52,281 nucleotides of DNA, taken from assembly GCA_946411205.1 (NCBI GenBank), contig CAMKDG010000006.1:1-52281 (forward strand). The letters are read 5' to 3'. A program made the position numbers and the translations under genes. Shown here piece by piece: positions 1 to 52,281 of this stretch. Each line of letters starts with the position of its first letter. Position 1 is the first letter of the stretch. The notes under the pieces are model-generated. The model had not been told where the DNA came from. It saw nothing but the letters and a program-made list of their open reading frames with translations, and did no database searches. Source of the DNA: an uncultured Desulfotomaculum sp. Its GTDB lineage: Bacteria; Bacillota; Desulfotomaculia; Desulfotomaculales; Desulfotomaculaceae.

Positions 1-261
1 CTTTTATATCCATTAAGGAGACAGGCTATCTGAACATAAGTGAAAAATTAAGAAATATGAAGAGTTTAAAATTATCTTATACATTAAGGGAGGGATAGGT
101 TGAAAGATAGGGTCGGGTGTAATGATCCAGAGGATCGTAAAAAGAGCGTAGCATCTTCCCCTGCCAGAATATTTGGCAGCTAGGGGGGTAACTACGTTTA
201 GCAATTTTGTGTCTTGAGCGAGGATGCTTGCGGCACACGGAGAAAGGAAAGGATCTTAAAT
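1..261 (+). other. Leader region with possible RNA structure ahead of the SLH surface-protein gene
   Basis: No convincing gene lies here. The top strand can fold: GATCC-aga-GGATC forms a small hairpin near 124-136. A larger nested structure pairs CGTAG near 149 with CTACG near 194, and inside it CCCCT pairs with AGGGG and TGCCA with TGGCA around 159-187. The helices sit directly upstream of the surface-protein gene, so a structured 5' leader is possible. I tested the cyclic-di-GMP, SAM, cobalamin and Moco riboswitch consensus strings by eye and none matched. A good Shine-Dalgarno (AAAGGAAAGGA, about 243-253) precedes the ATG at 262. Confidence 0.25.
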
Positions 262-1884
262 ATGAACAAACGAATTATTATGTTGATTTTGACACTCACG
301 ATAGCGCTGTCTATTGTTTCAATGGGGATTACTGCGACAGCCTTCGAAGTGGTTGGTGACCCGATTGTCGAAGGCTCGGCTGCTATCGACATCCTCATCA
401 ACGCAGGCGAAAGCTCATCGGCATTGGCGAGCGATTTATCCGACGCGCTGTACACAAAGCTCAAAGAGCGTCTTGCGGCGGTGGGGATGGGAGATGTCAA
501 TGTGCGCATCAGCACCCCAAAGGTCGGCCTCAACACGAATGACACCAAGGACTGGTACGTCTATGACCATTACGACAAGGCATGGTACGCAGATGAACCC
601 GCTTGGAAAGCTTCCTCCGGGTATGGCGATAATACCAACCTGCGCCCTTATTTTCCGCATACTAATGCTACCGGCACTGTATATACCGGAACAGATCCTG
701 CAAACAAGTATGTCCAAAATAGAATTCCAAAGATGACTATACAGCAGTGGGTGGAAGGCCCAAAGCCGACGAATTATGACAAAATTTCTAATACGGAGGT
801 CACTCTTGGAGCGTTTGAGCAGCACATATACAACCACATTGACTCAGGCGTCGCAGTAATGGACTTTGTCGGTTATGACACCTATTCCTATGCAGACTTC
901 ATGTTCTATCCGTGTCCGTCCAAAGAGGCTAAACAGGTGACATTTGACGTTGACTCTTCCAATGTTAACGCCCACTCGCTAAACGGCGCCGGGTTTTTGA
1001 TTAACGCAGGCATAGACAGTGACAAAAACCTTGTGGGCTACTACTTATATTACTCTTTTGGCAGCACTAGCACCCCAACCTCGGTCTCCCTGTATCAGAT
1101 TAACTCCAATGTGAAGGCAGCAGAGATCCATAACGCCACGGTCGACACTACTGGAAGCGACCAGACAAAAAAAGGCATTACCAGCAGAAGCACTTTATTA
1201 AAGCAACAGTCTATCCAAAACAAGGACTGGAATTCTAAAATGAGCATCAGATTGACCATTACGCCAACCTCGGTGCTTGTGGAACAAAAGCCGAAACTCG
1301 GCACAGACGATTATAGGGAAGTTCTCCTTGTAACCAAAGCCTCAGATAATCGGTTTACCGATAGCGGATATAACGGCTTCGGCCCGCTGGTTCACTATAA
1401 ACAGACCAGCCATACCTGCGTCCGCGCATCCCAGTTTACCTACTCCAATATTAAAATGGCGTATATCAATCAGTCAGATGACATTTTTGACGTGCTGTCC
1501 CAGGCCAACTATCTGCAAAACGCTGAACGGTATTTCGTTGACCTGACCGACGACGGTGCAAACCGTTCACTAGACGAGGGTGGAGCCGAGGCTGCTGCGT
1601 ATATGCAGGCGAAGGAGATTCGCTACATAACCAACCACGAAAATGAACTGCTCAACGACGGCGGCTCGGGCTCGGGCCCGCTCGGCAATAACGGAGAGAC
1701 GGTTTATAACGACAACAATACCGGCGAGAGTGATATTGACAAATTGGCGGATAAAATCGCCGAATATATTAAACAGCAGCACGGTCAGCCGCTTGAATCT
1801 TATTCCGATTCACTTCCGCTGTCAGTTCCCGTGGCGCTCCTGTCACGAACACATACGTCAGTATTGTCAAGCGCGATCTTATAA
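262..1884 (+). CDS. SLH surface protein, N-terminal part (frameshifted)
   Basis: This is the secreted N-terminal half of a very large cell-surface protein. The chosen start (262) has a strong ribosome binding site and opens a clean signal peptide: MNKR, a hydrophobic stretch of about 18 residues, then a likely cleavage after ATA or TAFE. The mature part (about 510 residues) is an Asp/Asn/Tyr-rich extracellular region with no domain I recognise, ending in a Gly/Ser-rich segment (near 1655-1690) and a charged helix. The frame then runs into a stop at 1884, while the -1 frame carries on smoothly as VTNTYVSIVKRD and onward from about 1842. The open reading therefore moves to the -1 frame between about 1800 and 1842. 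One base appears to be missing relative to the ancestral gene. The full protein would be about 1,960 residues. A sequencing error is the main alternative to a true mutation. Confidence 0.75.
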   Translation: MNKRIIMLILTLTIALSIVSMGITATAFEVVGDPIVEGSAAIDILINAGESSSALASDLSDALYTKLKERLAAVGMGDVNVRISTPKVGLNTNDTKDWYVYDHYDKAWYADEPAWKASSGYGDNTNLRPYFPHTNATGTVYTGTDPANKYVQNRIPKMTIQQWVEGPKPTNYDKISNTEVTLGAFEQHIYNHIDSGVAVMDFVGYDTYSYADFMFYPCPSKEAKQVTFDVDSSNVNAHSLNGAGFLINAGIDSDKNLVGYYLYYSFGSTSTPTSVSLYQINSNVKAAEIHNATVDTTGSDQTKKGITSRSTLLKQQSIQNKDWNSKMSIRLTITPTSVLVEQKPKLGTDDYREVLLVTKASDNRFTDSGYNGFGPLVHYKQTSHTCVRASQFTYSNIKMAYINQSDDIFDVLSQANYLQNAERYFVDLTDDGANRSLDEGGAEAAAYMQAKEIRYITNHENELLNDGGSGSGPLGNNGETVYNDNNTGESDIDKLADKIAEYIKQQHGQPLESYSDSLPLSVPVALLSRTHTSVLSSAIL

Positions 1885-2030
1885 GCGGCCAGCTTCTCAT
1901 ATACGGCTACGATGAGGAGTCTAAGCCGTCCGACGGTGCAACCATCAAACAATACAACTATAGGGTCACGTATCCTGACGGTCGAGAGGAATTTGTTACC
2001 AACTCTACAGCAAATCAACCTATCCTTACC

Positions 2031-5000
2031 ATGGAGAACAACGCCACCGATTGGCCCGCCGGTGAATATTCGGTGACGCTGACAGTAACCGATTCGGGGA
2101 ATAAAACATCTGCCCCCGTTACGGTGAAATTCGTCGTAACGGAGGGGGATACCATCGCGCCCGCAGTTCCGTCCGCCACAATCTCCACCAACGGCAAGCT
2201 CTCATTTACGACGAGCGATTTGGACGGCTATGGCGTGGCGGGGTATGAGCTTGTGTTCAAGCCCGTACCCGGCGGTATAGGATTCACGTATGACGGCCAG
2301 GATTATCCGGCAGACAGTGAGGAGCTAACGCTGAGTGTCCCTACTCCCGGAATAACCGCCGCTTCTGCAGCCGCTGCGCAAACCATCTCGAATATTACGC
2401 TGCCGGTGGGTGAGTATACGATGGAGCTTATTGTATACGACGTGGCGGGCAACAACACAACGGTTAAACTCCCCACCATTGACTACGTGAACGAAAAGCT
2501 CATTGGACTTGCGCCAACTGAATCATATGGTGCTATAGGATCATCTGACGGAAACGGAACGATTGACATAATCGAAGACATGATGACTGGGGGACCGACC
2601 TCCTATGTCTCTCCCAACACGTCTGCGTTGACCGACAAGACCAGGCCGGAGCCCGATCCGGGCACCACGCAGGTCAGCATAACGATTCCTGAGCGTCCGG
2701 ATGAGCCGGCCAACGTCAAGGGTGTTATCACGAGCGGCACGGCAGGCAAACTCACGAATGTTGCAGATACCATGGAGTATAAAGATACAGAAGATACAGG
2801 CGCTTATACGCCTGTGCCGGACGGCAGCAAGGAGGTTGCTATCCCGGCTACAGAAGATGACAACTACTCCGTGCGGTACAAGGCTGTGCCGGCTCAGAGA
2901 TTTGCAGGCAAAGTAAAAACAGTGTCTTTTGGCGGCTCCGATGGCGGCACACCTTCAAATCTCCCGCCTACTGTTTCTGATTACACGGTGAAAACAGATT
3001 CTGGACAGTCGGTTACTGGTGCAGTATACGGACATGACGAAGACGGTGATACACTAACCTATAAAATAGGTAGCGATCCGAAAAACGGCGAAGTAAAGCT
3101 AGAGGAGGACGGCAGCTGGACCTATACGCCAAATGAAGGCTCCAGTGGCACAGACAGCTTCACCGTGATAGTAAGCGATGGACAGGGCGGTACAGCCATC
3201 TCAACTATCACTATCAGTGTAGCACCTGAATCAGACTCGAATTTCCCGCCCACTGTTCCTAACTACACGGTGAAAACAGATTCTGGACAGTCGGTTACTG
3301 GTGCAGTATACGGATATGACGCGGATGGTGATACATTAACCTATGAAATAGGCAGCAAACCGAAAAATGGCGAAGTGACAGTAGATAAGCAAGACGGCAG
3401 TTGGACCTATACGCCAAATGAAGGCTCCAGCAGCGGCACAGACAGCTTCACCGTGATAGTAAGTGATGGCAAGGGCGGTACAGATATCTCAACTATCACC
3501 ATCATTGTAGCACCTGAATCAGACTCGAATTTCCCACCCACTGTTCCTAACTATACGGTGAAAACAGAATACGAACAGTCGGTTACTGGCGCAGTATACG
3601 GACATGACGCGGACGGTGATGAACTAACCTATAAGATAGATGAGATAAACGGAAATCCGAAAAACGGCACAGTAACAGTAGATTCGAACGGCAGCTGGAC
3701 CTATACACCCGAAGAGGGCTTTAGCGGCAAAGACAGCTTCACCGTGATAGTAAAAGATGAACATGGCAGTACAGCCAACTCAATTATCACCATCATTGTA
3801 GCAGCAGCTACACCAGGACCGGATCCAGAGCCAGGTGTAACGTGTAAAATAGAAATGAAAGCAAGCCCCAATACCATTGTGGCGGACGGAAATTCAACGT
3901 CTACTTTGACTGCCAGAGTGACAGATCTTGACAATAACCCGGTGGCAGGAGTGACAGTTGAATTTGCAGCGGAGATGGGAACCTTCCCCGGCGGAAGCGC
4001 TGCCGTAACAGATAGTAACGGTGACGCTTCTGTGGTATTCAAGTCAGATAAAATAGAAGATACAATTGTACGCACCATTGATGTTACAGCAACTGTACAG
4101 GACAAGGACAAAGGACTTTACGGCGAGGATAAAATTACTGTCACCTTTGAGCCATCGTCTATTACAGGAATAGTAACAGACAGTAAGGGCAATCCCATAA
4201 AAGGAGCTAAGGTTGTAGTAACTAACGGTGATATTGGTTTTAGCGCTGAATATGTAACAGGCCCTGACGGGAAATATAAAATATTCATTCCCAAAGGTGA
4301 TTTGAACTATGACATTGAAATCACCAAGTCAATAACACTGAACGGAACACCTCAGGAGATAACCTTTAAACAAAAAGCTCGGGCTGATGAAATCACTGGA
4401 GACAAAGAAGAAGAATTTCCTGCAGAAAAAACCTTTACAGGCCTTATCCTGACCAAGGATAAGGACGGAAAGGATCAAATAGCAGGCAAAGGAGATGCGC
4501 AAGGCAAAATTGTTATAAGACAATTATCATCCGGCGGCCCTGCTAAAGAAGGTGAGGTAGATCCCAAAACAGGCATATTCTCCATAGAAGGATTAGAAAA
4601 GGGTAAAACATATGAATTTGTAATCTTAGAAGAAATAGATGGTAAAGAGCTTATCATGGGCAAAATGGAGGTAACCCTGGGTGCAGATGGGGAAATTAAC
4701 ATTCACGAGGTGTTGATAGACCCATACGGTACAATCACCGATAAAAATACGGGAAAGGTATTAGGCGGTGTTCGTGTTGAACTGTTCTATGCGGATACGC
4801 CTAGAAATAGAGCAAAAGGAATAACTCCGAAGACATCGGTATCCCTGCCTGCAATACCCGGTTTTGCGCCCAATAATAATGCAAACGCTCAAGATAGTGT
4901 TGCTACCCTTGTATTTAATAACCATCCTAGTGTAAAGGACCATGGGAATTATGCCTGGATGGTATATCCTGAGGCCGATTATTATATTGTGGCCACCAAG

Positions 5001-6164
5001 GAAGGATATGAGATATACACAAGTCCGATTATTTCAGTAGAGAGTGATGTAGTAAAACATGATTTTGCAATGACACCCAAGCAAAATGGCGGTGGTGGTG
5101 GTGGCGGCAGTAGCATGGTGACCACTCCAACACAGCCCGAGGAGGAACTAACTCCGGATAAAACTCCATCGGATGTAGCAGTTGAGTTATCCAGTAACCA
5201 AAGAGCCTATTTAGAAGGAAAAGAAGTAGAGATAGAGATTAAATATGCTGACAAAAAAGGAAACACCAAGGATGTAGAGTTGGTAGTAACAATCCCCAGC
5301 GGGGCAGTGGTGAAAAACCCCAATGGAGGAATTGTGGAGGGCAATACAATAAGATGGAAGCTGGAAGATCTTAAAGGCGGAGAGCTGGGAATTAAAAAAC
5401 TCATTTTGGAGCTGCCTGAAATACTTTCCAGTGAAGAAATCCTAAAGCTGAAAGCAGAACTAAGGGTTAACGGCATAACGCTGGATAAAGCCTCTACATT
5501 AAGTATCACGGTTTTCTCCAATAGATTTGGCAATGGATATCATTTGAAATATATCTATGGCTATCCGGATGGAGAATTTAAACCGGACAGAAGTATAACC
5601 AGGGCGGAAATTGCGGTTATATTTGCCCGTCTGCTGCAATTGGAAGGTTTAATTAAAAACGAACAAATGTATAACGATGTTGAGCTGAATAACTGGCATG
5701 CCAGAGGCGTGGAAGCAGCCACCAAGAAAGGTTTGTTTAAAGGCTATGAAGGCAGAAACTTTAGACCGGATCAGCCTATTACCAGAGGAGAGTTGGCAAC
5801 AGTTATAGGCAGGTTCCTGGAGCTTCCCAATAGTCCGCCAATCCAGATATCCTTCAAAGATACGAACAATCACTGGGCTCTTAATTATATGGCAGAGTTG
5901 TATCGAAACAATATTATATCCGGATACGAAGATGGCACATTTAAACCGGAGTTGCAGTTAAAAAGGTCCGAGGCGGTAACCATAATTGATAGAATGTTAA
6001 ACAGAGGACCATTAAAAGGTATCGGGCCATCTTTCCCGGATGTGGATAAAACTCATTGGGCAAGCGGACATGTTGAGGAAAGTTCTGTAAGCCATGAGTA
6101 TTATAGAAACTCGGATAGCAGTGAAACTTATGTTAAAACACTTGAGGAAAAGCTAGAAATCTAA
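2031..6164 (+). CDS. SLH surface protein, C-terminal part with cadherin-like repeats and three SLH domains (frameshifted)
   Basis: This is the continuation of the gene starting at 262. The ATG at 2031 has no Shine-Dalgarno and its frame is open upstream to about 1800, so it is not an independent start. Domains by residue from 2031: a PKD/Ig-like region (1-150); three cadherin/VCBS-type repeats of about 95 residues (310-592), each with a YTVKT...DGDxLTYxI...GSWTYTP...DSFTVIVxD pattern; an invasin-type Big_1 Ig domain (about 604-706); a carboxypeptidase-regulatory-like fold (711-755, GIVTDSKGNPIKGAKVVV); a glycine linker (about 1019-1030); a DUF11-like segment; then three SLH domains (about 1167-1204, 1214-1265, 1275-1325) with the signatures GYPDGEFKPDRSITRAE, GYEGRNFRPDQPITRGE and GYEDGTFKPELQLKRSE. 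SLH domains bind pyruvylated secondary cell-wall polymer, so the product should be anchored on the outer face of the wall. Ligand unknown. Confidence 0.8.
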   Translation: MENNATDWPAGEYSVTLTVTDSGNKTSAPVTVKFVVTEGDTIAPAVPSATISTNGKLSFTTSDLDGYGVAGYELVFKPVPGGIGFTYDGQDYPADSEELTLSVPTPGITAASAAAAQTISNITLPVGEYTMELIVYDVAGNNTTVKLPTIDYVNEKLIGLAPTESYGAIGSSDGNGTIDIIEDMMTGGPTSYVSPNTSALTDKTRPEPDPGTTQVSITIPERPDEPANVKGVITSGTAGKLTNVADTMEYKDTEDTGAYTPVPDGSKEVAIPATEDDNYSVRYKAVPAQRFAGKVKTVSFGGSDGGTPSNLPPTVSDYTVKTDSGQSVTGAVYGHDEDGDTLTYKIGSDPKNGEVKLEEDGSWTYTPNEGSSGTDSFTVIVSDGQGGTAISTITISVAPESDSNFPPTVPNYTVKTDSGQSVTGAVYGYDADGDTLTYEIGSKPKNGEVTVDKQDGSWTYTPNEGSSSGTDSFTVIVSDGKGGTDISTITIIVAPESDSNFPPTVPNYTVKTEYEQSVTGAVYGHDADGDELTYKIDEINGNPKNGTVTVDSNGSWTYTPEEGFSGKDSFTVIVKDEHGSTANSIITIIVAAATPGPDPEPGVTCKIEMKASPNTIVADGNSTSTLTARVTDLDNNPVAGVTVEFAAEMGTFPGGSAAVTDSNGDASVVFKSDKIEDTIVRTIDVTATVQDKDKGLYGEDKITVTFEPSSITGIVTDSKGNPIKGAKVVVTNGDIGFSAEYVTGPDGKYKIFIPKGDLNYDIEITKSITLNGTPQEITFKQKARADEITGDKEEEFPAEKTFTGLILTKDKDGKDQIAGKGDAQGKIVIRQLSSGGPAKEGEVDPKTGIFSIEGLEKGKTYEFVILEEIDGKELIMGKMEVTLGADGEINIHEVLIDPYGTITDKNTGKVLGGVRVELFYADTPRNRAKGITPKTSVSLPAIPGFAPNNNANAQDSVATLVFNNHPSVKDHGNYAWMVYPEADYYIVATKEGYEIYTSPIISVESDVVKHDFAMTPKQNGGGGGGGSSMVTTPTQPEEELTPDKTPSDVAVELSSNQRAYLEGKEVEIEIKYADKKGNTKDVELVVTIPSGAVVKNPNGGIVEGNTIRWKLEDLKGGELGIKKLILELPEILSSEEILKLKAELRVNGITLDKASTLSITVFSNRFGNGYHLKYIYGYPDGEFKPDRSITRAEIAVIFARLLQLEGLIKNEQMYNDVELNNWHARGVEAATKKGLFKGYEGRNFRPDQPITRGELATVIGRFLELPNSPPIQISFKDTNNHWALNYMAELYRNNIISGYEDGTFKPELQLKRSEAVTIIDRMLNRGPLKGIGPSFPDVDKTHWASGHVEESSVSHEYYRNSDSSETYVKTLEEKLEI
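2958..3815 (+). repeat. Three tandem cadherin/VCBS-like repeats
   Basis: Three in-frame copies begin at about 2958, 3240 and 3528, giving periods of 282 and 288 bases. DNA identity is high in the first 70 bases of each copy and around the GSWTYTP-encoding block. The copies differ by small in-frame insertions (a doubled Ser in copy 2, a DEINGN-type insertion in copy 3). High DNA similarity suggests recent expansion and makes this a site for copy-number change. Confidence 0.8.
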
Positions 6165-6265
6165 AAACAGGTCAAAATTGAACGGGTCTCTGTATAAAAA
6201 GACCTGCTAACTCAAGTCAAGTAGAAAATCAAAAAAGAAATTAAATACTAAAAGACATAGCAAAG

Positions 6266-6296
6266 CAGGCCGGCAGTGAAAGTGTCGGCCTGTTTT
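6266..6296 (+). terminator. Rho-independent terminator of the SLH gene
   Basis: A 10-bp stem (CAGGCCGGCA / TGTCGGCCTG, one G-U pair) with a 7-base loop is followed by TTTT. It lies 100 bases after the surface-protein stop codon. Confidence 0.75.
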
Positions 6297-6867
6297 AATG
6301 AAAACAGTTAGGAATAGATCGCGGTAACTCTGGCGTAATAAATGCGTAGGAATTTATTGAGAGCAGCAATCTTGGCCGATTTCTTGACTTTACCTTCAGA
6401 TTCCTTTTTGAGCATAAACCTGTAAACCGCATCATCACGGGTAGGTTTATTAATTTTAATATTTCATAACCAGTTCTTCGCAATGATGAAGAGCCTCGTT
6501 TAGAAATATGCCGACTGGTTATATTGATTTTGCCTGACTGGTAAGGAGGCGCGTCAATACCGGCAAAGGCAACAAGAGAGCTTCCACTGTGAAAGCGTCG
6601 GATATCACCAATTTCAGCGATGATTCTAGGCGCAAGTGTGTCACCCACTCCAGACATAGCTCGCACAGTCGCATACTCCTTGAGGCTCTTGGCAAGTTCC
6701 TGCATCCGTGCTAGATAACGGCGAGCGTGCTTTCAGTATTCTGAAGGGCGTGTACAGTCTCCAGTACGAGCATTTTAGTCGATGGTGTGCGAGAGGATAA
6801 AGTCGGGATAGCCTCAATGCATTCTGATATGCTCCCCTTGTGGTAGACAGTTGAAATAAAAAAACTG
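6297..6867 (-). pseudogene. IS110-family transposase, decayed C-terminal part
   Basis: Read on the minus strand, the segment encodes the C-terminal transposase_20 region of an IS110-type recombinase: LAKSLKEYATVRAMSGVGDT, then the APRIIAEIGDIRRF and LVAFAGIDAPPYQSG motifs. Near 6430 the frame breaks. The proper C-terminus (MLKKESEGKVKKSAKIAALN) continues in another frame down to about 6310. Upstream, around 6710-6860, coding similarity is spread over more than one frame, with the segment SECIEAIPTLSSRTPSTKML visible. The N-terminal RuvC-like domain is missing on this side because the IS3 element starts at 6868. A fragment of that N-terminus seems to lie beyond the IS3 element (8132-8250). Non-functional. 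Confidence 0.7.
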
Positions 6868-6942
6868 TGGACTGAAACCCTCTTGGTAGACACTAAGTAT
6901 AGTTAAAATATACAATGTGTTTATCAAGGGGGTTTTTGTCTT

Positions 6943-7233
6943 ATGAGAAAGAAATTTAGTAAAGAATTTAAGATCCAAGTAGTAAAGCAAGTCCAAGAGG
7001 AAGGCAAAACAGCATCAAAAATAGCTCACGAATTAGAATTATCTCCAAATATGGTTGGGCGCTGGGTAAAGGAATATGAAGTTCATGGAGAAAATGCTTT
7101 TTCTGGGTATGATAGGCCAATTCAAGATAAGGATTATGAAATTAGTAAGCTGCAAAATAAAATAAAAGAACTTGAACAGGAGCGAGATATCTTAAAAAAG
7201 TTTCAAGCCTTCCTCAAGGAAAGAAAAGAATAA
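6943..7233 (+). CDS. IS3-family transposase OrfA
   Basis: A 96-residue protein with an N-terminal helix-turn-helix of the transposase_8/InsE type (RKKFSKEFKIQVVKQV, then IAHELELSPNMVGRWVKEYE) and a C-terminal leucine-zipper-like coiled coil (ISKLQNKIKELEQERDILKK). It binds the terminal inverted repeats. The orfB frame is -1 relative to this one and is open across the OrfA stop. The A-AAA-G string at about 7224-7228, with the in-frame codon AAA, is a plausible -1 ribosomal slippage site that would yield the OrfAB fusion transposase. That is inference from IS3-family biology. Confidence 0.85.
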   Translation: MRKKFSKEFKIQVVKQVQEEGKTASKIAHELELSPNMVGRWVKEYEVHGENAFSGYDRPIQDKDYEISKLQNKIKELEQERDILKKFQAFLKERKE

Positions 7234-7280
7234 AATTTGAGTTTATTAAATGTCACGCTGAAAGATATAATGTTAAGCTA

Positions 7281-8096
7281 ATGTGTAGGATTCTAGGAGT
7301 ATCTAGATCTGGTTATTATAGATTCATAAGTGCACCGAAAAGTGAGAGAAACATTGAGAATGATGCGCTCAAAGAGAAAATTACTGAGATTCATCAACAA
7401 TATAGGAGAAAATACGGTTATCGGAGGATTAAGGCGGAACTGGGGTCCCTGGGGATAAAAGTAAATCACAAGCGGGTTTATCGGTTAATGAGGGAAATGG
7501 GTTTAGCCGCTGAATATCCACGAAAAAAGCAGGGTAACTATCGAAAGATTTCTGAGACATTGATTAGTGAAAATATATTGGAGCAAAACTTTAAAACAGA
7601 TAACAAGAACAAAATATGGGTAGGGGATATTACCTACATTAAAACTAGGGAAGGCTTCCTCTACCTTATGGTTTATTTAGACGTGTTTACTCGTAAGGTT
7701 GTAGGTTGGTCAATGAATAAGCGAATGACAGAAGAATTAGCAATAGAGGCTCTTCAGACAGCCATCTGGGCAGAAAATCCGCCTTCAGGTTTAGTTGTCC
7801 ATACAGATCGGGGATCTCAGTTTATCGGTAAAAACTACAGGGACTTATTGAAAAAATATGGCTATGTTTCGAGCATGAGTAGACCAGGTAATCCTTATGA
7901 TAACGCTTTAGAGTCCTTCCATAAATCTTTAAAAACAGAGCTTATGGAGGAAAAAGGTAAACAATTTGTTAGCAGGGAGATAGCTAAAAAAGTAATATTT
8001 GAGTACATGGAATTACACTACAATAGGAAAAGAAAGCATCCTGCCCTGGGTTACATGTCCCCAAGGCAGTTTAAGTTACAAAACTGTTCAATTTAA
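7281..8096 (+). CDS. IS3-family transposase OrfB (DDE integrase)
   Basis: A catalytic DDE transposase subunit. After an HTH_21 region (SGYYRF ... RRKYGYRRIKAELG) comes an rve integrase core with the three acidic residues visible: the Asp in VGDITYIKT, the Asp in VVHTDRGSQF, and the Glu in NALESFHKSLKTE. The open frame extends upstream to about 7218 (reading KFEFIKCHAERYNVKLMCRI), as expected for a product made mainly by frameshifting from orfA. No internal stop is seen, so the element could be active. Confidence 0.88.
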   Translation: MCRILGVSRSGYYRFISAPKSERNIENDALKEKITEIHQQYRRKYGYRRIKAELGSLGIKVNHKRVYRLMREMGLAAEYPRKKQGNYRKISETLISENILEQNFKTDNKNKIWVGDITYIKTREGFLYLMVYLDVFTRKVVGWSMNKRMTEELAIEALQTAIWAENPPSGLVVHTDRGSQFIGKNYRDLLKKYGYVSSMSRPGNPYDNALESFHKSLKTELMEEKGKQFVSREIAKKVIFEYMELHYNRKRKHPALGYMSPRQFKLQNCSI

Positions 8097-8131
8097 CTAT
8101 ACCCCATGTCTACTAAAGTAGGTTCAGCCCA

Positions 8132-8250
8132 ATGACCAGAGGAAAGCGCTCATGTGCGCGGTAATAAGACAAAAGAGCCACTGTAGTAGACTCCAGTAAC
8201 ATTTTGACACTTCATTTGATGCCATATACAATGTCATTAAGGGTGATGGT
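8132..8250 (-). pseudogene. Probable IS110 transposase N-terminal remnant
   Basis: On the minus strand, a frame reads LLESTTVALLSYYRAHERFP just before the IS3 right end. This resembles the EATG/ESTxxY...LxxxGFPVxVINP segment in the N-terminal half of IS110 transposases. The frame is closed upstream by a stop. Orientation and position agree with the IS110 C-terminal fragment at 6297-6867, so both probably come from the same element. About 90 residues between the two pieces are not accounted for. Similarity was judged by eye only. Confidence 0.45.
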
Positions 8251-8252
8251 CA

Positions 8253-8516
8253 TTGAGTAAAAGGATAAACTTGTTGAGAAGCTAAAAAGCGCAAAAGAGG
8301 CAAGCTTCGAAGATATTCACCTACTACTAACACAGCTCGGTTTTAACCACGAAGTAACGGTAGTCACTACACTTATACAAAAGCACCTTACGTAATAGGT
8401 ATTGTTAAACGCAACGGAAAACCAGTTAAACGGGTGTACCTGAAAATTTAAGGGACTTATTGGATAAGCTGGGCTTTAAGGCTTACCTAAAATCATTGTG
8501 GGAGTTGATGAAATGA
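8253..8516 (+). pseudogene. hicA: HicA-like toxin gene with three frameshifts
   Basis: The reading across three frames gives KDKLVEKLKSAKEASFEDIH and LLLTQLGFNHE, then SNGSHYTYTKAPYVIGIVKR, NGKPVKRVYLK and NLRDLLDKLGFKAYLKSLWE. This has the shape of a HicA mRNA interferase (small dsRBD-like fold with the GSH catalytic histidine, here SNGSHYTY). Each frame change is repaired by adding one A: near 8259 (AAAA), near 8345 (GAAGTAAC) and near 8445 (AAAATTT). The reconstructed gene ends in TGA at 8514-8516, overlapping the hicB ATG (8513) by the ATGA arrangement typical of a coupled toxin-antitoxin pair. As it stands it cannot make a toxin. Confidence 0.65.
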
Positions 8517-8881
8517 GTAAGGATTTGGATTATTATTTGGAACTAACTTATTCTTTCACTGTGCGTCCGGATATTGCTGATGGCGGTTTTATTGTTGAGT
8601 TTCCCAATCTTCGTTATTGCGTGGGTACTGGTGACACTATTCAGGAAGCAATAGAAGATGCTATGGTTGCAAAGAGTGAATGGATCAAGGCAGCTTTTGA
8701 AAACGGTATTAATATCCCGGAGCCTGGGACTGGCGATGAGTACAATGGCCGCATCACCTTAAGAATTCCGAAAAACCTTCATAGAATGGTGGCAGAAGCT
8801 GCAAAGCAGGAGGGAGTTAGCTCTAATCAGTACCTCTCCCACTTAATAAGCATGGGAATTGGGAAAAAACATTATAAATAA
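8513..8881 (+). CDS. hicB: HicB-family antitoxin
   Basis: A 122-residue protein with the HicB partial RNase H-like fold first (YSFTVRPDIADGGFIVEFPN, then GTGDTIQEAIEDAM) and a C-terminal ribbon-helix-helix DNA-binding part (GRITLRIPKNLHRMVAEAAK, then GVSSNQYLSHLI). HicB neutralises HicA and represses its own promoter. The start was set at 8513, not the GTG at 8498, because a GGGAG lies about 8 bases upstream and the ATG overlaps the stop of the degenerate hicA. With its toxin gene broken it is an orphan antitoxin. Confidence 0.85.
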   Translation: MSKDLDYYLELTYSFTVRPDIADGGFIVEFPNLRYCVGTGDTIQEAIEDAMVAKSEWIKAAFENGINIPEPGTGDEYNGRITLRIPKNLHRMVAEAAKQEGVSSNQYLSHLISMGIGKKHYK

Positions 8882-9193
8882 ACATACCACACTATTGGAA
8901 AAAATTGGATTATGCCAAGTCTTTAGATACTGACGGAAGCTGGTTTATCAAAAAAGCCGGGGAAACCCGGTTTTTAAGTCTGTAATCAAGATAATTACAA
9001 TATCAAGGGACTGATATTTTTATAGGGTAAGTTACTTCCCCAATTATTATCCAGCTTGTTGCTAAAGGGTATAGTACTTTTGGCTATTGAACATAATAAG
9101 CGTTATTCTTTATAAGAAAGCAGGAATAAGGGTGGCCATTATTGGGACAGGTTCCAGCGGATTTGACTGTACCGTTGGATGTGAAGAGATACC
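8882..9193. other. Intergenic region after hicB
   Basis: The stretch holds the hicB terminator (8951-8975) and then AT-rich sequence. An open frame starting at 9142 overlaps the gene at 9194 in another frame and has no Shine-Dalgarno or recognisable protein features, so I do not call it. No other structure was seen. Confidence 0.4.
8951..8975 (+). terminator. Terminator after hicB
   Basis: A short G+C-rich stem, CCGGG-gaaa-CCCGG, is flanked by five A and followed by TTTTT. Confidence 0.75.
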
Positions 9194-9655
9194 GTGGGGT
9201 GGATAGTATTTTTCTTTGCGGCCTGGTTGCTGGCATTATTACTAGTACCAATAAAAGAGTGGAGAAAATTGTGGCCTGCTGGCATCGTTGGCCTAATTCT
9301 TTTATATCTCATAGATACATCATTAATCAAGCTGGGAGCTGTCAGTTACAGAACAGATCATACATTATTATATACATTAGTTGGCTTGCCTACATTTTAT
9401 TGGACCAGTGCCTTTCCTGCTGCCATCATATTGGTTTATCATTATCCCTCGAAAAATTGGCAAAGGGTTCTTTATATTCTTTTTACAGCAGGGCTTTTTC
9501 TAGGGCTTGAAATAGTCATGGGCTGGTTAGGATACTTTTATCCTAGGCAATGGTCATCAGTAATCGCTTATTGTTTAGATGTTAGTGGTTTCTTGGTGGT
9601 AATATGGCTGTCACGATGGTTTTTGGCATTTGAGATGACCATTAAAAATCGGTAG
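9194..9655 (+). CDS. Small integral membrane protein, CBO0543-like
   Basis: A 153-residue hydrophobic protein with about five membrane segments (residues 3-18, 26-45, 58-82, 88-113 and 120-145 approximately). It resembles uncharacterised Firmicute membrane proteins of the CBO0543 type, by overall pattern only. The GTG at 9194 is the only plausible start, since the frame closes just upstream; the Shine-Dalgarno (GAAGAGA) is weak. No function can be assigned. It stands alone between hicB and the ABC importer. Confidence 0.6.
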   Translation: MGWIVFFFAAWLLALLLVPIKEWRKLWPAGIVGLILLYLIDTSLIKLGAVSYRTDHTLLYTLVGLPTFYWTSAFPAAIILVYHYPSKNWQRVLYILFTAGLFLGLEIVMGWLGYFYPRQWSSVIAYCLDVSGFLVVIWLSRWFLAFEMTIKNR

Positions 9656-9886
9656 ATAGAATCCTCCTGTTTTTATGTAGGTTAGTGAGTATCTTTTCCT
9701 CAGAAGAAAAGGGCTGCATAAGGTGAAACTACTCAGATTATTCTTGAAACTACATAGAAAAAATGATAAAATTACTAAGTTGAATTGACAAGCTTAGACA
9801 GTTTTCAATCAGTTGCGTACCAAGTGGAGGTCGGCATTATAATTCCAAAATACATGTTAATTTTATTGTGGGGGGAGAGGGTTAAG

Positions 9887-10747
9887 ATGAGAAAGAAATT
9901 GTCATTATTCTTAGTAATGGCCCTATCGGCGGTTATGTTATTAAGCGGATGTGGGTCAGGTAACAGTCCAGAAAAGACAAAAGAACCGGCAAAAGAGGCA
10001 GCAGCCACCAAGGGTGGAACCTTTAAGATTGGTCTAGAATGTGGTTATGCACCATTTAACTGGACTCAAATGGATGGATCCAATGGTGGCGTTAAAATTG
10101 ATGGTAATGCAGAATATGCAGGTGGCTACGATGTAGAGATCGCTAAAAAGATTGCTGAAGGTTTAGGAAAAGAATTAGTGATTGTTAAGACCGAATGGGA
10201 TGGTCTGGTACCGGCATTGACTTCAGGCAAAATAGATGCCATTGTCGCAGGTATGTCACCTACAGCAGAACGTAAGCAGACCATTGACTTCTCAGACAAC
10301 TACTATAGATCAAACTTAATTATGGTTGTTAAAAAAGGTGGAAAGTATGAGGGAGCTACTGCTATCCAAGATTTCAAAGGAGCGAAAATAACAGCTCAAT
10401 TAAATACATTCCACTATTCAGTGATTAAACAAATTGAAGGTGTAGTCCAGCAACCGGCTATGGATAATTTCCCAGTGATGAGAGTTGCTCTTGAATCAGG
10501 GATTATTGATGGGTATGTTTCAGAACGCCCGGAAGGTGTTAGTGCAACAGCCGCTAATGATAAATTTGCCATGGTAGAATTTAAAGAGGGCTTTAAAACC
10601 TCCGATGATGATACCGCGATTGCCGTTGGTTTGGCCAAAGGGAGTCCATTAACTGAACAAATTAATAAAATTTTGGCAGGCATCTCAGAGGAAGAACGTA
10701 CTAGTATTATGGATACTGCTATTAAGAATCAACCTGCAGCTAAATAA
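9887..10747 (+). CDS. Polar amino acid ABC importer, substrate-binding lipoprotein
   Basis: The extracytoplasmic receptor of a PAAT-type amino acid ABC importer (286 residues). Start 9887 was chosen because it has GGGGGAGAGG upstream and opens a lipoprotein signal: MRKKL, a hydrophobic core, then the lipobox LLSGC with Cys at about residue 21. A Lys/Glu/Ala-rich linker leads to an SBP_bac_3 fold (FKIGLECGYAPFNW, GYDVEIAKKIAEGLGKELVI, DAIVAGMSPTAERKQTIDFS). The DAIVAGMSPTxERxxxIDFS motif places it with His/Arg/Gln/cystine-type receptors, but the ligand cannot be read from sequence. The permease and ATPase follow in the same direction. A hairpin after its stop probably lowers expression of the downstream genes relative to the receptor. 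Confidence 0.92.
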   Translation: MRKKLSLFLVMALSAVMLLSGCGSGNSPEKTKEPAKEAAATKGGTFKIGLECGYAPFNWTQMDGSNGGVKIDGNAEYAGGYDVEIAKKIAEGLGKELVIVKTEWDGLVPALTSGKIDAIVAGMSPTAERKQTIDFSDNYYRSNLIMVVKKGGKYEGATAIQDFKGAKITAQLNTFHYSVIKQIEGVVQQPAMDNFPVMRVALESGIIDGYVSERPEGVSATAANDKFAMVEFKEGFKTSDDDTAIAVGLAKGSPLTEQINKILAGISEEERTSIMDTAIKNQPAAK

Positions 10748-10756
10748 TAGTTATGT

Positions 10757-10786
10757 AAAACCGGGTGCGTTTAAGCACCCGGTTTT
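10757..10786 (+). terminator. Intra-operon hairpin between receptor and permease genes
   Basis: A 12-bp perfect stem (AAAACCGGGTGC / GCACCCGGTTTT) with a 6-base loop. Its position directly after a substrate-binding-protein gene suggests partial termination or protection of the upstream mRNA. Confidence 0.75.
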
Positions 10787-10811
10787 ATAACGATATTAAA
10801 GGAGGACTAAG

Positions 10812-11576
10812 ATGAGCTTTGAGTGGATAATCAAAATTATTTTAGACAACGGACCAATGTTCATTCGTGGCGCAGGTATTACCCTTTTAATTTCCATTAC
10901 TGGTACTATCTTAGGTTCCCTGATTGGTTTAATCGTAGGTGTTATACGTACAATGCCAATGCCTGAACGGGGATCCAAAAGAGTGTCTTTGAAAGTTATC
11001 AATGCTATTCTTTCTGCTTATATAGAATTCTTCCGTGGAACACCTATGATTGTACAAGCAATGGTTATTTTTTACGGGTCTGCTTTAGCCTTTGGCTGGG
11101 ATATGGACCGATTAGTTGCAGCTATCTTTATCGTATCGATTAACACAGGGGCTTATATGTCGGAAATTGTTCGTGGTGGTATTATTTCCATCGATAAAGG
11201 ACAATTTGAAGCAGCTCATGCTATTGGTATGAATCACATTCAGACAATGTTAAACGTTGTGTTACCCCAAGTAGTTCGGAATATTTTACCCGCAACAGGT
11301 AATGAATTTGTCATCAATATCAAGGACACTTCAGTACTTAACGTAATCTCTGTTACAGAATTATATTTCCAGACAAAATCGGTAGCTGGCAATAACTTTA
11401 GGTATTTTGAATCTTTTTTTGTGGCCTGTATTATTTATTTTATAATGACCTTTACAGTAACAAGAATTTTACGTTTAATCGAAAAGAAATTAGATGGTCC
11501 AGAAAATTACATCTTGTGTGGTAATCAAATGCAAGTAGAAAGACCGGAAGATATGTTGCGAAAAACAAAACAGTGA
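10812..11576 (+). CDS. Polar amino acid ABC importer, permease
   Basis: An inner-membrane permease of the HisM/GlnP family, 254 residues. The N-terminal helix region [20 protein letters not shown] and the [18 protein letters not shown] motif are typical. The cytoplasmic EAA loop is clear: [20 protein letters not shown], followed by VLPQVVRN. Five to six membrane segments are expected. GGAGG sits 8 bases before the ATG. The next gene (ATPase) follows after about 28 bases, so the two are co-transcribed. Confidence 0.93.
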
Positions 11577-11604
11577 TGAAAATAATAAACGAAGGATGAG
11601 TACT

Positions 11605-12342
11605 ATGGAAAAAGTGATTGATATACAGCATCTAAGTAAATCCTTTGGTAATCATGAAGTGTTAAAGGACATTGATTTCTCCGTTAATAAAGGTGAGGTA
11701 GTCTGCATTATTGGTTCATCTGGATCAGGTAAATCAACACTTCTTCGTTGCATTAACCTGTTAGAAATACCAAGTGGTGGTCAAATCATTTATAAGGGAG
11801 AAAATATTTTAGACGATCAGCATGATATTTATGCCTACCGTACCAAGCTAGGTATGGTATTCCAACAATTCAACTTATTTAATAACCATAATGTTTTAGG
11901 CAATTGCGTTGTCGGACAAATGAAAGTATTAAACCGTTCCAAAGCAGATGCTGAAAAAGTGGCTATGAGGTATTTACAAGTTGTTGGGATGGATCAATAT
12001 ATTCATGCCAAGCCAAAACAATTATCGGGTGGTCAAAAACAGCGCGTGGCCATTGCCAGGGCCCTTTCGATGGAACCGGATGTAATGTTGTTTGATGAAC
12101 CAACCTCAGCCCTTGATCCAGAGATGGTAGGAGAGGTTCTCGCAGTAATGAAAGAACTTGCCGAATCCGGTCTTACGATGTTAATCGTAACGCATGAGAT
12201 GGGATTTGCTAAAGATGTAGCGGACCGTGTGGTATTTATGGATAAAGGGGTTATTGCCGAGGAAGGGAGCCCGGAGCAAATATTTAATAATCCAACCCAA
12301 GAACGTACCAGGGAATTTTTAAAACGTACCTTATCAATGTAA
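11605..12342 (+). CDS. Polar amino acid ABC importer, ATPase
   Basis: An ABC ATPase of the GlnQ/HisP family, 245 residues. Walker A is GSSGSGKST, the Q-loop lies in VFQQFNLF, the signature is [15 protein letters not shown], Walker B is [12 protein letters not shown], and the switch His is in VTHEMGF. The start at 11605 is preferred to the ATG at 11596 because AAGGA (11591-11595) is nine bases before 11605 but touches 11596. It completes the receptor-permease-ATPase set; a strong terminator follows. Confidence 0.94.
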
Positions 12343-12357
12343 TAAACGGATTTGGGT

Positions 12358-12387
12358 GAGTCAGGGAGGGTACCCTGACTCTTTTTT
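12358..12387 (+). terminator. Terminator of the amino acid ABC importer operon
   Basis: A 9-bp stem (GAGTCAGGG / CCCTGACTC) with a six-base loop is followed by six T. Confidence 0.85.
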
Positions 12388-12429
12388 GTACATCGCCCCT
12401 GAAGCAGCCAAGACAAGGGTGTTAACGCC

Positions 12430-12879
12430 TTAACTGGACGCCCTCAGTTGTAATAATGTTGATTCTAGCCATTTTACGTATGTAAGGTCAGATTGACTTT
12501 CCAGATATTCTTTGTATAATCCATTACTTGGCCCTACTTCAAAGGGAAGTTCATTTTTAGCCTCTATAAAAAACTCTACAATATTATCTTCAGGATAAAA
12601 GAATGATTCACTCCACTTGACCGATGCGCCATTTTCCCCCTCATAGATCGGTTTTTCAAATGTTTTATTATATGTTTTAAAGTTCGTCAAATCGCAAACA
12701 ACATGGATCATGTCCTGCTGTTCAGAAATGTAGGTCATTTCAGCCATCATACCGTTCTCTAGTCCGGTGGAATACTCCGGTATATCTTGGTTAAAGGTTA
12801 CTGTTGGCTGCTTTTCGGTAAAAGCTATAAATGTTTTATCATACCGATTAATTATGTCCCAAAATTCTCTTGCCTGCAA
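12430..12879 (-). CDS. Hypothetical protein, 149 residues
   Basis: I do not recognise a family. The protein is soluble, acidic and rich in aromatic residues, without signal peptide or membrane segment. It opens REFWDIINRYDKTFIAF and contains VKWSESFFYPEDNIVEFFIE. The start is a TTG with AAAGGATG just upstream. It is co-directional with relQ and cls upstream on the same strand, about 120 bases after relQ, so it may belong to the same transcript. No function is assigned. Confidence 0.6.
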   Translation of the reverse strand: MQAREFWDIINRYDKTFIAFTEKQPTVTFNQDIPEYSTGLENGMMAEMTYISEQQDMIHVVCDLTNFKTYNKTFEKPIYEGENGASVKWSESFFYPEDNIVEFFIEAKNELPFEVGPSNGLYKEYLESQSDLTYVKWLESTLLQLRASS

Positions 12880-12999
12880 AATACGTCATCCTTTCTTAAC
12901 TTTTACCTATTTTAGATAAATCTACCTTATGAATTATACGGAAATTACGCTTGTTTGGGAATAGGAAGATTTAGCATGGTAAGCAATATCAAATGAAGC

Positions 13000-13626
13000 T
13001 TACGGTAGAATTTCAATTTCATTTTGCAAGGCTAGCATTTTTGAATCTAACGCTGCAACAATATCAGCCGTTTCTTTCAGTCGATGTTGGATGGTGGAGG
13101 GTATGCCTTTATTATATTTATAATAAATTTTATGTTCTAAGCTGGCCCAAAAATCCATGGCAATGGTTCGAATCTGAACTTCTACGGCAAGATGTTTTGC
13201 TCCACTGGATAAGTAAATCGGAATTTCAATAATGGCGTGGAGGCTCTGATACCCATTGGGTTTGGGGTTTTTTACATAATCTCTTATTTCCAGTACGCGG
13301 ACATCATCTTGTGAACAAATTAGATCTAAAATCTTATAGATATCTGTTGTAAAGGAACAAATAACTCGTACACCGGCAATATCTCGTATATGCAATCGAG
13401 CATTATCATAAGAAATGTCAAGACTTTTATTTTTTAATTTCTCTACTATACTGTCCGGCTTTTTTAATCGAGTTTTAATATGTTCGATAGGATTGTAATC
13501 ATGCATAATCTGAAATTCCTCATTTAAAATAGTAAGCTTTGTTCGCACTTCATCTAAGGCAAATTTATAAGCAATTAAAAATTTAGTCCAATCTTTCATT
13601 ATCTGATTACTATAGGTTTCGCGCAT
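13000..13626 (-). CDS. relQ: Small alarmone synthetase (GTP pyrophosphokinase, RelQ type)
   Basis: It transfers pyrophosphate from ATP to GTP or GDP to make (p)ppGpp. The protein is 208 residues, the length of small alarmone synthetases with a synthetase domain and no HD hydrolase domain. Visible motifs: an ATP-binding region with IKTRLKKPDSIVEKL, the catalytic strand DIAGVRVICSF, the G-loop-like PNGYQSLHAIIEIP, and EVQIRTIAMDFWASLEH. The C-terminal helix (RLKETADIVAALDSKM) would form the tetramer interface known for RelQ. AAGGAG precedes the ATG. It lies 36 bases after the cardiolipin synthase gene, in the same operon. Confidence 0.9.
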   Translation of the reverse strand: MRETYSNQIMKDWTKFLIAYKFALDEVRTKLTILNEEFQIMHDYNPIEHIKTRLKKPDSIVEKLKNKSLDISYDNARLHIRDIAGVRVICSFTTDIYKILDLICSQDDVRVLEIRDYVKNPKPNGYQSLHAIIEIPIYLSSGAKHLAVEVQIRTIAMDFWASLEHKIYYKYNKGIPSTIQHRLKETADIVAALDSKMLALQNEIEILP

Positions 13627-13662
13627 TACAGAACTCCTTTATCGTAGATTACCTGATCCTGG

Positions 13663-15135
13663 TTATAAAATCGGAGACAACAATCGAGTAAAGGACTCTT
13701 TTGCTTTCTGGAATCGTGAACGTTGTTCATATTCATCTAAAGATAATTCACAACAATCTTCGAGATCCTTTTCATAAATTTGCAGCATCCGAGTACCAAC
13801 ATCTTTATTGTATAGAAAAGCGTTTGTCTCAAAATTTAATTTGAAGCTGCGAATATCGAAATTGGCTGTCCCCACAGAGGTGGCTAGTCCGTCCACGACA
13901 ATGGTCTTGGCATGGAGAAAGCCTTTTCCATACAAGAAGCATCTAACACCTAATGGCAATAAGTCTCCTAAATAGGAGTAAGTGGCCCAATACACCATCT
14001 TGTGATCGGGAACCCGTGGAATCATGATGCGAACATCTATACCCGATAATGCAGCCAATCGTAAGGCATTTAGTAAACTCTCATCTGGAATGAAATAGGG
14101 CGTCTGGATCCAGACGCATTTTTTTGCCTTGTAAATCATTTTTATGTAGGCATCTTTAATTTGTTCTCTCTCATTATCAGGTCCGCTGGAAACGATTTGA
14201 ATGCCGATTTGACCAATTGGAGCTTCATTGGATTGCTCCATAGGAAAATACCGCGGGGCGGCCTGTAGTGAATCAGACGAAGCCAAATTCCAATCCAGAA
14301 AAAATTGAGCCTGAAGCTGCAGAACGGCACTGCCGCAAATACGTAAATGAGTATCTCGCCAATAGCCAATACGCTGATCTAACCCCAGGTACTCATTGCT
14401 AATATTAAACCCGCCCAGAAAACCAATCTGTCCATCGATAATGACTAACTTACGATGGTTACGATAGTTTACCCGAATATTTAAATAAGGGATTTTTGAT
14501 GGGAAGAAAGCGGCTGCTTTTCCTCCTGCCTCATTAAAAGGACGGAAAAATTGATTAGATAGGTTAGCACTGCCAACATCGTCATATAAAAGACGAATTT
14601 CGACACCTTCTTTGGCCTTGCTAATCAAAGCATCCCTCAATCGTCTCCCAATATCATCATCAATGAAGATGTAATACATAAGGTGGATGTGATCTCTGGC
14701 TTCTTCAATTGTTTTAAACAACGCCTCAAACTTTTCTTTTCCGTCTGTAAAAACATCCACACTATTATCCTGTGTATACAATGCCATTCCACTGCTCAAG
14801 TTCATCATAATCATATCCTGGTAAGCCGCTGCCTCTGGGTCACAGAAAGGGTATTGATTTTGCATAAACTGGTCCCATTGGCTACCCAGGATGCTGAGTA
14901 CGATGGATTGTTCTTCTTCTTTGAGTTTATATAGCTTTCTTCGGCTCATATTTTGACCAAAAATTAAATATAGGAGAAACCCAAACACTGGCAAAAACAG
15001 CAAGACCATCAGCCAAGCCCAAGTTTCTGCAATATTTCTTTTCTCCATAAAAATGACGATGATGGCCAGAAAAATATTGAGGATTGTGATGATCGTATAT
15101 ATATTTTGGAGGAGGCTTGTTGTAATCTCGTGCAT
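13663..15135 (-). CDS. cls: Cardiolipin synthase (phospholipase D family)
   Basis: A membrane-bound enzyme condensing two phosphatidylglycerols to cardiolipin and glycerol. At 490 residues it has the normal length. Two N-terminal membrane segments (about residues 8-28 and 36-60) precede two PLDc domains with HKD motifs: NYRNHRKLVIIDGQIGFLGG and LHAKTIVVDGLATSVGTANF. The start has AGAGGTGA upstream. It is the first gene of a minus-strand unit with relQ and perhaps the hypothetical gene at 12430, linking membrane lipid and stringent-response functions by position only. Confidence 0.93.
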   Translation of the reverse strand: MHEITTSLLQNIYTIITILNIFLAIIVIFMEKRNIAETWAWLMVLLFLPVFGFLLYLIFGQNMSRRKLYKLKEEEQSIVLSILGSQWDQFMQNQYPFCDPEAAAYQDMIMMNLSSGMALYTQDNSVDVFTDGKEKFEALFKTIEEARDHIHLMYYIFIDDDIGRRLRDALISKAKEGVEIRLLYDDVGSANLSNQFFRPFNEAGGKAAAFFPSKIPYLNIRVNYRNHRKLVIIDGQIGFLGGFNISNEYLGLDQRIGYWRDTHLRICGSAVLQLQAQFFLDWNLASSDSLQAAPRYFPMEQSNEAPIGQIGIQIVSSGPDNEREQIKDAYIKMIYKAKKCVWIQTPYFIPDESLLNALRLAALSGIDVRIMIPRVPDHKMVYWATYSYLGDLLPLGVRCFLYGKGFLHAKTIVVDGLATSVGTANFDIRSFKLNFETNAFLYNKDVGTRMLQIYEKDLEDCCELSLDEYEQRSRFQKAKESFTRLLSPIL

Positions 15136-15608
15136 GATATTGCCGTCACCTCTTTGGAATTATCTGTAAATAAGGGTTGCTAGAGCCAGTATCCTTTACT
15201 GACGAAGGGTAACCGACTGGTAACCCTTTGACTTTAATCCCTGAAGAAGTTATTGGTAGAGCTGCATAACTTTGGTCCTACACCCATTCTGCCTTCATGC
15301 AGGAGACTTCCTTTGATAGGGTTAACACTATCAAAAAATAAATAGCTGTTTTGTTTATGCAGATAGCACAAATATTGTTAAAATAATTTACCTTGAGGGA
15401 TAATGTCACATTTCTCTGTGCTTTCGTTAGTAGGGTTGTTTGATATGGAATGGCTTGCTGATCTATTTATTGTTCTTAATTGTGGTTATTTTTATAATAG
15501 GCCGGCACTCGGCAATGGAAATTTGGAGATGAAGAATGACAAAAAACCGTTTGAACATAATAAAGTATTGCTACGAATTTATTACTATCGGATAAATGGG
15601 GGATAACA
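15136..15608. other. Intergenic region between divergent cls and vanW-like gene
   Basis: It should hold both promoters. Two inverted repeats are visible: AAGGGTAACC-gact-GGTAACCCTT near 15205-15229 (one mismatch) and a 24-base near-perfect palindrome at 15312-15335 (separate entry). A 67-codon open frame at 15403-15606 lacks a Shine-Dalgarno and recognisable features, so it is not called. Confidence 0.45.
15312..15335. promoter_or_regulatory. 24-bp palindrome, possible operator
   Basis: The arms TTTGATAG and CTATCAAA flank a core that is itself palindromic (GTTAAC). Only one base pair of twelve is mismatched. There is no T-run suited to a terminator, and it lies between divergent genes, so a repressor binding site is the likely reading. 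No matching regulator is recognised in the window. Confidence 0.4.
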
Positions 15609-16529
15609 ATGGTAAAATATCCAGCTTTATTTGTACTAATTTTTCTAACCCTGTTCTGCCAGATTCCCGTTTATGCTGTGGAAAAAGAAAAAATCTCGAT
15701 AGATAAGCCGGAGCAGGGGGTTTATGCGGAGGATATTTATCGACAATTTCCTGATATGGATCGATCTTATGAGGGACCGTTGCCCTGGGAGGACGACCCC
15801 CTGTTTCAAGCTGCCTTAACCCAAAATAATACCCCGATCAAAATGGCAGCTTATAAGGCTACCCTGCACGACCCGTTACCTGGTGAAGGATACAATGTCG
15901 GTCTGGCAGCAAGCCAACTATCAGGTAAGGTAGTGCAGCCCGGTGAGATTTTCTCCCAGAATGGTGCCATCGGTCCCTATACCTCTTACCGGGGTTACCA
16001 GGCTGGGCCGACTTATTCTGGGAGTCATGTAACCACTACCATCGGTGGGGGGGTTTGTAAGATTGCCTCGCTCCTTTACAATGTAGCTACCTTTAGCAAT
16101 TTAAAGATTATTTTGCGTAGCCCACACTCCATGACTGTTCCTTATGTGCCGCCGGGGCAGGATGCCACAGTGTTTTATGGTATAAAGGACATACGGTTTT
16201 TAAATAACACCAGTGGCCCGGTGTTGATTTGGTCTCAGAAGGTTGATAAAACCGTCTACATGGCCTTTTATGGACAGCAAAGACCACCCAAAGTTACCTG
16301 GCACCACGTGGTTACGAAACGATTAAATTACTGGATCGTGGAACGATTAAACCCTGCTTTATTACCGGGGGAAGAAAAAATAATGATGCCCGGTCAAGAG
16401 GGGCTGATTGTACGATCTTGGGTTACAGTAGAATATCCAGATGGCACCGTTACCTCCCAGAAGCGGGGCACCAGTTGGTATAGTGCAGGCCCGTGCATTA
16501 TTGAGCACGGACCCCACATAAAAAATTAG
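15609..16529 (+). CDS. VanW family protein, secreted
   Basis: A 306-residue protein with an N-terminal signal peptide or anchor (MVKYPALFVLIFLTLFCQIP). The VanW domain covers about residues 85-230: TLHDPLPGEGYNVGLAASQL, GKVVQPGEIFSQNGAIGPYT, GGGVCKIASLLYNVATFSNL. A G5-like C-terminal segment (LPGEEKIMMPGQEGLIVRSW) follows. VanW proteins accompany some vancomycin-resistance clusters but most are spore- or wall-associated proteins of unknown function. No van genes are nearby, so resistance should not be inferred. Its stop overlaps the stop of the convergent sensor gene by 3 bases. Confidence 0.85.
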   Translation: MVKYPALFVLIFLTLFCQIPVYAVEKEKISIDKPEQGVYAEDIYRQFPDMDRSYEGPLPWEDDPLFQAALTQNNTPIKMAAYKATLHDPLPGEGYNVGLAASQLSGKVVQPGEIFSQNGAIGPYTSYRGYQAGPTYSGSHVTTTIGGGVCKIASLLYNVATFSNLKIILRSPHSMTVPYVPPGQDATVFYGIKDIRFLNNTSGPVLIWSQKVDKTVYMAFYGQQRPPKVTWHHVVTKRLNYWIVERLNPALLPGEEKIMMPGQEGLIVRSWVTVEYPDGTVTSQKRGTSWYSAGPCIIEHGPHIKN

Positions 16530-17206
16530 TGTTTGCCGTTAAGTGATAAATCCCCTTTGGCAATATCCTCCGCTATCTTCTGTAAGGCTGTCACAGGTTT
16601 AATGATATACTTGTTCGTAATCTGCCAGGAAAAGAGGATCAGTAACAAATAGCCCACTGCACAGGCATAAATGACAGTCATATTTTCCTTAACAGTGACA
16701 GCGGAAGCAGTTTCGTACATTTTGGTTGCTTGATCAAAGTTACTGACCATCTTAACCAACTTGACATTAACAGCCTCTGCCTGGTCTATGGAAGTGGTAG
16801 TATTGCCATTAATTCCCTGAATATCAGACTTAATGCCTTGCCAATTGGTTTCCGCTTCTACCAAAAGTTTTATAATTTCTGTATTTTTTGTTTTTGTTAC
16901 CTCTACCTTAGTTCCCCCAACTTCTAATGAGCCACCTGCTTTTAAAGCAGCAAGGGATTCTTCAAAAATCCCCATGGCCTTCTTTAAGTCCTCTTGGTGT
17001 TGGGAATTTGCTGATAAAACAAAACCAAACACATCCTTGGCCATGCGTTGACTGAGCATGCGCTGCCGTCCTGCAACGTTAACCCGCACAGCATCCTCCT
17101 GTTGAGCACGGTTCATCGCTATAATGAGATTGATTTGCAAAACAGTGGTGGCTAACACGAGTATAAGTGGGATTAATACCTTCCATTTTAAGCTTATATT
17201 TTTCAT
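16526..17206 (-). CDS. PilJ-type chemoreceptor sensor half, ending within HAMP
   Basis: The membrane sensor half of a methyl-accepting chemotaxis protein. Residues 8-28 are TM1, followed by a PilJ-type extracytoplasmic domain with its signature VNVAGRQRMLSQRMAKDVFG, a helical region, and TM2 near residues 172-192. The protein then ends KPVTALQKIAEDIAKGDLSL plus NGKH. That is the first HAMP helix and connector only: there is no second HAMP helix and no signalling domain. The ATG at 17206 has GGAGG six bases before it, so the GTG at 17218 is not the start. It begins 13 bases after the stop of the gene encoding the missing half (17220-18107), so the C-terminal half of the receptor is transcribed first. 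Confidence 0.85.
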   Translation of the reverse strand: MKNISLKWKVLIPLILVLATTVLQINLIIAMNRAQQEDAVRVNVAGRQRMLSQRMAKDVFGFVLSANSQHQEDLKKAMGIFEESLAALKAGGSLEVGGTKVEVTKTKNTEIIKLLVEAETNWQGIKSDIQGINGNTTTSIDQAEAVNVKLVKMVSNFDQATKMYETASAVTVKENMTVIYACAVGYLLLILFSWQITNKYIIKPVTALQKIAEDIAKGDLSLNGKH

Positions 17207-17219
17207 AGCACCCTCCACA

Positions 17220-18107
17220 TTATAGCGTAAATTTTTTCACCATACCCTGCAGATCATCGGATACGCCGGCCAATACTTCAATATTACTGTTAACTTCCTC
17301 AAGGGTTGCGGTCTGTTCTTCTACCGCTGCGGCAATGTTTTGTACCCCACTGGATATTTCCTGAGTAGCTAAGGCCATGTCCTCAACCTGAGAGCTAACT
17401 TCGTTTACGGCATCATGGATTTGTACAAAGGATGTAGATGTGACCTGTACAATTTCACTTCCTTTAACCGCTTCCTGGCTGGTGCTATCCATCTTTGATA
17501 CAATTTCCAAAATTTCTATTTGAACCCCGTTAATTAAGTTGCTAATTTCCTTGGTGGACTGGGCTGATTCCTCTGCCAGCTTGCGTACTTCGTCCGCCAC
17601 TACGGCAAATCCCCGGCCATGTTCCCCAGCCCGGGCAGCCTCAATGGCAGCATTTAAGGCTAATAGGTTAGTTTGGTCGGCAATATTGCCGATAACGGAT
17701 AGAATTTGGTTTATCCTGGTAGAAGTGGCATTTAGACGATGCGCTGCTGCCACAGCATCCTGAGAGGCGGTGGCAATGGAGTTCATTTGAGCGGTCATTT
17801 GCTGCATATTTTGGGCTCCGTGATCAGCCAAATCCGCAGACTCCCTAGCCTTGGCGGCAACGTTTTGGGCTCGTTCGGCAACGCTGTCTGAACTTGCTGC
17901 TATTTGCATAATGGTAGCGGCCGTGGAGGAAGATGCCTCTGATACCTGGCTGGTACTTTGGGACATGGTATTGGCTAAATCATTTGTTTGGTTAGATTTT
18001 TCTGCTAGTTGACTAATTAACTCGCGCAGATTTTGCCGCATGGTCATGAATGACCCAGCAAGTTTTCCTATTTCATCAGTGTAATTAAATTGATTGCCAG
18101 GAAGCAT
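17220..18107 (-). CDS. Chemoreceptor signalling half, starting within HAMP
   Basis: A 295-residue soluble protein. It starts [20 protein letters not shown], exactly the second HAMP helix (the DEIGxLxxxF motif), then runs through a long methyl-accepting coiled coil. The CheA/CheW-contacting hairpin tip lies in [40 protein letters not shown], and the C-terminal methylation helix follows ([20 protein letters not shown]). No membrane segment precedes it. The start at 18107 was chosen because AGGAGG lies about 9 bases upstream; the upstream TTG would put the ribosome binding site inside the gene. Together with the next gene it makes one complete receptor in swapped order. Confidence 0.88.
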
Positions 18108-18318
18108 TGCGTTAGCCCTCCTCAAAATTTCTAATATGCTAAATTATAGCAAAATTTTCTTACCATTTAATCCATAATACATTACAAATTAGTTACATAA
18201 AAGTAGTTTTTTATTGGTCTGCTACTGAATTTAATAGTTTATACTTTCTTACCTTGACATAAAAAAAAGACAAGTGTTATGCTGCTTAAAAGTTGGCATG
18301 TTACGGAGATGATAATCA

Positions 18319-19752
18319 GTGTCCATACTTATGGAAATCAAGGATTTTGTTCAGGAATATGCCGAAACAATCTCCGATGTGTTGGAACTGGATGTGACAA
18401 TTGTTGATGAACAAGGCATACGTATTGCCGGCACCGGTCCCCATAAAGGAAGTTTACGTCAAGAGGTGCCGCATGGTTCCTTTTTTCGATCTGTACTAGC
18501 CAGTGGTAAACCGGGTGTTATTGAAGATATGAGGACGACTTTTTCTTGTAATACTTGTGCCTTGGTTGGCCATTGTAAGGAATTAGCAACCATGGGATTT
18601 CCTCTTTTTGCCCGGTCCCAGCCCATTGGTATCATCGGCATTAGTGCCTTTACTGAGGAGCAACGTCGGAAACTGATTCATACCTCGCCAAAACTATGGA
18701 ATTTTCTGAAGCATATGAGTAATCTTTTAGAAAGTAAGCTGCTTTTACTAAAACAAAATCAATATCTTCAGGACAGAGTAAAAGAAGTTTCGGCCAAGGA
18801 AGCAAATGCTTTTAGTAAAATATTGGGAGATGACCCTCATTTTAGAGAGGTTTTAGAGAAAGCAAAACAGGTAGCTTCAAGTGCATCAACGGTGCTTATT
18901 CGTGGCGAAAGTGGTACCGGTAAAGAAATGCTGGCCCGGGCCATTCATAGTGAAAGTTGTCGCTGTAGAGAACCTTTTGTTGCCATAAATTGTGCTGCCA
19001 TACCGGAAGCATTATTAGAAAGCGAGCTCTTTGGTTATGAGGCAGGTTCTTTTACTGGCGCAAATCCCAAAGGAAAGCCAGGAAAGATTGAACTAGCCCA
19101 AGGAGGAACTGTCTTTCTAGATGAAGTGGGTGATATGTCTCTAGCTTTGCAGCCCAAAATATTGCGTGTTTTGCAAGAGCGAGCTATTGATAGGGTAGGA
19201 GGCAAGAAATCAATTCAAGTGGATGTACGGATAATCGCTGCTACCAATCGTAACCTGGAAGCAAAGATGTCCTCAGGGGAATTTCGGGAAGATCTATACT
19301 ATCGTTTAAATGTTATCCCCCTTTTTTTACCACCTTTACGCAGACATGCCACCGATATACCTGTATATGTTCAGCATTTTATCATGAAATATAACCGTAT
19401 CCTTTGTAAGGAAATACGGGGGACTGATGCGGCTTTGCAGAACTGGCTGACAAGGTACCCTTGGCCAGGAAACATCCGCCAGTTGGAAAATGTTATTGAA
19501 TATATGATTAATATGAGCAATAGCGGTTATTTAAGTATCCAGGACCTTCCCGAACAGTTTCAAGAGAATAAAACTCCAGTTGCTTCTGATCAGCTACCGT
19601 TAGCCACCTTATTAGCAAATTATGAAGGGAAGCTTCTGCGGGAAAAAGTAAAGCAGGGTGCTTCTACTGTAGAAAAAAGTCAGCTAGCTTCAGAGTTAGG
19701 AATTAGTTTGGCAACTTTATATCGTAAGTTAGAGAAATATAATCTGGGTTAA
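18319..19752 (+). CDS. Sigma-54-dependent transcriptional activator
   Basis: A bacterial enhancer-binding protein, 477 residues. The N-terminal sensor domain (about 1-150, GAF/PAS-like) contains a cysteine cluster CNTCALVGHC and probably binds an effector. The central AAA+ domain has Walker A GESGTGKE, the sigma-54 contact loop as GSFTGA (usual form GAFTGA), Walker B GGTVFLDEVGDM, and the arginine region FREDLYYRLNVIPL. A Fis-type helix-turn-helix ends the protein (SQLASELGISLATLYRKLEK). The GTG start has GGAG 10 bases upstream. The next gene has a matching -24/-12 promoter, so it is the obvious target. Confidence 0.92.
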   Translation: MSILMEIKDFVQEYAETISDVLELDVTIVDEQGIRIAGTGPHKGSLRQEVPHGSFFRSVLASGKPGVIEDMRTTFSCNTCALVGHCKELATMGFPLFARSQPIGIIGISAFTEEQRRKLIHTSPKLWNFLKHMSNLLESKLLLLKQNQYLQDRVKEVSAKEANAFSKILGDDPHFREVLEKAKQVASSASTVLIRGESGTGKEMLARAIHSESCRCREPFVAINCAAIPEALLESELFGYEAGSFTGANPKGKPGKIELAQGGTVFLDEVGDMSLALQPKILRVLQERAIDRVGGKKSIQVDVRIIAATNRNLEAKMSSGEFREDLYYRLNVIPLFLPPLRRHATDIPVYVQHFIMKYNRILCKEIRGTDAALQNWLTRYPWPGNIRQLENVIEYMINMSNSGYLSIQDLPEQFQENKTPVASDQLPLATLLANYEGKLLREKVKQGASTVEKSQLASELGISLATLYRKLEKYNLG

Positions 19753-19816
19753 TAAAAATCATACCCATATTTCTCAATAAGAAGAATTTGTTTATCATTA
19801 ATGAGAAAATGGCAAA

Positions 19817-19841
19817 GGCCTGAGCCCAGGCCATTTTTTTT
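19817..19841 (+). terminator. Terminator after the sigma-54 activator gene
   Basis: A GGCCTG-agcc-CAGGCC stem is followed by A and eight T. It separates the activator gene from its likely target gene. Confidence 0.85.
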
Positions 19842-19923
19842 ACTCTGTAAGACTTTTCTTACTTCTGAGAAAAAATAGTAGGTACCTTTTTAATAAAATG
19901 CCTTCTCCATGGGCCATCAAGGT

Positions 19924-19939
19924 TGGTATAGTTCTTGCG
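19924..19939 (+). promoter_or_regulatory. Sigma-54 promoter (-24/-12) of the cysteine desulfidase-like gene
   Basis: TTGGTATAGTTCTTGCG has GG at 19925-19926 and GC at 19937-19938 with the required 10-base spacing. The -12 part TTGC is perfect. It lies about 40 bases before the GTG start and downstream of a sigma-54 activator gene. Upstream dyads around 19776-19811 could be activator sites. Confidence 0.75.
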
Positions 19940-19977
19940 TCATTATTTATCAGAAAAACCATGGGGGAGGATATATT

Positions 19978-21258
19978 GTGAAGAACAATGCTATTTTTGA
20001 AATATTGGATGCAGAACTGGTACTCGCTCTTGGCTGCACGGAACCCAGTGCAGTGGCGTATGCTGCCTCCTTGGCCCGTGAACAGGTTGCTAGTAGTTTT
20101 ATTGATCAGATAGAAGTATCTGCCAGCATTAATATCATAAAAAATGTTGCAGCGGTTACAATTCCTGGCACGGACGGATGCGGCATGGATTTAGCTGCTG
20201 CTTTGGGAGCGGTGAGTAAACATTCCTCAAAAAAGCTGGAGGTTTTGTCTGAATTGACAGCGGCAGATCACGAGCAGGCGAGAAAACTTATTCGCCAAGG
20301 GCGTGTAACGGTAGAGATTGCAGATACTCCTTATAAGGTTTATATTGCCGCGACTGTTAGAACAGATAAAGGTGAGGCCACGGTTATTTTGGCTGGCCAT
20401 CATACCCATGTGGCCAGCTTGGTGGTTAACGGGGAAGTTTTAATAGATAATTTCCCCGCAGAGGGTAGTGACTATATTACCCGTTTGGAGCAGGAACTTA
20501 CCCCAGACATAATTTGGGACTTTTGCCGAGAGACAGAACTAAGTAAACTTGAGGTGATTAAACAGCTAATCAAGGTCAATACACGGCTTGGTCAAGAGGG
20601 CTTAAAGCATCCTTATGGGCTGGCAGTTGGCCGAAGCATTCTCAATGGTATAAAAGATGGTTTTTACGTAAATGATCTATGTTCTTATGCGATGGCTTTG
20701 ACGGCTGCAGGTTCAGATGCTCGGATGGCAGGATGTACTTTACCGGCTTATGCCAATTCGGGTAGCGGCAATCAGGGGATTCAATCCTCGCTGCCTATCG
20801 TAGCCATTGCTCAAAAATTGCATAAAGACGAAGAATCAACGATTCGTGCCGTTGCTTTGAGTTGTTTGATTACTATTTATATTAAAGCTTCCTTTGGACG
20901 TCTATCCGCCCTATGTGGTGCAACTGTCGCTGCTACTGGTTCAAGCTGTGGTATTGTGTATCTGCTTGGAGGTAACTTGGCACAAGTCAAATTTACCATT
21001 CAGAATATGTTGGGCAATGTGACAGGTATGCTATGCGACGGGGCTAAATCGGGCTGTGCCTTGAAGATTGCCACCTGTACGTCTGCTGCAGTACAATCAG
21101 CACTCTTAGCATTACAAAACGTCACCATCCGGGCTACCGATGGCATTATTGAGGAGAAGGCAGAGCATACGGTAGATAATCTGGGTAAACTCTCCAGACT
21201 TAGTTCTACTTCAGCGGATAGGGCAATTTTGGAGATTATACTGAATAAAAATATGTAA
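19978..21258 (+). CDS. L-cysteine desulfidase family protein (CyuA/YhaM, UPF0597)
   Basis: A 426-residue member of the serine dehydratase-like alpha family that includes archaeal and E. coli L-cysteine desulfidases. These are [4Fe-4S] enzymes degrading L-cysteine to pyruvate, ammonia and sulfide. The family signatures are present: LALGCTEPSAVAYAASLA near the N-terminus, SASINIIKNVAAVTIPGTDG, ANSGSGNQGIQSSLPIVAIA, and the cysteine-rich MLCDGAKSGCALKIATCTSA. The GTG at 19978 has GGGGGAGG 7 bases upstream. An upstream ATG at 19909 would place the sigma-54 promoter inside the coding region and is rejected. Regulation by the adjacent activator is very likely. Other members may act on related amino acids. 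Confidence 0.85.
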   Translation: MKNNAIFEILDAELVLALGCTEPSAVAYAASLAREQVASSFIDQIEVSASINIIKNVAAVTIPGTDGCGMDLAAALGAVSKHSSKKLEVLSELTAADHEQARKLIRQGRVTVEIADTPYKVYIAATVRTDKGEATVILAGHHTHVASLVVNGEVLIDNFPAEGSDYITRLEQELTPDIIWDFCRETELSKLEVIKQLIKVNTRLGQEGLKHPYGLAVGRSILNGIKDGFYVNDLCSYAMALTAAGSDARMAGCTLPAYANSGSGNQGIQSSLPIVAIAQKLHKDEESTIRAVALSCLITIYIKASFGRLSALCGATVAATGSSCGIVYLLGGNLAQVKFTIQNMLGNVTGMLCDGAKSGCALKIATCTSAAVQSALLALQNVTIRATDGIIEEKAEHTVDNLGKLSRLSSTSADRAILEIILNKNM

Positions 21259-21424
21259 AGAGATTTCAATTTTAGAAATGAGCTGTTTCTTAACCAGCTA
21301 TGTCGAATAAAAAACAGATTACTACTATATGATAAAAATTATTAGCGATTCCTTTGCAACCTCCTTTACTTAATTAAATTACTTCTTTATAATTAAGCAA
21401 ATTTTCTAAGGAGTTGCTTAAAAC

Positions 21425-22303
21425 ATGTCATCTAAAGAAGATGTAAATAAAATAAATACTTTGCCTACTTATGAGGATTTTGAAGAGGAACCGGAAGGTA
21501 GAATTTTAGGTCCTTTTTCTCGAATTGCTAAAGGCGGTATTATAATTGGTGAGGATTCAGAGGTCTTTGTGCCTGAAATTTGGGTGAGAAGACTGGGAAT
21601 AGAGCACGGTGATTGGCTGGCGGCTGATCCTTTGGGAATTCTTGATGAGAGTATGTTGTATGAATTTACCGTTATAGAGCGTAGAAACAAAAAAACCCCT
21701 TGTAAACGAGTGGCGGTGATAGCAGCTTTGTTATATCATGCCGGAGAATGGATGGTCTACAACCCGGAAGAGGAAACCACCATTACTCTAAATTCCCGGG
21801 AAGTGACAGCCTTAAGGCTTCGGGAAGGGCGGCTTGTAGAAGTCGCTTATATGCAGGGCGAAATCGACAAAGCCCGGATTGCTTGGGTATTCGATGAAGA
21901 AACGCTGGATCAGGTGACTGGCAACAAAGCAAAACAGCGAATTCAAAAAGCAAAACCACTCCTCGATGTTGCCGATCCTCTTTTAGAAGGACGCAAAATC
22001 TTAGTAGTTGGGGCTGACTTATATAAAGATTCCTTTCAACGCATGTTTGAACGAAGAGGAGCAACGTTTTCCTGGGAATCTGGGTTTCAGGGCGGTACTG
22101 GACGTAACATCGAGTCTAAAGTTCGAAATGCAGATGTGGTAGTAATTGTCACAGAAATGATGTCTCATCGTTTACCCGATGTAGAAGCGATGTGTAAACG
22201 TCACCGGAAGCCCTTTGTCTATGCGCCTTCCAAGGGCTCTACTGGGGCTATCCGAGAGGTACAACAAAAACTGCATGCAATTTATCATAGAAAGGGAAAA
22301 TAA
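21425..22303 (+). CDS. DUF2325 domain protein
   Basis: A 292-residue soluble protein of unknown function found in many spore-forming Firmicutes. The N-terminal 160 residues contain an AbrB/SpoVT-like-looking stretch (SEVFVPEIWVRRLGIEHGDW), which is only a visual resemblance. The C-terminal DUF2325 domain (about 190-290) is Rossmann-like: ILVVGADLYKDSFQRMFERR, then NADVVVIVTEMMSHRLPDVE, and CKRHRKPFVYAPSKGSTGAI. AAGGAG precedes the start. Monocistronic by spacing. Confidence 0.75.
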   Translation: MSSKEDVNKINTLPTYEDFEEEPEGRILGPFSRIAKGGIIIGEDSEVFVPEIWVRRLGIEHGDWLAADPLGILDESMLYEFTVIERRNKKTPCKRVAVIAALLYHAGEWMVYNPEEETTITLNSREVTALRLREGRLVEVAYMQGEIDKARIAWVFDEETLDQVTGNKAKQRIQKAKPLLDVADPLLEGRKILVVGADLYKDSFQRMFERRGATFSWESGFQGGTGRNIESKVRNADVVVIVTEMMSHRLPDVEAMCKRHRKPFVYAPSKGSTGAIREVQQKLHAIYHRKGK

Positions 22304-22382
22304 AGCATTATTCCCAAGTGATATCTTAAATATTTTTCTCTGTAAAAGCAATTATTTCATTAGTTCAAAGAAAAGAAATCTG

Positions 22383-22423
22383 CAAAAGCGCAGCAAGGGG
22401 GCTTATCCCTGGTTGCGCTTTTG
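22383..22423 (+). terminator. Terminator after the DUF2325 gene
   Basis: A long stem: CAAAAGCGCA and CAAGGG pair with CCCT and TTGCGCTTTTG (one unpaired G), ending in a T-rich tail. Confidence 0.75.
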
Positions 22424-22439
22424 TGATTTGCACAAAGGC

Positions 22440-22485
22440 AAACTAAGCCTCCACCGGTGTTGAAAATTTGGGGGGCTTAGTTTTT
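22440..22485 (+). terminator. Second terminator-like hairpin
   Basis: AAACTAAGCCTCC pairs with GGGGGGCTTAGTTT over an 18-20 base loop, followed by TTTTT. It is in tandem with the previous terminator. Confidence 0.65.
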
Positions 22486-22686
22486 CTAATCAAAGGTGGA
22501 CGATTCGTTACCCATGCAATAATAACAATTTCTTTACCATCTACAAGTGCTTTGTGACTACCGATATTAGCATGATACTTATAAGTGTAAACAAAAGTTT
22601 AAATATGCTTACATAGCAGGAATTTTAAAAGTAATAAACGAACAATTGACAGAATATAAATAACATTTTCAAAGGAGAAAGATAGC

Positions 22687-24789
22687 TTGTTTAACAGTTC
22701 AATCTTATTGGAAAAAATCTTTAACAATGCGCATACGGCAATGGCTATTCTTGATAGAAACTTTAATTTTATAAAAGTTAACGAATTATATGCTAAGGTG
22801 GATAATCGTTCAGTAGATGACTTTCCGGGTTATAACCACTTTACATATTATCCTAATGATGATGCTAAAGCTATCTTCGAGCAGGTTGTACAGACGAAAC
22901 AAACGTATCAAATTTTTAACAGTCCCTTTATCTACTTTCACAATCCCGAAAGGGGTCTTAGCTACTGGAATTGGACATTGGAACCGATTATCAATGATCA
23001 GAATGAAGTGGAACTATTAATTCTAACGCTTGCTGATAGTACGGAGAAGCGGCGAAAGGAGCTTCAATTAGAGCAACTTTTTGAACTATCGCATGATTTG
23101 CTCTGTATAGTAGACTATAATTTTGTGATAAAACATATTAATCAGGCTTTTAAAACAACTTTAGGATATGAAAAAAATGAAGTGATTGGCACTAAGATCT
23201 TACGTTACATGCATTCAGAAGATCTTAAATCTTTACAAAAGGACTCTGTTCAATTATTGCAAAATACACCCAATATTAAATTTGTTATTCGTTGCTGTAA
23301 TAAAAAGGGGCTCTATAAATGGATTGAATGGACGAACGTTTTAATCCCAGACCAAGAGGTACTTTATTATGTTGGCCGGGATATTACCATCAGAAAACAG
23401 ATGGAAGGAAGAATTGAGAAATCAAACAAGCGAATAAACAGAATCCTGGAAAGCATCAGTGATAGCTTTTATACCTTGGATAATGATTGGAATTTTACTT
23501 ATCTTAACAAAGTTGCACGAGAAGATTATCCTGAAGTTGCAGTCGGCCAAAATATATGGGAAGTGTTCCCCAAACTAGTTGGGACTAAATATTATGAACA
23601 ATACCACCAAGCAAAAAGTACCGGAAAACCAGGCAGATTTGAAAGTTTCGCACCCTATGCCGAGAAATGGTTAAAAGTAAGCATGTACCCCTCCCAGGAT
23701 GGTTTAGCTGTTTATCTTATGGATATAACGGATAGAAAAAGAGCTGAAGAAAAAAAGGAACTTGAACACCAACGCCTGATTCTATTAATCAACGGCATGC
23801 CGCAATTAGTTTACATACTGGCACCGGATTACTCCATACGGTTAGCGAATAGTAAGTTTAAAGAAGTATTTGGTAATACAGAAAACAGACCTTGTTATGA
23901 AATATTCTTTGCCCGGGAGGAACCTTGCGAGGAATGCCCCACGACCAAGGTATTTAATAATCAAGTTTCAAATTATTGGGAAGCTACCTTTAGTAATGGT
24001 ATGAACTATGGAATTTATGAAAATCCTTTTTTTGATCTTGATGGTACACCTTTGGTTGTAAAAATAGCCGTAGACGTAACGGAAAGAAAAAACACCCAAC
24101 AAGAAATCGCACGTTTAGATAGGTTAAATATGATTGGTAAAATGGCTGCCGGTATTGGGCATGAGGTAAGGAACCCAATGACAACAGTACGCGGTTTTCT
24201 TCAGATGCTTAGTAGAAAGCCAAAATTTGCTGAGGAGAAGGATTATTTTGACCTAATGATCAGTGAACTAGACCGGGCTAATTCAATTATTACGGATTTC
24301 TTATCTTTAGCCAAATGCAAGCCTTGTGAATTGGCTAAGCATAACTTAAACTGCATCATCAATGAACTCTTTCCATTACTGCAGGCCGATGCTTTGAATA
24401 TGGATAAGAATATTTTAGTGGAACTAGATAGCGTTCCGGATAATTTTCTTAACAAAAAAGAAATACGACAATTAATCCTTAATCTAATAAGAAATGGCTT
24501 AGAGGCAACGTCTCCGGGAGGCTCCATTTTAATCAAAACCTATACCCTTGAGCAGAAAATTGTCTTAGCAATTAGCGACGAAGGGCATGGGATTGATGCT
24601 TCTATACTAAATAATCTAGGTACTCCGTTCCTAACTACGAAGGAAAATGGTACAGGATTAGGATTAGCTACTTGTTACAGTATTGCGGAACGGAATAATG
24701 CCAAAATTGATGTTGATACTAGTTCAGCAGGAACAACGTTTTATGTAAAATTTAAATTAACAAATAGCTCCTACTTTACTGTCCCTTGA
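22687..24789 (+). CDS. Multi-PAS sensor histidine kinase
   Basis: A 700-residue cytoplasmic histidine kinase without membrane segments. Four PAS domains fill the first two thirds (about 8-115, 122-240, 250-350, 362-467). The fourth carries the cysteine motif CYEIFFAREEPCEEC, known from PAS domains that may bind metal or sense redox. The HisKA domain has the phosphoacceptor His492 in GIGHEVRNPMTTVRGFLQML, a form typical of Bacillus sporulation kinases. HATPase_c follows with N box LNLIRNGLEATS, G1 DEGHGID and G2 ENGTGLGLAT. The TTG start has AAAGGAG upstream. No response regulator is adjacent, so an orphan kinase feeding Spo0F/Spo0A is a reasonable inference. Confidence 0.9.
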   Translation: MFNSSILLEKIFNNAHTAMAILDRNFNFIKVNELYAKVDNRSVDDFPGYNHFTYYPNDDAKAIFEQVVQTKQTYQIFNSPFIYFHNPERGLSYWNWTLEPIINDQNEVELLILTLADSTEKRRKELQLEQLFELSHDLLCIVDYNFVIKHINQAFKTTLGYEKNEVIGTKILRYMHSEDLKSLQKDSVQLLQNTPNIKFVIRCCNKKGLYKWIEWTNVLIPDQEVLYYVGRDITIRKQMEGRIEKSNKRINRILESISDSFYTLDNDWNFTYLNKVAREDYPEVAVGQNIWEVFPKLVGTKYYEQYHQAKSTGKPGRFESFAPYAEKWLKVSMYPSQDGLAVYLMDITDRKRAEEKKELEHQRLILLINGMPQLVYILAPDYSIRLANSKFKEVFGNTENRPCYEIFFAREEPCEECPTTKVFNNQVSNYWEATFSNGMNYGIYENPFFDLDGTPLVVKIAVDVTERKNTQQEIARLDRLNMIGKMAAGIGHEVRNPMTTVRGFLQMLSRKPKFAEEKDYFDLMISELDRANSIITDFLSLAKCKPCELAKHNLNCIINELFPLLQADALNMDKNILVELDSVPDNFLNKKEIRQLILNLIRNGLEATSPGGSILIKTYTLEQKIVLAISDEGHGIDASILNNLGTPFLTTKENGTGLGLATCYSIAERNNAKIDVDTSSAGTTFYVKFKLTNSSYFTVP

Positions 24790-24929
24790 CAATAATAAGG
24801 GGCTGTTCTTTATAATTAGAAGATTTTCGCTTTAATCTAAAAGTTTAAACAATGAGCGAAAGTATAGAAAAATAATGAACATTGACTTATACTTTATATG
24901 TCTTAATAAAGCCTTAGAGGGTGACTTAT

Positions 24930-25586
24930 GTGGAGTGGGATATTTTTAACATCATCGCCATCATTGCCTTTGCCTTTAGTGGTGCCATTGTGGCTTTGGA
25001 GGAAAAGTACGATATTTTTGGCGTATATGTCTTGGGATTAGCGGCCTCCTTTGGCGGTGGTATCATTCGTAATGTTCTTATCGGGGTCCCGGTAATTCCT
25101 TTATGGGAACAAGGAATGTTACTGAAAACGGCTTTAATCTCCATTACCATTATTTACATTCTACCGAAGAGATGGCTTAAATCCTGGAACCGTTGGAATG
25201 ACTTTTTTGATGCCATCGGTTTAGCCGCCTTTACCATTCAAGGGGCACTCTATGGCATCGCCTTAAAACTTCCTCCGGGTGGAATTCTCCTATGCTCGGT
25301 GGTTACTGGCATTGGCGGTGGAATATTGAGGGATGTCCTGGCCCGGCGTAGACCGATGGTTTTGCACCAAGAGATTTATGCTGTATGGGCCATGTTTGCA
25401 GGGTTAATGCTGGGTTTTGGTTTTATTCAAAATGATAATCCGGTACAGTTGTATCTACTGTTCTTAGCTACTACCCTGTTACGCATTTTTTCTATTATCT
25501 ATAAATGGCATCTTAGAATAAGGAACATGGAAAACACCATTCGCATACCCATTGTGCAAGAAAATTCGAAACAAGTTGATGGTTAG
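24930..25586 (+). CDS. TRIC-like membrane protein (UPF0126, YicG family)
   Basis: A 218-residue protein with seven predicted membrane helices arranged as two homologous halves: FGGGIIRNVLIG in the first and GIGGGILRDVLARRRP in the second. Bacterial members of this fold resemble trimeric intracellular cation channels; the natural ion and role in this organism are unknown. The GTG at 24930 is preferred over the GTG at 24921 because the ribosome binding sequence GAGGGTGA overlaps the latter. A shared bidirectional terminator separates it from the convergent khtU-like gene. Confidence 0.85.
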   Translation: MEWDIFNIIAIIAFAFSGAIVALEEKYDIFGVYVLGLAASFGGGIIRNVLIGVPVIPLWEQGMLLKTALISITIIYILPKRWLKSWNRWNDFFDAIGLAAFTIQGALYGIALKLPPGGILLCSVVTGIGGGILRDVLARRRPMVLHQEIYAVWAMFAGLMLGFGFIQNDNPVQLYLLFLATTLLRIFSIIYKWHLRIRNMENTIRIPIVQENSKQVDG

Positions 25587-25589
25587 ATA

Positions 25590-25637
25590 AAATATGACAA
25601 GCGGACATCTCCTGTAAGAGGTCCGCTTGTCATATTT
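25590..25637. terminator. Bidirectional terminator between TRIC-like and khtU-like genes
   Basis: A perfect 17-bp inverted repeat (25590-25606 with 25621-25637) starts with AAA and ends with TTT, so it can work on both strands between convergent genes. The right arm overlaps the last bases of the khtU-like stop codon region. Confidence 0.85.
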
Positions 25638-26868
25638 AGCTTTCCATAGCTTGTTTCTTTGGTTTTCTCTCTTTAATCGCAGGCCATTTAAAAACCATGG
25701 CCAATTTACTATAAATCCATTTGGATTCTTTGGTTAATAGTGGACCAAGGATAGCCAGCAGCAGTACATAGAGTGCTGCAAAGGGTTGTAGCAGGGGCAG
25801 TAAGCCGCCTGCCTTGGCCAGATTGGCTAGAATAATGGAGAATTCACCCCGTGATGTAATGGTTAAACCTATATTCGTAGAGCCGTAATAGGAGTACCCT
25901 GCTTTACGACCGGCTACGACACCGGCGATAAAATTGCCCAATATGGTCACCAGAACCGCAAGCAGGGCAGGCCAGATAGCGCCACCCAGTGAAGTGGGGT
26001 CTATACTCAAACCAAAGCTAAAGAAAAAGAGAGCACCAAAAAAATCCCGGAAGGGGACTACAATATGCTCGAGGCGTTCTAAATGATCTGTCTCGGCCAG
26101 CACCAATCCCACCAGCAAAGCACCGATTGCTTCCGCCACATGAATGGTTTCAGAAAAACCTGCTACTACGGTAAGCAGGGCAAAGACAATCAACATAAAA
26201 ATTTCATCCGAAGGAACATCCAACAGCCGATTAATCCTGGGCGCTAGCTTTCGCCCAATAAGAATAAAGCCCAGCATAAACCCAAGGGAGATACCTGCGG
26301 CTTTCAGGGCCCCTAAGGGAGAACTGGAACCCGTTAGTATCAAACCAGAGAGCACGGAAAGATAAACGGCCACGAATACATCCTGGTAAAGCATCAAGCC
26401 CAGAATCATCTCTGTCTCTGCTCTGACAGTTCTTTTTAAATCAACCAAAACTTTGGCTACAATAGCACTGGAAGAGATAGAAATGATACCGGCCACCACT
26501 AAGGCTTCCCGCAGTGGCCAACCCCACAAAAAAGGCAGGGCCATACCCAAGGAAAAGTTGATCAGCATATAGGTGCTACCACCCAAAAAGATGGATTTAC
26601 CTGCCTTTAATAAACGACCAACGGAAAATTCCAGTCCCAGGTAGAACAGCAGGAAAAGGATACCCAAACGTCCCATGAACTGTATTAGGGGTGCGCTTTG
26701 AATAAAGCGAAAATCAAGCACGCCCCAAACCGGTGCATGAGGGCCAACAACCATGCCGGCCAGGATTAGAAAGGGTACGATGGAAATTCGCAAGCGGGCT
26801 GCCAGAAGGCCGGCCGCCGCCACGACCACCAAGGCTAAGCCAATTTCAAATAATATATGACCCTCCAT
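25636..26868 (-). CDS. khtU: CPA2-family K+/H+ antiporter, KhtU-like
   Basis: A 410-residue membrane protein with about 12-13 helices, of the Kef/CPA2 family and truncated after the transport domain with no C-terminal RCK. Recognisable stretches are GLEFSVGRLLKAGKSIFLGG, ISSSAIVAKVLVDLKRT and TITSRGEFSIILANLAKAGG. In Bacillus the membrane part KhtU is gated by a separate soluble subunit KhtT, whose homologue is the gene immediately upstream (2-base gap). The pair would export K+ or NH4+ in exchange for protons under alkaline or electrophile stress. GGGAG precedes the ATG. Confidence 0.88.
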   Translation of the reverse strand: MEGHILFEIGLALVVVAAAGLLAARLRISIVPFLILAGMVVGPHAPVWGVLDFRFIQSAPLIQFMGRLGILFLLFYLGLEFSVGRLLKAGKSIFLGGSTYMLINFSLGMALPFLWGWPLREALVVAGIISISSSAIVAKVLVDLKRTVRAETEMILGLMLYQDVFVAVYLSVLSGLILTGSSSPLGALKAAGISLGFMLGFILIGRKLAPRINRLLDVPSDEIFMLIVFALLTVVAGFSETIHVAEAIGALLVGLVLAETDHLERLEHIVVPFRDFFGALFFFSFGLSIDPTSLGGAIWPALLAVLVTILGNFIAGVVAGRKAGYSYYGSTNIGLTITSRGEFSIILANLAKAGGLLPLLQPFAALYVLLLAILGPLLTKESKWIYSKLAMVFKWPAIKERKPKKQAMES

Positions 26869-26870
26869 GG

Positions 26871-27365
26871 TTACAAACTCCCATGCAGGATGAGCTCTTT
26901 ACAACTCTTAACCTGTTTCCGATCACCAATAACTACCAGCGTTGCTCCTTCTGGTATCACCTGATCTGGCCCCGGGTTAACAATTCTTTTGTCCTTCTTA
27001 ATGATAGCAATGATCATTGCTCCGGTTTTTTTGCGAATGTGCAACTCACCAATGTTTTTGCCAATGGCTTTAGCTCCGCTCTCAACCTTATACCATTCAA
27101 ATACCATGTCATCAAAGGCTACATCTACAGACTCCAGTGCTTTTGGCATATAGGCCATACCGCCGATAATACCACTAACACGGCGAGCCTCGGTATCATC
27201 TAATGTCACCATCGAGATACTTTCCTCTGGATCGTCATTATCAAAGTGGTGAATTTCCCGACGGCCATCATCATGTACGATAATGACGAGTTTATCCCCA
27301 CTGCGGGCATTAACTTGAAATTTTCTGCCAATACCCGGAAGATCTATTTCCTTAATTAAGGACAT
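26871..27365 (-). CDS. khtT: Regulatory subunit KhtT-like, with RCK_C (TrkA-C) domain
   Basis: A 164-residue soluble protein. The N-terminal half (IGRKFQVNARSGDKLVIIVH, DDGRREIHHFD) is the KhtT N-domain; the C-terminal half is an RCK_C/TrkA-C domain (GKNIGELHIRKKTGAMIIAI, VIPEGATLVVIGDRKQVKSC). In Bacillus the RCK_C domain of KhtT binds c-di-AMP and controls KhtU. Whether this homologue does so is inference. It is the first gene of the two-gene operon, with AAGGAG before the ATG. Confidence 0.88.
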   Translation of the reverse strand: MSLIKEIDLPGIGRKFQVNARSGDKLVIIVHDDGRREIHHFDNDDPEESISMVTLDDTEARRVSGIIGGMAYMPKALESVDVAFDDMVFEWYKVESGAKAIGKNIGELHIRKKTGAMIIAIIKKDKRIVNPGPDQVIPEGATLVVIGDRKQVKSCKELILHGSL

Positions 27366-27533
27366 TTTGCCAACTCCTTGCTTGTCTTTTGTTGGTTATT
27401 TTAACATATTTTCCTTATTAGGCCAATGTGCCACGTCAATGGAGCAGGAGCAATTTCAACCTTTTTTTTGATTGTTGAAAACATTTATATTTCCGGTTTT
27501 TAAGGACAAAATAATCCCTGTGAGGTGATAAAC

Positions 27534-28196
27534 GTGCTGTGGCGGATTTTTTTGATTATCTTTTTTTTAGCTGTTCCTAAATTGGGCTGGGCAGCAGAGA
27601 GTTTTGGGAGAATCGTTATAGATCCTGGACATGGTGGGTACGATCCCGGCGCTATACGAAAAGGGGTTGCAGAAAAAGATATAAATTTAGAGATTGCTAA
27701 GGAAATAAAAAAAATACTGATGGAGAAAAAAGTTGCCGTCCTGTTAACCAGAGAAGGGGATTATAATCATGCCGTGGTAGGACTTCATGGTAAAGAGGCC
27801 AAAAGATATGATTTTGAACGAAGAATTGAAATGGCCAAAAGTTTTAATGCTGATGCTATGATCAGTATTCATGTTAATGTAAGCCGTCGGAAAAGCTCTG
27901 GTCCCGAAACTTTTTATCTCCCCAAAGATCTCCGTAGTAAGCTGTTAGCGGAAAATATTCAAAAGGAATTACATCAAATACCAGGAATTAATCAGCGACA
28001 GATAAAAAACGGCAGATATTATCTTTTAACCCATACAGAGATTCCCTGTGTTATTGTAGAAACTGGTTTTATCAATAATCCGGAAGAACGGCAACAACTC
28101 TTAAAACCCCAATACCGACAAAAGATTTCAGAAGCCATTACGCGGGGAATTATGGATTATCTTCAAGACAAAAATCTACAGAAGAAGGTGAGCTAA
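27534..28196 (+). CDS. cwlD: N-acetylmuramoyl-L-alanine amidase (CwlD-like)
   Basis: A secreted zinc amidase (Amidase_3), 220 residues. A signal peptide or anchor (MLWRIFLIIFFLAVPKLGWA) is followed by the catalytic domain: the zinc ligand His in VIDPGHGGYDPGA, the Glu in KDINLEIAKEIKK, the His in MISIHVNVSR, and the catalytic Glu in CVIVETGFINNPEER. Length and an N-terminal anchor fit CwlD, which with PdaA makes muramic delta-lactam in spore cortex. The GTG at 27534 follows GAGGTGA at 5 bases; the GTG at 27525 lies inside that site. The polysaccharide-deacetylase-fold gene follows with one base between. Confidence 0.87.
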   Translation: MLWRIFLIIFFLAVPKLGWAAESFGRIVIDPGHGGYDPGAIRKGVAEKDINLEIAKEIKKILMEKKVAVLLTREGDYNHAVVGLHGKEAKRYDFERRIEMAKSFNADAMISIHVNVSRRKSSGPETFYLPKDLRSKLLAENIQKELHQIPGINQRQIKNGRYYLLTHTEIPCVIVETGFINNPEERQQLLKPQYRQKISEAITRGIMDYLQDKNLQKKVS

Positions 28197-28197
28197 T

Positions 28198-29013
28198 TTG
28201 ATTCGAAAATATAACTTACGTCTTGTATTTGGGGTGGTCTTTCTCTTTGGCTGTGTATCTTTGGCGTTTATCCATAATTTATCTGCCTCCGGAGAGGAAT
28301 TACAAGAAAAAAATCCACCGATTTTGGCTATTGTGATTGATGATTTTGGTGGAGCAGACATTCATGGTGTGGCGGAATTCATGAACATGAACGTACCCAT
28401 TACCGTGGCGGTTATGCCCAACTTGCTTCATTCAATAGAGCACAGTAACGAAGCCCACCAAAGAGGGCATGAAGTAATTTTGCATCAACCGATGGAACCT
28501 GTAAAAGGAAAGAAATCTTGGCTAGGGCCCGGAGCCATCACATACGATATGAATGATGAGCAAATCAAAACTACCTTTGTGAAAAATTTGGAATCTGTCC
28601 CTCATGCCAACGGTTTTAATAATCATACTGGTTCCAAAATAACCAGCAGCCGAGAAAAAATAACGTTTATGTTGGAAGTGGCTAAGGAAAAGGACTTGTA
28701 TGTATTGGATAGCATTACGACACCAAATTCCCAGGTAATTCCTGCCGCTAAAGCTTTGCATATTCCTTGGGCAAAGCGAGATGTTTTTTTAGATGATATT
28801 AAAAGTGTGGAATATATTACCAAGCAAATGAAAAAAGGCTGCCAGGTTGCTAAAAAGCAGGGTTATGCAGTGGTTATTGGACATGTCGGTCACGGGGGAG
28901 AAGTAACTGCCCGAGCCGTTAAGGAGGCCATCCCTCTTATTCAGCAAGAAGGAATTAAGATCGTGCCCCTCTCGGAAATTGTTAGGTTAAACAATGAAAA
29001 AGGGAAGATTTAA
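28198..29013 (+). CDS. Divergent polysaccharide deacetylase family protein (YibQ-like)
   Basis: A 271-residue exported protein. An N-terminal hydrophobic anchor (about residues 8-28) precedes a NodB-like barrel of the divergent_PDDEXK/YibQ-type deacetylase family (DUF610): ILAIVIDDFGGADIHGVAEF, then GHEVILHQPMEP, NGFNNHTGSKITSSREKITF, and GYAVVIGHVGHGGEVTARAV. Asp-Asp, His-x-Pro and the NNHxGS motif are the expected metal/catalytic sites. Substrate unknown. The TTG start follows AAGGTGA and is translationally coupled to cwlD, which suggests an envelope or cortex role. Confidence 0.83.
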   Translation: MIRKYNLRLVFGVVFLFGCVSLAFIHNLSASGEELQEKNPPILAIVIDDFGGADIHGVAEFMNMNVPITVAVMPNLLHSIEHSNEAHQRGHEVILHQPMEPVKGKKSWLGPGAITYDMNDEQIKTTFVKNLESVPHANGFNNHTGSKITSSREKITFMLEVAKEKDLYVLDSITTPNSQVIPAAKALHIPWAKRDVFLDDIKSVEYITKQMKKGCQVAKKQGYAVVIGHVGHGGEVTARAVKEAIPLIQQEGIKIVPLSEIVRLNNEKGKI

Positions 29014-29028
29014 CCATAGCCTTTTATA

Positions 29029-29973
29029 ATGTGGTTGATGTCGGGGGAATTTGACTTGAAGCAAGATGGTCCAAGTACAGAAAGCATCTTAAAACAGATC
29101 TCAAGGGAGGCGGCAAGCTCTTCTCTTAACCTTTACTCTCTTCTCAAAGAATTGGCTGATAATATCAACGAGGTGTTATGGTTAAAGTCTCACGATAGAT
29201 TTCTTTATGTTAGTCCCGCCTATGAAACAATTTGGGGACGTAGTTGCCAGAGCTTATATCAGTCACCGGAATCTTTTTTAGAGTCTATTCATCCCGAGGA
29301 TCGAGAAAGAATTATTCAGGCATGGCAGGAGCGGGCTGTTAAAAAGATTGGCTATATCAGGGAAGAATATCGCATTATAAGATCGGATGGCACCCTTCGT
29401 TGGATTTTATCCAAAACCTTTCCTGTCCACGATGAAAAAGGACAAGTCCAATTTTCAGCAGGTATAGCAGAGGATATTACCGAACGAAAACGAGTAGAAG
29501 AGACATTATGGTACAGGAGCTTGCACGATGCTTTGACCGATCTTTACAATCGTGCTTACTTTCAGGAAGAAATGCAGCGATTGGATAATATGCGCGATAA
29601 TCCGGTGGGGTTGCTGATCATTGATATGGATGGTTTAAAAACGGTTAATGATAGTTTGGGTCATCTAATGGGAGATAAACTAATTCAAGATGTTGCCCAA
29701 TTACTTCGATCCTGTTTTAGAAAAAATGATGTGGTAGCCCGGATCGGGGGAGATGAATTTGCTGTACTGTTACCGAGAACCTCCGAGGAAGCAGTACTTG
29801 CCTCTAGTAGGAGAATTCAGGCTAAAGTGGTAGAGTATAACGCTCAAAATGAAATTAACATGGGTTTATCCATTGGCCAGGCCATCCGTCTGGATGCATC
29901 AAAAACCATGCTGGATTTATTTAAGGAAGCGGACGATAAAATGTATGCAAATAAGCCTGATGGCCGCCGCTAA
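29029..29973 (+). CDS. PAS-GGDEF diguanylate cyclase
   Basis: A cytoplasmic enzyme making cyclic di-GMP from two GTP. A PAS_3-type sensor with PAC covers about residues 35-150 (LKSHDRFLYVSPAYETIWGR; GYIREEYRIIRSDGTLRWIL; GIAEDITERKRVEET). The GGDEF domain covers about 160-310, with the active site intact (ARIGGDEFAVLLP) and the inhibitory I-site RKND exactly five residues before it. Activity with product feedback is therefore expected. Starts are ambiguous: ATG 29029, ATG 29038, or TTG 29056, the last having GGGGGA eight bases upstream. The long hairpin at 29974 follows directly. Confidence 0.9.
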   Translation: MWLMSGEFDLKQDGPSTESILKQISREAASSSLNLYSLLKELADNINEVLWLKSHDRFLYVSPAYETIWGRSCQSLYQSPESFLESIHPEDRERIIQAWQERAVKKIGYIREEYRIIRSDGTLRWILSKTFPVHDEKGQVQFSAGIAEDITERKRVEETLWYRSLHDALTDLYNRAYFQEEMQRLDNMRDNPVGLLIIDMDGLKTVNDSLGHLMGDKLIQDVAQLLRSCFRKNDVVARIGGDEFAVLLPRTSEEAVLASSRRIQAKVVEYNAQNEINMGLSIGQAIRLDASKTMLDLFKEADDKMYANKPDGRR

Positions 29974-30035
29974 AAAAGGAAATATAGTGCCACTGGTCCA
30001 CTCCAAAGGGGACCAGTGGCACTATATTTCCTTTT
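29974..30035. terminator. 26-bp perfect inverted repeat, strong terminator or stem
   Basis: The arms 29974-29999 and 30010-30035 are exactly complementary over 26 bp, with a 10-base loop; they begin AAAAGG and end CCTTTT. It starts immediately after the GGDEF stop. It can terminate transcription on both strands but is longer than the other terminators here. Confidence 0.8.
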
Positions 30036-30148
30036 CATCCTGCCATAGCAAAATACCGTGGTGTATGCTACTCTATTTTTGGTAATTTTAAAACCTGTAG
30101 GGAAGCGTTACAATAATACTATGTTTTAAATCAATAGGGGGAAGTGGC

Positions 30149-30508
30149 ATGGATAAAATTAATATTGGCGAGAAATTAAATCTTTTTCATGAGTATTGGA
30201 GTCCCAAAATCTTAGGTGAAGTTAATGAATCCTATGTGAAGGTTGCTAAATTCAAGGGTGAATTTTTATGGCATACTCATGAAAATGAAGATGAAATGTT
30301 TTTTGTTTTAAAAGGACGATTGATGATTAGATTTAGGGATCAGGACATTATTTTAAATGAAGGGGAATTTCTGATTATTCCACAAGGAATTGAACATATG
30401 CCTGTGGCTGAAGAAGAGGTACATGTGATGCTAATTGAAGCCAAAACAACATTAAATACTGGAGAGGTACGAAATGAAAGAACCTTAGAGAAACTTGAAA
30501 AAATTTAG
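30149..30508 (+). CDS. Single-domain cupin protein
   Basis: A 119-residue cupin_2 protein. The metal-binding motif is visible as WHTHENEDEMFFVLKGRLMI (cupin motif 1) with the second motif GEFLIIPQGIEHMP. The His-His-Glu-His ligand set is complete, so a metal-dependent enzyme or small-molecule sensor is likely, but the substrate is unknown. A good GGGGAAG ribosome binding site precedes the ATG. It stands alone before the yqeB block. Confidence 0.82.
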   Translation: MDKINIGEKLNLFHEYWSPKILGEVNESYVKVAKFKGEFLWHTHENEDEMFFVLKGRLMIRFRDQDIILNEGEFLIIPQGIEHMPVAEEEVHVMLIEAKTTLNTGEVRNERTLEKLEKI

Positions 30509-30595
30509 TACAGATCCTTCTCGAAATTGAATTACACAGACAAGTAAACAAGCTACGTTCTTCTAAGGTATGGTTGAGGAGGTTTTCCATTTTAC

Positions 30596-31393
30596 ATGAA
30601 TCGATTGGTCATCGTCAAAGGTGCAGGGGATATTGCTACCGGCATTGCCCATCGTTTGTATTGCAGTGGTTTTCGAGTAGTAACCACAGAACTTTTCCAG
30701 CCAACGGTGATTCGCCGCACGGTCGCCTTTGCCGAGGCTGTTTATACTGGACAGGTAATGGTGGAAGAGATTACGGCTGTGAAGACTTCGCCAGATAGCG
30801 TCCTACAGGTGGTGGAAGAGAGGAAGATTCCGGTGGTAGTGGACCCAACCGGTGCAGTGATCAAACAGCTTCGTCCCTGGGCCGTGGTGGATGCCATCTT
30901 GGCTAAACGAAACATCGGTACTCAAATAAACGATGCATCTGTTGTGATCGGGGTAGGCCCAGGATTTGTGGCCGGGGTGGATGTCCATGCTGTGGTAGAG
31001 AGTATGCGAGGCCATTATTTGGGACGGGTCCTTTATAACGGGCAAGCACTTCAGAACACGGGTGTTCCGGGTGATATTGGGGGCTATACCAAAGAAAGAA
31101 TTTTGCGGGCTCCCTGTGCGGGGGTATTTCAGGCAGAGCGATCCATAGGAACCATCGTTTCGGCCGGAGAAACGGTGGCTTGGGTTAATGATCAACCGGT
31201 TGTAGCAACTATTTCCGGTGTACTAAGGGGGCTGTTGCAAGAGGGGCTGATGGTAGAAGCCGGTATGAAAATAGGGGATATCGATCCCCGCTGTCAGCCG
31301 GAACATTGTTTTACTATTTCGGATAAAGCTAGATCCATTGGTGGCGGAGTATTGGAAGCCTTACTTTACCATGCTGCCAGGGAACATCAATGA
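30596..31393 (+). CDS. yqeB: Selenium-dependent molybdenum hydroxylase maturation protein YqeB
   Basis: A 265-residue protein of the EF2563/YqeB family, whose phylogenetic profile links it to selenium-dependent molybdenum hydroxylases; its biochemical step is not settled. An N-terminal Rossmann-like motif (VIVKGAGDIATGIAHRLYCS) is followed by VVDPTGAVIKQLRPWAVVDA, IGVGPGFVAGVDVHAVVESM, and a C-terminal biotinyl/lipoyl-like region (RAPCAGVFQAERSIGTIVSA). GGAGG occurs about 10 bases before the ATG. It is the first gene of a six-gene block with gaps or overlaps of a few bases. Confidence 0.9.
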   Translation: MNRLVIVKGAGDIATGIAHRLYCSGFRVVTTELFQPTVIRRTVAFAEAVYTGQVMVEEITAVKTSPDSVLQVVEERKIPVVVDPTGAVIKQLRPWAVVDAILAKRNIGTQINDASVVIGVGPGFVAGVDVHAVVESMRGHYLGRVLYNGQALQNTGVPGDIGGYTKERILRAPCAGVFQAERSIGTIVSAGETVAWVNDQPVVATISGVLRGLLQEGLMVEAGMKIGDIDPRCQPEHCFTISDKARSIGGGVLEALLYHAAREHQ

Positions 31394-31406
31394 CAGGGGT
31401 GAGAGG

Positions 31407-32183
31407 ATGAAGCTTTTTAAAGCTCTTTTGGCCGCGGCGGAGCGGGGTGAGGCTGTACAAATGATGACGCTGGTGGACGCACCAGCAGAGAGCAGGGCTA
31501 GTTTGGGGCAAATGCTGGTGCTTTACCCCGATGGTAGAACAGAGGGGCTACTGGTGGATACTCATTTTACTGAAAAAGTGTTGGAGCAAAGTAAGGCCTG
31601 TCAGTGGGAGCAGCCGAAGGTGCTGCCTATTTCTTACAACCAGCAGGAATATCGGATATTTTGGCATTGCCTGACCCGTAAAATGCGAGCAATTATTTTA
31701 GGTGGAGGGCACATTAGCCAACCCCTAGTGTCATTTTTAGCCCAACTGGATTATGAAGTTACAGTTATCGATGACCGTCCGGAATTTGCCAACCGACAGC
31801 GTTTCCCTATGGCCAAACACATTATCTGTGAAGATTTTATCAAAGCCTTGGAGCAAACCGCCTTTGATGACAATACAGCGGTTATCATTGTTACCCGAGG
31901 TCACCGTTACGACTTGGATTGTCTTAGAAGTATTGCCGGTCAAAGGGCAGGTTATTTAGGGATGATTGGCAGCTTGCGGCGGGTAAAGGCTGTACTGCAA
32001 TTATTAAAAGAAGAGGGAGTCTCTACAGAATGGCTGAATGCACTCAAAACTCCCATTGGTTTAGATCTGGGTGCCCAGAGTCCGGCGGAAATCGCCCTGA
32101 GCATTGCGGCAGAAATAGTGGCTCATTTTAAGGGTGGCCGGTACTTACCGTTATGTTCACTGGGAGGGCGGAGAAATGGATAA
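31407..32183 (+). CDS. XdhC-family protein with C-terminal Rossmann domain
   Basis: A 258-residue protein. The C-terminal half is a typical XdhC_C Rossmann domain: RAIILGGGHISQPLVSFLAQ, VTVIDDRPEFANRQRFP, AVIIVTRGHRYDLDCLRSI, and GYLGMIGSLRRVKAVLQLL. XdhC proteins insert sulfurated (or here selenated) molybdenum cofactor into xanthine dehydrogenases. The N-terminal 90 residues look like a worn XdhC_CoxI-type region lacking its GG-C motif. The ATG at 31407 has GTGAGAGG directly upstream; the longer reading from 31338 overlaps yqeB and has no such site. It overlaps the next gene by 8 bases. Confidence 0.87.
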   Translation: MKLFKALLAAAERGEAVQMMTLVDAPAESRASLGQMLVLYPDGRTEGLLVDTHFTEKVLEQSKACQWEQPKVLPISYNQQEYRIFWHCLTRKMRAIILGGGHISQPLVSFLAQLDYEVTVIDDRPEFANRQRFPMAKHIICEDFIKALEQTAFDDNTAVIIVTRGHRYDLDCLRSIAGQRAGYLGMIGSLRRVKAVLQLLKEEGVSTEWLNALKTPIGLDLGAQSPAEIALSIAAEIVAHFKGGRYLPLCSLGGRRNG

Positions 32184-32514
32184 AATAATCTTGCAGCGGA
32201 TCTGTGAACTACAACAGATGGAAGAGGGGATTCCCTTTGCCTTGTTGACCATCCTTTCCACCAAAGGTTCCACCCCCCGTAAGGCCGGAGCAACGATGCT
32301 GATGGAACGTACGGGCAGAACCTTTGGCACCATCGGTGGTGGTTGTGGCGAGGCCGAGGTAAAGCAGCGGGCGTTAATGGCTATGGATGATCAGACTTGT
32401 TGCATTCATAGGGTGAATATGGTGAACGATGTGGCTGCCGAAGAAGGGATGGTCTGTGGTGGCATCATGGAAGTGTTCATTCAAGTATTTCCCGGGTCGT
32501 CATGCCAAGGATGA
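32176..32514 (+). CDS. XdhC N-terminal (CoxI) domain protein
   Basis: A 112-residue protein consisting only of the XdhC_CoxI domain: FALLTILSTKGSTPRKAGAT, then RTFGTIGGGCGEAEVKQRAL, and VCGGIMEVFIQVF. In classical XdhC this domain is the N-terminal part of one chain. Here it is a separate gene placed after the Rossmann-domain gene. The conserved GGGCGE and VCGG cysteines are present, so it is probably functional and may complement the preceding protein. GGAGGGCGGAG precedes the ATG. The yqeC gene starts within its last codons. Confidence 0.85.
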   Translation: MDKIILQRICELQQMEEGIPFALLTILSTKGSTPRKAGATMLMERTGRTFGTIGGGCGEAEVKQRALMAMDDQTCCIHRVNMVNDVAAEEGMVCGGIMEVFIQVFPGSSCQG

Positions 32515-33290
32515 ACACACCCTTGATCTGGAAAGAAATCCTCCAGGAGCTACCCTCCCCCACCGTGGTAACCCTCATCGGTGGGGGAGGCAAGACCGCT
32601 CTGCTGTACTATCTGGTGAATCACTTGAATTCTTTAGGCATCCGGGCGGTGGCAGCGACGACAACCAAGCTATCCGCTTTGCGTAGGGATAGTGGATTTG
32701 CCGAGATTCACAGTATTACAGAGGGGTGCGAGTTGCTGAGGAATCGGATTGAGGGGCAGGCAACTGTTACGCTGGTGTATGGGAAGGATCACAACCCCGA
32801 TAAAATGATGGGCATTCCAAGGGAATGGGTGGATCAATTAGCCCAACAGTTTCCCCAAACCATCTTTTTGGTGGAGGGAGATGGTTCAGCCGGTCGCTCC
32901 CTCAAGGGCCATCTGCCCCATGAACCGGTGATTCCCGCTAGTACTAGGTTGGTGATTCCGGTGATCGGTATTGATATCCTGGGAACCCCTTTGCATAGCC
33001 ACTTTGTGCACCGCCCCGAGCGAGTGATACAAATGATCGGTGCCCCGGCGGAAACCGTTATCACTACGGAGATGGTACTACAATTATTGTTTCATTCCGA
33101 GGGTTATCTGAGCCAATGCCCGCCGAACAGCCAAGTATTGCCCTTTATCAATAAGGTAGAAGACTCGCTAGGTGTTAGACAAGCTCAGCAATTGGCCGAA
33201 GGTATTTTGTCCAGGCAACACGCTCAAATTCAAAACGTTGTCATCGGTAGCTTAGCACGGCAAGAATTTTTTGGTACCAGGAGGTTATGA
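32502..33290 (+). CDS. yqeC: Selenium-dependent hydroxylase maturation protein YqeC
   Basis: A 262-residue P-loop protein of the YqeC family, associated with selenium cofactor biosynthesis for molybdenum hydroxylases. The P-loop-like motif is VVTLIGGGGKTALLYYLV, followed by AVAATTTKLSA, FLVEGDGSAGRSLKGHLPHE and a C-terminal region ending FGTRRL. Either ATG 32502 or ATG 32511 may be used; both lie inside the end of the previous gene, which indicates translational coupling. It overlaps the next gene through ATGA. Confidence 0.9.
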   Translation: MPRMNTPLIWKEILQELPSPTVVTLIGGGGKTALLYYLVNHLNSLGIRAVAATTTKLSALRRDSGFAEIHSITEGCELLRNRIEGQATVTLVYGKDHNPDKMMGIPREWVDQLAQQFPQTIFLVEGDGSAGRSLKGHLPHEPVIPASTRLVIPVIGIDILGTPLHSHFVHRPERVIQMIGAPAETVITTEMVLQLLFHSEGYLSQCPPNSQVLPFINKVEDSLGVRQAQQLAEGILSRQHAQIQNVVIGSLARQEFFGTRRL

Positions 33291-34312
33291 TCATCAAAAA
33301 AGTAAGGGTAGAAGATGCAGTAGGGATGGTGCTGGGACACGAACTAACCAAGATTGTGCCGGGAAGCTATAAAGGGCCGGCCTTTCGCAAAGGGCATATC
33401 ATTCGAGAGCAAGATATCCCTCATCTAAAGGACCTAGGCAAAGAACACATCTACCTTATTGAAATGGGAGCAGGACAGCTGCACGAAAATGATGCCGCTG
33501 CTCGTATCGCCCAGGCTGTGTGTGGCACCAATGTAGAAACGGCTGCGCCATCCGAAGGACGCGTCAATCTGACCGCTACCTCCACCGGTTTGTTAAAGAT
33601 TAACCGACAGGCAGTGGCAGAATTAAATGAAATAGAGAAGATAGCTTTCTCCACCAAACACTCTGATCGGTTGGTGAAACCCGGCGACTTGGTAGCTGCT
33701 GTAAAAATTATACCCTTGGTCATTGAGGGCAGAGCGATAACGGAGGCGGAAGAAACGGCAGCTAAGCACGGTGAAGTTCTTCAAGTACTTCCCTTGTCCC
33801 CGCTGAAGGTAGGCATCGTGATCACTGGCAACGAAGTGTATTATGGCAGAATACAGGATAAGTATGCCCCGGTTATTGCCGATAAAGTCCGCTATTACGG
33901 CGCAGCACCGGGTGATGTCCTGTACCAGCCGGATGATCCAGAGGCCATTAGCCAGTCCATCCTAGAACACGTCAAACAGGGAGCCGATATTGTGATTGCT
34001 GCGGGAGGCATGTCAGTGGACCCGGATGATGTAACCCCGGAAGCTATCCGTGCTACCGGAGCGGCTGTTATTACCTACGGCACCCCAGTGCTACCCGGAG
34101 CCATGTTTATGCTGGCCTATTTAGGCGATACGGCTATTATCGGAATGCCCGCTTGCGGGATGTATGCCAAAACCACCGTGTTCGATTTGGTTTTCCCACA
34201 TATTCTGGCTGGAGAGCGACTAACCAGAAAAGATATTGCAGCCATGGGCTACGGAGGATTATGCAGCAATTGTTCAGCCTGCAGTTATCCTCACTGCCCC
34301 TTTGGTAAATAG
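33287..34312 (+). CDS. MoeA-like molybdopterin-binding protein
   Basis: A 341-residue protein. The C-terminal two thirds contain a MoCF_biosynth/MogA-like fold (LKVGIVITGNEVYYGRIQDK, DIVIAAGGMSVDPDDVTPEA, LPGAMFMLAYLGDTAIIGMP). It lacks the N-terminal MoeA domains of normal length. It is expected to handle molybdopterin or its adenylated form in cofactor assembly for the hydroxylase. The extreme C-terminus carries a cysteine cluster, CSNCSACSYPHC, which may hold zinc or an iron-sulfur cluster. It starts within the yqeC stop (ATGA) and ends one base before the mocA-like gene. Confidence 0.85.
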   Translation: MIIKKVRVEDAVGMVLGHELTKIVPGSYKGPAFRKGHIIREQDIPHLKDLGKEHIYLIEMGAGQLHENDAAARIAQAVCGTNVETAAPSEGRVNLTATSTGLLKINRQAVAELNEIEKIAFSTKHSDRLVKPGDLVAAVKIIPLVIEGRAITEAEETAAKHGEVLQVLPLSPLKVGIVITGNEVYYGRIQDKYAPVIADKVRYYGAAPGDVLYQPDDPEAISQSILEHVKQGADIVIAAGGMSVDPDDVTPEAIRATGAAVITYGTPVLPGAMFMLAYLGDTAIIGMPACGMYAKTTVFDLVFPHILAGERLTRKDIAAMGYGGLCSNCSACSYPHCPFGK

Positions 34313-34313
34313 T

Positions 34314-34925
34314 ATGGTTTCTGCGGTACTGCTGGCAGCGGGGCAGGCCAGGCGCATGGGAAAGCCAAAGCAGCTGCTGCCAATGGGCGATAAGCCGATG
34401 GTTTGGCAGGTGGCAGCAACGGCCTGTGGGGCCGATTTGTTAGAAGTGGTGGTGATTACCGGGGCTGCGGGGGAAGCGGTGGGACAGGCGTTAGCAGGTC
34501 TGCCTTTACGGATTGTCCACAATGATCACTGGCAAACCGGTCAGGCCAGCGGGATTCGGCTGGCAGTTACGGCATTAGATGCCAGGGCTAAAGCGGTGCT
34601 GTTTTTGTTGGCCGACCAGCCACTGGTGGATGTAGCACTGCTTACTAAACTGGTTCAAAGGTATCGGGAGACTGGCGCCAGCCTGGTAGTTCCGCGCTGG
34701 CAAAACCAGCGTGGTAATCCAGTTTTATTTGATCTTACCCGCTGGCGGAGTGAGTTATTGCAATTGACAGGAGATCAAGGGGCCAGAGGAATTCTGGCGG
34801 CCAACCCGCAGTGTATCGAATTTTTCGATTTGCCCAGCCCGGAGGTTTTGGGGGATGTGGATACGCCGGAAGAATATTGTCAGATGCAGAAGTTGTGGCA
34901 ACGGCTGCGTGGAAATAGCCAGTAA
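34314..34925 (+). CDS. mocA: Molybdenum cofactor nucleotidyltransferase (MocA-like)
   Basis: A 203-residue NTP_transf_3 protein. The nucleotide-binding motif is VLLAAGQARRMGKPKQLLPM, followed by HNDHWQTGQASGIRLAV, AVLFLLADQPLVDVALLTKL, RGNPVLFD and DVDTPEEY. In E. coli MocA adds CMP to Mo-molybdopterin for xanthine dehydrogenase-type enzymes. That role fits here because the block serves a molybdenum hydroxylase. The ATG at 34314 is one base after the previous stop; the longer reading from 34236 is out of context. It is the last gene of the maturation block. Confidence 0.9.
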   Translation: MVSAVLLAAGQARRMGKPKQLLPMGDKPMVWQVAATACGADLLEVVVITGAAGEAVGQALAGLPLRIVHNDHWQTGQASGIRLAVTALDARAKAVLFLLADQPLVDVALLTKLVQRYRETGASLVVPRWQNQRGNPVLFDLTRWRSELLQLTGDQGARGILAANPQCIEFFDLPSPEVLGDVDTPEEYCQMQKLWQRLRGNSQ

Positions 34926-34967
34926 TCAAGCGAAACAAAGTGAATGATAGTTTCTTCGAAAAAGTTA

Positions 34968-34998
34968 TTGACTATCACCTTGGGTAGTAGCTTATGAT
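34968..34998 (+). promoter_or_regulatory. MerR-type promoter with 19-bp spacer and operator dyad
   Basis: The -35 TTGACT (34968-34973) and -10 TATGAT (34993-34998) are separated by 19 bases instead of 17, the hallmark of promoters twisted open by MerR-family proteins. CTATCACCTTGGGTAGTAG (34972-34990) within the spacer is a dyad with arms CTATCACC and GGTAGTAG. It lies directly before the merR-like gene, so autoregulation is expected. Confidence 0.8.
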
Positions 34999-35016
34999 CC
35001 TTTTGAGGTGAGAAAC

Positions 35017-35892
35017 ATGTTGATTAAAGAAACAAGCAAGATAACAAATGTAACGAAAAAGGCAATCGAATATTATATAGAACAGGGTTTACTTGCTCCT
35101 GCCATTTTAGACAACGGATATCGGGATTTTAGTGAAAAGGATGTAGCATGCTTAAACAAAATTTCTATTCTTCGAAAAGTAGGACTTAGTACAGAGGAAA
35201 TTAAAACAGTTTTTGCAGATGAAACTGGCAGTACACTACAAAAGCTTTCAGTTCAGAAAGAGCTGACCCTGCAAAGAGAGCAGGTACGGAAAACCATACT
35301 TGACCAACTTTCCGGTGGCAAAAGCTATTCCGATGTAGTAGCAGAACTAGAAGTAATTGAACAAGGAACAATCATTACGGATAGATTATTAGAGGCATTT
35401 CCGGGGTATTATGGCAGATTTATTTGTTTGCATTTTGCGCGTTTTCTGAATGAGCCGATTAAAACCAATGAACAGTTAGTGGCATATCAAGAAATTCTGG
35501 AATTTTTGGATACTATGCCGTCTTTACACTTTGCTCAAGATTTGCAAGACTACTTGATTGAATATACCCAGCAGATTAGTAGCCAAAATATTATTGCAAT
35601 GATTGAAACTACAAAGCAATCCATCGAAGATCCAGAGAAATTCTTATCAGAGCACAAGGAGATACTGGAACAATATGTAGCATTCAAACAGTCGGATGAA
35701 TATAAAAATTCTCCCATCTTTACGATGCAAAACGTACTTAAAGAATTTAATCGTGCCAGTGGCTACTATGATGTTTTCATTCCTGCAATGAAAAAGCTCA
35801 GTGCTTCTTATGCTGAATATTATAGGCAAATGGAACTTGCCAATGATAAACTACTTGAGCAGTATCCCGAAATTGCAAAATTGAATTGCTAA
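35017..35892 (+). CDS. MerR-family transcriptional regulator
   Basis: A 291-residue regulator. The N-terminal winged helix (LIKETSKITNVTKKAIEYYI, then EQGLLAPAILDNGYRDFSEK) and dimerisation helix are typical MerR. The long C-terminal region (about residues 120-291) is helical and rich in Gln, Tyr and Glu, probably a ligand-binding domain of the multidrug-sensing kind; ligand unknown. The ATG at 35017 follows GAGGTGAG. It is transcribed from the 19-bp-spacer promoter with almost no leader. It has no obvious target gene other than itself. Confidence 0.87.
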   Translation: MLIKETSKITNVTKKAIEYYIEQGLLAPAILDNGYRDFSEKDVACLNKISILRKVGLSTEEIKTVFADETGSTLQKLSVQKELTLQREQVRKTILDQLSGGKSYSDVVAELEVIEQGTIITDRLLEAFPGYYGRFICLHFARFLNEPIKTNEQLVAYQEILEFLDTMPSLHFAQDLQDYLIEYTQQISSQNIIAMIETTKQSIEDPEKFLSEHKEILEQYVAFKQSDEYKNSPIFTMQNVLKEFNRASGYYDVFIPAMKKLSASYAEYYRQMELANDKLLEQYPEIAKLNC

Positions 35893-35933
35893 AGCGAATG
35901 AGCCTAGTGCTTATCATGCTACTTTTTTCTTCT

Positions 35934-36488
35934 TTAAACATCGAAGCGGGAATAAGAGCTATAGCAGTCCAAGCAAAACTTTTTATCGTTCTGCAGCCTA
36001 ATCCAGTTTGCTCCGGTAGTCTCTCCGCAGCACTCGCACACATAGGAAGCAAAAATTCGCGCCGGCTCCGGCAGCCGGATTTTGGTTTCCTTGATATCAA
36101 ACAAATCCTTCGGTTCACAGGACTGATAATAGGCCAAGGATTCCTCTCGTGTCATGCCAGCCGGTTTCTTCTTCAAAACCAACCGAACGGATTTTCCCGT
36201 ATTTCGGTGATAGAAGGAGAAGGCCTGCTTGCCGCGCAGGTGAAACAGCAAATTTCCCTTGCCAATGCTGCAACCAAGGATTACCTGAATGGCATCGACG
36301 CCGCAAGCATCGTTCTCAGCAATGCAGACGATCTGTTCGTCGTCGGAAATACAGGTATCGTGCTGGTTGTCGCCCGGAGCCAATTGTAACAGCTCCATGA
36401 TATACAGCGCAGCCTTATAGCCGATGGTCAGGCCGCCGCACTCATGTCCGTGAAATGCCACACAATTTTCCCAGATCGTTTTTCCCAT
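35934..36488 (-). CDS. FmdE-like protein with C-terminal zinc ribbon
   Basis: A 184-residue protein of the FmdE family (named after formylmethanofuran dehydrogenase subunit E). The N-terminal core carries FHGHECGGLTIGYKAALYI, ENDACGVDAIQVILGCSIGK and GNLLFHLRGKQAFSFY. The C-terminal zinc finger is CECCGETTGANW followed by FCLDC. In Firmicutes such proteins are often linked to molybdenum or tungsten enzymes, though no catalysis is established. GAGGAGG precedes the ATG. Its position between the Mo-cofactor block and the catabolic operon suits a metal or molybdopterin role, by inference. Confidence 0.85.
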   Translation of the reverse strand: MGKTIWENCVAFHGHECGGLTIGYKAALYIMELLQLAPGDNQHDTCISDDEQIVCIAENDACGVDAIQVILGCSIGKGNLLFHLRGKQAFSFYHRNTGKSVRLVLKKKPAGMTREESLAYYQSCEPKDLFDIKETKIRLPEPARIFASYVCECCGETTGANWIRLQNDKKFCLDCYSSYSRFDV

Positions 36489-36542
36489 GATAAAAAACCT
36501 CCTCTAATCACCAGCAACATGGCACGGTAACTCAAAAGTCGA

Positions 36543-36980
36543 TTACAGTGTTAGCAGCATTTTTATATGAGGGATACCGTCCTCCAAGAATTCGTCTGAG
36601 ATTTGTTGAAAGCCCAGTTGTTCATAAAACCCTTTCGCATAGGTTTGGGCTTCTAGATAAACCTTGTCAGCGCCCAGCTCTTCCTTCGCCACCCGGATCC
36701 CCTCTACCATGATTTTTTTGCCTAAACCGCTTCCCCGCTTGACTGTTAGAACCCTTCCGATAGAAACCTTGTCACAGCGTTGATTTGGGTCTACTACCCT
36801 AAGATAAGCCTGAATATGGTCGTTTTCTTTATAAAAGAGATGATAGGAAAAAAGGTCTTTGCCGTCCAATTCTTGGTAGGGACAGTTCTGTTCGACTACA
36901 AACACCGCTACCCTCACCTGTAACAAGTCGTATAACTCGCGAGTTGTCAAATCCTCAAAACGCTTAACAATCAGTTCCAT
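36543..36980 (-). CDS. GNAT acetyltransferase, ElaA-like
   Basis: A 145-residue GNAT-fold protein. ElaA features include the N-terminal LYDLLQVRVAVFVVEQNCPY, QELDGKDLFSYHLFY and the acetyl-CoA-binding motif A (SIGRVLTVKRGSGLGKKIMV) with the C-terminal FYEQLGFQQISDEFLEDGIP HI-type ending. Substrate is unknown for the family. It is co-directional with the FmdE-like gene (about 54 bases between) and divergent from the ygeX operon. Confidence 0.88.
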   Translation of the reverse strand: MELIVKRFEDLTTRELYDLLQVRVAVFVVEQNCPYQELDGKDLFSYHLFYKENDHIQAYLRVVDPNQRCDKVSIGRVLTVKRGSGLGKKIMVEGIRVAKEELGADKVYLEAQTYAKGFYEQLGFQQISDEFLEDGIPHIKMLLTL

Positions 36981-37285
36981 AATAGTCTCCCTATCTTTAA
37001 TACTAATTGCCTACTAGCTATAGCCTGGCTACATTATATACTGCGTCTAAGCCCAAAACAATCAAAGCCTGGTGGCAAGATGTCAAGCCTCTGGATTCTC
37101 AAAAAGGTACATTGAACAAGCTCAGGGTATTATGTAAAAATTGTAATGATTGCAGGACAAAACGGAAGAGGTGGCTATCACATATATTTACCTTTCAATT
37201 TTGTTTTAGGACCAATATTTACAGCTGTTTTTTGGCATGATAGTTGCGAATATAAATATTCATAATGTCAAAGGAGAGGTGCTCT
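36981..37285. other. Divergent intergenic region upstream of ygeX
   Basis: It contains the sigma-54 promoter at 37233-37248. Upstream, around 37055-37095, two similar direct repeats (TCAAAGCCTGG and TCAAGCCTCTGG, about 22 bases apart) lie at a distance suited to activator binding. An open frame from 37007 has no protein features and is not called. Confidence 0.4.
37233..37248 (+). promoter_or_regulatory. Sigma-54 promoter (-24/-12) of the ygeX operon
   Basis: TTGGCATGATAGTTGCG has GG at 37234-37235 and GC at 37246-37247 with exactly 10 bases between, and matches the consensus TGGCAY...TTGC nearly fully. It lies about 40 bases before the ygeX start. No sigma-54 activator is encoded close by; the nearest in the window is at 18319-19752. 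Confidence 0.82.
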
Positions 37286-38497
37286 ATGGATAAGATTCAA
37301 TGGGAAGCTAATAGGATGGTGGGAAAACAGCAAGTATCTACCGATTTTTTAAGTGAAAAAGAAATACAAAAGGCCAAACAGTTTCATCAAAGTTTCCCCG
37401 AGTACAGTATTACCCCACTACGTAGCCTGCATAACTTGGCTAAATTTTTAGGGGTAGCCGGTATTTACGTCAAGGATGAATCCTATCGCTTTGGCTTAAA
37501 CGCTTTTAAAGTACTGGGTGGTTCCTTTGCCATGGGTAAATATCTGGCTCAAAAGCTGGGTAAAGATATCGGTTCGTTGGATTACCATACATTGACTTCC
37601 GATGAAACCCGCCGCAGCTTAGGTGAAATTACCTTCGCCACCACTACCGATGGCAATCACGGTCGCGGCGTGGCCTGGACCGCTAATCGCCTGAAGCAAA
37701 AGTCGGTGGTGTATATGCCTAAGGGCTCTTCCCAGACTCGCCTGGAAAATATTCGTGCCGAGGGTGCTGAGGCCGCCATCGTTGAAATGAATTATGATGA
37801 TGCGGTACGAATGACGGCTGAAAATGCCCAAAAGTACGGTTGGATTATTGTTCAAGACACAGCCTGGGAGGGCTACGAGGAAATTCCCACATGGATTATG
37901 CAAGGCTATGGAACCATGGCCGCCGAGTCATTGGATCAATTGCGGCAATTTCAGGTGGAAAAACCCACCCATATCTTTGTTCAGGCCGGTGTAGGTTCCC
38001 TGGCGGGTGCCGTACAGGGCTATTTTGCAGCGGTCTTTGGGGAGGAGCGTCCCAAAACTATCATCGTGGAAGCAGACAAGGCAGATTGCCTTTATAAATC
38101 GGCCCTGGCCAACGACGGCAAACCCAGAGTGGTAGGCGGTGACATGGAGACGATTATGGCCGGTCTGGCTTGTGGGGAGCCCAATACCATTGGTTGGCGT
38201 GTCTTGAGAGATTACAGCGATATGTTTTTCTCCTGCCCCGACTGGCTAGCAGCCAAGGGCATGCGTGTATTGGGTAACCCTCTCGGTGAGGATTTGCGGG
38301 TAATCTCCGGTGAGTCCGGTGCTGTAACTGCTGGGTTAGTGTTTGAACTGATGAAATGCAAAGATCTGGAAGAAGCGAAAGCCCAATTGGGTCTGACGAA
38401 AGATTCTCAGATTCTCTTGTTTAGCACCGAAGGAGATACCGACCCGGATCATTACCGTAGCATTGTCTGGGATGGTAAGAATCCTAGTTATAAATAG
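37286..38497 (+). CDS. ygeX: 2,3-diaminopropionate ammonia-lyase
   Basis: A PLP enzyme (fold type II) converting 2,3-diaminopropionate to pyruvate and two ammonia. It is 403 residues, like E. coli YgeX/DpaL. The PLP lysine lies in YRFGLNAFKVLGGSFAMGKY; TTDGNHGRGVAWTANRLK binds phosphate/substrate; the VQAGVGSLAGAVQGYFAAVF glycine loop follows; GESGAVTAGLVFE lies near the C-terminus. The start was set at 37286 after AAGGAGAGGTG; the earlier ATG at 37265 overlaps this site. It is the first gene of the sigma-54-driven operon. Confidence 0.93.
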   Translation: MDKIQWEANRMVGKQQVSTDFLSEKEIQKAKQFHQSFPEYSITPLRSLHNLAKFLGVAGIYVKDESYRFGLNAFKVLGGSFAMGKYLAQKLGKDIGSLDYHTLTSDETRRSLGEITFATTTDGNHGRGVAWTANRLKQKSVVYMPKGSSQTRLENIRAEGAEAAIVEMNYDDAVRMTAENAQKYGWIIVQDTAWEGYEEIPTWIMQGYGTMAAESLDQLRQFQVEKPTHIFVQAGVGSLAGAVQGYFAAVFGEERPKTIIVEADKADCLYKSALANDGKPRVVGGDMETIMAGLACGEPNTIGWRVLRDYSDMFFSCPDWLAAKGMRVLGNPLGEDLRVISGESGAVTAGLVFELMKCKDLEEAKAQLGLTKDSQILLFSTEGDTDPDHYRSIVWDGKNPSYK

Positions 38498-38583
38498 AGC
38501 AACCCATTCAAATTGATTTTACAAGATTGTACAAGACGTAAGATATCAAGCCAGCAAAACTCCAATCCAGAGGTGGTAGAAAA

Positions 38584-39774
38584 ATGCTTACAGAACAAAG
38601 AAAGCAAAAACTAATCGAACTATGCCAGGAACTATTGCGCCAGCAAAGCTACTCCGGCGAAGAAGGCAAAGTTGTCAAGAGCATCTCCGAAGCGTTTCAA
38701 AAAATGGGCTTTGATGACTACTTTGTGGACAGCTACGGCAACGTCATTGGCCACATTAAAGGAAACAAACCCGGCAAAACCATTTTGTTCGACGGCCATA
38801 TAGACACTGTTCCGGTACCAGATGATTCTAAGTGGACGCAGGCACCCTTTGGCGGTGAACTGGTTGATGGCAAAATCTATGGTCGTGGTGCCTCGGACAT
38901 GAAGGGGGCGGTTAGTGCCATGATTGCTGCGGCAGCCTATTTTGCTGAAGACAGTCAGCGGGACTTTGCCGGAGACATTTATGTGGCCGGGGTGGTGCAC
39001 GAAGAAATCTTTGAAGGTATTGCTGCTAGAAAAATCAGTGAAGCAGTACAACCGGACTATGTGGTTATCGGTGAAGCTTCGGAGCTTAACCTCAAACGTG
39101 GCCAAAGGGGCCGGGCGGAAATTGTGGTAGAAACCTTTGGCAAGCCTGCCCACTCGGCCAACCCCGAAAAGGGTATTAATGCAGTGTTAAAAATGTCCAA
39201 GTTAATTGACCGTATCCAGGGGCTGGACACCCCGGAACAAGAGGTATTGGGCAAAGGAATTTTGGTACTGACCGATATTAAGTCCTCTCCCTATCCCGGA
39301 ACCTCGGTGGTTCCCGATCACTGCCGGGCAACCTACGACAGAAGATTGCTTGTGGGTGAAACTCCTGCATCGGTACTGGACCCCATTAAGGCACTCATTG
39401 CCGAAATGGCAAAGCAAGATCCCGAATTTAAAGCCCGTGCTTCCTTTGCTGTGGGCACAGAAAAATGCTATACCGGTGAGATTATCGAAGGAGAGCGCTT
39501 TTTCCCCGGTTGGCTTTACGACGAACAGGATGAATTGGTGCAAGCCGCCCTCAAAGGTTTAAGAGAAGTGGGCTTAAACCCGGAAGTGACCCATTATTCC
39601 TTCTGCACCAACGGCAGTCACTATGCCGGGGAAAAGGGCATTAAGACCATTGGGTTTGGTCCCTCCAGGGAAAATCTGGCCCACACCATTGATGAATACA
39701 TCGAAGTGGATCAACTCTGCAAAGGTGCCGAAGGGTACTATGCCATTATCAAGTCAGTACTTAAAAAAAGGTAA
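38584..39774 (+). CDS. ygeY: YgeY-type M20 metallohydrolase (selenium metabolism-linked)
   Basis: A 396-residue dinuclear-zinc hydrolase of the M20/ArgE family. Metal and catalytic motifs: TILFDGHIDTVPVP (His, Asp), YGRGASDMKGAVSAM (bridging Asp), VVHEEIFEGIA (catalytic Glu-Glu), VVIGEASELNLKRGQRGRAE and the C-terminal His in TIGFGPSRENLAHTIDEYIE. YgeY proteins co-occur with ygeX and selenium-dependent molybdenum hydroxylases and probably hydrolyse an N-carbamoyl or N-acyl intermediate, perhaps releasing diaminopropionate. It follows ygeX by 86 bases and ends 10 bases before the next gene. Confidence 0.92.
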   Translation: MLTEQRKQKLIELCQELLRQQSYSGEEGKVVKSISEAFQKMGFDDYFVDSYGNVIGHIKGNKPGKTILFDGHIDTVPVPDDSKWTQAPFGGELVDGKIYGRGASDMKGAVSAMIAAAAYFAEDSQRDFAGDIYVAGVVHEEIFEGIAARKISEAVQPDYVVIGEASELNLKRGQRGRAEIVVETFGKPAHSANPEKGINAVLKMSKLIDRIQGLDTPEQEVLGKGILVLTDIKSSPYPGTSVVPDHCRATYDRRLLVGETPASVLDPIKALIAEMAKQDPEFKARASFAVGTEKCYTGEIIEGERFFPGWLYDEQDELVQAALKGLREVGLNPEVTHYSFCTNGSHYAGEKGIKTIGFGPSRENLAHTIDEYIEVDQLCKGAEGYYAIIKSVLKKR

Positions 39775-39784
39775 GGAGAACCTA

Positions 39785-41377
39785 ATGAGAACTATCCTAA
39801 AAAACGGCTTACTTATCGACGGAACCGGTGAAAAAAGATTCCACGGCAGTGTGGCCATTGAGGGAGAACGAATTGTTGCCATTGGGGATATTCCAGAGCA
39901 GGACAATGATGAAGTAATTGATGTAAGCGGTTTGGTGGTAGCGCCGGGGTTCATTGATACGCACAGCCACTCGGATCTTAAGGTGTTGGTGGACCCCTAT
40001 ATCGAGCCCAAAATCCGTCAAGGGGTAACCACCGAGGTACTGGGACAGGATGGGATCTCCATGGCACCGCTGCCAGAACAATATATCAGCCCCTGGCGTA
40101 AGAATTTAGCGGGTTTGGATGGCGACAGTGACGACATTGACTGGCATTATAAGACAACAGACGGTTATTTAAAGCTAATGGAGCGGCAAGGAGTGGGACT
40201 CAATCAGAGCTATCTGGTGCCCCACGGCAATGTTCGGATGGAAGTATTGGGGTTAGGTAACCATCAACCCACAGCTGCAGAAATCAAAAAAATGTGCGAC
40301 GTTACCCGGCGGGAAATGGAGGCCGGAGCCTTTGGCTTATCCACCGGGCTGATCTACATGCCTTGCGCCTATTCAGGAACTTCTGAAATTATTGAATTGT
40401 GCAAAGTGGTAGCGGAATTTGACGGTGTGTTTGTGGTACACCAACGCAGTGAAGCGGATACTATTCTGCCATCCATGGCCGAAGTCATTGAAGTTGGCCG
40501 CCGTTCCGGTGTCAAGATACACTTCTCCCACTTTAAGGTTTGTGGTCGTAAAAACTGGCGTTTCATTGAACCGATGTTGGAACTTTTAGATCAAGCAGCA
40601 GCAGAGGGCATCCGGATCTCCTATGACCAGTACCCCTATGTGGCAGGCAGTACCATGCTGGGCGTTATTTTACCTCCCTGGGCTCACGACGGAGGTACCG
40701 ATATGTTACTCAAGCGCTTGCAAGATCCGGTGCAAAGGGAAAAGATGATTTATGACATAGAGCATGGTATCCCCGGTTGGGATGATTTTGTGGAATTTGC
40801 CGGCTTAGATCAAATATTTGTCACTAGCGTCAAAACAGCAAAAAATCAGGATCTGATTGGTAAGAGCCTAGTCGAAATTGGTCAGATCCGCGGCAAAGAC
40901 CCCTATCAAGCCACCTTTGATTTACTGTATGAAGAAGAAAATGCTGTGGGTATGGTGGATTTCTATGGTAAAGAAGAACACGTCATTACTTTTCTAACCC
41001 GCCCGGAGCAAAATGTTTGCACCGACGGATTGCTGGCGGGTAAGCCCCATCCCCGGGTGTATGGTTCCTTCCCTCGGGTGCTTGGACGTTATGTACGGGA
41101 ATTAAAAGCCTTAACCCTGGAAGATGCTATTTTCAAAATGACCTCACGACCAGCGGAAGTCTTTGGCTTTGTAGACCGAGGTACACTAAAAACCGGGTAT
41201 TATGCCGATATTGTCGTGTTTAACCCGGATACCATTATTGATAAGGGAACCTTTGTGGACCCTATTCAATATCCCGAGGGGATTGAACACGTGTTTATTA
41301 ACGGGGAAGCCGTTATCAAACAAGGTGTGTATCACACCTTGTTAGCCGGTAAAGTGCTGAGAAAACCTGTGAAGTAA
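39785..41377 (+). CDS. D-aminoacylase / N-acyl-D-amino-acid amidohydrolase family
   Basis: A 530-residue amidohydrolase of the D-aminoacylase family. The zinc ligands begin in APGFIDTHSHSDLKVLV; YDQYPYVAGSTMLGVILPPW, HFSHFKVCGRKNW and ISYDQYPY follow; the late Asp/Gly segment VGMVDFYGKEEHVITFLTRP is normal. In typical D-aminoacylases a cysteine of a GNCG motif bridges the two metals; here the aligned motif is VLGQDGISMAPLP, with Asp in place of Cys. A change of metal site or substrate is therefore likely. AAGGAG precedes the ATG at 39785. It replaces ygeW in the gene order known from E. coli. Confidence 0.88.
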   Translation: MRTILKNGLLIDGTGEKRFHGSVAIEGERIVAIGDIPEQDNDEVIDVSGLVVAPGFIDTHSHSDLKVLVDPYIEPKIRQGVTTEVLGQDGISMAPLPEQYISPWRKNLAGLDGDSDDIDWHYKTTDGYLKLMERQGVGLNQSYLVPHGNVRMEVLGLGNHQPTAAEIKKMCDVTRREMEAGAFGLSTGLIYMPCAYSGTSEIIELCKVVAEFDGVFVVHQRSEADTILPSMAEVIEVGRRSGVKIHFSHFKVCGRKNWRFIEPMLELLDQAAAEGIRISYDQYPYVAGSTMLGVILPPWAHDGGTDMLLKRLQDPVQREKMIYDIEHGIPGWDDFVEFAGLDQIFVTSVKTAKNQDLIGKSLVEIGQIRGKDPYQATFDLLYEEENAVGMVDFYGKEEHVITFLTRPEQNVCTDGLLAGKPHPRVYGSFPRVLGRYVRELKALTLEDAIFKMTSRPAEVFGFVDRGTLKTGYYADIVVFNPDTIIDKGTFVDPIQYPEGIEHVFINGEAVIKQGVYHTLLAGKVLRKPVK

Positions 41378-41389
41378 AGGAGTGGCGAG

Positions 41390-42718
41390 ATGCTGCTGGT
41401 TGGTAATGGAAAGGTAATCACAAGGGATGCCGCTAAGCCCTACTTGCCGGAGGGCTGCGTGGCCATACAGGACAATGTAATTGCTGAAGTAGGAACGACG
41501 GAGGAACTGAGAAAAAAATACCCCAGGGCAGACTATATAGATGCTGCAGGTAAAGTTATTATGCCGGGTATGATCAATACCCACATGCATCTATACAGTA
41601 CTTTTGCCCGGGGGATGGCCCTGAAGGATGCCCCCCCCGGTAACTTCCTCCAAATACTGGAACGGTTGTGGTGGCGGTTGGACAAAGTCCTTACCCTGGA
41701 AGACATCTATTACAGTGCAATGCTGCCCTTGGTGGATTGCATTAAGAATGGTACCACCACCATCTTTGATCACCATGCCAGTCCTGGGGCAGTAAAGGAA
41801 AGCCTATTTACCATTGCTAAAGCTACCAAGGAAATGGGTGTCCGTAGTTGCCTGTGTTATGAGGTATCCGATCGGGATGGTGATGAGGTTATGGAACAGG
41901 GTATCCAAGAAAATATGGACTTCATCCGGCATGCTAAGGATGCCGCTGATGAGATGGTCAAGGGCATGTTTGGGCTGCATGCCTCCCTAACCCTCAGTGA
42001 TGCTACCCTAGCCAAATGCTGTGAGGCGAATGCCGGTTCCGGTGTTGGCTATCATGTGCACACCGCCGAAGGCTTGGCTGATGTCATCGATGCCCAGGAG
42101 AAATATGGTCAGCGAGTGGTAGAACGTCTTGCCAGTTTTGGCATTCTAGGACCCAAAACCATCACAGCCCACTGTGTTCACATCAATGAAGAAGAAATGG
42201 CTTTATTAAAACAAAGCAGTAGCCGGGTGGTACACAACCCGGAGTCCAATATGGGGAACGCCGTGGGAGCTGCCCCGGTGATGGAAATGATGCAACGGGG
42301 TGTGTTCGTTGGTTTAGGTACCGATGGTTACACCAGTGATATGTTTGAATCCTTTAAAGTGGCCAATATCCTGCACAAACATACCCAACAGGACCCCAGT
42401 GCAGCCTGGGTAGAGGTTCCCAACATGCTATTTAAGAACAATCCGCTGATTGGCCAAGAATACTTTGATAAACCATTGGGTTGTCTGAAGCCTGGTGCCT
42501 ATGCCGATGTCATTGTCGTAGATTATACCCCTCCCACACCTATGACCACCGATAACCTCAATAGCCACATCTTATTTGGTATGTCGGGTCGGGCGGTGGA
42601 CACCACCATCATTAATGGACGGGTGGTTATGCACAATCGCCGGTTACAGGGCATAGACGAAGAGCAAATTTATGCTCAGGCAAGAGAATTAGCGCATAAA
42701 GTTTGGGAGAGATTTTAG
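41390..42718 (+). CDS. ssnA: Aminohydrolase SsnA
   Basis: A 442-residue member of the TrzN/ATZ-type amidohydrolases, the SsnA family linked to selenium-dependent molybdenum hydroxylases. Metal ligands: MINTHMHLYSTFARGM, GYHVHTAEGLADV, TITAHCVHINEEE and LGTDGYTSDMFESFK. Related proteins are guanine or chlorohydrolase-type deaminases, so deamination of a purine or its ring-opened derivative is likely. The gene starts 12 bases after the previous stop, with AAGGAGTGGCGAG upstream. Confidence 0.93.
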   Translation: MLLVGNGKVITRDAAKPYLPEGCVAIQDNVIAEVGTTEELRKKYPRADYIDAAGKVIMPGMINTHMHLYSTFARGMALKDAPPGNFLQILERLWWRLDKVLTLEDIYYSAMLPLVDCIKNGTTTIFDHHASPGAVKESLFTIAKATKEMGVRSCLCYEVSDRDGDEVMEQGIQENMDFIRHAKDAADEMVKGMFGLHASLTLSDATLAKCCEANAGSGVGYHVHTAEGLADVIDAQEKYGQRVVERLASFGILGPKTITAHCVHINEEEMALLKQSSSRVVHNPESNMGNAVGAAPVMEMMQRGVFVGLGTDGYTSDMFESFKVANILHKHTQQDPSAAWVEVPNMLFKNNPLIGQEYFDKPLGCLKPGAYADVIVVDYTPPTPMTTDNLNSHILFGMSGRAVDTTIINGRVVMHNRRLQGIDEEQIYAQARELAHKVWERF

Positions 42719-42758
42719 AAAGTACATCAATTTATCCAACGAAAGCGAGTGGTAACAA

Positions 42759-44108
42759 ATGGCAGATCATGTTGTAGCACCAGTTGATGAAATGTTACCA
42801 AAAGGAAAACTATTTGTTTTTGGTTTGCAGCATGTCATGGCTATGTATGCTGGAGCAGTGGCGGTGCCTATCATCATTGCCAACTCTCTGGGATTATCAA
42901 AGGAAGAATTAATTTATCTAATTAATGCCGATTTGTTGGTGGGTGGAATTGCAACCATTATCCAGTCGCTGGGTGTCTGGAAGTTGGGAATTAGAAGCCC
43001 CATTATGCAAGGGGTGTCCTTTGCTGCTGTGACACCCATGGTGATGGTAGGGGCTCAACATGGATTGCGGGGCATCTTTGGTGCTACCATTGCTGCTGGT
43101 CTGATCGGATTTCTGATTAGTCCTTACTTTAGTAGGCTTATACGCTTTTTCCCACCAGTGGTAACAGGTACCATTATTACCCTCATAGGAGTCTCTCTGA
43201 TGCCGGTGGCTGTGCGCTGGGCTGGCGGTGGTGTAGTAACAGCACCTGATTTTGGTAGTTTGAAATATATTGGCTTGGCCCTGGTGGTGCTGTTGTTTGT
43301 TATTCTGATGTTTCGATTTTTTACTGGTTTCTACCAAAGTATTGCGGTACTTTTGGGTTTGATTTTTGGCACAATTGTTGCCATACCCTTAGGAATGACA
43401 AATTTTTCCCAGGTAGGTACTGCTTCCTGGGTGCAAATTATCATCCCCTTCCATTTTGGCCTGCCCATTTTTGATATAACGTCTATTTTGGCGATGACCT
43501 TGGCCATGCTCGTTATTATGACAGAAACCACTGGCGATATGGTAGCCGTGGGTGAAATTGTTGGCCAGAAAGTGGACAGGGAAGGCTTAACCAGAGGTTT
43601 ACGGGCGGACTGCTTTTCCACCATGCTGGGTGGTGTGATGAACACCTTTCCCCATTCGGCCTTTGCCCAAAACGTTGGATTGTTAGCCCTTACCGGCATT
43701 AAAAGCCGTTTTGTGGTGGTGGCGGCAGGGATTATTCTGGCTGTACTGGGGCTGTTCCCGAAAGCTGCTGCTGTGGTGGCGGCTATTCCTCAACCGGTGT
43801 TGGGGGGTGCAGGGATTGCCTTGTTTGGTATGGTGGCGGCCAGCGGTATCCGGACATTAAGTAAAGTAACCTTCGATGGTACCAATAACTCCATGATTGT
43901 GGCCGTGAGCCTGGGGCTAGGCCTAATTCCTTTGGCTGTTCCCACTTTTTATCATCATATGCCCCAGTGGGCACAGCTCATATTGCACAGTGGTATTACC
44001 GCCGGTAGCTTAGTTGCCATTGCATTGAATTACTTCTTTAATGAAACCGGGAAAAAATGGGATGAAGAAGCAGAGGAAGCTGAAACCGCTGCCTATCAAA
44101 CCCACTAA
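42759..44108 (+). CDS. NCS2-family nucleobase permease (xanthine/urate type)
   Basis: A 449-residue membrane protein with about 12-14 helices, nucleobase:cation symporter-2 family. Family motifs: FGLQHVMAMYAGAVAVPIII, the TM8 region VGEIVGQKVDREGLTRGLRA, and the NCS2 signature FAQNVGLLALTGIKSRFVVV. The Q-N-x-G-x4-T arrangement belongs to the purine (xanthine/uric acid) branch; uracil cannot be fully excluded. It sits between ssnA and preA and would feed the catabolic enzymes. Confidence 0.92.
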   Translation: MADHVVAPVDEMLPKGKLFVFGLQHVMAMYAGAVAVPIIIANSLGLSKEELIYLINADLLVGGIATIIQSLGVWKLGIRSPIMQGVSFAAVTPMVMVGAQHGLRGIFGATIAAGLIGFLISPYFSRLIRFFPPVVTGTIITLIGVSLMPVAVRWAGGGVVTAPDFGSLKYIGLALVVLLFVILMFRFFTGFYQSIAVLLGLIFGTIVAIPLGMTNFSQVGTASWVQIIIPFHFGLPIFDITSILAMTLAMLVIMTETTGDMVAVGEIVGQKVDREGLTRGLRADCFSTMLGGVMNTFPHSAFAQNVGLLALTGIKSRFVVVAAGIILAVLGLFPKAAAVVAAIPQPVLGGAGIALFGMVAASGIRTLSKVTFDGTNNSMIVAVSLGLGLIPLAVPTFYHHMPQWAQLILHSGITAGSLVAIALNYFFNETGKKWDEEAEEAETAAYQTH

Positions 44109-44166
44109 AAGTCACGTAGCCTCCAGCATTAACACGTAACAAATTGCAATAAAGGAGAAATAACTA

Positions 44167-45246
44167 ATGGCTAAAATTAGCGTAAATATCTGCGGACTGG
44201 AATTTCCTAACCCAGTAATGCCCGCCGCTGGCCCCGGTTCCAAGGATGGAGCCATGTGTCAAGCCGCAGCTAAGGGGGGGGCAGGTGGCATTGTTACCAA
44301 AACGATTTCAGTAAAACCTGCCGAGATTCCCCGTCCTTGCATGGCTCAAGTGAAGGGTGGCTTCCTGAACACCGAACTGTGGTCCGAGCTACCCAAGGAG
44401 CAATGGCTGGAGAAAGAATACAAACTGGTCAAAGAAACCGGTGTGCCGGTGATTATTGGCCTAGGCTACACGGCAGAACAAATTAGTGAATTAGCCAGGC
44501 TGGTAAAACCTTACGCTGACGCCTTGGAACTGTCTACTCACTATGTGGGCACCGATGTAGCTCCCATGATTGATGCCTTAAAAGCCGCCAAAGCGGCAGT
44601 GGATGTGCCGGTATTTTTGAAAATGAGTCCTCACACCGACATTAAGGAAATAGCCAAAGCTGCAGAAGCCGCTGGGGCAGATGGTTTGGTGATGATCAAT
44701 TCCTTTGGTCCTTGCATGGGGATTGATGTGGCTACTGGTTTGCCCCTCATGGGTAGCAAAACCGGTTACGGTTGGCTTTCCGGGGCCGCCATTCGTCCTT
44801 TGGCGGTACGTTGTATTTATGATGTAGCTCAAGTTGTTAATATTCCCATCTTTGGTGTGGGTGGTGTCACCAGCGGCCGCGATGTAGCAGAGATGTTTAT
44901 GGCTGGGGCTTCAGCTGTCCAGGTTTGCACCGAAGGAATTCTCAAAGGACCCAATATCTACGGGAAAATTGCCAAGGAACTCAACGATTTCTTAGATAGC
45001 CACGGTTATACCGACATTGCCCAAATTAAAGGACTCACGCTCAAAAAAATGGCTGAGCGGGCGTATCGGGAAGATTCCATAGCTCCGGTGGTCAATCATG
45101 ATAGCTGTACTAAGTGTGGTATTTGCGAAGTTAGCTGTATGTATAGTGCCATTTCCAGGGAGGAGCAGCTAAAAATCGATCCGCTTAAATGCTTTGGCTG
45201 TGGTCTTTGTGTAACCCGTTGCCCCAAGAGTGCACTGTCCCTATAA
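44167..45246 (+). CDS. preA: Dihydropyrimidine dehydrogenase subunit PreA-like
   Basis: A 359-residue flavoprotein with C-terminal ferredoxin. The FMN TIM barrel covers about residues 1-290 (NPVMPAAGPGSKDGAMCQAA, MINSFGPCMGIDVATG, PIFGVGGVTSGRDVAEMFMA). It is followed by two [4Fe-4S] sites, CTKCGICEVSCMYSAI and CFGCGLCVTRCPKSAL. In bacteria PreA works with PreT to reduce or oxidise pyrimidines with NAD(H). No preT is present in the window, and PreA is shorter than E. coli PreA, so another electron partner is probable. Strong AAAGGAG before the ATG. Confidence 0.9.
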   Translation: MAKISVNICGLEFPNPVMPAAGPGSKDGAMCQAAAKGGAGGIVTKTISVKPAEIPRPCMAQVKGGFLNTELWSELPKEQWLEKEYKLVKETGVPVIIGLGYTAEQISELARLVKPYADALELSTHYVGTDVAPMIDALKAAKAAVDVPVFLKMSPHTDIKEIAKAAEAAGADGLVMINSFGPCMGIDVATGLPLMGSKTGYGWLSGAAIRPLAVRCIYDVAQVVNIPIFGVGGVTSGRDVAEMFMAGASAVQVCTEGILKGPNIYGKIAKELNDFLDSHGYTDIAQIKGLTLKKMAERAYREDSIAPVVNHDSCTKCGICEVSCMYSAISREEQLKIDPLKCFGCGLCVTRCPKSALSL

Positions 45247-45274
45247 GCGAAACTGAAACCACGGGGGAAATGTT

Positions 45275-46663
45275 ATGGGAATCGTACTAACCGGAGGAAC
45301 CATTGTTACCGCGGTGGATTGTTACCAGGCAGATATTCGTCTGGTAGGAGAAAAAATTGTGGCCATTGGGAGAGACGTTAGCCAAGCAGAGGATACTGTG
45401 ATTAACGTGGAGGGGTGTTACTTGTTGCCCGGCGGCCTCGACCCCCATACCCACTTTGAATTGGAAGGTGTTACTACCACCGCTGATGATTTTGCCAGTG
45501 GTACTGCTGCTGCTTTGATGGGGGGGACCACTACTATCTTGGATTTTGCCACCCAGGGCAAAGGGGAAACTTTGGCCCAGGCCCTGGCAAACTGGCAGGC
45601 CAAGGCTGCTGGCAAATGCTTTGCCGATTTCGGTTTCCATCTAGCCATCACCGATTGGAACCAGGAAGTTTGCCGGGATATGCAAAGGCTGGTGGTAGAG
45701 GACGGCGTAGCCTCCTTTAAACTTTACATGGCGTATAAACACAATCTGCAAGTGGATGATGGGGTTATTCTTCAGGCACTAAAGCGTAGCCGGGAAGTGG
45801 GGGCACTCATTGGTTTTCACTGTGAAAACGGTGATGTAATTGATGTACTTATTCAGGAAGCTCGCAGCCAAGGGAAGCTGGCCCCACGCTTCCATGCCCT
45901 AACCCGACCTGCGGCCGTAGAAAGAGAAGCCACAGCCAGGGTACTTACCCTGGCTGAGTTGGCTGATGCACCGGTGTATATTGTTCATCTAAGCTGTGCC
46001 GGGGCCCTGCAGGAGGTGATCGCGGCCAGAGCCAGGGGGCTGGAGGTCTATGCAGAGACCTGTCCCCAATACCTAATCTTAGATGAATCTTGCTACGATA
46101 CAGAGGATTTTAGTGCAGCCAAGTATGTCTTGTCACCCCCCTTGCGCAGTACCTATGATCAAGCTGTGCTCTGGAATGGTCTACGGACCGGTGCTTTGGC
46201 TACCATTGGCACAGATCACTGCTCCTTTAATTATGAAGGACAGAAGGAATTGGGACGGGAGGATTTTAGCAAAATTCCCAACGGCATACCCGGTGTAGAG
46301 AACCGGCTGGGCTTGTTATATACCTACGGTGTTTTAACAGGCAAGATAAATTTACAGCAGTGGGTGGCTTTTACATCCACCAATGCAGCCAAATTATTTG
46401 GTCTGTTCCCCCGTAAGGGAACCCTGGCGGTGGGCAGTGATGCCGACGTGGTGGTGTGGGACCCCCGCCAAAGCAGTATCATCACCGCTCGTCAGCAAAC
46501 CCAGCGGGTAGATTATAACCCCTATGAGGGGTTGCCGCAGACAGGTAAAGTAGAGCAAGTATTCTTACGGGGGCAGCAGGTTGTAGCACAGGGTAAGCTT
46601 TGTCCAAAGGAACCCCGAGGGCAGTATCTTTGCCGCAAACCATTTCTGTCAAGAAAAGTTTAA
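45275..46663 (+). CDS. hydA: Dihydropyrimidinase / hydantoinase
   Basis: A 462-residue cyclic amidohydrolase. Zinc ligands GGLDPHTHFELEGVTTTADD, the carboxylated lysine in ASFKLYMAYKHNLQVDDGVI, FHCENGDVIDVL, VYIVHLSCAGALQEV and IGTDHCSFNYEGQKELGRED are all present. It opens cyclic imide or hydantoin-like rings; in this operon it is a candidate for the ring-opening step in purine or dihydropyrimidine breakdown. It starts 28 bases after preA. The downstream gap of 369 bases before ridA is unusually long and structured. Confidence 0.92.
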   Translation: MGIVLTGGTIVTAVDCYQADIRLVGEKIVAIGRDVSQAEDTVINVEGCYLLPGGLDPHTHFELEGVTTTADDFASGTAAALMGGTTTILDFATQGKGETLAQALANWQAKAAGKCFADFGFHLAITDWNQEVCRDMQRLVVEDGVASFKLYMAYKHNLQVDDGVILQALKRSREVGALIGFHCENGDVIDVLIQEARSQGKLAPRFHALTRPAAVEREATARVLTLAELADAPVYIVHLSCAGALQEVIAARARGLEVYAETCPQYLILDESCYDTEDFSAAKYVLSPPLRSTYDQAVLWNGLRTGALATIGTDHCSFNYEGQKELGREDFSKIPNGIPGVENRLGLLYTYGVLTGKINLQQWVAFTSTNAAKLFGLFPRKGTLAVGSDADVVVWDPRQSSIITARQQTQRVDYNPYEGLPQTGKVEQVFLRGQQVVAQGKLCPKEPRGQYLCRKPFLSRKV

Positions 46664-47032
46664 GCTTGTCTACAATGACTATAAATGGTAATCTAATAAC
46701 CGTGGTAAGTAAAATATCAACGGGTTACTGGGCTCAACGGGGTAATGTAGAGGAAGCATGGCTAAGCAAAATAGGTAATTACTAAAAAATATACTACATT
46801 GCCGAGAGAGCATGCCTTCCAGGGCCGGAACTATCCCAGGAAGACGTAGACGCACCTCTCTGTGAGCACCAAGGTTGGACCACGCCTAGTACGGCCTTGC
46901 GGCTATGCCGGGGGTGGTGCTACAATAAATGGCAACTAACTGACAAGGATGGCAGCCCTTGCTGTGAAAGAAAGGCTAAAAGCCATCCAGCCGCTGGTAT
47001 CGCCCGTGCTATTGAAAAAGGAGGATGTTATC
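46664..47032 (+). ncRNA. Structured intergenic region upstream of ridA
   Basis: No protein gene is supported. Nested pairings are visible: GAGAG (46804) with CTCTC (46856); inside it CTTCCAGGG (46816) with CCCAGGAAG (46835); then AGCACC (46865) with GGTGCT (46916) enclosing a further G+C-rich hairpin. Farther upstream AATGTAG (46744) can pair with CTACATT (46793). A short open frame MAKQNR-stop with GAGGAAGC in front starts at 46758. The arrangement looks like a structured 5' leader or small RNA between hydA and ridA. I could not match it to a known riboswitch class. Confidence 0.4.
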
Positions 47033-47410
47033 ATGAAAACCATTATTCACACCGAGAAGGCTCCCGCAGCCATTGGACCTTACTCCCAAGCTGTCAAAGC
47101 AGGCGGCTTCATCTTTGTCTCCGGTCAAATACCTGTTAACCCGGCCACGGGTGAGATAGTGGCAGGTGGCGTAGAGGCCCAAACGAAGCAGGTATTGGAA
47201 AACCTAACCGCCATTTTGCACAGCCAGGGTTTGGGCTTGGACCGTGTGGTAAAAACTTCGGTATTTATTAAAGACATGAATGATTTTCAAAAAATCAACG
47301 CAGTTTATGCGGAATACTTCAACAGTGAAGCCCCTGCCAGAGCTTGCGTGGAAGTGGCTAGACTGCCTAAGGATGTATTGGTAGAAATTGAAGCAATCGC
47401 TGTAGTGTAA
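47033..47410 (+). CDS. ridA: RidA family enamine/imine deaminase
   Basis: A 125-residue YjgF/YER057c/UK114 protein. Signatures: [40 protein letters not shown], and [20 protein letters not shown] with the active-site Arg. It hydrolyses reactive 2-aminoacrylate-type enamines; YgeX produces aminoacrylate on the way to pyruvate, so its presence here is chemically sensible. The ATG at 47033 has AAAGGAGG upstream; the upstream in-frame codons from 46949 lack a ribosome binding site. Last gene of the rightward run. Confidence 0.93.
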
Positions 47411-47415
47411 TCATA

Positions 47416-47451
47416 AAATGACCTGGGGCTGAAAAGTTCCCCAGGTCATTT
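47416..47451. terminator. Bidirectional terminator between ridA and the dsbA-like gene
   Basis: A perfect 13-bp stem (AAATGACCTGGGG / CCCCAGGTCATTT) with a 10-base loop is followed by CTTTTTCT on the plus strand. It separates two convergent genes. Confidence 0.85.
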
Positions 47452-47488
47452 CTTTTTCTATGAAGTTTTTGCCTACAAAAAAGTCAAT

Positions 47489-48091
47489 TTATTTTAGATA
47501 CGGGTCCAATGCCCTTTGGAAAGCAGCATAGGGTTGTGCACCGACAATTCTCTGTTGATCTTGCACAATATAGGTGGGTAAACCCGTTACTTGCCACTTG
47601 AGACCGGCCTGTCGATTCTCTTCCAGTCGCTTTTGGTAGTGGGGATCAATCAAAGCAGCGTCGACTTTGGCAGTGTCCAAGCCCAGTGAAGCTGCAATAT
47701 CGAGCATCACTTGCCGGGAACCAATGTTTAATCCTTTACTAAAATAGGCCTTAAACACCGCAGCGTGAAATTCTTCAAATAACCCCTGATCTTTAGCGTA
47801 TTCTGTTGCTACTAGGGCTAAATTGGTATTGGGAAGAAAGCTAACCGGCTGGAAGGTGAGTCCGTAGTCTGCACCAACTTTGTTAAAACGTTCATTGGCA
47901 GCCACCGGATCAAAATCTGGAAATAATTTTGCTAAATCTTCACCTGCCAGCGGTCTTTCAGGTCGTAATTCATAACCAAGCCAGGTAATCCTTAAGGGGT
48001 ATTCCTGGGAAAGTTTTTCGACAATACCTTTGCCGATATAGCAAAAGGGTCAGGCATAGTCAGAGAAGATTGTGAGATTGATGGAAGTCAT
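47489..48091 (-). CDS. DsbA-family thiol oxidoreductase (FrnE-like), probable selenoprotein with in-frame UGA
   Basis: Reading from the ATG at 48091 (GGGGTGA about 7 bases upstream) gives MTSINLTIFSDYA, a UGA codon (48052-48050), then PFCYIGKGIVEKLSQEYPLR and an uninterrupted 186-residue continuation to the stop at 47489. In DsbA/FrnE proteins the active site at this point is C-P-x-C, so UGA replaces the first cysteine, giving U-P-F-C. Just downstream of the UGA a hairpin is present (48035-48019, minus strand): CGGCAA-AGGTA-TTGTCG with GGU in the apical loop, 21 bases after the UGA. That agrees with a bacterial SECIS element. The cis-proline loop is VTGLPTYIV. Total 200 residues. A conventional caller would report only the part from the GTG at 47905. 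A nonsense mutation in a cysteine codon is the alternative, but the intact frame, ribosome binding site and hairpin speak for selenocysteine. Confidence 0.82.
48019..48035 (-). promoter_or_regulatory. Bacterial SECIS-like hairpin
   Basis: CGGCAAAGGTATTGTCG (minus strand) forms a 6-bp stem with one G-U pair and a five-base loop AGGUA. The loop GGU is centred about 22 bases 3' of the UGA, as in fdhF-type bSECIS elements. It lies within the coding sequence. Confidence 0.7.
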
Positions 48092-48123
48092 TTTATATTC
48101 ACCCCGTTAGCTTTCTTTTTATC

Positions 48124-48159
48124 AAATAGCCCTTGGCCTTACATGGCCAAGGGCTATTT
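48124..48159. terminator. Terminator between pdxK and the dsbA-like gene
   Basis: A perfect 15-bp inverted repeat (AAATAGCCCTTGGCC / GGCCAAGGGCTATTT) with a six-base loop. It lies after pdxK on the minus strand, so the dsbA-like gene probably has its own promoter or depends on read-through. Confidence 0.8.
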
Positions 48160-48186
48160 AGCATATCCCAATGCAAAAATAGTAAA

Positions 48187-48987
48187 CTACTGCCGATAGT
48201 TCCTGTAAGCACCGTGATTGGTAGGCCCAGCAAACTGATTAATGGGAAAAGCGTGACGAATGGCGGCGGTAATAAATTCCTTAGCCACCAGCACAGCTTC
48301 TTTAACGGTCTTGCCCTTAGCCAGTTCAGCGGTAATGGCTGCGGAATAGGTGCAACCGGCACCGTGGGTATAGGTGGTCGTAATTCGTTCACCCTCTAAT
48401 AATTCAAAAGATTGTCCATCATAGAGCAGATCGATGGCCTTTTCATGTTCCAGACGGGCGCCACCCTTAACTAAAACATATTGAACACCCAGGGCGTGAA
48501 TTTTTTTAGCGGCTTCTTTCATTTCTTCTAACGTTTTAATGGGAGCCTGTTGGCTAAGTTGGGCTGCTTCAAATAAATTGGGTGTTACAATCGTAGCCCG
48601 AGGAACCAAAACTTCCCGTAAACTCTTGGCATTATCCGGGTCTAATACCGTGTCGTCGCCTTTGCAGATCATCACTGGGTCTACTACAACATTTTCCAAC
48701 TTATACTCATCAATGGTCTGGGCGGCTAGCTCAATAATATCAGTAGAACCTAGCATACCGGTTTTCATTGCATTTACACCGATAGAAAGAATGGTGTTTA
48801 ATTGAGATTTTACAATGTCTGTTGATTGAGGAAAAACGTTGTGATTCCAAGTATTTGGATCCATTGAAACAATGGTAGTAATAGCGGTCATACCGTAAAC
48901 ACCGAGTTCCTGGAAGGTTTTCAAATCTGCCTGAATCCCGGCTCCGCCGCTGCTGTCTGAACCGGCAATGGTTAATGCTTTATACAT
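48187..48987 (-). CDS. pdxK: Pyridoxine/pyridoxal kinase (PdxK, ThiD-like)
   Basis: A 266-residue ribokinase-fold enzyme phosphorylating B6 vitamers to PLP precursors. Motifs: KALTIAGSDSSGGAGIQADL, VYGMTAITTIVSMDPNTWNH, NVVVDPVMICKGDD, and the GAGC anion hole THGAGCTYSAAITAELAKG. The MICKGDD and HGAGC forms match Bacillus PdxK more than classical ThiD. It could serve the PLP-dependent YgeX. AAAGGAG is upstream of the ATG. An alternative role in thiamine pyrimidine phosphorylation is less likely. Confidence 0.88.
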   Translation of the reverse strand: MYKALTIAGSDSSGGAGIQADLKTFQELGVYGMTAITTIVSMDPNTWNHNVFPQSTDIVKSQLNTILSIGVNAMKTGMLGSTDIIELAAQTIDEYKLENVVVDPVMICKGDDTVLDPDNAKSLREVLVPRATIVTPNLFEAAQLSQQAPIKTLEEMKEAAKKIHALGVQYVLVKGGARLEHEKAIDLLYDGQSFELLEGERITTTYTHGAGCTYSAAITAELAKGKTVKEAVLVAKEFITAAIRHAFPINQFAGPTNHGAYRNYRQ

Positions 48988-49344
48988 TTCTAGAAAACTC
49001 CTTTCATTAACATAATGTCATTTTAACATACTAATTCTGGAGAGTGAAAGTAGTATCAAGGAAGATTTTTGTACTTGTAAACTTTTTAAACAGACTATCA
49101 GCAATTGATGAATCATAGATATTTTCTGCCATATGGGGTGAACCTATCCATTGTCCTGTTGGAACGGTTAATTGCCCGTCTCTTCAAAAGTTTCGGTTGA
49201 CTTGCTATCGCTTTACCGGATGGAAGTGAAAAGAATAGCAAGAGGGTGGTAAATATTGTATTTGGCTTTGGACTACTTTTAAAGGCTATATTGGAACATA
49301 CTTATTATAACAAAAAAAATTCCTTATAAGTGAGGTTGAGCTAA
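48988..49344. other. Divergent intergenic region upstream of the xdh-type gene
   Basis: It carries promoters for pdxK (minus) and the molybdenum hydroxylase (plus). A hairpin at 49202-49243 pairs CTTGCTAT with ATAGCAAG and, inside, GCTT with AAGT. A near sigma-54 match at 49160-49175 has 11 bases between GG and GC and is not accepted. No gene was seen. Confidence 0.4.
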
Positions 49345-51906
49345 ATGTATTCACTAACTCTTAATGGCCAGAGGGTTACCGTAGAGAAGAATATAAACTT
49401 GTTAGATTACCTGCGTGAGGAAGCCCGCTTAACCTCTGTAAAAAACGGTTGTGGTGAAGGAGCCTGTGGAGCCTGTATGGTGTTGGTGGATGGTAAAGCG
49501 ATGCGGGCTTGTCTTTTAAACTTAGAGAAGGTAGCGGGCAAAAGTGTTATCACCGTTGAGGGATTATCAGAAAAAGAAAAGGATATTTACAGTTGGGCTT
49601 TTATGAAGGCAGGAGCCGTACAATGTGGCTTTTGTATTCCCGGCATGGTGATCAGTGCTAAGGGGCTAATCGATAAAAATCCTGATCCATCCCCTACCGA
49701 GATTAAAAAGGCTTTACATGGCAATATTTGCCGTTGCACGGGCTATGTCAAGATTGAAAAAGCCATTGCGATGGCTGCCAAGGCCCTCAGAGAGGGTTAT
49801 GATCCTGAAATCAAACCCAATTACCGCGTAGGAGATCGGATGCCCCGGGTGGATGCCAAGGGTAAAACCCTAGGTACGGCAGAATATGTTGATGATATGC
49901 AAGTGCCAGGCATGTTACATGGTGCAGCATTAAGGAGTAAATATGCCAGGGCGTTGGTTAAACGCATTGACATTGCCAAGGCTCAGGCATATCCTGGCGT
50001 GGTTGCGGTATTGTTGGCCAAAGATGTCCCCGGAGAGCGTTTTGAGGGGCATGTTGTGCATGACTGGCCAGCTATGATAGCGGAAGGGGAGGAAACCCGC
50101 TATGTGGGAGATGCCTTGGCTTTGGTGGCAGCTACCTCACGCAAGATTGCTAAGGAAGCACTGGCCTTAATTGAAGTGGAATATGAGGAAAGAAAACCCT
50201 TGTTAAGTCCCCAAGCAGCCATGGCTGAAGGTGCTCCCAAGATTCATCAAGCGGTAGAGCGGAATATTCTACGGACAACCCAGGTTAAGAGAGGGAATGT
50301 GGAGGAAGCCATTGACAAAGCCAAGTATGTGGTAACACAAAAATATACCACTCCCTCTACGGAACATGCCTTCCTGGAACCGGAAAGTGCCTTGGCCATC
50401 CCCAACCAGGATGGAACCCTAACCCTCTATGTGGGTAGCCAAAATGTCTATGACGACCATCGGGGTGTTATCCAGATTTTGGGGGTTTCAGAACGGCAAG
50501 TAAGGGTTATTAGCAAGATGGTGGGAGGCGGTTTTGGCGGTAAGGAAGATTTGTCGGTGCAGCACCATGCAGCTTTATTGGCGTGGTATGCCAAAAAGCC
50601 AGTGAAAGTGACCTGGGACCGCCAGGAAAGCATCCGGGTACATCCCAAACGACATGCCGCGGATATGGAGTACACCGTAGCCTGTGACGAAAATGGTAAG
50701 ATTACCGCAGTGAAAGCAGTAATTATTACAGATACCGGAGCCTATGCCTCCTTGGGCGGACCGGTGACCGAGCGTGCTTGTACCCATGCGGCAGGACCCT
50801 ACCAGATCGCCAATGTAGACCTTACCGGGATTGCTGTCTATACCAATAATCCACCTGCCGGGGCTTTCCGAGGTTTTGGCGTACCCCAATCCTGTTTTGC
50901 CATGGAATCCACCCTCAATCTACTGGCTGAGAAGGTAGGGATTTCTCCTTGGGAAATCCGTTACCGTAACGCTATTGAACCAGATGGGGTACTCCCCAAC
51001 GGACAAATTGCCGATGGGGGTACAGCCCTTAAAGAAACGTTGCTGGCAGTGAAAGATGCCTTTGCAAGTAGTCCCCATGCGGGTATTGCCTGTGCTATGA
51101 AGAACAGCGGTATTGGCGTGGGGTTATCCGATGTGGGGCGCATAAGATTAGTGGTTGAAAATAGCAAGGTCATGATTTTAACCGGTGCTGCCTGTATCGG
51201 ACAAGGCCTGTCCACGGTATTAAATCAAATTGTGGCGGAGACCACCGGGCTTAATTACAAGCAATTGGAGACCGGTAATCCAGATACCTACACCACTCCG
51301 AACGGCGGTACCACGACAGCTTCCCGGCAAACCCTCTTTACCGGTGAAGCAGCTCGGGTGGCAGCTTTGGATCTTAAAAAGGATTTGGCGAGTCACAGTT
51401 TGGAGGAATTGGCAGGGAAGGAGTATTATGGTGAATTTTCGGCCAAAACCGACCCTATCGGCACAGGTAAACCCCACCCGGTAAGCCATATTGCCTACGG
51501 CTATGCTACTCATGTGGCAATCTTAGATGAAGAGGGCAAAGTGGCCAAAGTGGTGGCAGCTCACGATGTGGGACGGGCCATTAACCCTACCGGCGTAGAA
51601 GGGCAAATTGAGGGTGGGGTAGCCATGGGTTTGGGATATGCCCTAACCGAAGATTTTCCCTTAAAAGAGGGTATGCCTACAGCAAAATTTGGTACTTTGG
51701 GCTTGTTCCGTGCCACCAATATGCCAGAAATTGAATGTATTATCGTGGAGAAGAACCAAGTGCCCTTGGCCTATGGTGCCAAGGGTATCGGCGAAATTGC
51801 CACGATTCCTACCGCTCCGGCAGTGGCCGGTGCTTATTATAGAAAGGACGGCAAGCTCAGAACCAGCCTACCTATGAGTGAAACTGCCTATAGTAGGAAA
51901 AAGTAA
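49345..51906 (+). CDS. Selenium-dependent xanthine dehydrogenase-type molybdenum hydroxylase, Fe-S/Mo fusion
   Basis: An 853-residue enzyme in a single chain. The N-terminal plant-type [2Fe-2S] ferredoxin (about 1-75: CGEGACGACMVLVDG) and second all-helical [2Fe-2S] domain (about 76-150: QCGFCIPGMVISAKGL, GNICRCTGYVKIEKA) are fused to the large molybdopterin domain (about 165-850), with KMVGGGFGGKEDL, PPAGAFRGFGVPQ and the late GAKGIGEIATIPTAPAVAGA. There is no FAD domain, as in XdhD-type, selenium-dependent members. In this type selenium is a labile non-protein ligand of Mo, not selenocysteine. The locus context (yqeB, yqeC, ssnA, ygeX) makes a purine or hypoxanthine/xanthine hydroxylase the best call. 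AGGTTGAG precedes the ATG. Confidence 0.93.
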   Translation: MYSLTLNGQRVTVEKNINLLDYLREEARLTSVKNGCGEGACGACMVLVDGKAMRACLLNLEKVAGKSVITVEGLSEKEKDIYSWAFMKAGAVQCGFCIPGMVISAKGLIDKNPDPSPTEIKKALHGNICRCTGYVKIEKAIAMAAKALREGYDPEIKPNYRVGDRMPRVDAKGKTLGTAEYVDDMQVPGMLHGAALRSKYARALVKRIDIAKAQAYPGVVAVLLAKDVPGERFEGHVVHDWPAMIAEGEETRYVGDALALVAATSRKIAKEALALIEVEYEERKPLLSPQAAMAEGAPKIHQAVERNILRTTQVKRGNVEEAIDKAKYVVTQKYTTPSTEHAFLEPESALAIPNQDGTLTLYVGSQNVYDDHRGVIQILGVSERQVRVISKMVGGGFGGKEDLSVQHHAALLAWYAKKPVKVTWDRQESIRVHPKRHAADMEYTVACDENGKITAVKAVIITDTGAYASLGGPVTERACTHAAGPYQIANVDLTGIAVYTNNPPAGAFRGFGVPQSCFAMESTLNLLAEKVGISPWEIRYRNAIEPDGVLPNGQIADGGTALKETLLAVKDAFASSPHAGIACAMKNSGIGVGLSDVGRIRLVVENSKVMILTGAACIGQGLSTVLNQIVAETTGLNYKQLETGNPDTYTTPNGGTTTASRQTLFTGEAARVAALDLKKDLASHSLEELAGKEYYGEFSAKTDPIGTGKPHPVSHIAYGYATHVAILDEEGKVAKVVAAHDVGRAINPTGVEGQIEGGVAMGLGYALTEDFPLKEGMPTAKFGTLGLFRATNMPEIECIIVEKNQVPLAYGAKGIGEIATIPTAPAVAGAYYRKDGKLRTSLPMSETAYSRKK

Positions 51907-52150
51907 ATACCTGTTAGCTTTTGGGTATTCCTATGGGGTCGGGTCGTCAGCCAATGGCCAAAGGCTAATGGCTTTTGGGCAAGAAGCTGGAGGCCAAAAC
52001 GGGAGCGTCGCAAAAAAAGTAGTTTTGCGACACTCCCGTTTTCTTGTATTAGCATAAATGGTAGTAATTAGCTATTGATCTTTTGAGTGAAATAGTACAA
52101 AATGAATATGTTTGCTTAAAAGATTATGTTTGAGTTAGGGAGTGATACCC
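51907..52150. other. Intergenic region with strong terminator
   Basis: A 51996-52042 hairpin follows the xdh-type gene; the rest is AT-rich and should carry the promoter of the next gene. No gene was seen. Confidence 0.4.
51996..52042 (+). terminator. Terminator of the xdh-type gene
   Basis: A 19-bp stem with one mismatch: AAAACGGGAG and GTCGCAAAA pair with TTTTGCGAC and CTCCCGTTTT, followed by a T-rich tail. Confidence 0.85.
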
Positions 52151-52281
52151 GTGAAAAATTACGATGTAATTGTGGTTGGTGCCGGTCCGGCTGGTATCTT
52201 TACCTGTTATGAATTGGTTTTACAGGCGCCCAACCTTAAAGTTTTGCTAATTGATAAAGGTCGCGATATTTATAAACGGCA
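52151..52281 (+). CDS. FAD-dependent dehydrogenase, N-terminal fragment
   Basis: The first 43 residues of a flavoprotein, cut by the window end. The dinucleotide-binding motif VIVVGAGPAGIFTCYELV and the second strand VLLIDKGRDIY are clear. The GPAGIF form and KGRD ending recall the uncharacterised COG2509-type FAD-dependent dehydrogenases, but too little is present to be sure. The GTG start has GGGAGTGATA upstream. Whether it joins the xdh system is unknown because a terminator separates them. Confidence 0.75.
   Translation, partial: MKNYDVIVVGAGPAGIFTCYELVLQAPNLKVLLIDKGRDIYKR

Follow-up and report, generated by a model that had tools for sequence, protein, structure and literature searches.

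The window, that is, the whole 52,281-nucleotide stretch of DNA analysed here, corresponds to contig 6 in an assembly of 3.62 Mb with a completeness of 94.7%, from a host of the genus Desulforamulus. Positions 48091–47489 of the minus strand form a single frame, the sole interruption of which is a TGA at 48052–48050 (codon 14). Our re-reading agreed with an earlier annotation based on the letters of the DNA (hereafter, the sequence-only reading), which had drawn the frame from the ATG at 48091 through one UGA to 47489 and had placed this UGA on the first residue of the DsbA CxxC motif; codon 14 is the U of U-P-F-C. Readthrough of the TGA gives MTSINLTIFSDYA-U-PFCYIGKGIVEKL..., a protein of 200 residues with U at position 14. 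The G-rich sequence GGGGTG ahead of the ATG is, by eye, a likely ribosome-binding site. The DSBA domain PF01323 was complete in the product (E 2.6e-33; 115.8 bits against a cut-off of 25.6), and none of the NCBIfam models scored above its own cut-off for the protein. As had also been claimed for a normal gene caller, the standard ORF list gave only a truncated frame, in which the active site is missing. The features are summarized in Table 1.

Table 1 Features of the probable selenoprotein gene in the window.
Feature	Coordinates	Strand	Remarks
Coding region of the probable Sec-containing FrnE-type oxidoreductase	47489..48091	-	ATG 48091-48089, TAA 47491-47489, 200 aa, PF01323
In-frame UGA, codon 14, first residue of U-P-F-C, very probably read as Sec	48050..48052	-	TGA/Cys alternation among loci
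Cys17, second residue of the redox pair	48041..48043	-	Invariant in the A2 alignment; sole Cys of the protein
bSECIS-like hairpin, stem UCGGCAA/UUGUCGA (7 bp), loop AGGUA (5 nt)	48018..48036	-	Conservation and covariation
Truncated 138-aa ORF without the active site	47489..47905	-	Standard ORF list, GTG start
Pro172, invariant proline	47576..47578	-	Invariant column of the A2 alignment

The AlphaFold2 model of the product had a mean pLDDT of 96.2 and placed residue 14 immediately before a helix of residues 15–30. Pro172 is presumably the proline of the cis-Pro loop expected opposite the active site. The five best PDB matches of the model were structures of D. radiodurans FrnE (TMq 0.87–0.89), and the next was SCO1869 of S. 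coelicolor, a probable DsbA oxidoreductase that is elsewhere named FrnE. The predicted model has the FrnE fold; COG2761 also bears the name FrnE. D. radiodurans FrnE (DR_0659; PDB 5cnw, 5co3, and 5cp1; phmmer E 2e-17) shares with the window protein the fold, the CP(W/F)C position, and the expected cytoplasmic location, but it has Cys where the window protein has Sec, and it has a C-terminal CxxxxC; this motif is absent from the window protein, whose only Cys is Cys17. In one report, FrnE proteins are classed as DsbA-family oxidoreductases of predicted cytoplasmic location, and D. radiodurans FrnE as a disulfide reductase whose active site is regenerated with the help of the C-terminal CxxxxC (PMC8945050). 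Other FrnE proteins are also without this motif (PMC8945050). Many but not all members have it, and it does not define the group.

Selenoproteins of this type have been described before. In a 2005 study of the Sargasso Sea, nine sequences of a selenoprotein termed 'DsbA-like protein' were assigned to COG2761 with the motif UXXC, and predicted bSECIS elements were shown for the family (PMC1088965). A study of 2006 credited Desulfotomaculum reducens with a DsbA-like selenoprotein and counted the DsbA-like family among the families that sister organisms had lost (PMC1794560). A survey of 2016 counted 45 DsbA-like selenoproteins in 41 organisms (PMC5029168), and in a review of 2026 the entry 'DsbA-like protein form 1' is given with PF01323 and UxxC (PMC13188914). 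As far as the published descriptions allow comparison, the window gene and this family have PF01323, UxxC, a single Sec, and a predicted bSECIS in common, and no distinguishing difference was found. D. reducens, formerly Desulfotomaculum reducens, is placed in Desulforamulus by current taxonomy. Its DsbA-like selenoprotein, compared here by the 2006 listing (PMC1794560), belongs to the same genus as the window, and the window gene is very probably its orthologue. The sequence-only reading had called this DsbA-like selenoprotein hidden; it does not represent a new kind, because the family has been published, also from the same genus (PMC1088965, PMC1794560, PMC13188914). A literature search by title found no bacterial selenoprotein FrnE, and related searches led to a paper on sea squirts and to the 2006 study; the family is filed as DsbA-like, so that these results do not imply absence from print. 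Since the gene was present in seven of the nine genomes of the genus searched, it is ordinary for its genus.

The genes for Sec synthesis and insertion, for which the sequence-only reading had left the genome to be searched, were all present in the host. selA and selB adjoin on contig 54, selD is located on contig 30, and a tRNA-Sec with the anticodon TCA is located on contig 63. The host selD itself contains one in-frame TGA, with its own hairpin behind it (−11.0 kcal/mol).

We then compared the UGA among related genes. In the order, 27 of the 113 genomes searched matched at 1e-10, and 26 of these, including G007, carried the gene with one in-frame TGA; the remaining one (G090) gave a partial match to residues 64–195 with no TGA. 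The nearest named relative, Desulforamulus aeronauticus DSM 10349, encodes a protein 97% identical and has the TGA as well, and the conserved TGA spanned relatives down to 33% protein identity. A class-level search at 1e-15 again comprised 113 genomes; it matched 26, all of them already known from the order search. A nonsense mutation or a sequencing error, which would make the locus a decaying Cys-type gene with a TGA derived from TGC or TGT, could account for the broken ORF in the standard ORF list. This explanation is extremely improbable, as the same TGA was found in the 26 genomes of the order and down to 33% identity, TGA but neither TAA nor TAG occurred at this position in the wider comparison described below, and the codons behind the TGA were under extra constraint. 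A read error at 48050–48052, which the sequence-only reading had named as a way in which it might fail, would be private to this assembly and was ruled out by the conservation.

A draw of 398 genomes from the phylum yielded 30 matching genomes at 1e-15. A TGA was listed for 14 of these and none for the other 16, although G226, in the second group, actually carries a TGA upstream of the listed piece. Across 133 loci, duplicates included, codon 14 was TGA in 39, TGT or TGC in 94, and any other codon in none. The Cys loci were partly found by a Cys-bearing peptide pattern (best 80 of 156), and the ratio 39:94 is not a frequency. With the same limit on the Cys loci, the 94 TGT/TGC loci show that relatives do have Cys at the position of U, a point that had been raised from the sequence alone. 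In the A2 alignment of 43 sequences, D11, C/U14, P15, C17, P172, and G184 were invariant. In a search of plasmid proteins, each of the 492 records obtained had less than 60% identity; the 20 matches listed were mostly annotated as DsbA family (oxidoreductase) or unannotated, and one was a polyketide biosynthesis protein.

The TGA-form genes of three genomes had unusual structures. The gene of G226 (L140, contig 1) is a Sec-form FrnE that has lost a large piece of the helical part by an in-frame deletion, and its active-site end and C-terminal part share one open frame. In G073 (contig 8, 45905–46337), a Sec-FrnE appeared as two matches (L113 and L115) with the middle missing, perhaps through a frameshift or decay. 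The Sec-FrnE gene of G150 (L122) contains an additional in-frame TAG.

The UGA might instead be a true stop followed by a restart at the GTG at 47905; the resulting product of 138 residues would lack the active site, and the two forms might perhaps be exchanged by a selenium-dependent switch. In favour of this possibility, the 138-residue frame is open, and selenoprotein genes normally show termination at the UGA when selenium is short. Nevertheless, the sequence ahead of and surrounding the UGA was conserved as protein (FSDY-x-U-PFC-YIG), and the Cys relatives keep it in one protein; we regard a restart as very improbable.

The distribution of SelB was also investigated. Outside the order, all 10 genomes listed with TGA had a SelB score over the cut-off, as did 5 of 16 others, G226 being one of these 5. 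When G226 was moved to the TGA group, the numbers became 11 of 11 versus 4 of 15 (Fisher p 0.0002). Inside the order the test was non-discriminating, because 109 of the 113 genomes had SelB over the cut-off. Two genomes with the gene gave no SelB match: G038 (84% complete) at 1e-40 and G110 (57% complete) over the cut-off. Readthrough of the UGA by a near-cognate tRNA, with insertion of Cys or Trp, would also give a full-length protein, as any residue would. We assign next to no probability to it in view of the complete Sec machinery, the SECIS-type hairpin, the alternation with Cys only, and the presence of SelB in all 10 TGA-form genomes listed outside the order.

Behind the UGA, the RNA can form the hairpin UCGGCAA-AGGUA-UUGUCGA, in which 48036–48030 pair with 48024–48018 and 48029–48025 form the loop. 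The stem begins 13 nt and the loop 20 nt after the UGA, with G second in the loop. The bSECIS model, as given in the 2026 review, has a loop of 3–9 nt, a stem of 4–16 bp, a minimum free energy of −7.5 kcal/mol or lower, a G in the first two loop positions, and a distance of 16–37 nt from the UGA (PMC13188914). The hairpin lies within this geometry (loop 5 nt, stem 7 bp, distance 20 nt); its presence had been claimed correctly from the sequence alone, but with a stem of 6 bp instead of 7 bp. Its energy was −6.7 kcal/mol when folded alone, short of −7.5, and with the hairpin enforced the 54-nt and 63-nt folds gave −7.4 and −8.6 kcal/mol, respectively, for the same cut-off. The 52-nt fold made from the window alone had z = −0.69, and its minimum-energy structure was another hairpin that is not kept in relatives. 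Among 5000 synonymous recodings of the region, 171 formed a bSECIS-like hairpin of equal or greater stability, and Rfam produced no match at the gathering threshold in the whole window. Single-sequence folding is uninformative here, and the hairpin taken alone is unremarkable.

Comparison among relatives was more informative with respect to this doubt. In 28 loci, synonymous identity was 1.00 at the stem codons +5, +6, +9, and +10 after the UGA (ATC, GGC, ATT, and GTC), where 0.38, 0.26, 0.38, and 0.27 were expected, and most flanking codons were near expectation. These 28 of the 39 TGA loci exclude the duplicates L009 and L115 and nine loci of different local sequence (L111, L112, L121, L122, L123, L124, L129, L134, and L135). 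In 15 hand-picked variants, which include L121 and L123 and leave out the seven Sec loci that lack the hairpin (L111, L112, L122, L124, L129, L134, and L135), 98.1% of the stem positions were paired (2 of 105 cells unpaired), and slid controls reached at most 53.3%. Among these variants, A-U was replaced with C-G in two, A-U with G-C in one, C-G with U-A in one, and G-U with G-C in four. None of 500 shuffles attained the covariation score, and 7 of 500 attained the number of pairs with double changes. For further pair types, 108 of 500 shuffles equalled the observed number, and that measure gave no support for the structure. The doubt from the single-sequence fold was removed by the TGA in 26 of the 27 genomes, the frozen stem codons, and the covarying pairs.

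We also counted hairpins in the distinct regions behind codon 14, 37 from Sec loci and 89 from Cys loci (the latter partly the best 80 of 156). A bSECIS-like hairpin of −6 kcal/mol or lower was present in 31 of the 37 Sec regions versus 8 of the 89 Cys regions, with the same limit on the Cys loci; synonymous recodings reached such a hairpin in 4.9% (Sec) and 7.1% (Cys) of cases. L113 had a weaker hairpin (−5.4 kcal/mol). The distant Sec genes L124 and L135 had different hairpins that fit the model at another place. With a simple script, no clear simple bSECIS hairpin was detected in the first 60 nt of L111, L112, L122, L129, and L134; these TGA-form genes may have either bulged hairpins or another SECIS class.

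Taken together, the Sec machinery, the UGA/Cys alternation, the conserved and covarying hairpin, the SelB co-occurrence, and the predicted FrnE fold bear out the proposal of the sequence-only reading that the gene makes a Sec-containing FrnE/DsbA-like oxidoreductase. We conclude, with a probability of about 0.94, that it encodes a selenoprotein belonging to the known DsbA-like (COG2761/FrnE-type) family and that its UGA is translated as Sec. In the proposed mechanism, the AGGUA-loop hairpin behind codon 14 would hold SelB, GTP, and Sec-tRNA, and Sec would be inserted at the UGA instead of termination. The 200-residue product is predicted to consist of a thioredoxin fold with a helical insert; the first strand starts at residue 4 and leaves no space for a signal peptide, and a cytoplasmic protein is thus expected. 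Attack on a substrate disulfide would fall to Sec14, and resolution of the resulting mixed selenenylsulfide to Cys17. By homology with D. radiodurans FrnE, the protein may be a cytoplasmic disulfide reductase or isomerase. The locus offers a clean example of a selenoprotein gene whose ordinary ORF begins past the active site. Similar genes are likely mis-annotated across the order, because no NCBIfam model fits above its cut-off.

The window also contains other selenium-related genes. At 30596–33290 and 41390–51906, we found YqeB, YqeC, SsnA, a Se-dependent xanthine dehydrogenase, and a dihydropyrimidinase-type enzyme, and this is a purine/pyrimidine degradation region. A selenium/molybdenum locus alongside the gene, as claimed earlier, is indeed present, but the link was not supported: in 20 related regions fetched (mostly 14–15 kb, two shorter), the xanthine dehydrogenase family was found in one, that of G001, a genome placed in the window's genus by the genome search. 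The protein could be a working part of this selenium-dependent molybdenum hydroxylase/purine locus, considering that the dehydrogenase lies about 1.3 kb from the gene and is accompanied by SsnA, YqeB, and YqeC in the window. Such a role is quite improbable given the single retained linkage, the G003 region, which keeps other neighbours (a kinase, RidA, and one more) with no dehydrogenase, and the rest, which differ. Shared neighbours were confined to small groups of near relatives, and the neighbourhood gave no functional lead; judging from these sequence comparisons, the adjacent locus is probably incidental to the selenoprotein gene.

Finally, the phylogeny of Sec and Cys forms was analysed using 127 rows, namely the 133 classed loci without L009, L115, L113, L122, L140, and L110. 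Of the Sec forms of the order, 22 grouped with two from other phylum genomes in one clade of 24, whereas L111 and L112 were placed elsewhere. Over the whole tree, Sec/Cys changes numbered six by parsimony and at least four by well-supported branches. The family thereby provides a natural experiment, with repeated Sec/Cys changes in one enzyme family and a hairpin that is found in most Sec forms and is rare in Cys forms. No Cys version was seen in the order (113 genomes searched at 1e-10, the partial match of G090 being unclassable), which would fit a Sec that is not swappable back. The C-terminal CxxxxC was present in 1 of 33 Sec forms versus 66 of 92 Cys forms (the Cys loci partly the best 80 of 156); this count leaves out L009, L115, L113, L140, and L122, which were excluded individually, and three other loci whose ends were incomplete. 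It is conceivable, though rather unlikely, that in this clade Sec replaced the C-terminal CxxxxC dithiol and left a stripped-down FrnE with the Sec-Cys pair as its sole redox centre. The sole exception to this idea is L135; phylogeny confounds the comparison, and several Cys clades are also without the motif. L135 (G493, contig 23, 29561–30160) is a Sec form inside a Bacillus/Paenibacillus-type Cys clade and has the C-terminal CxxxxC. Its SECIS-like hairpin is a different one (GGCGUC-UGGAU-GACGCU), and L135 looks like an independent Cys/Sec change.
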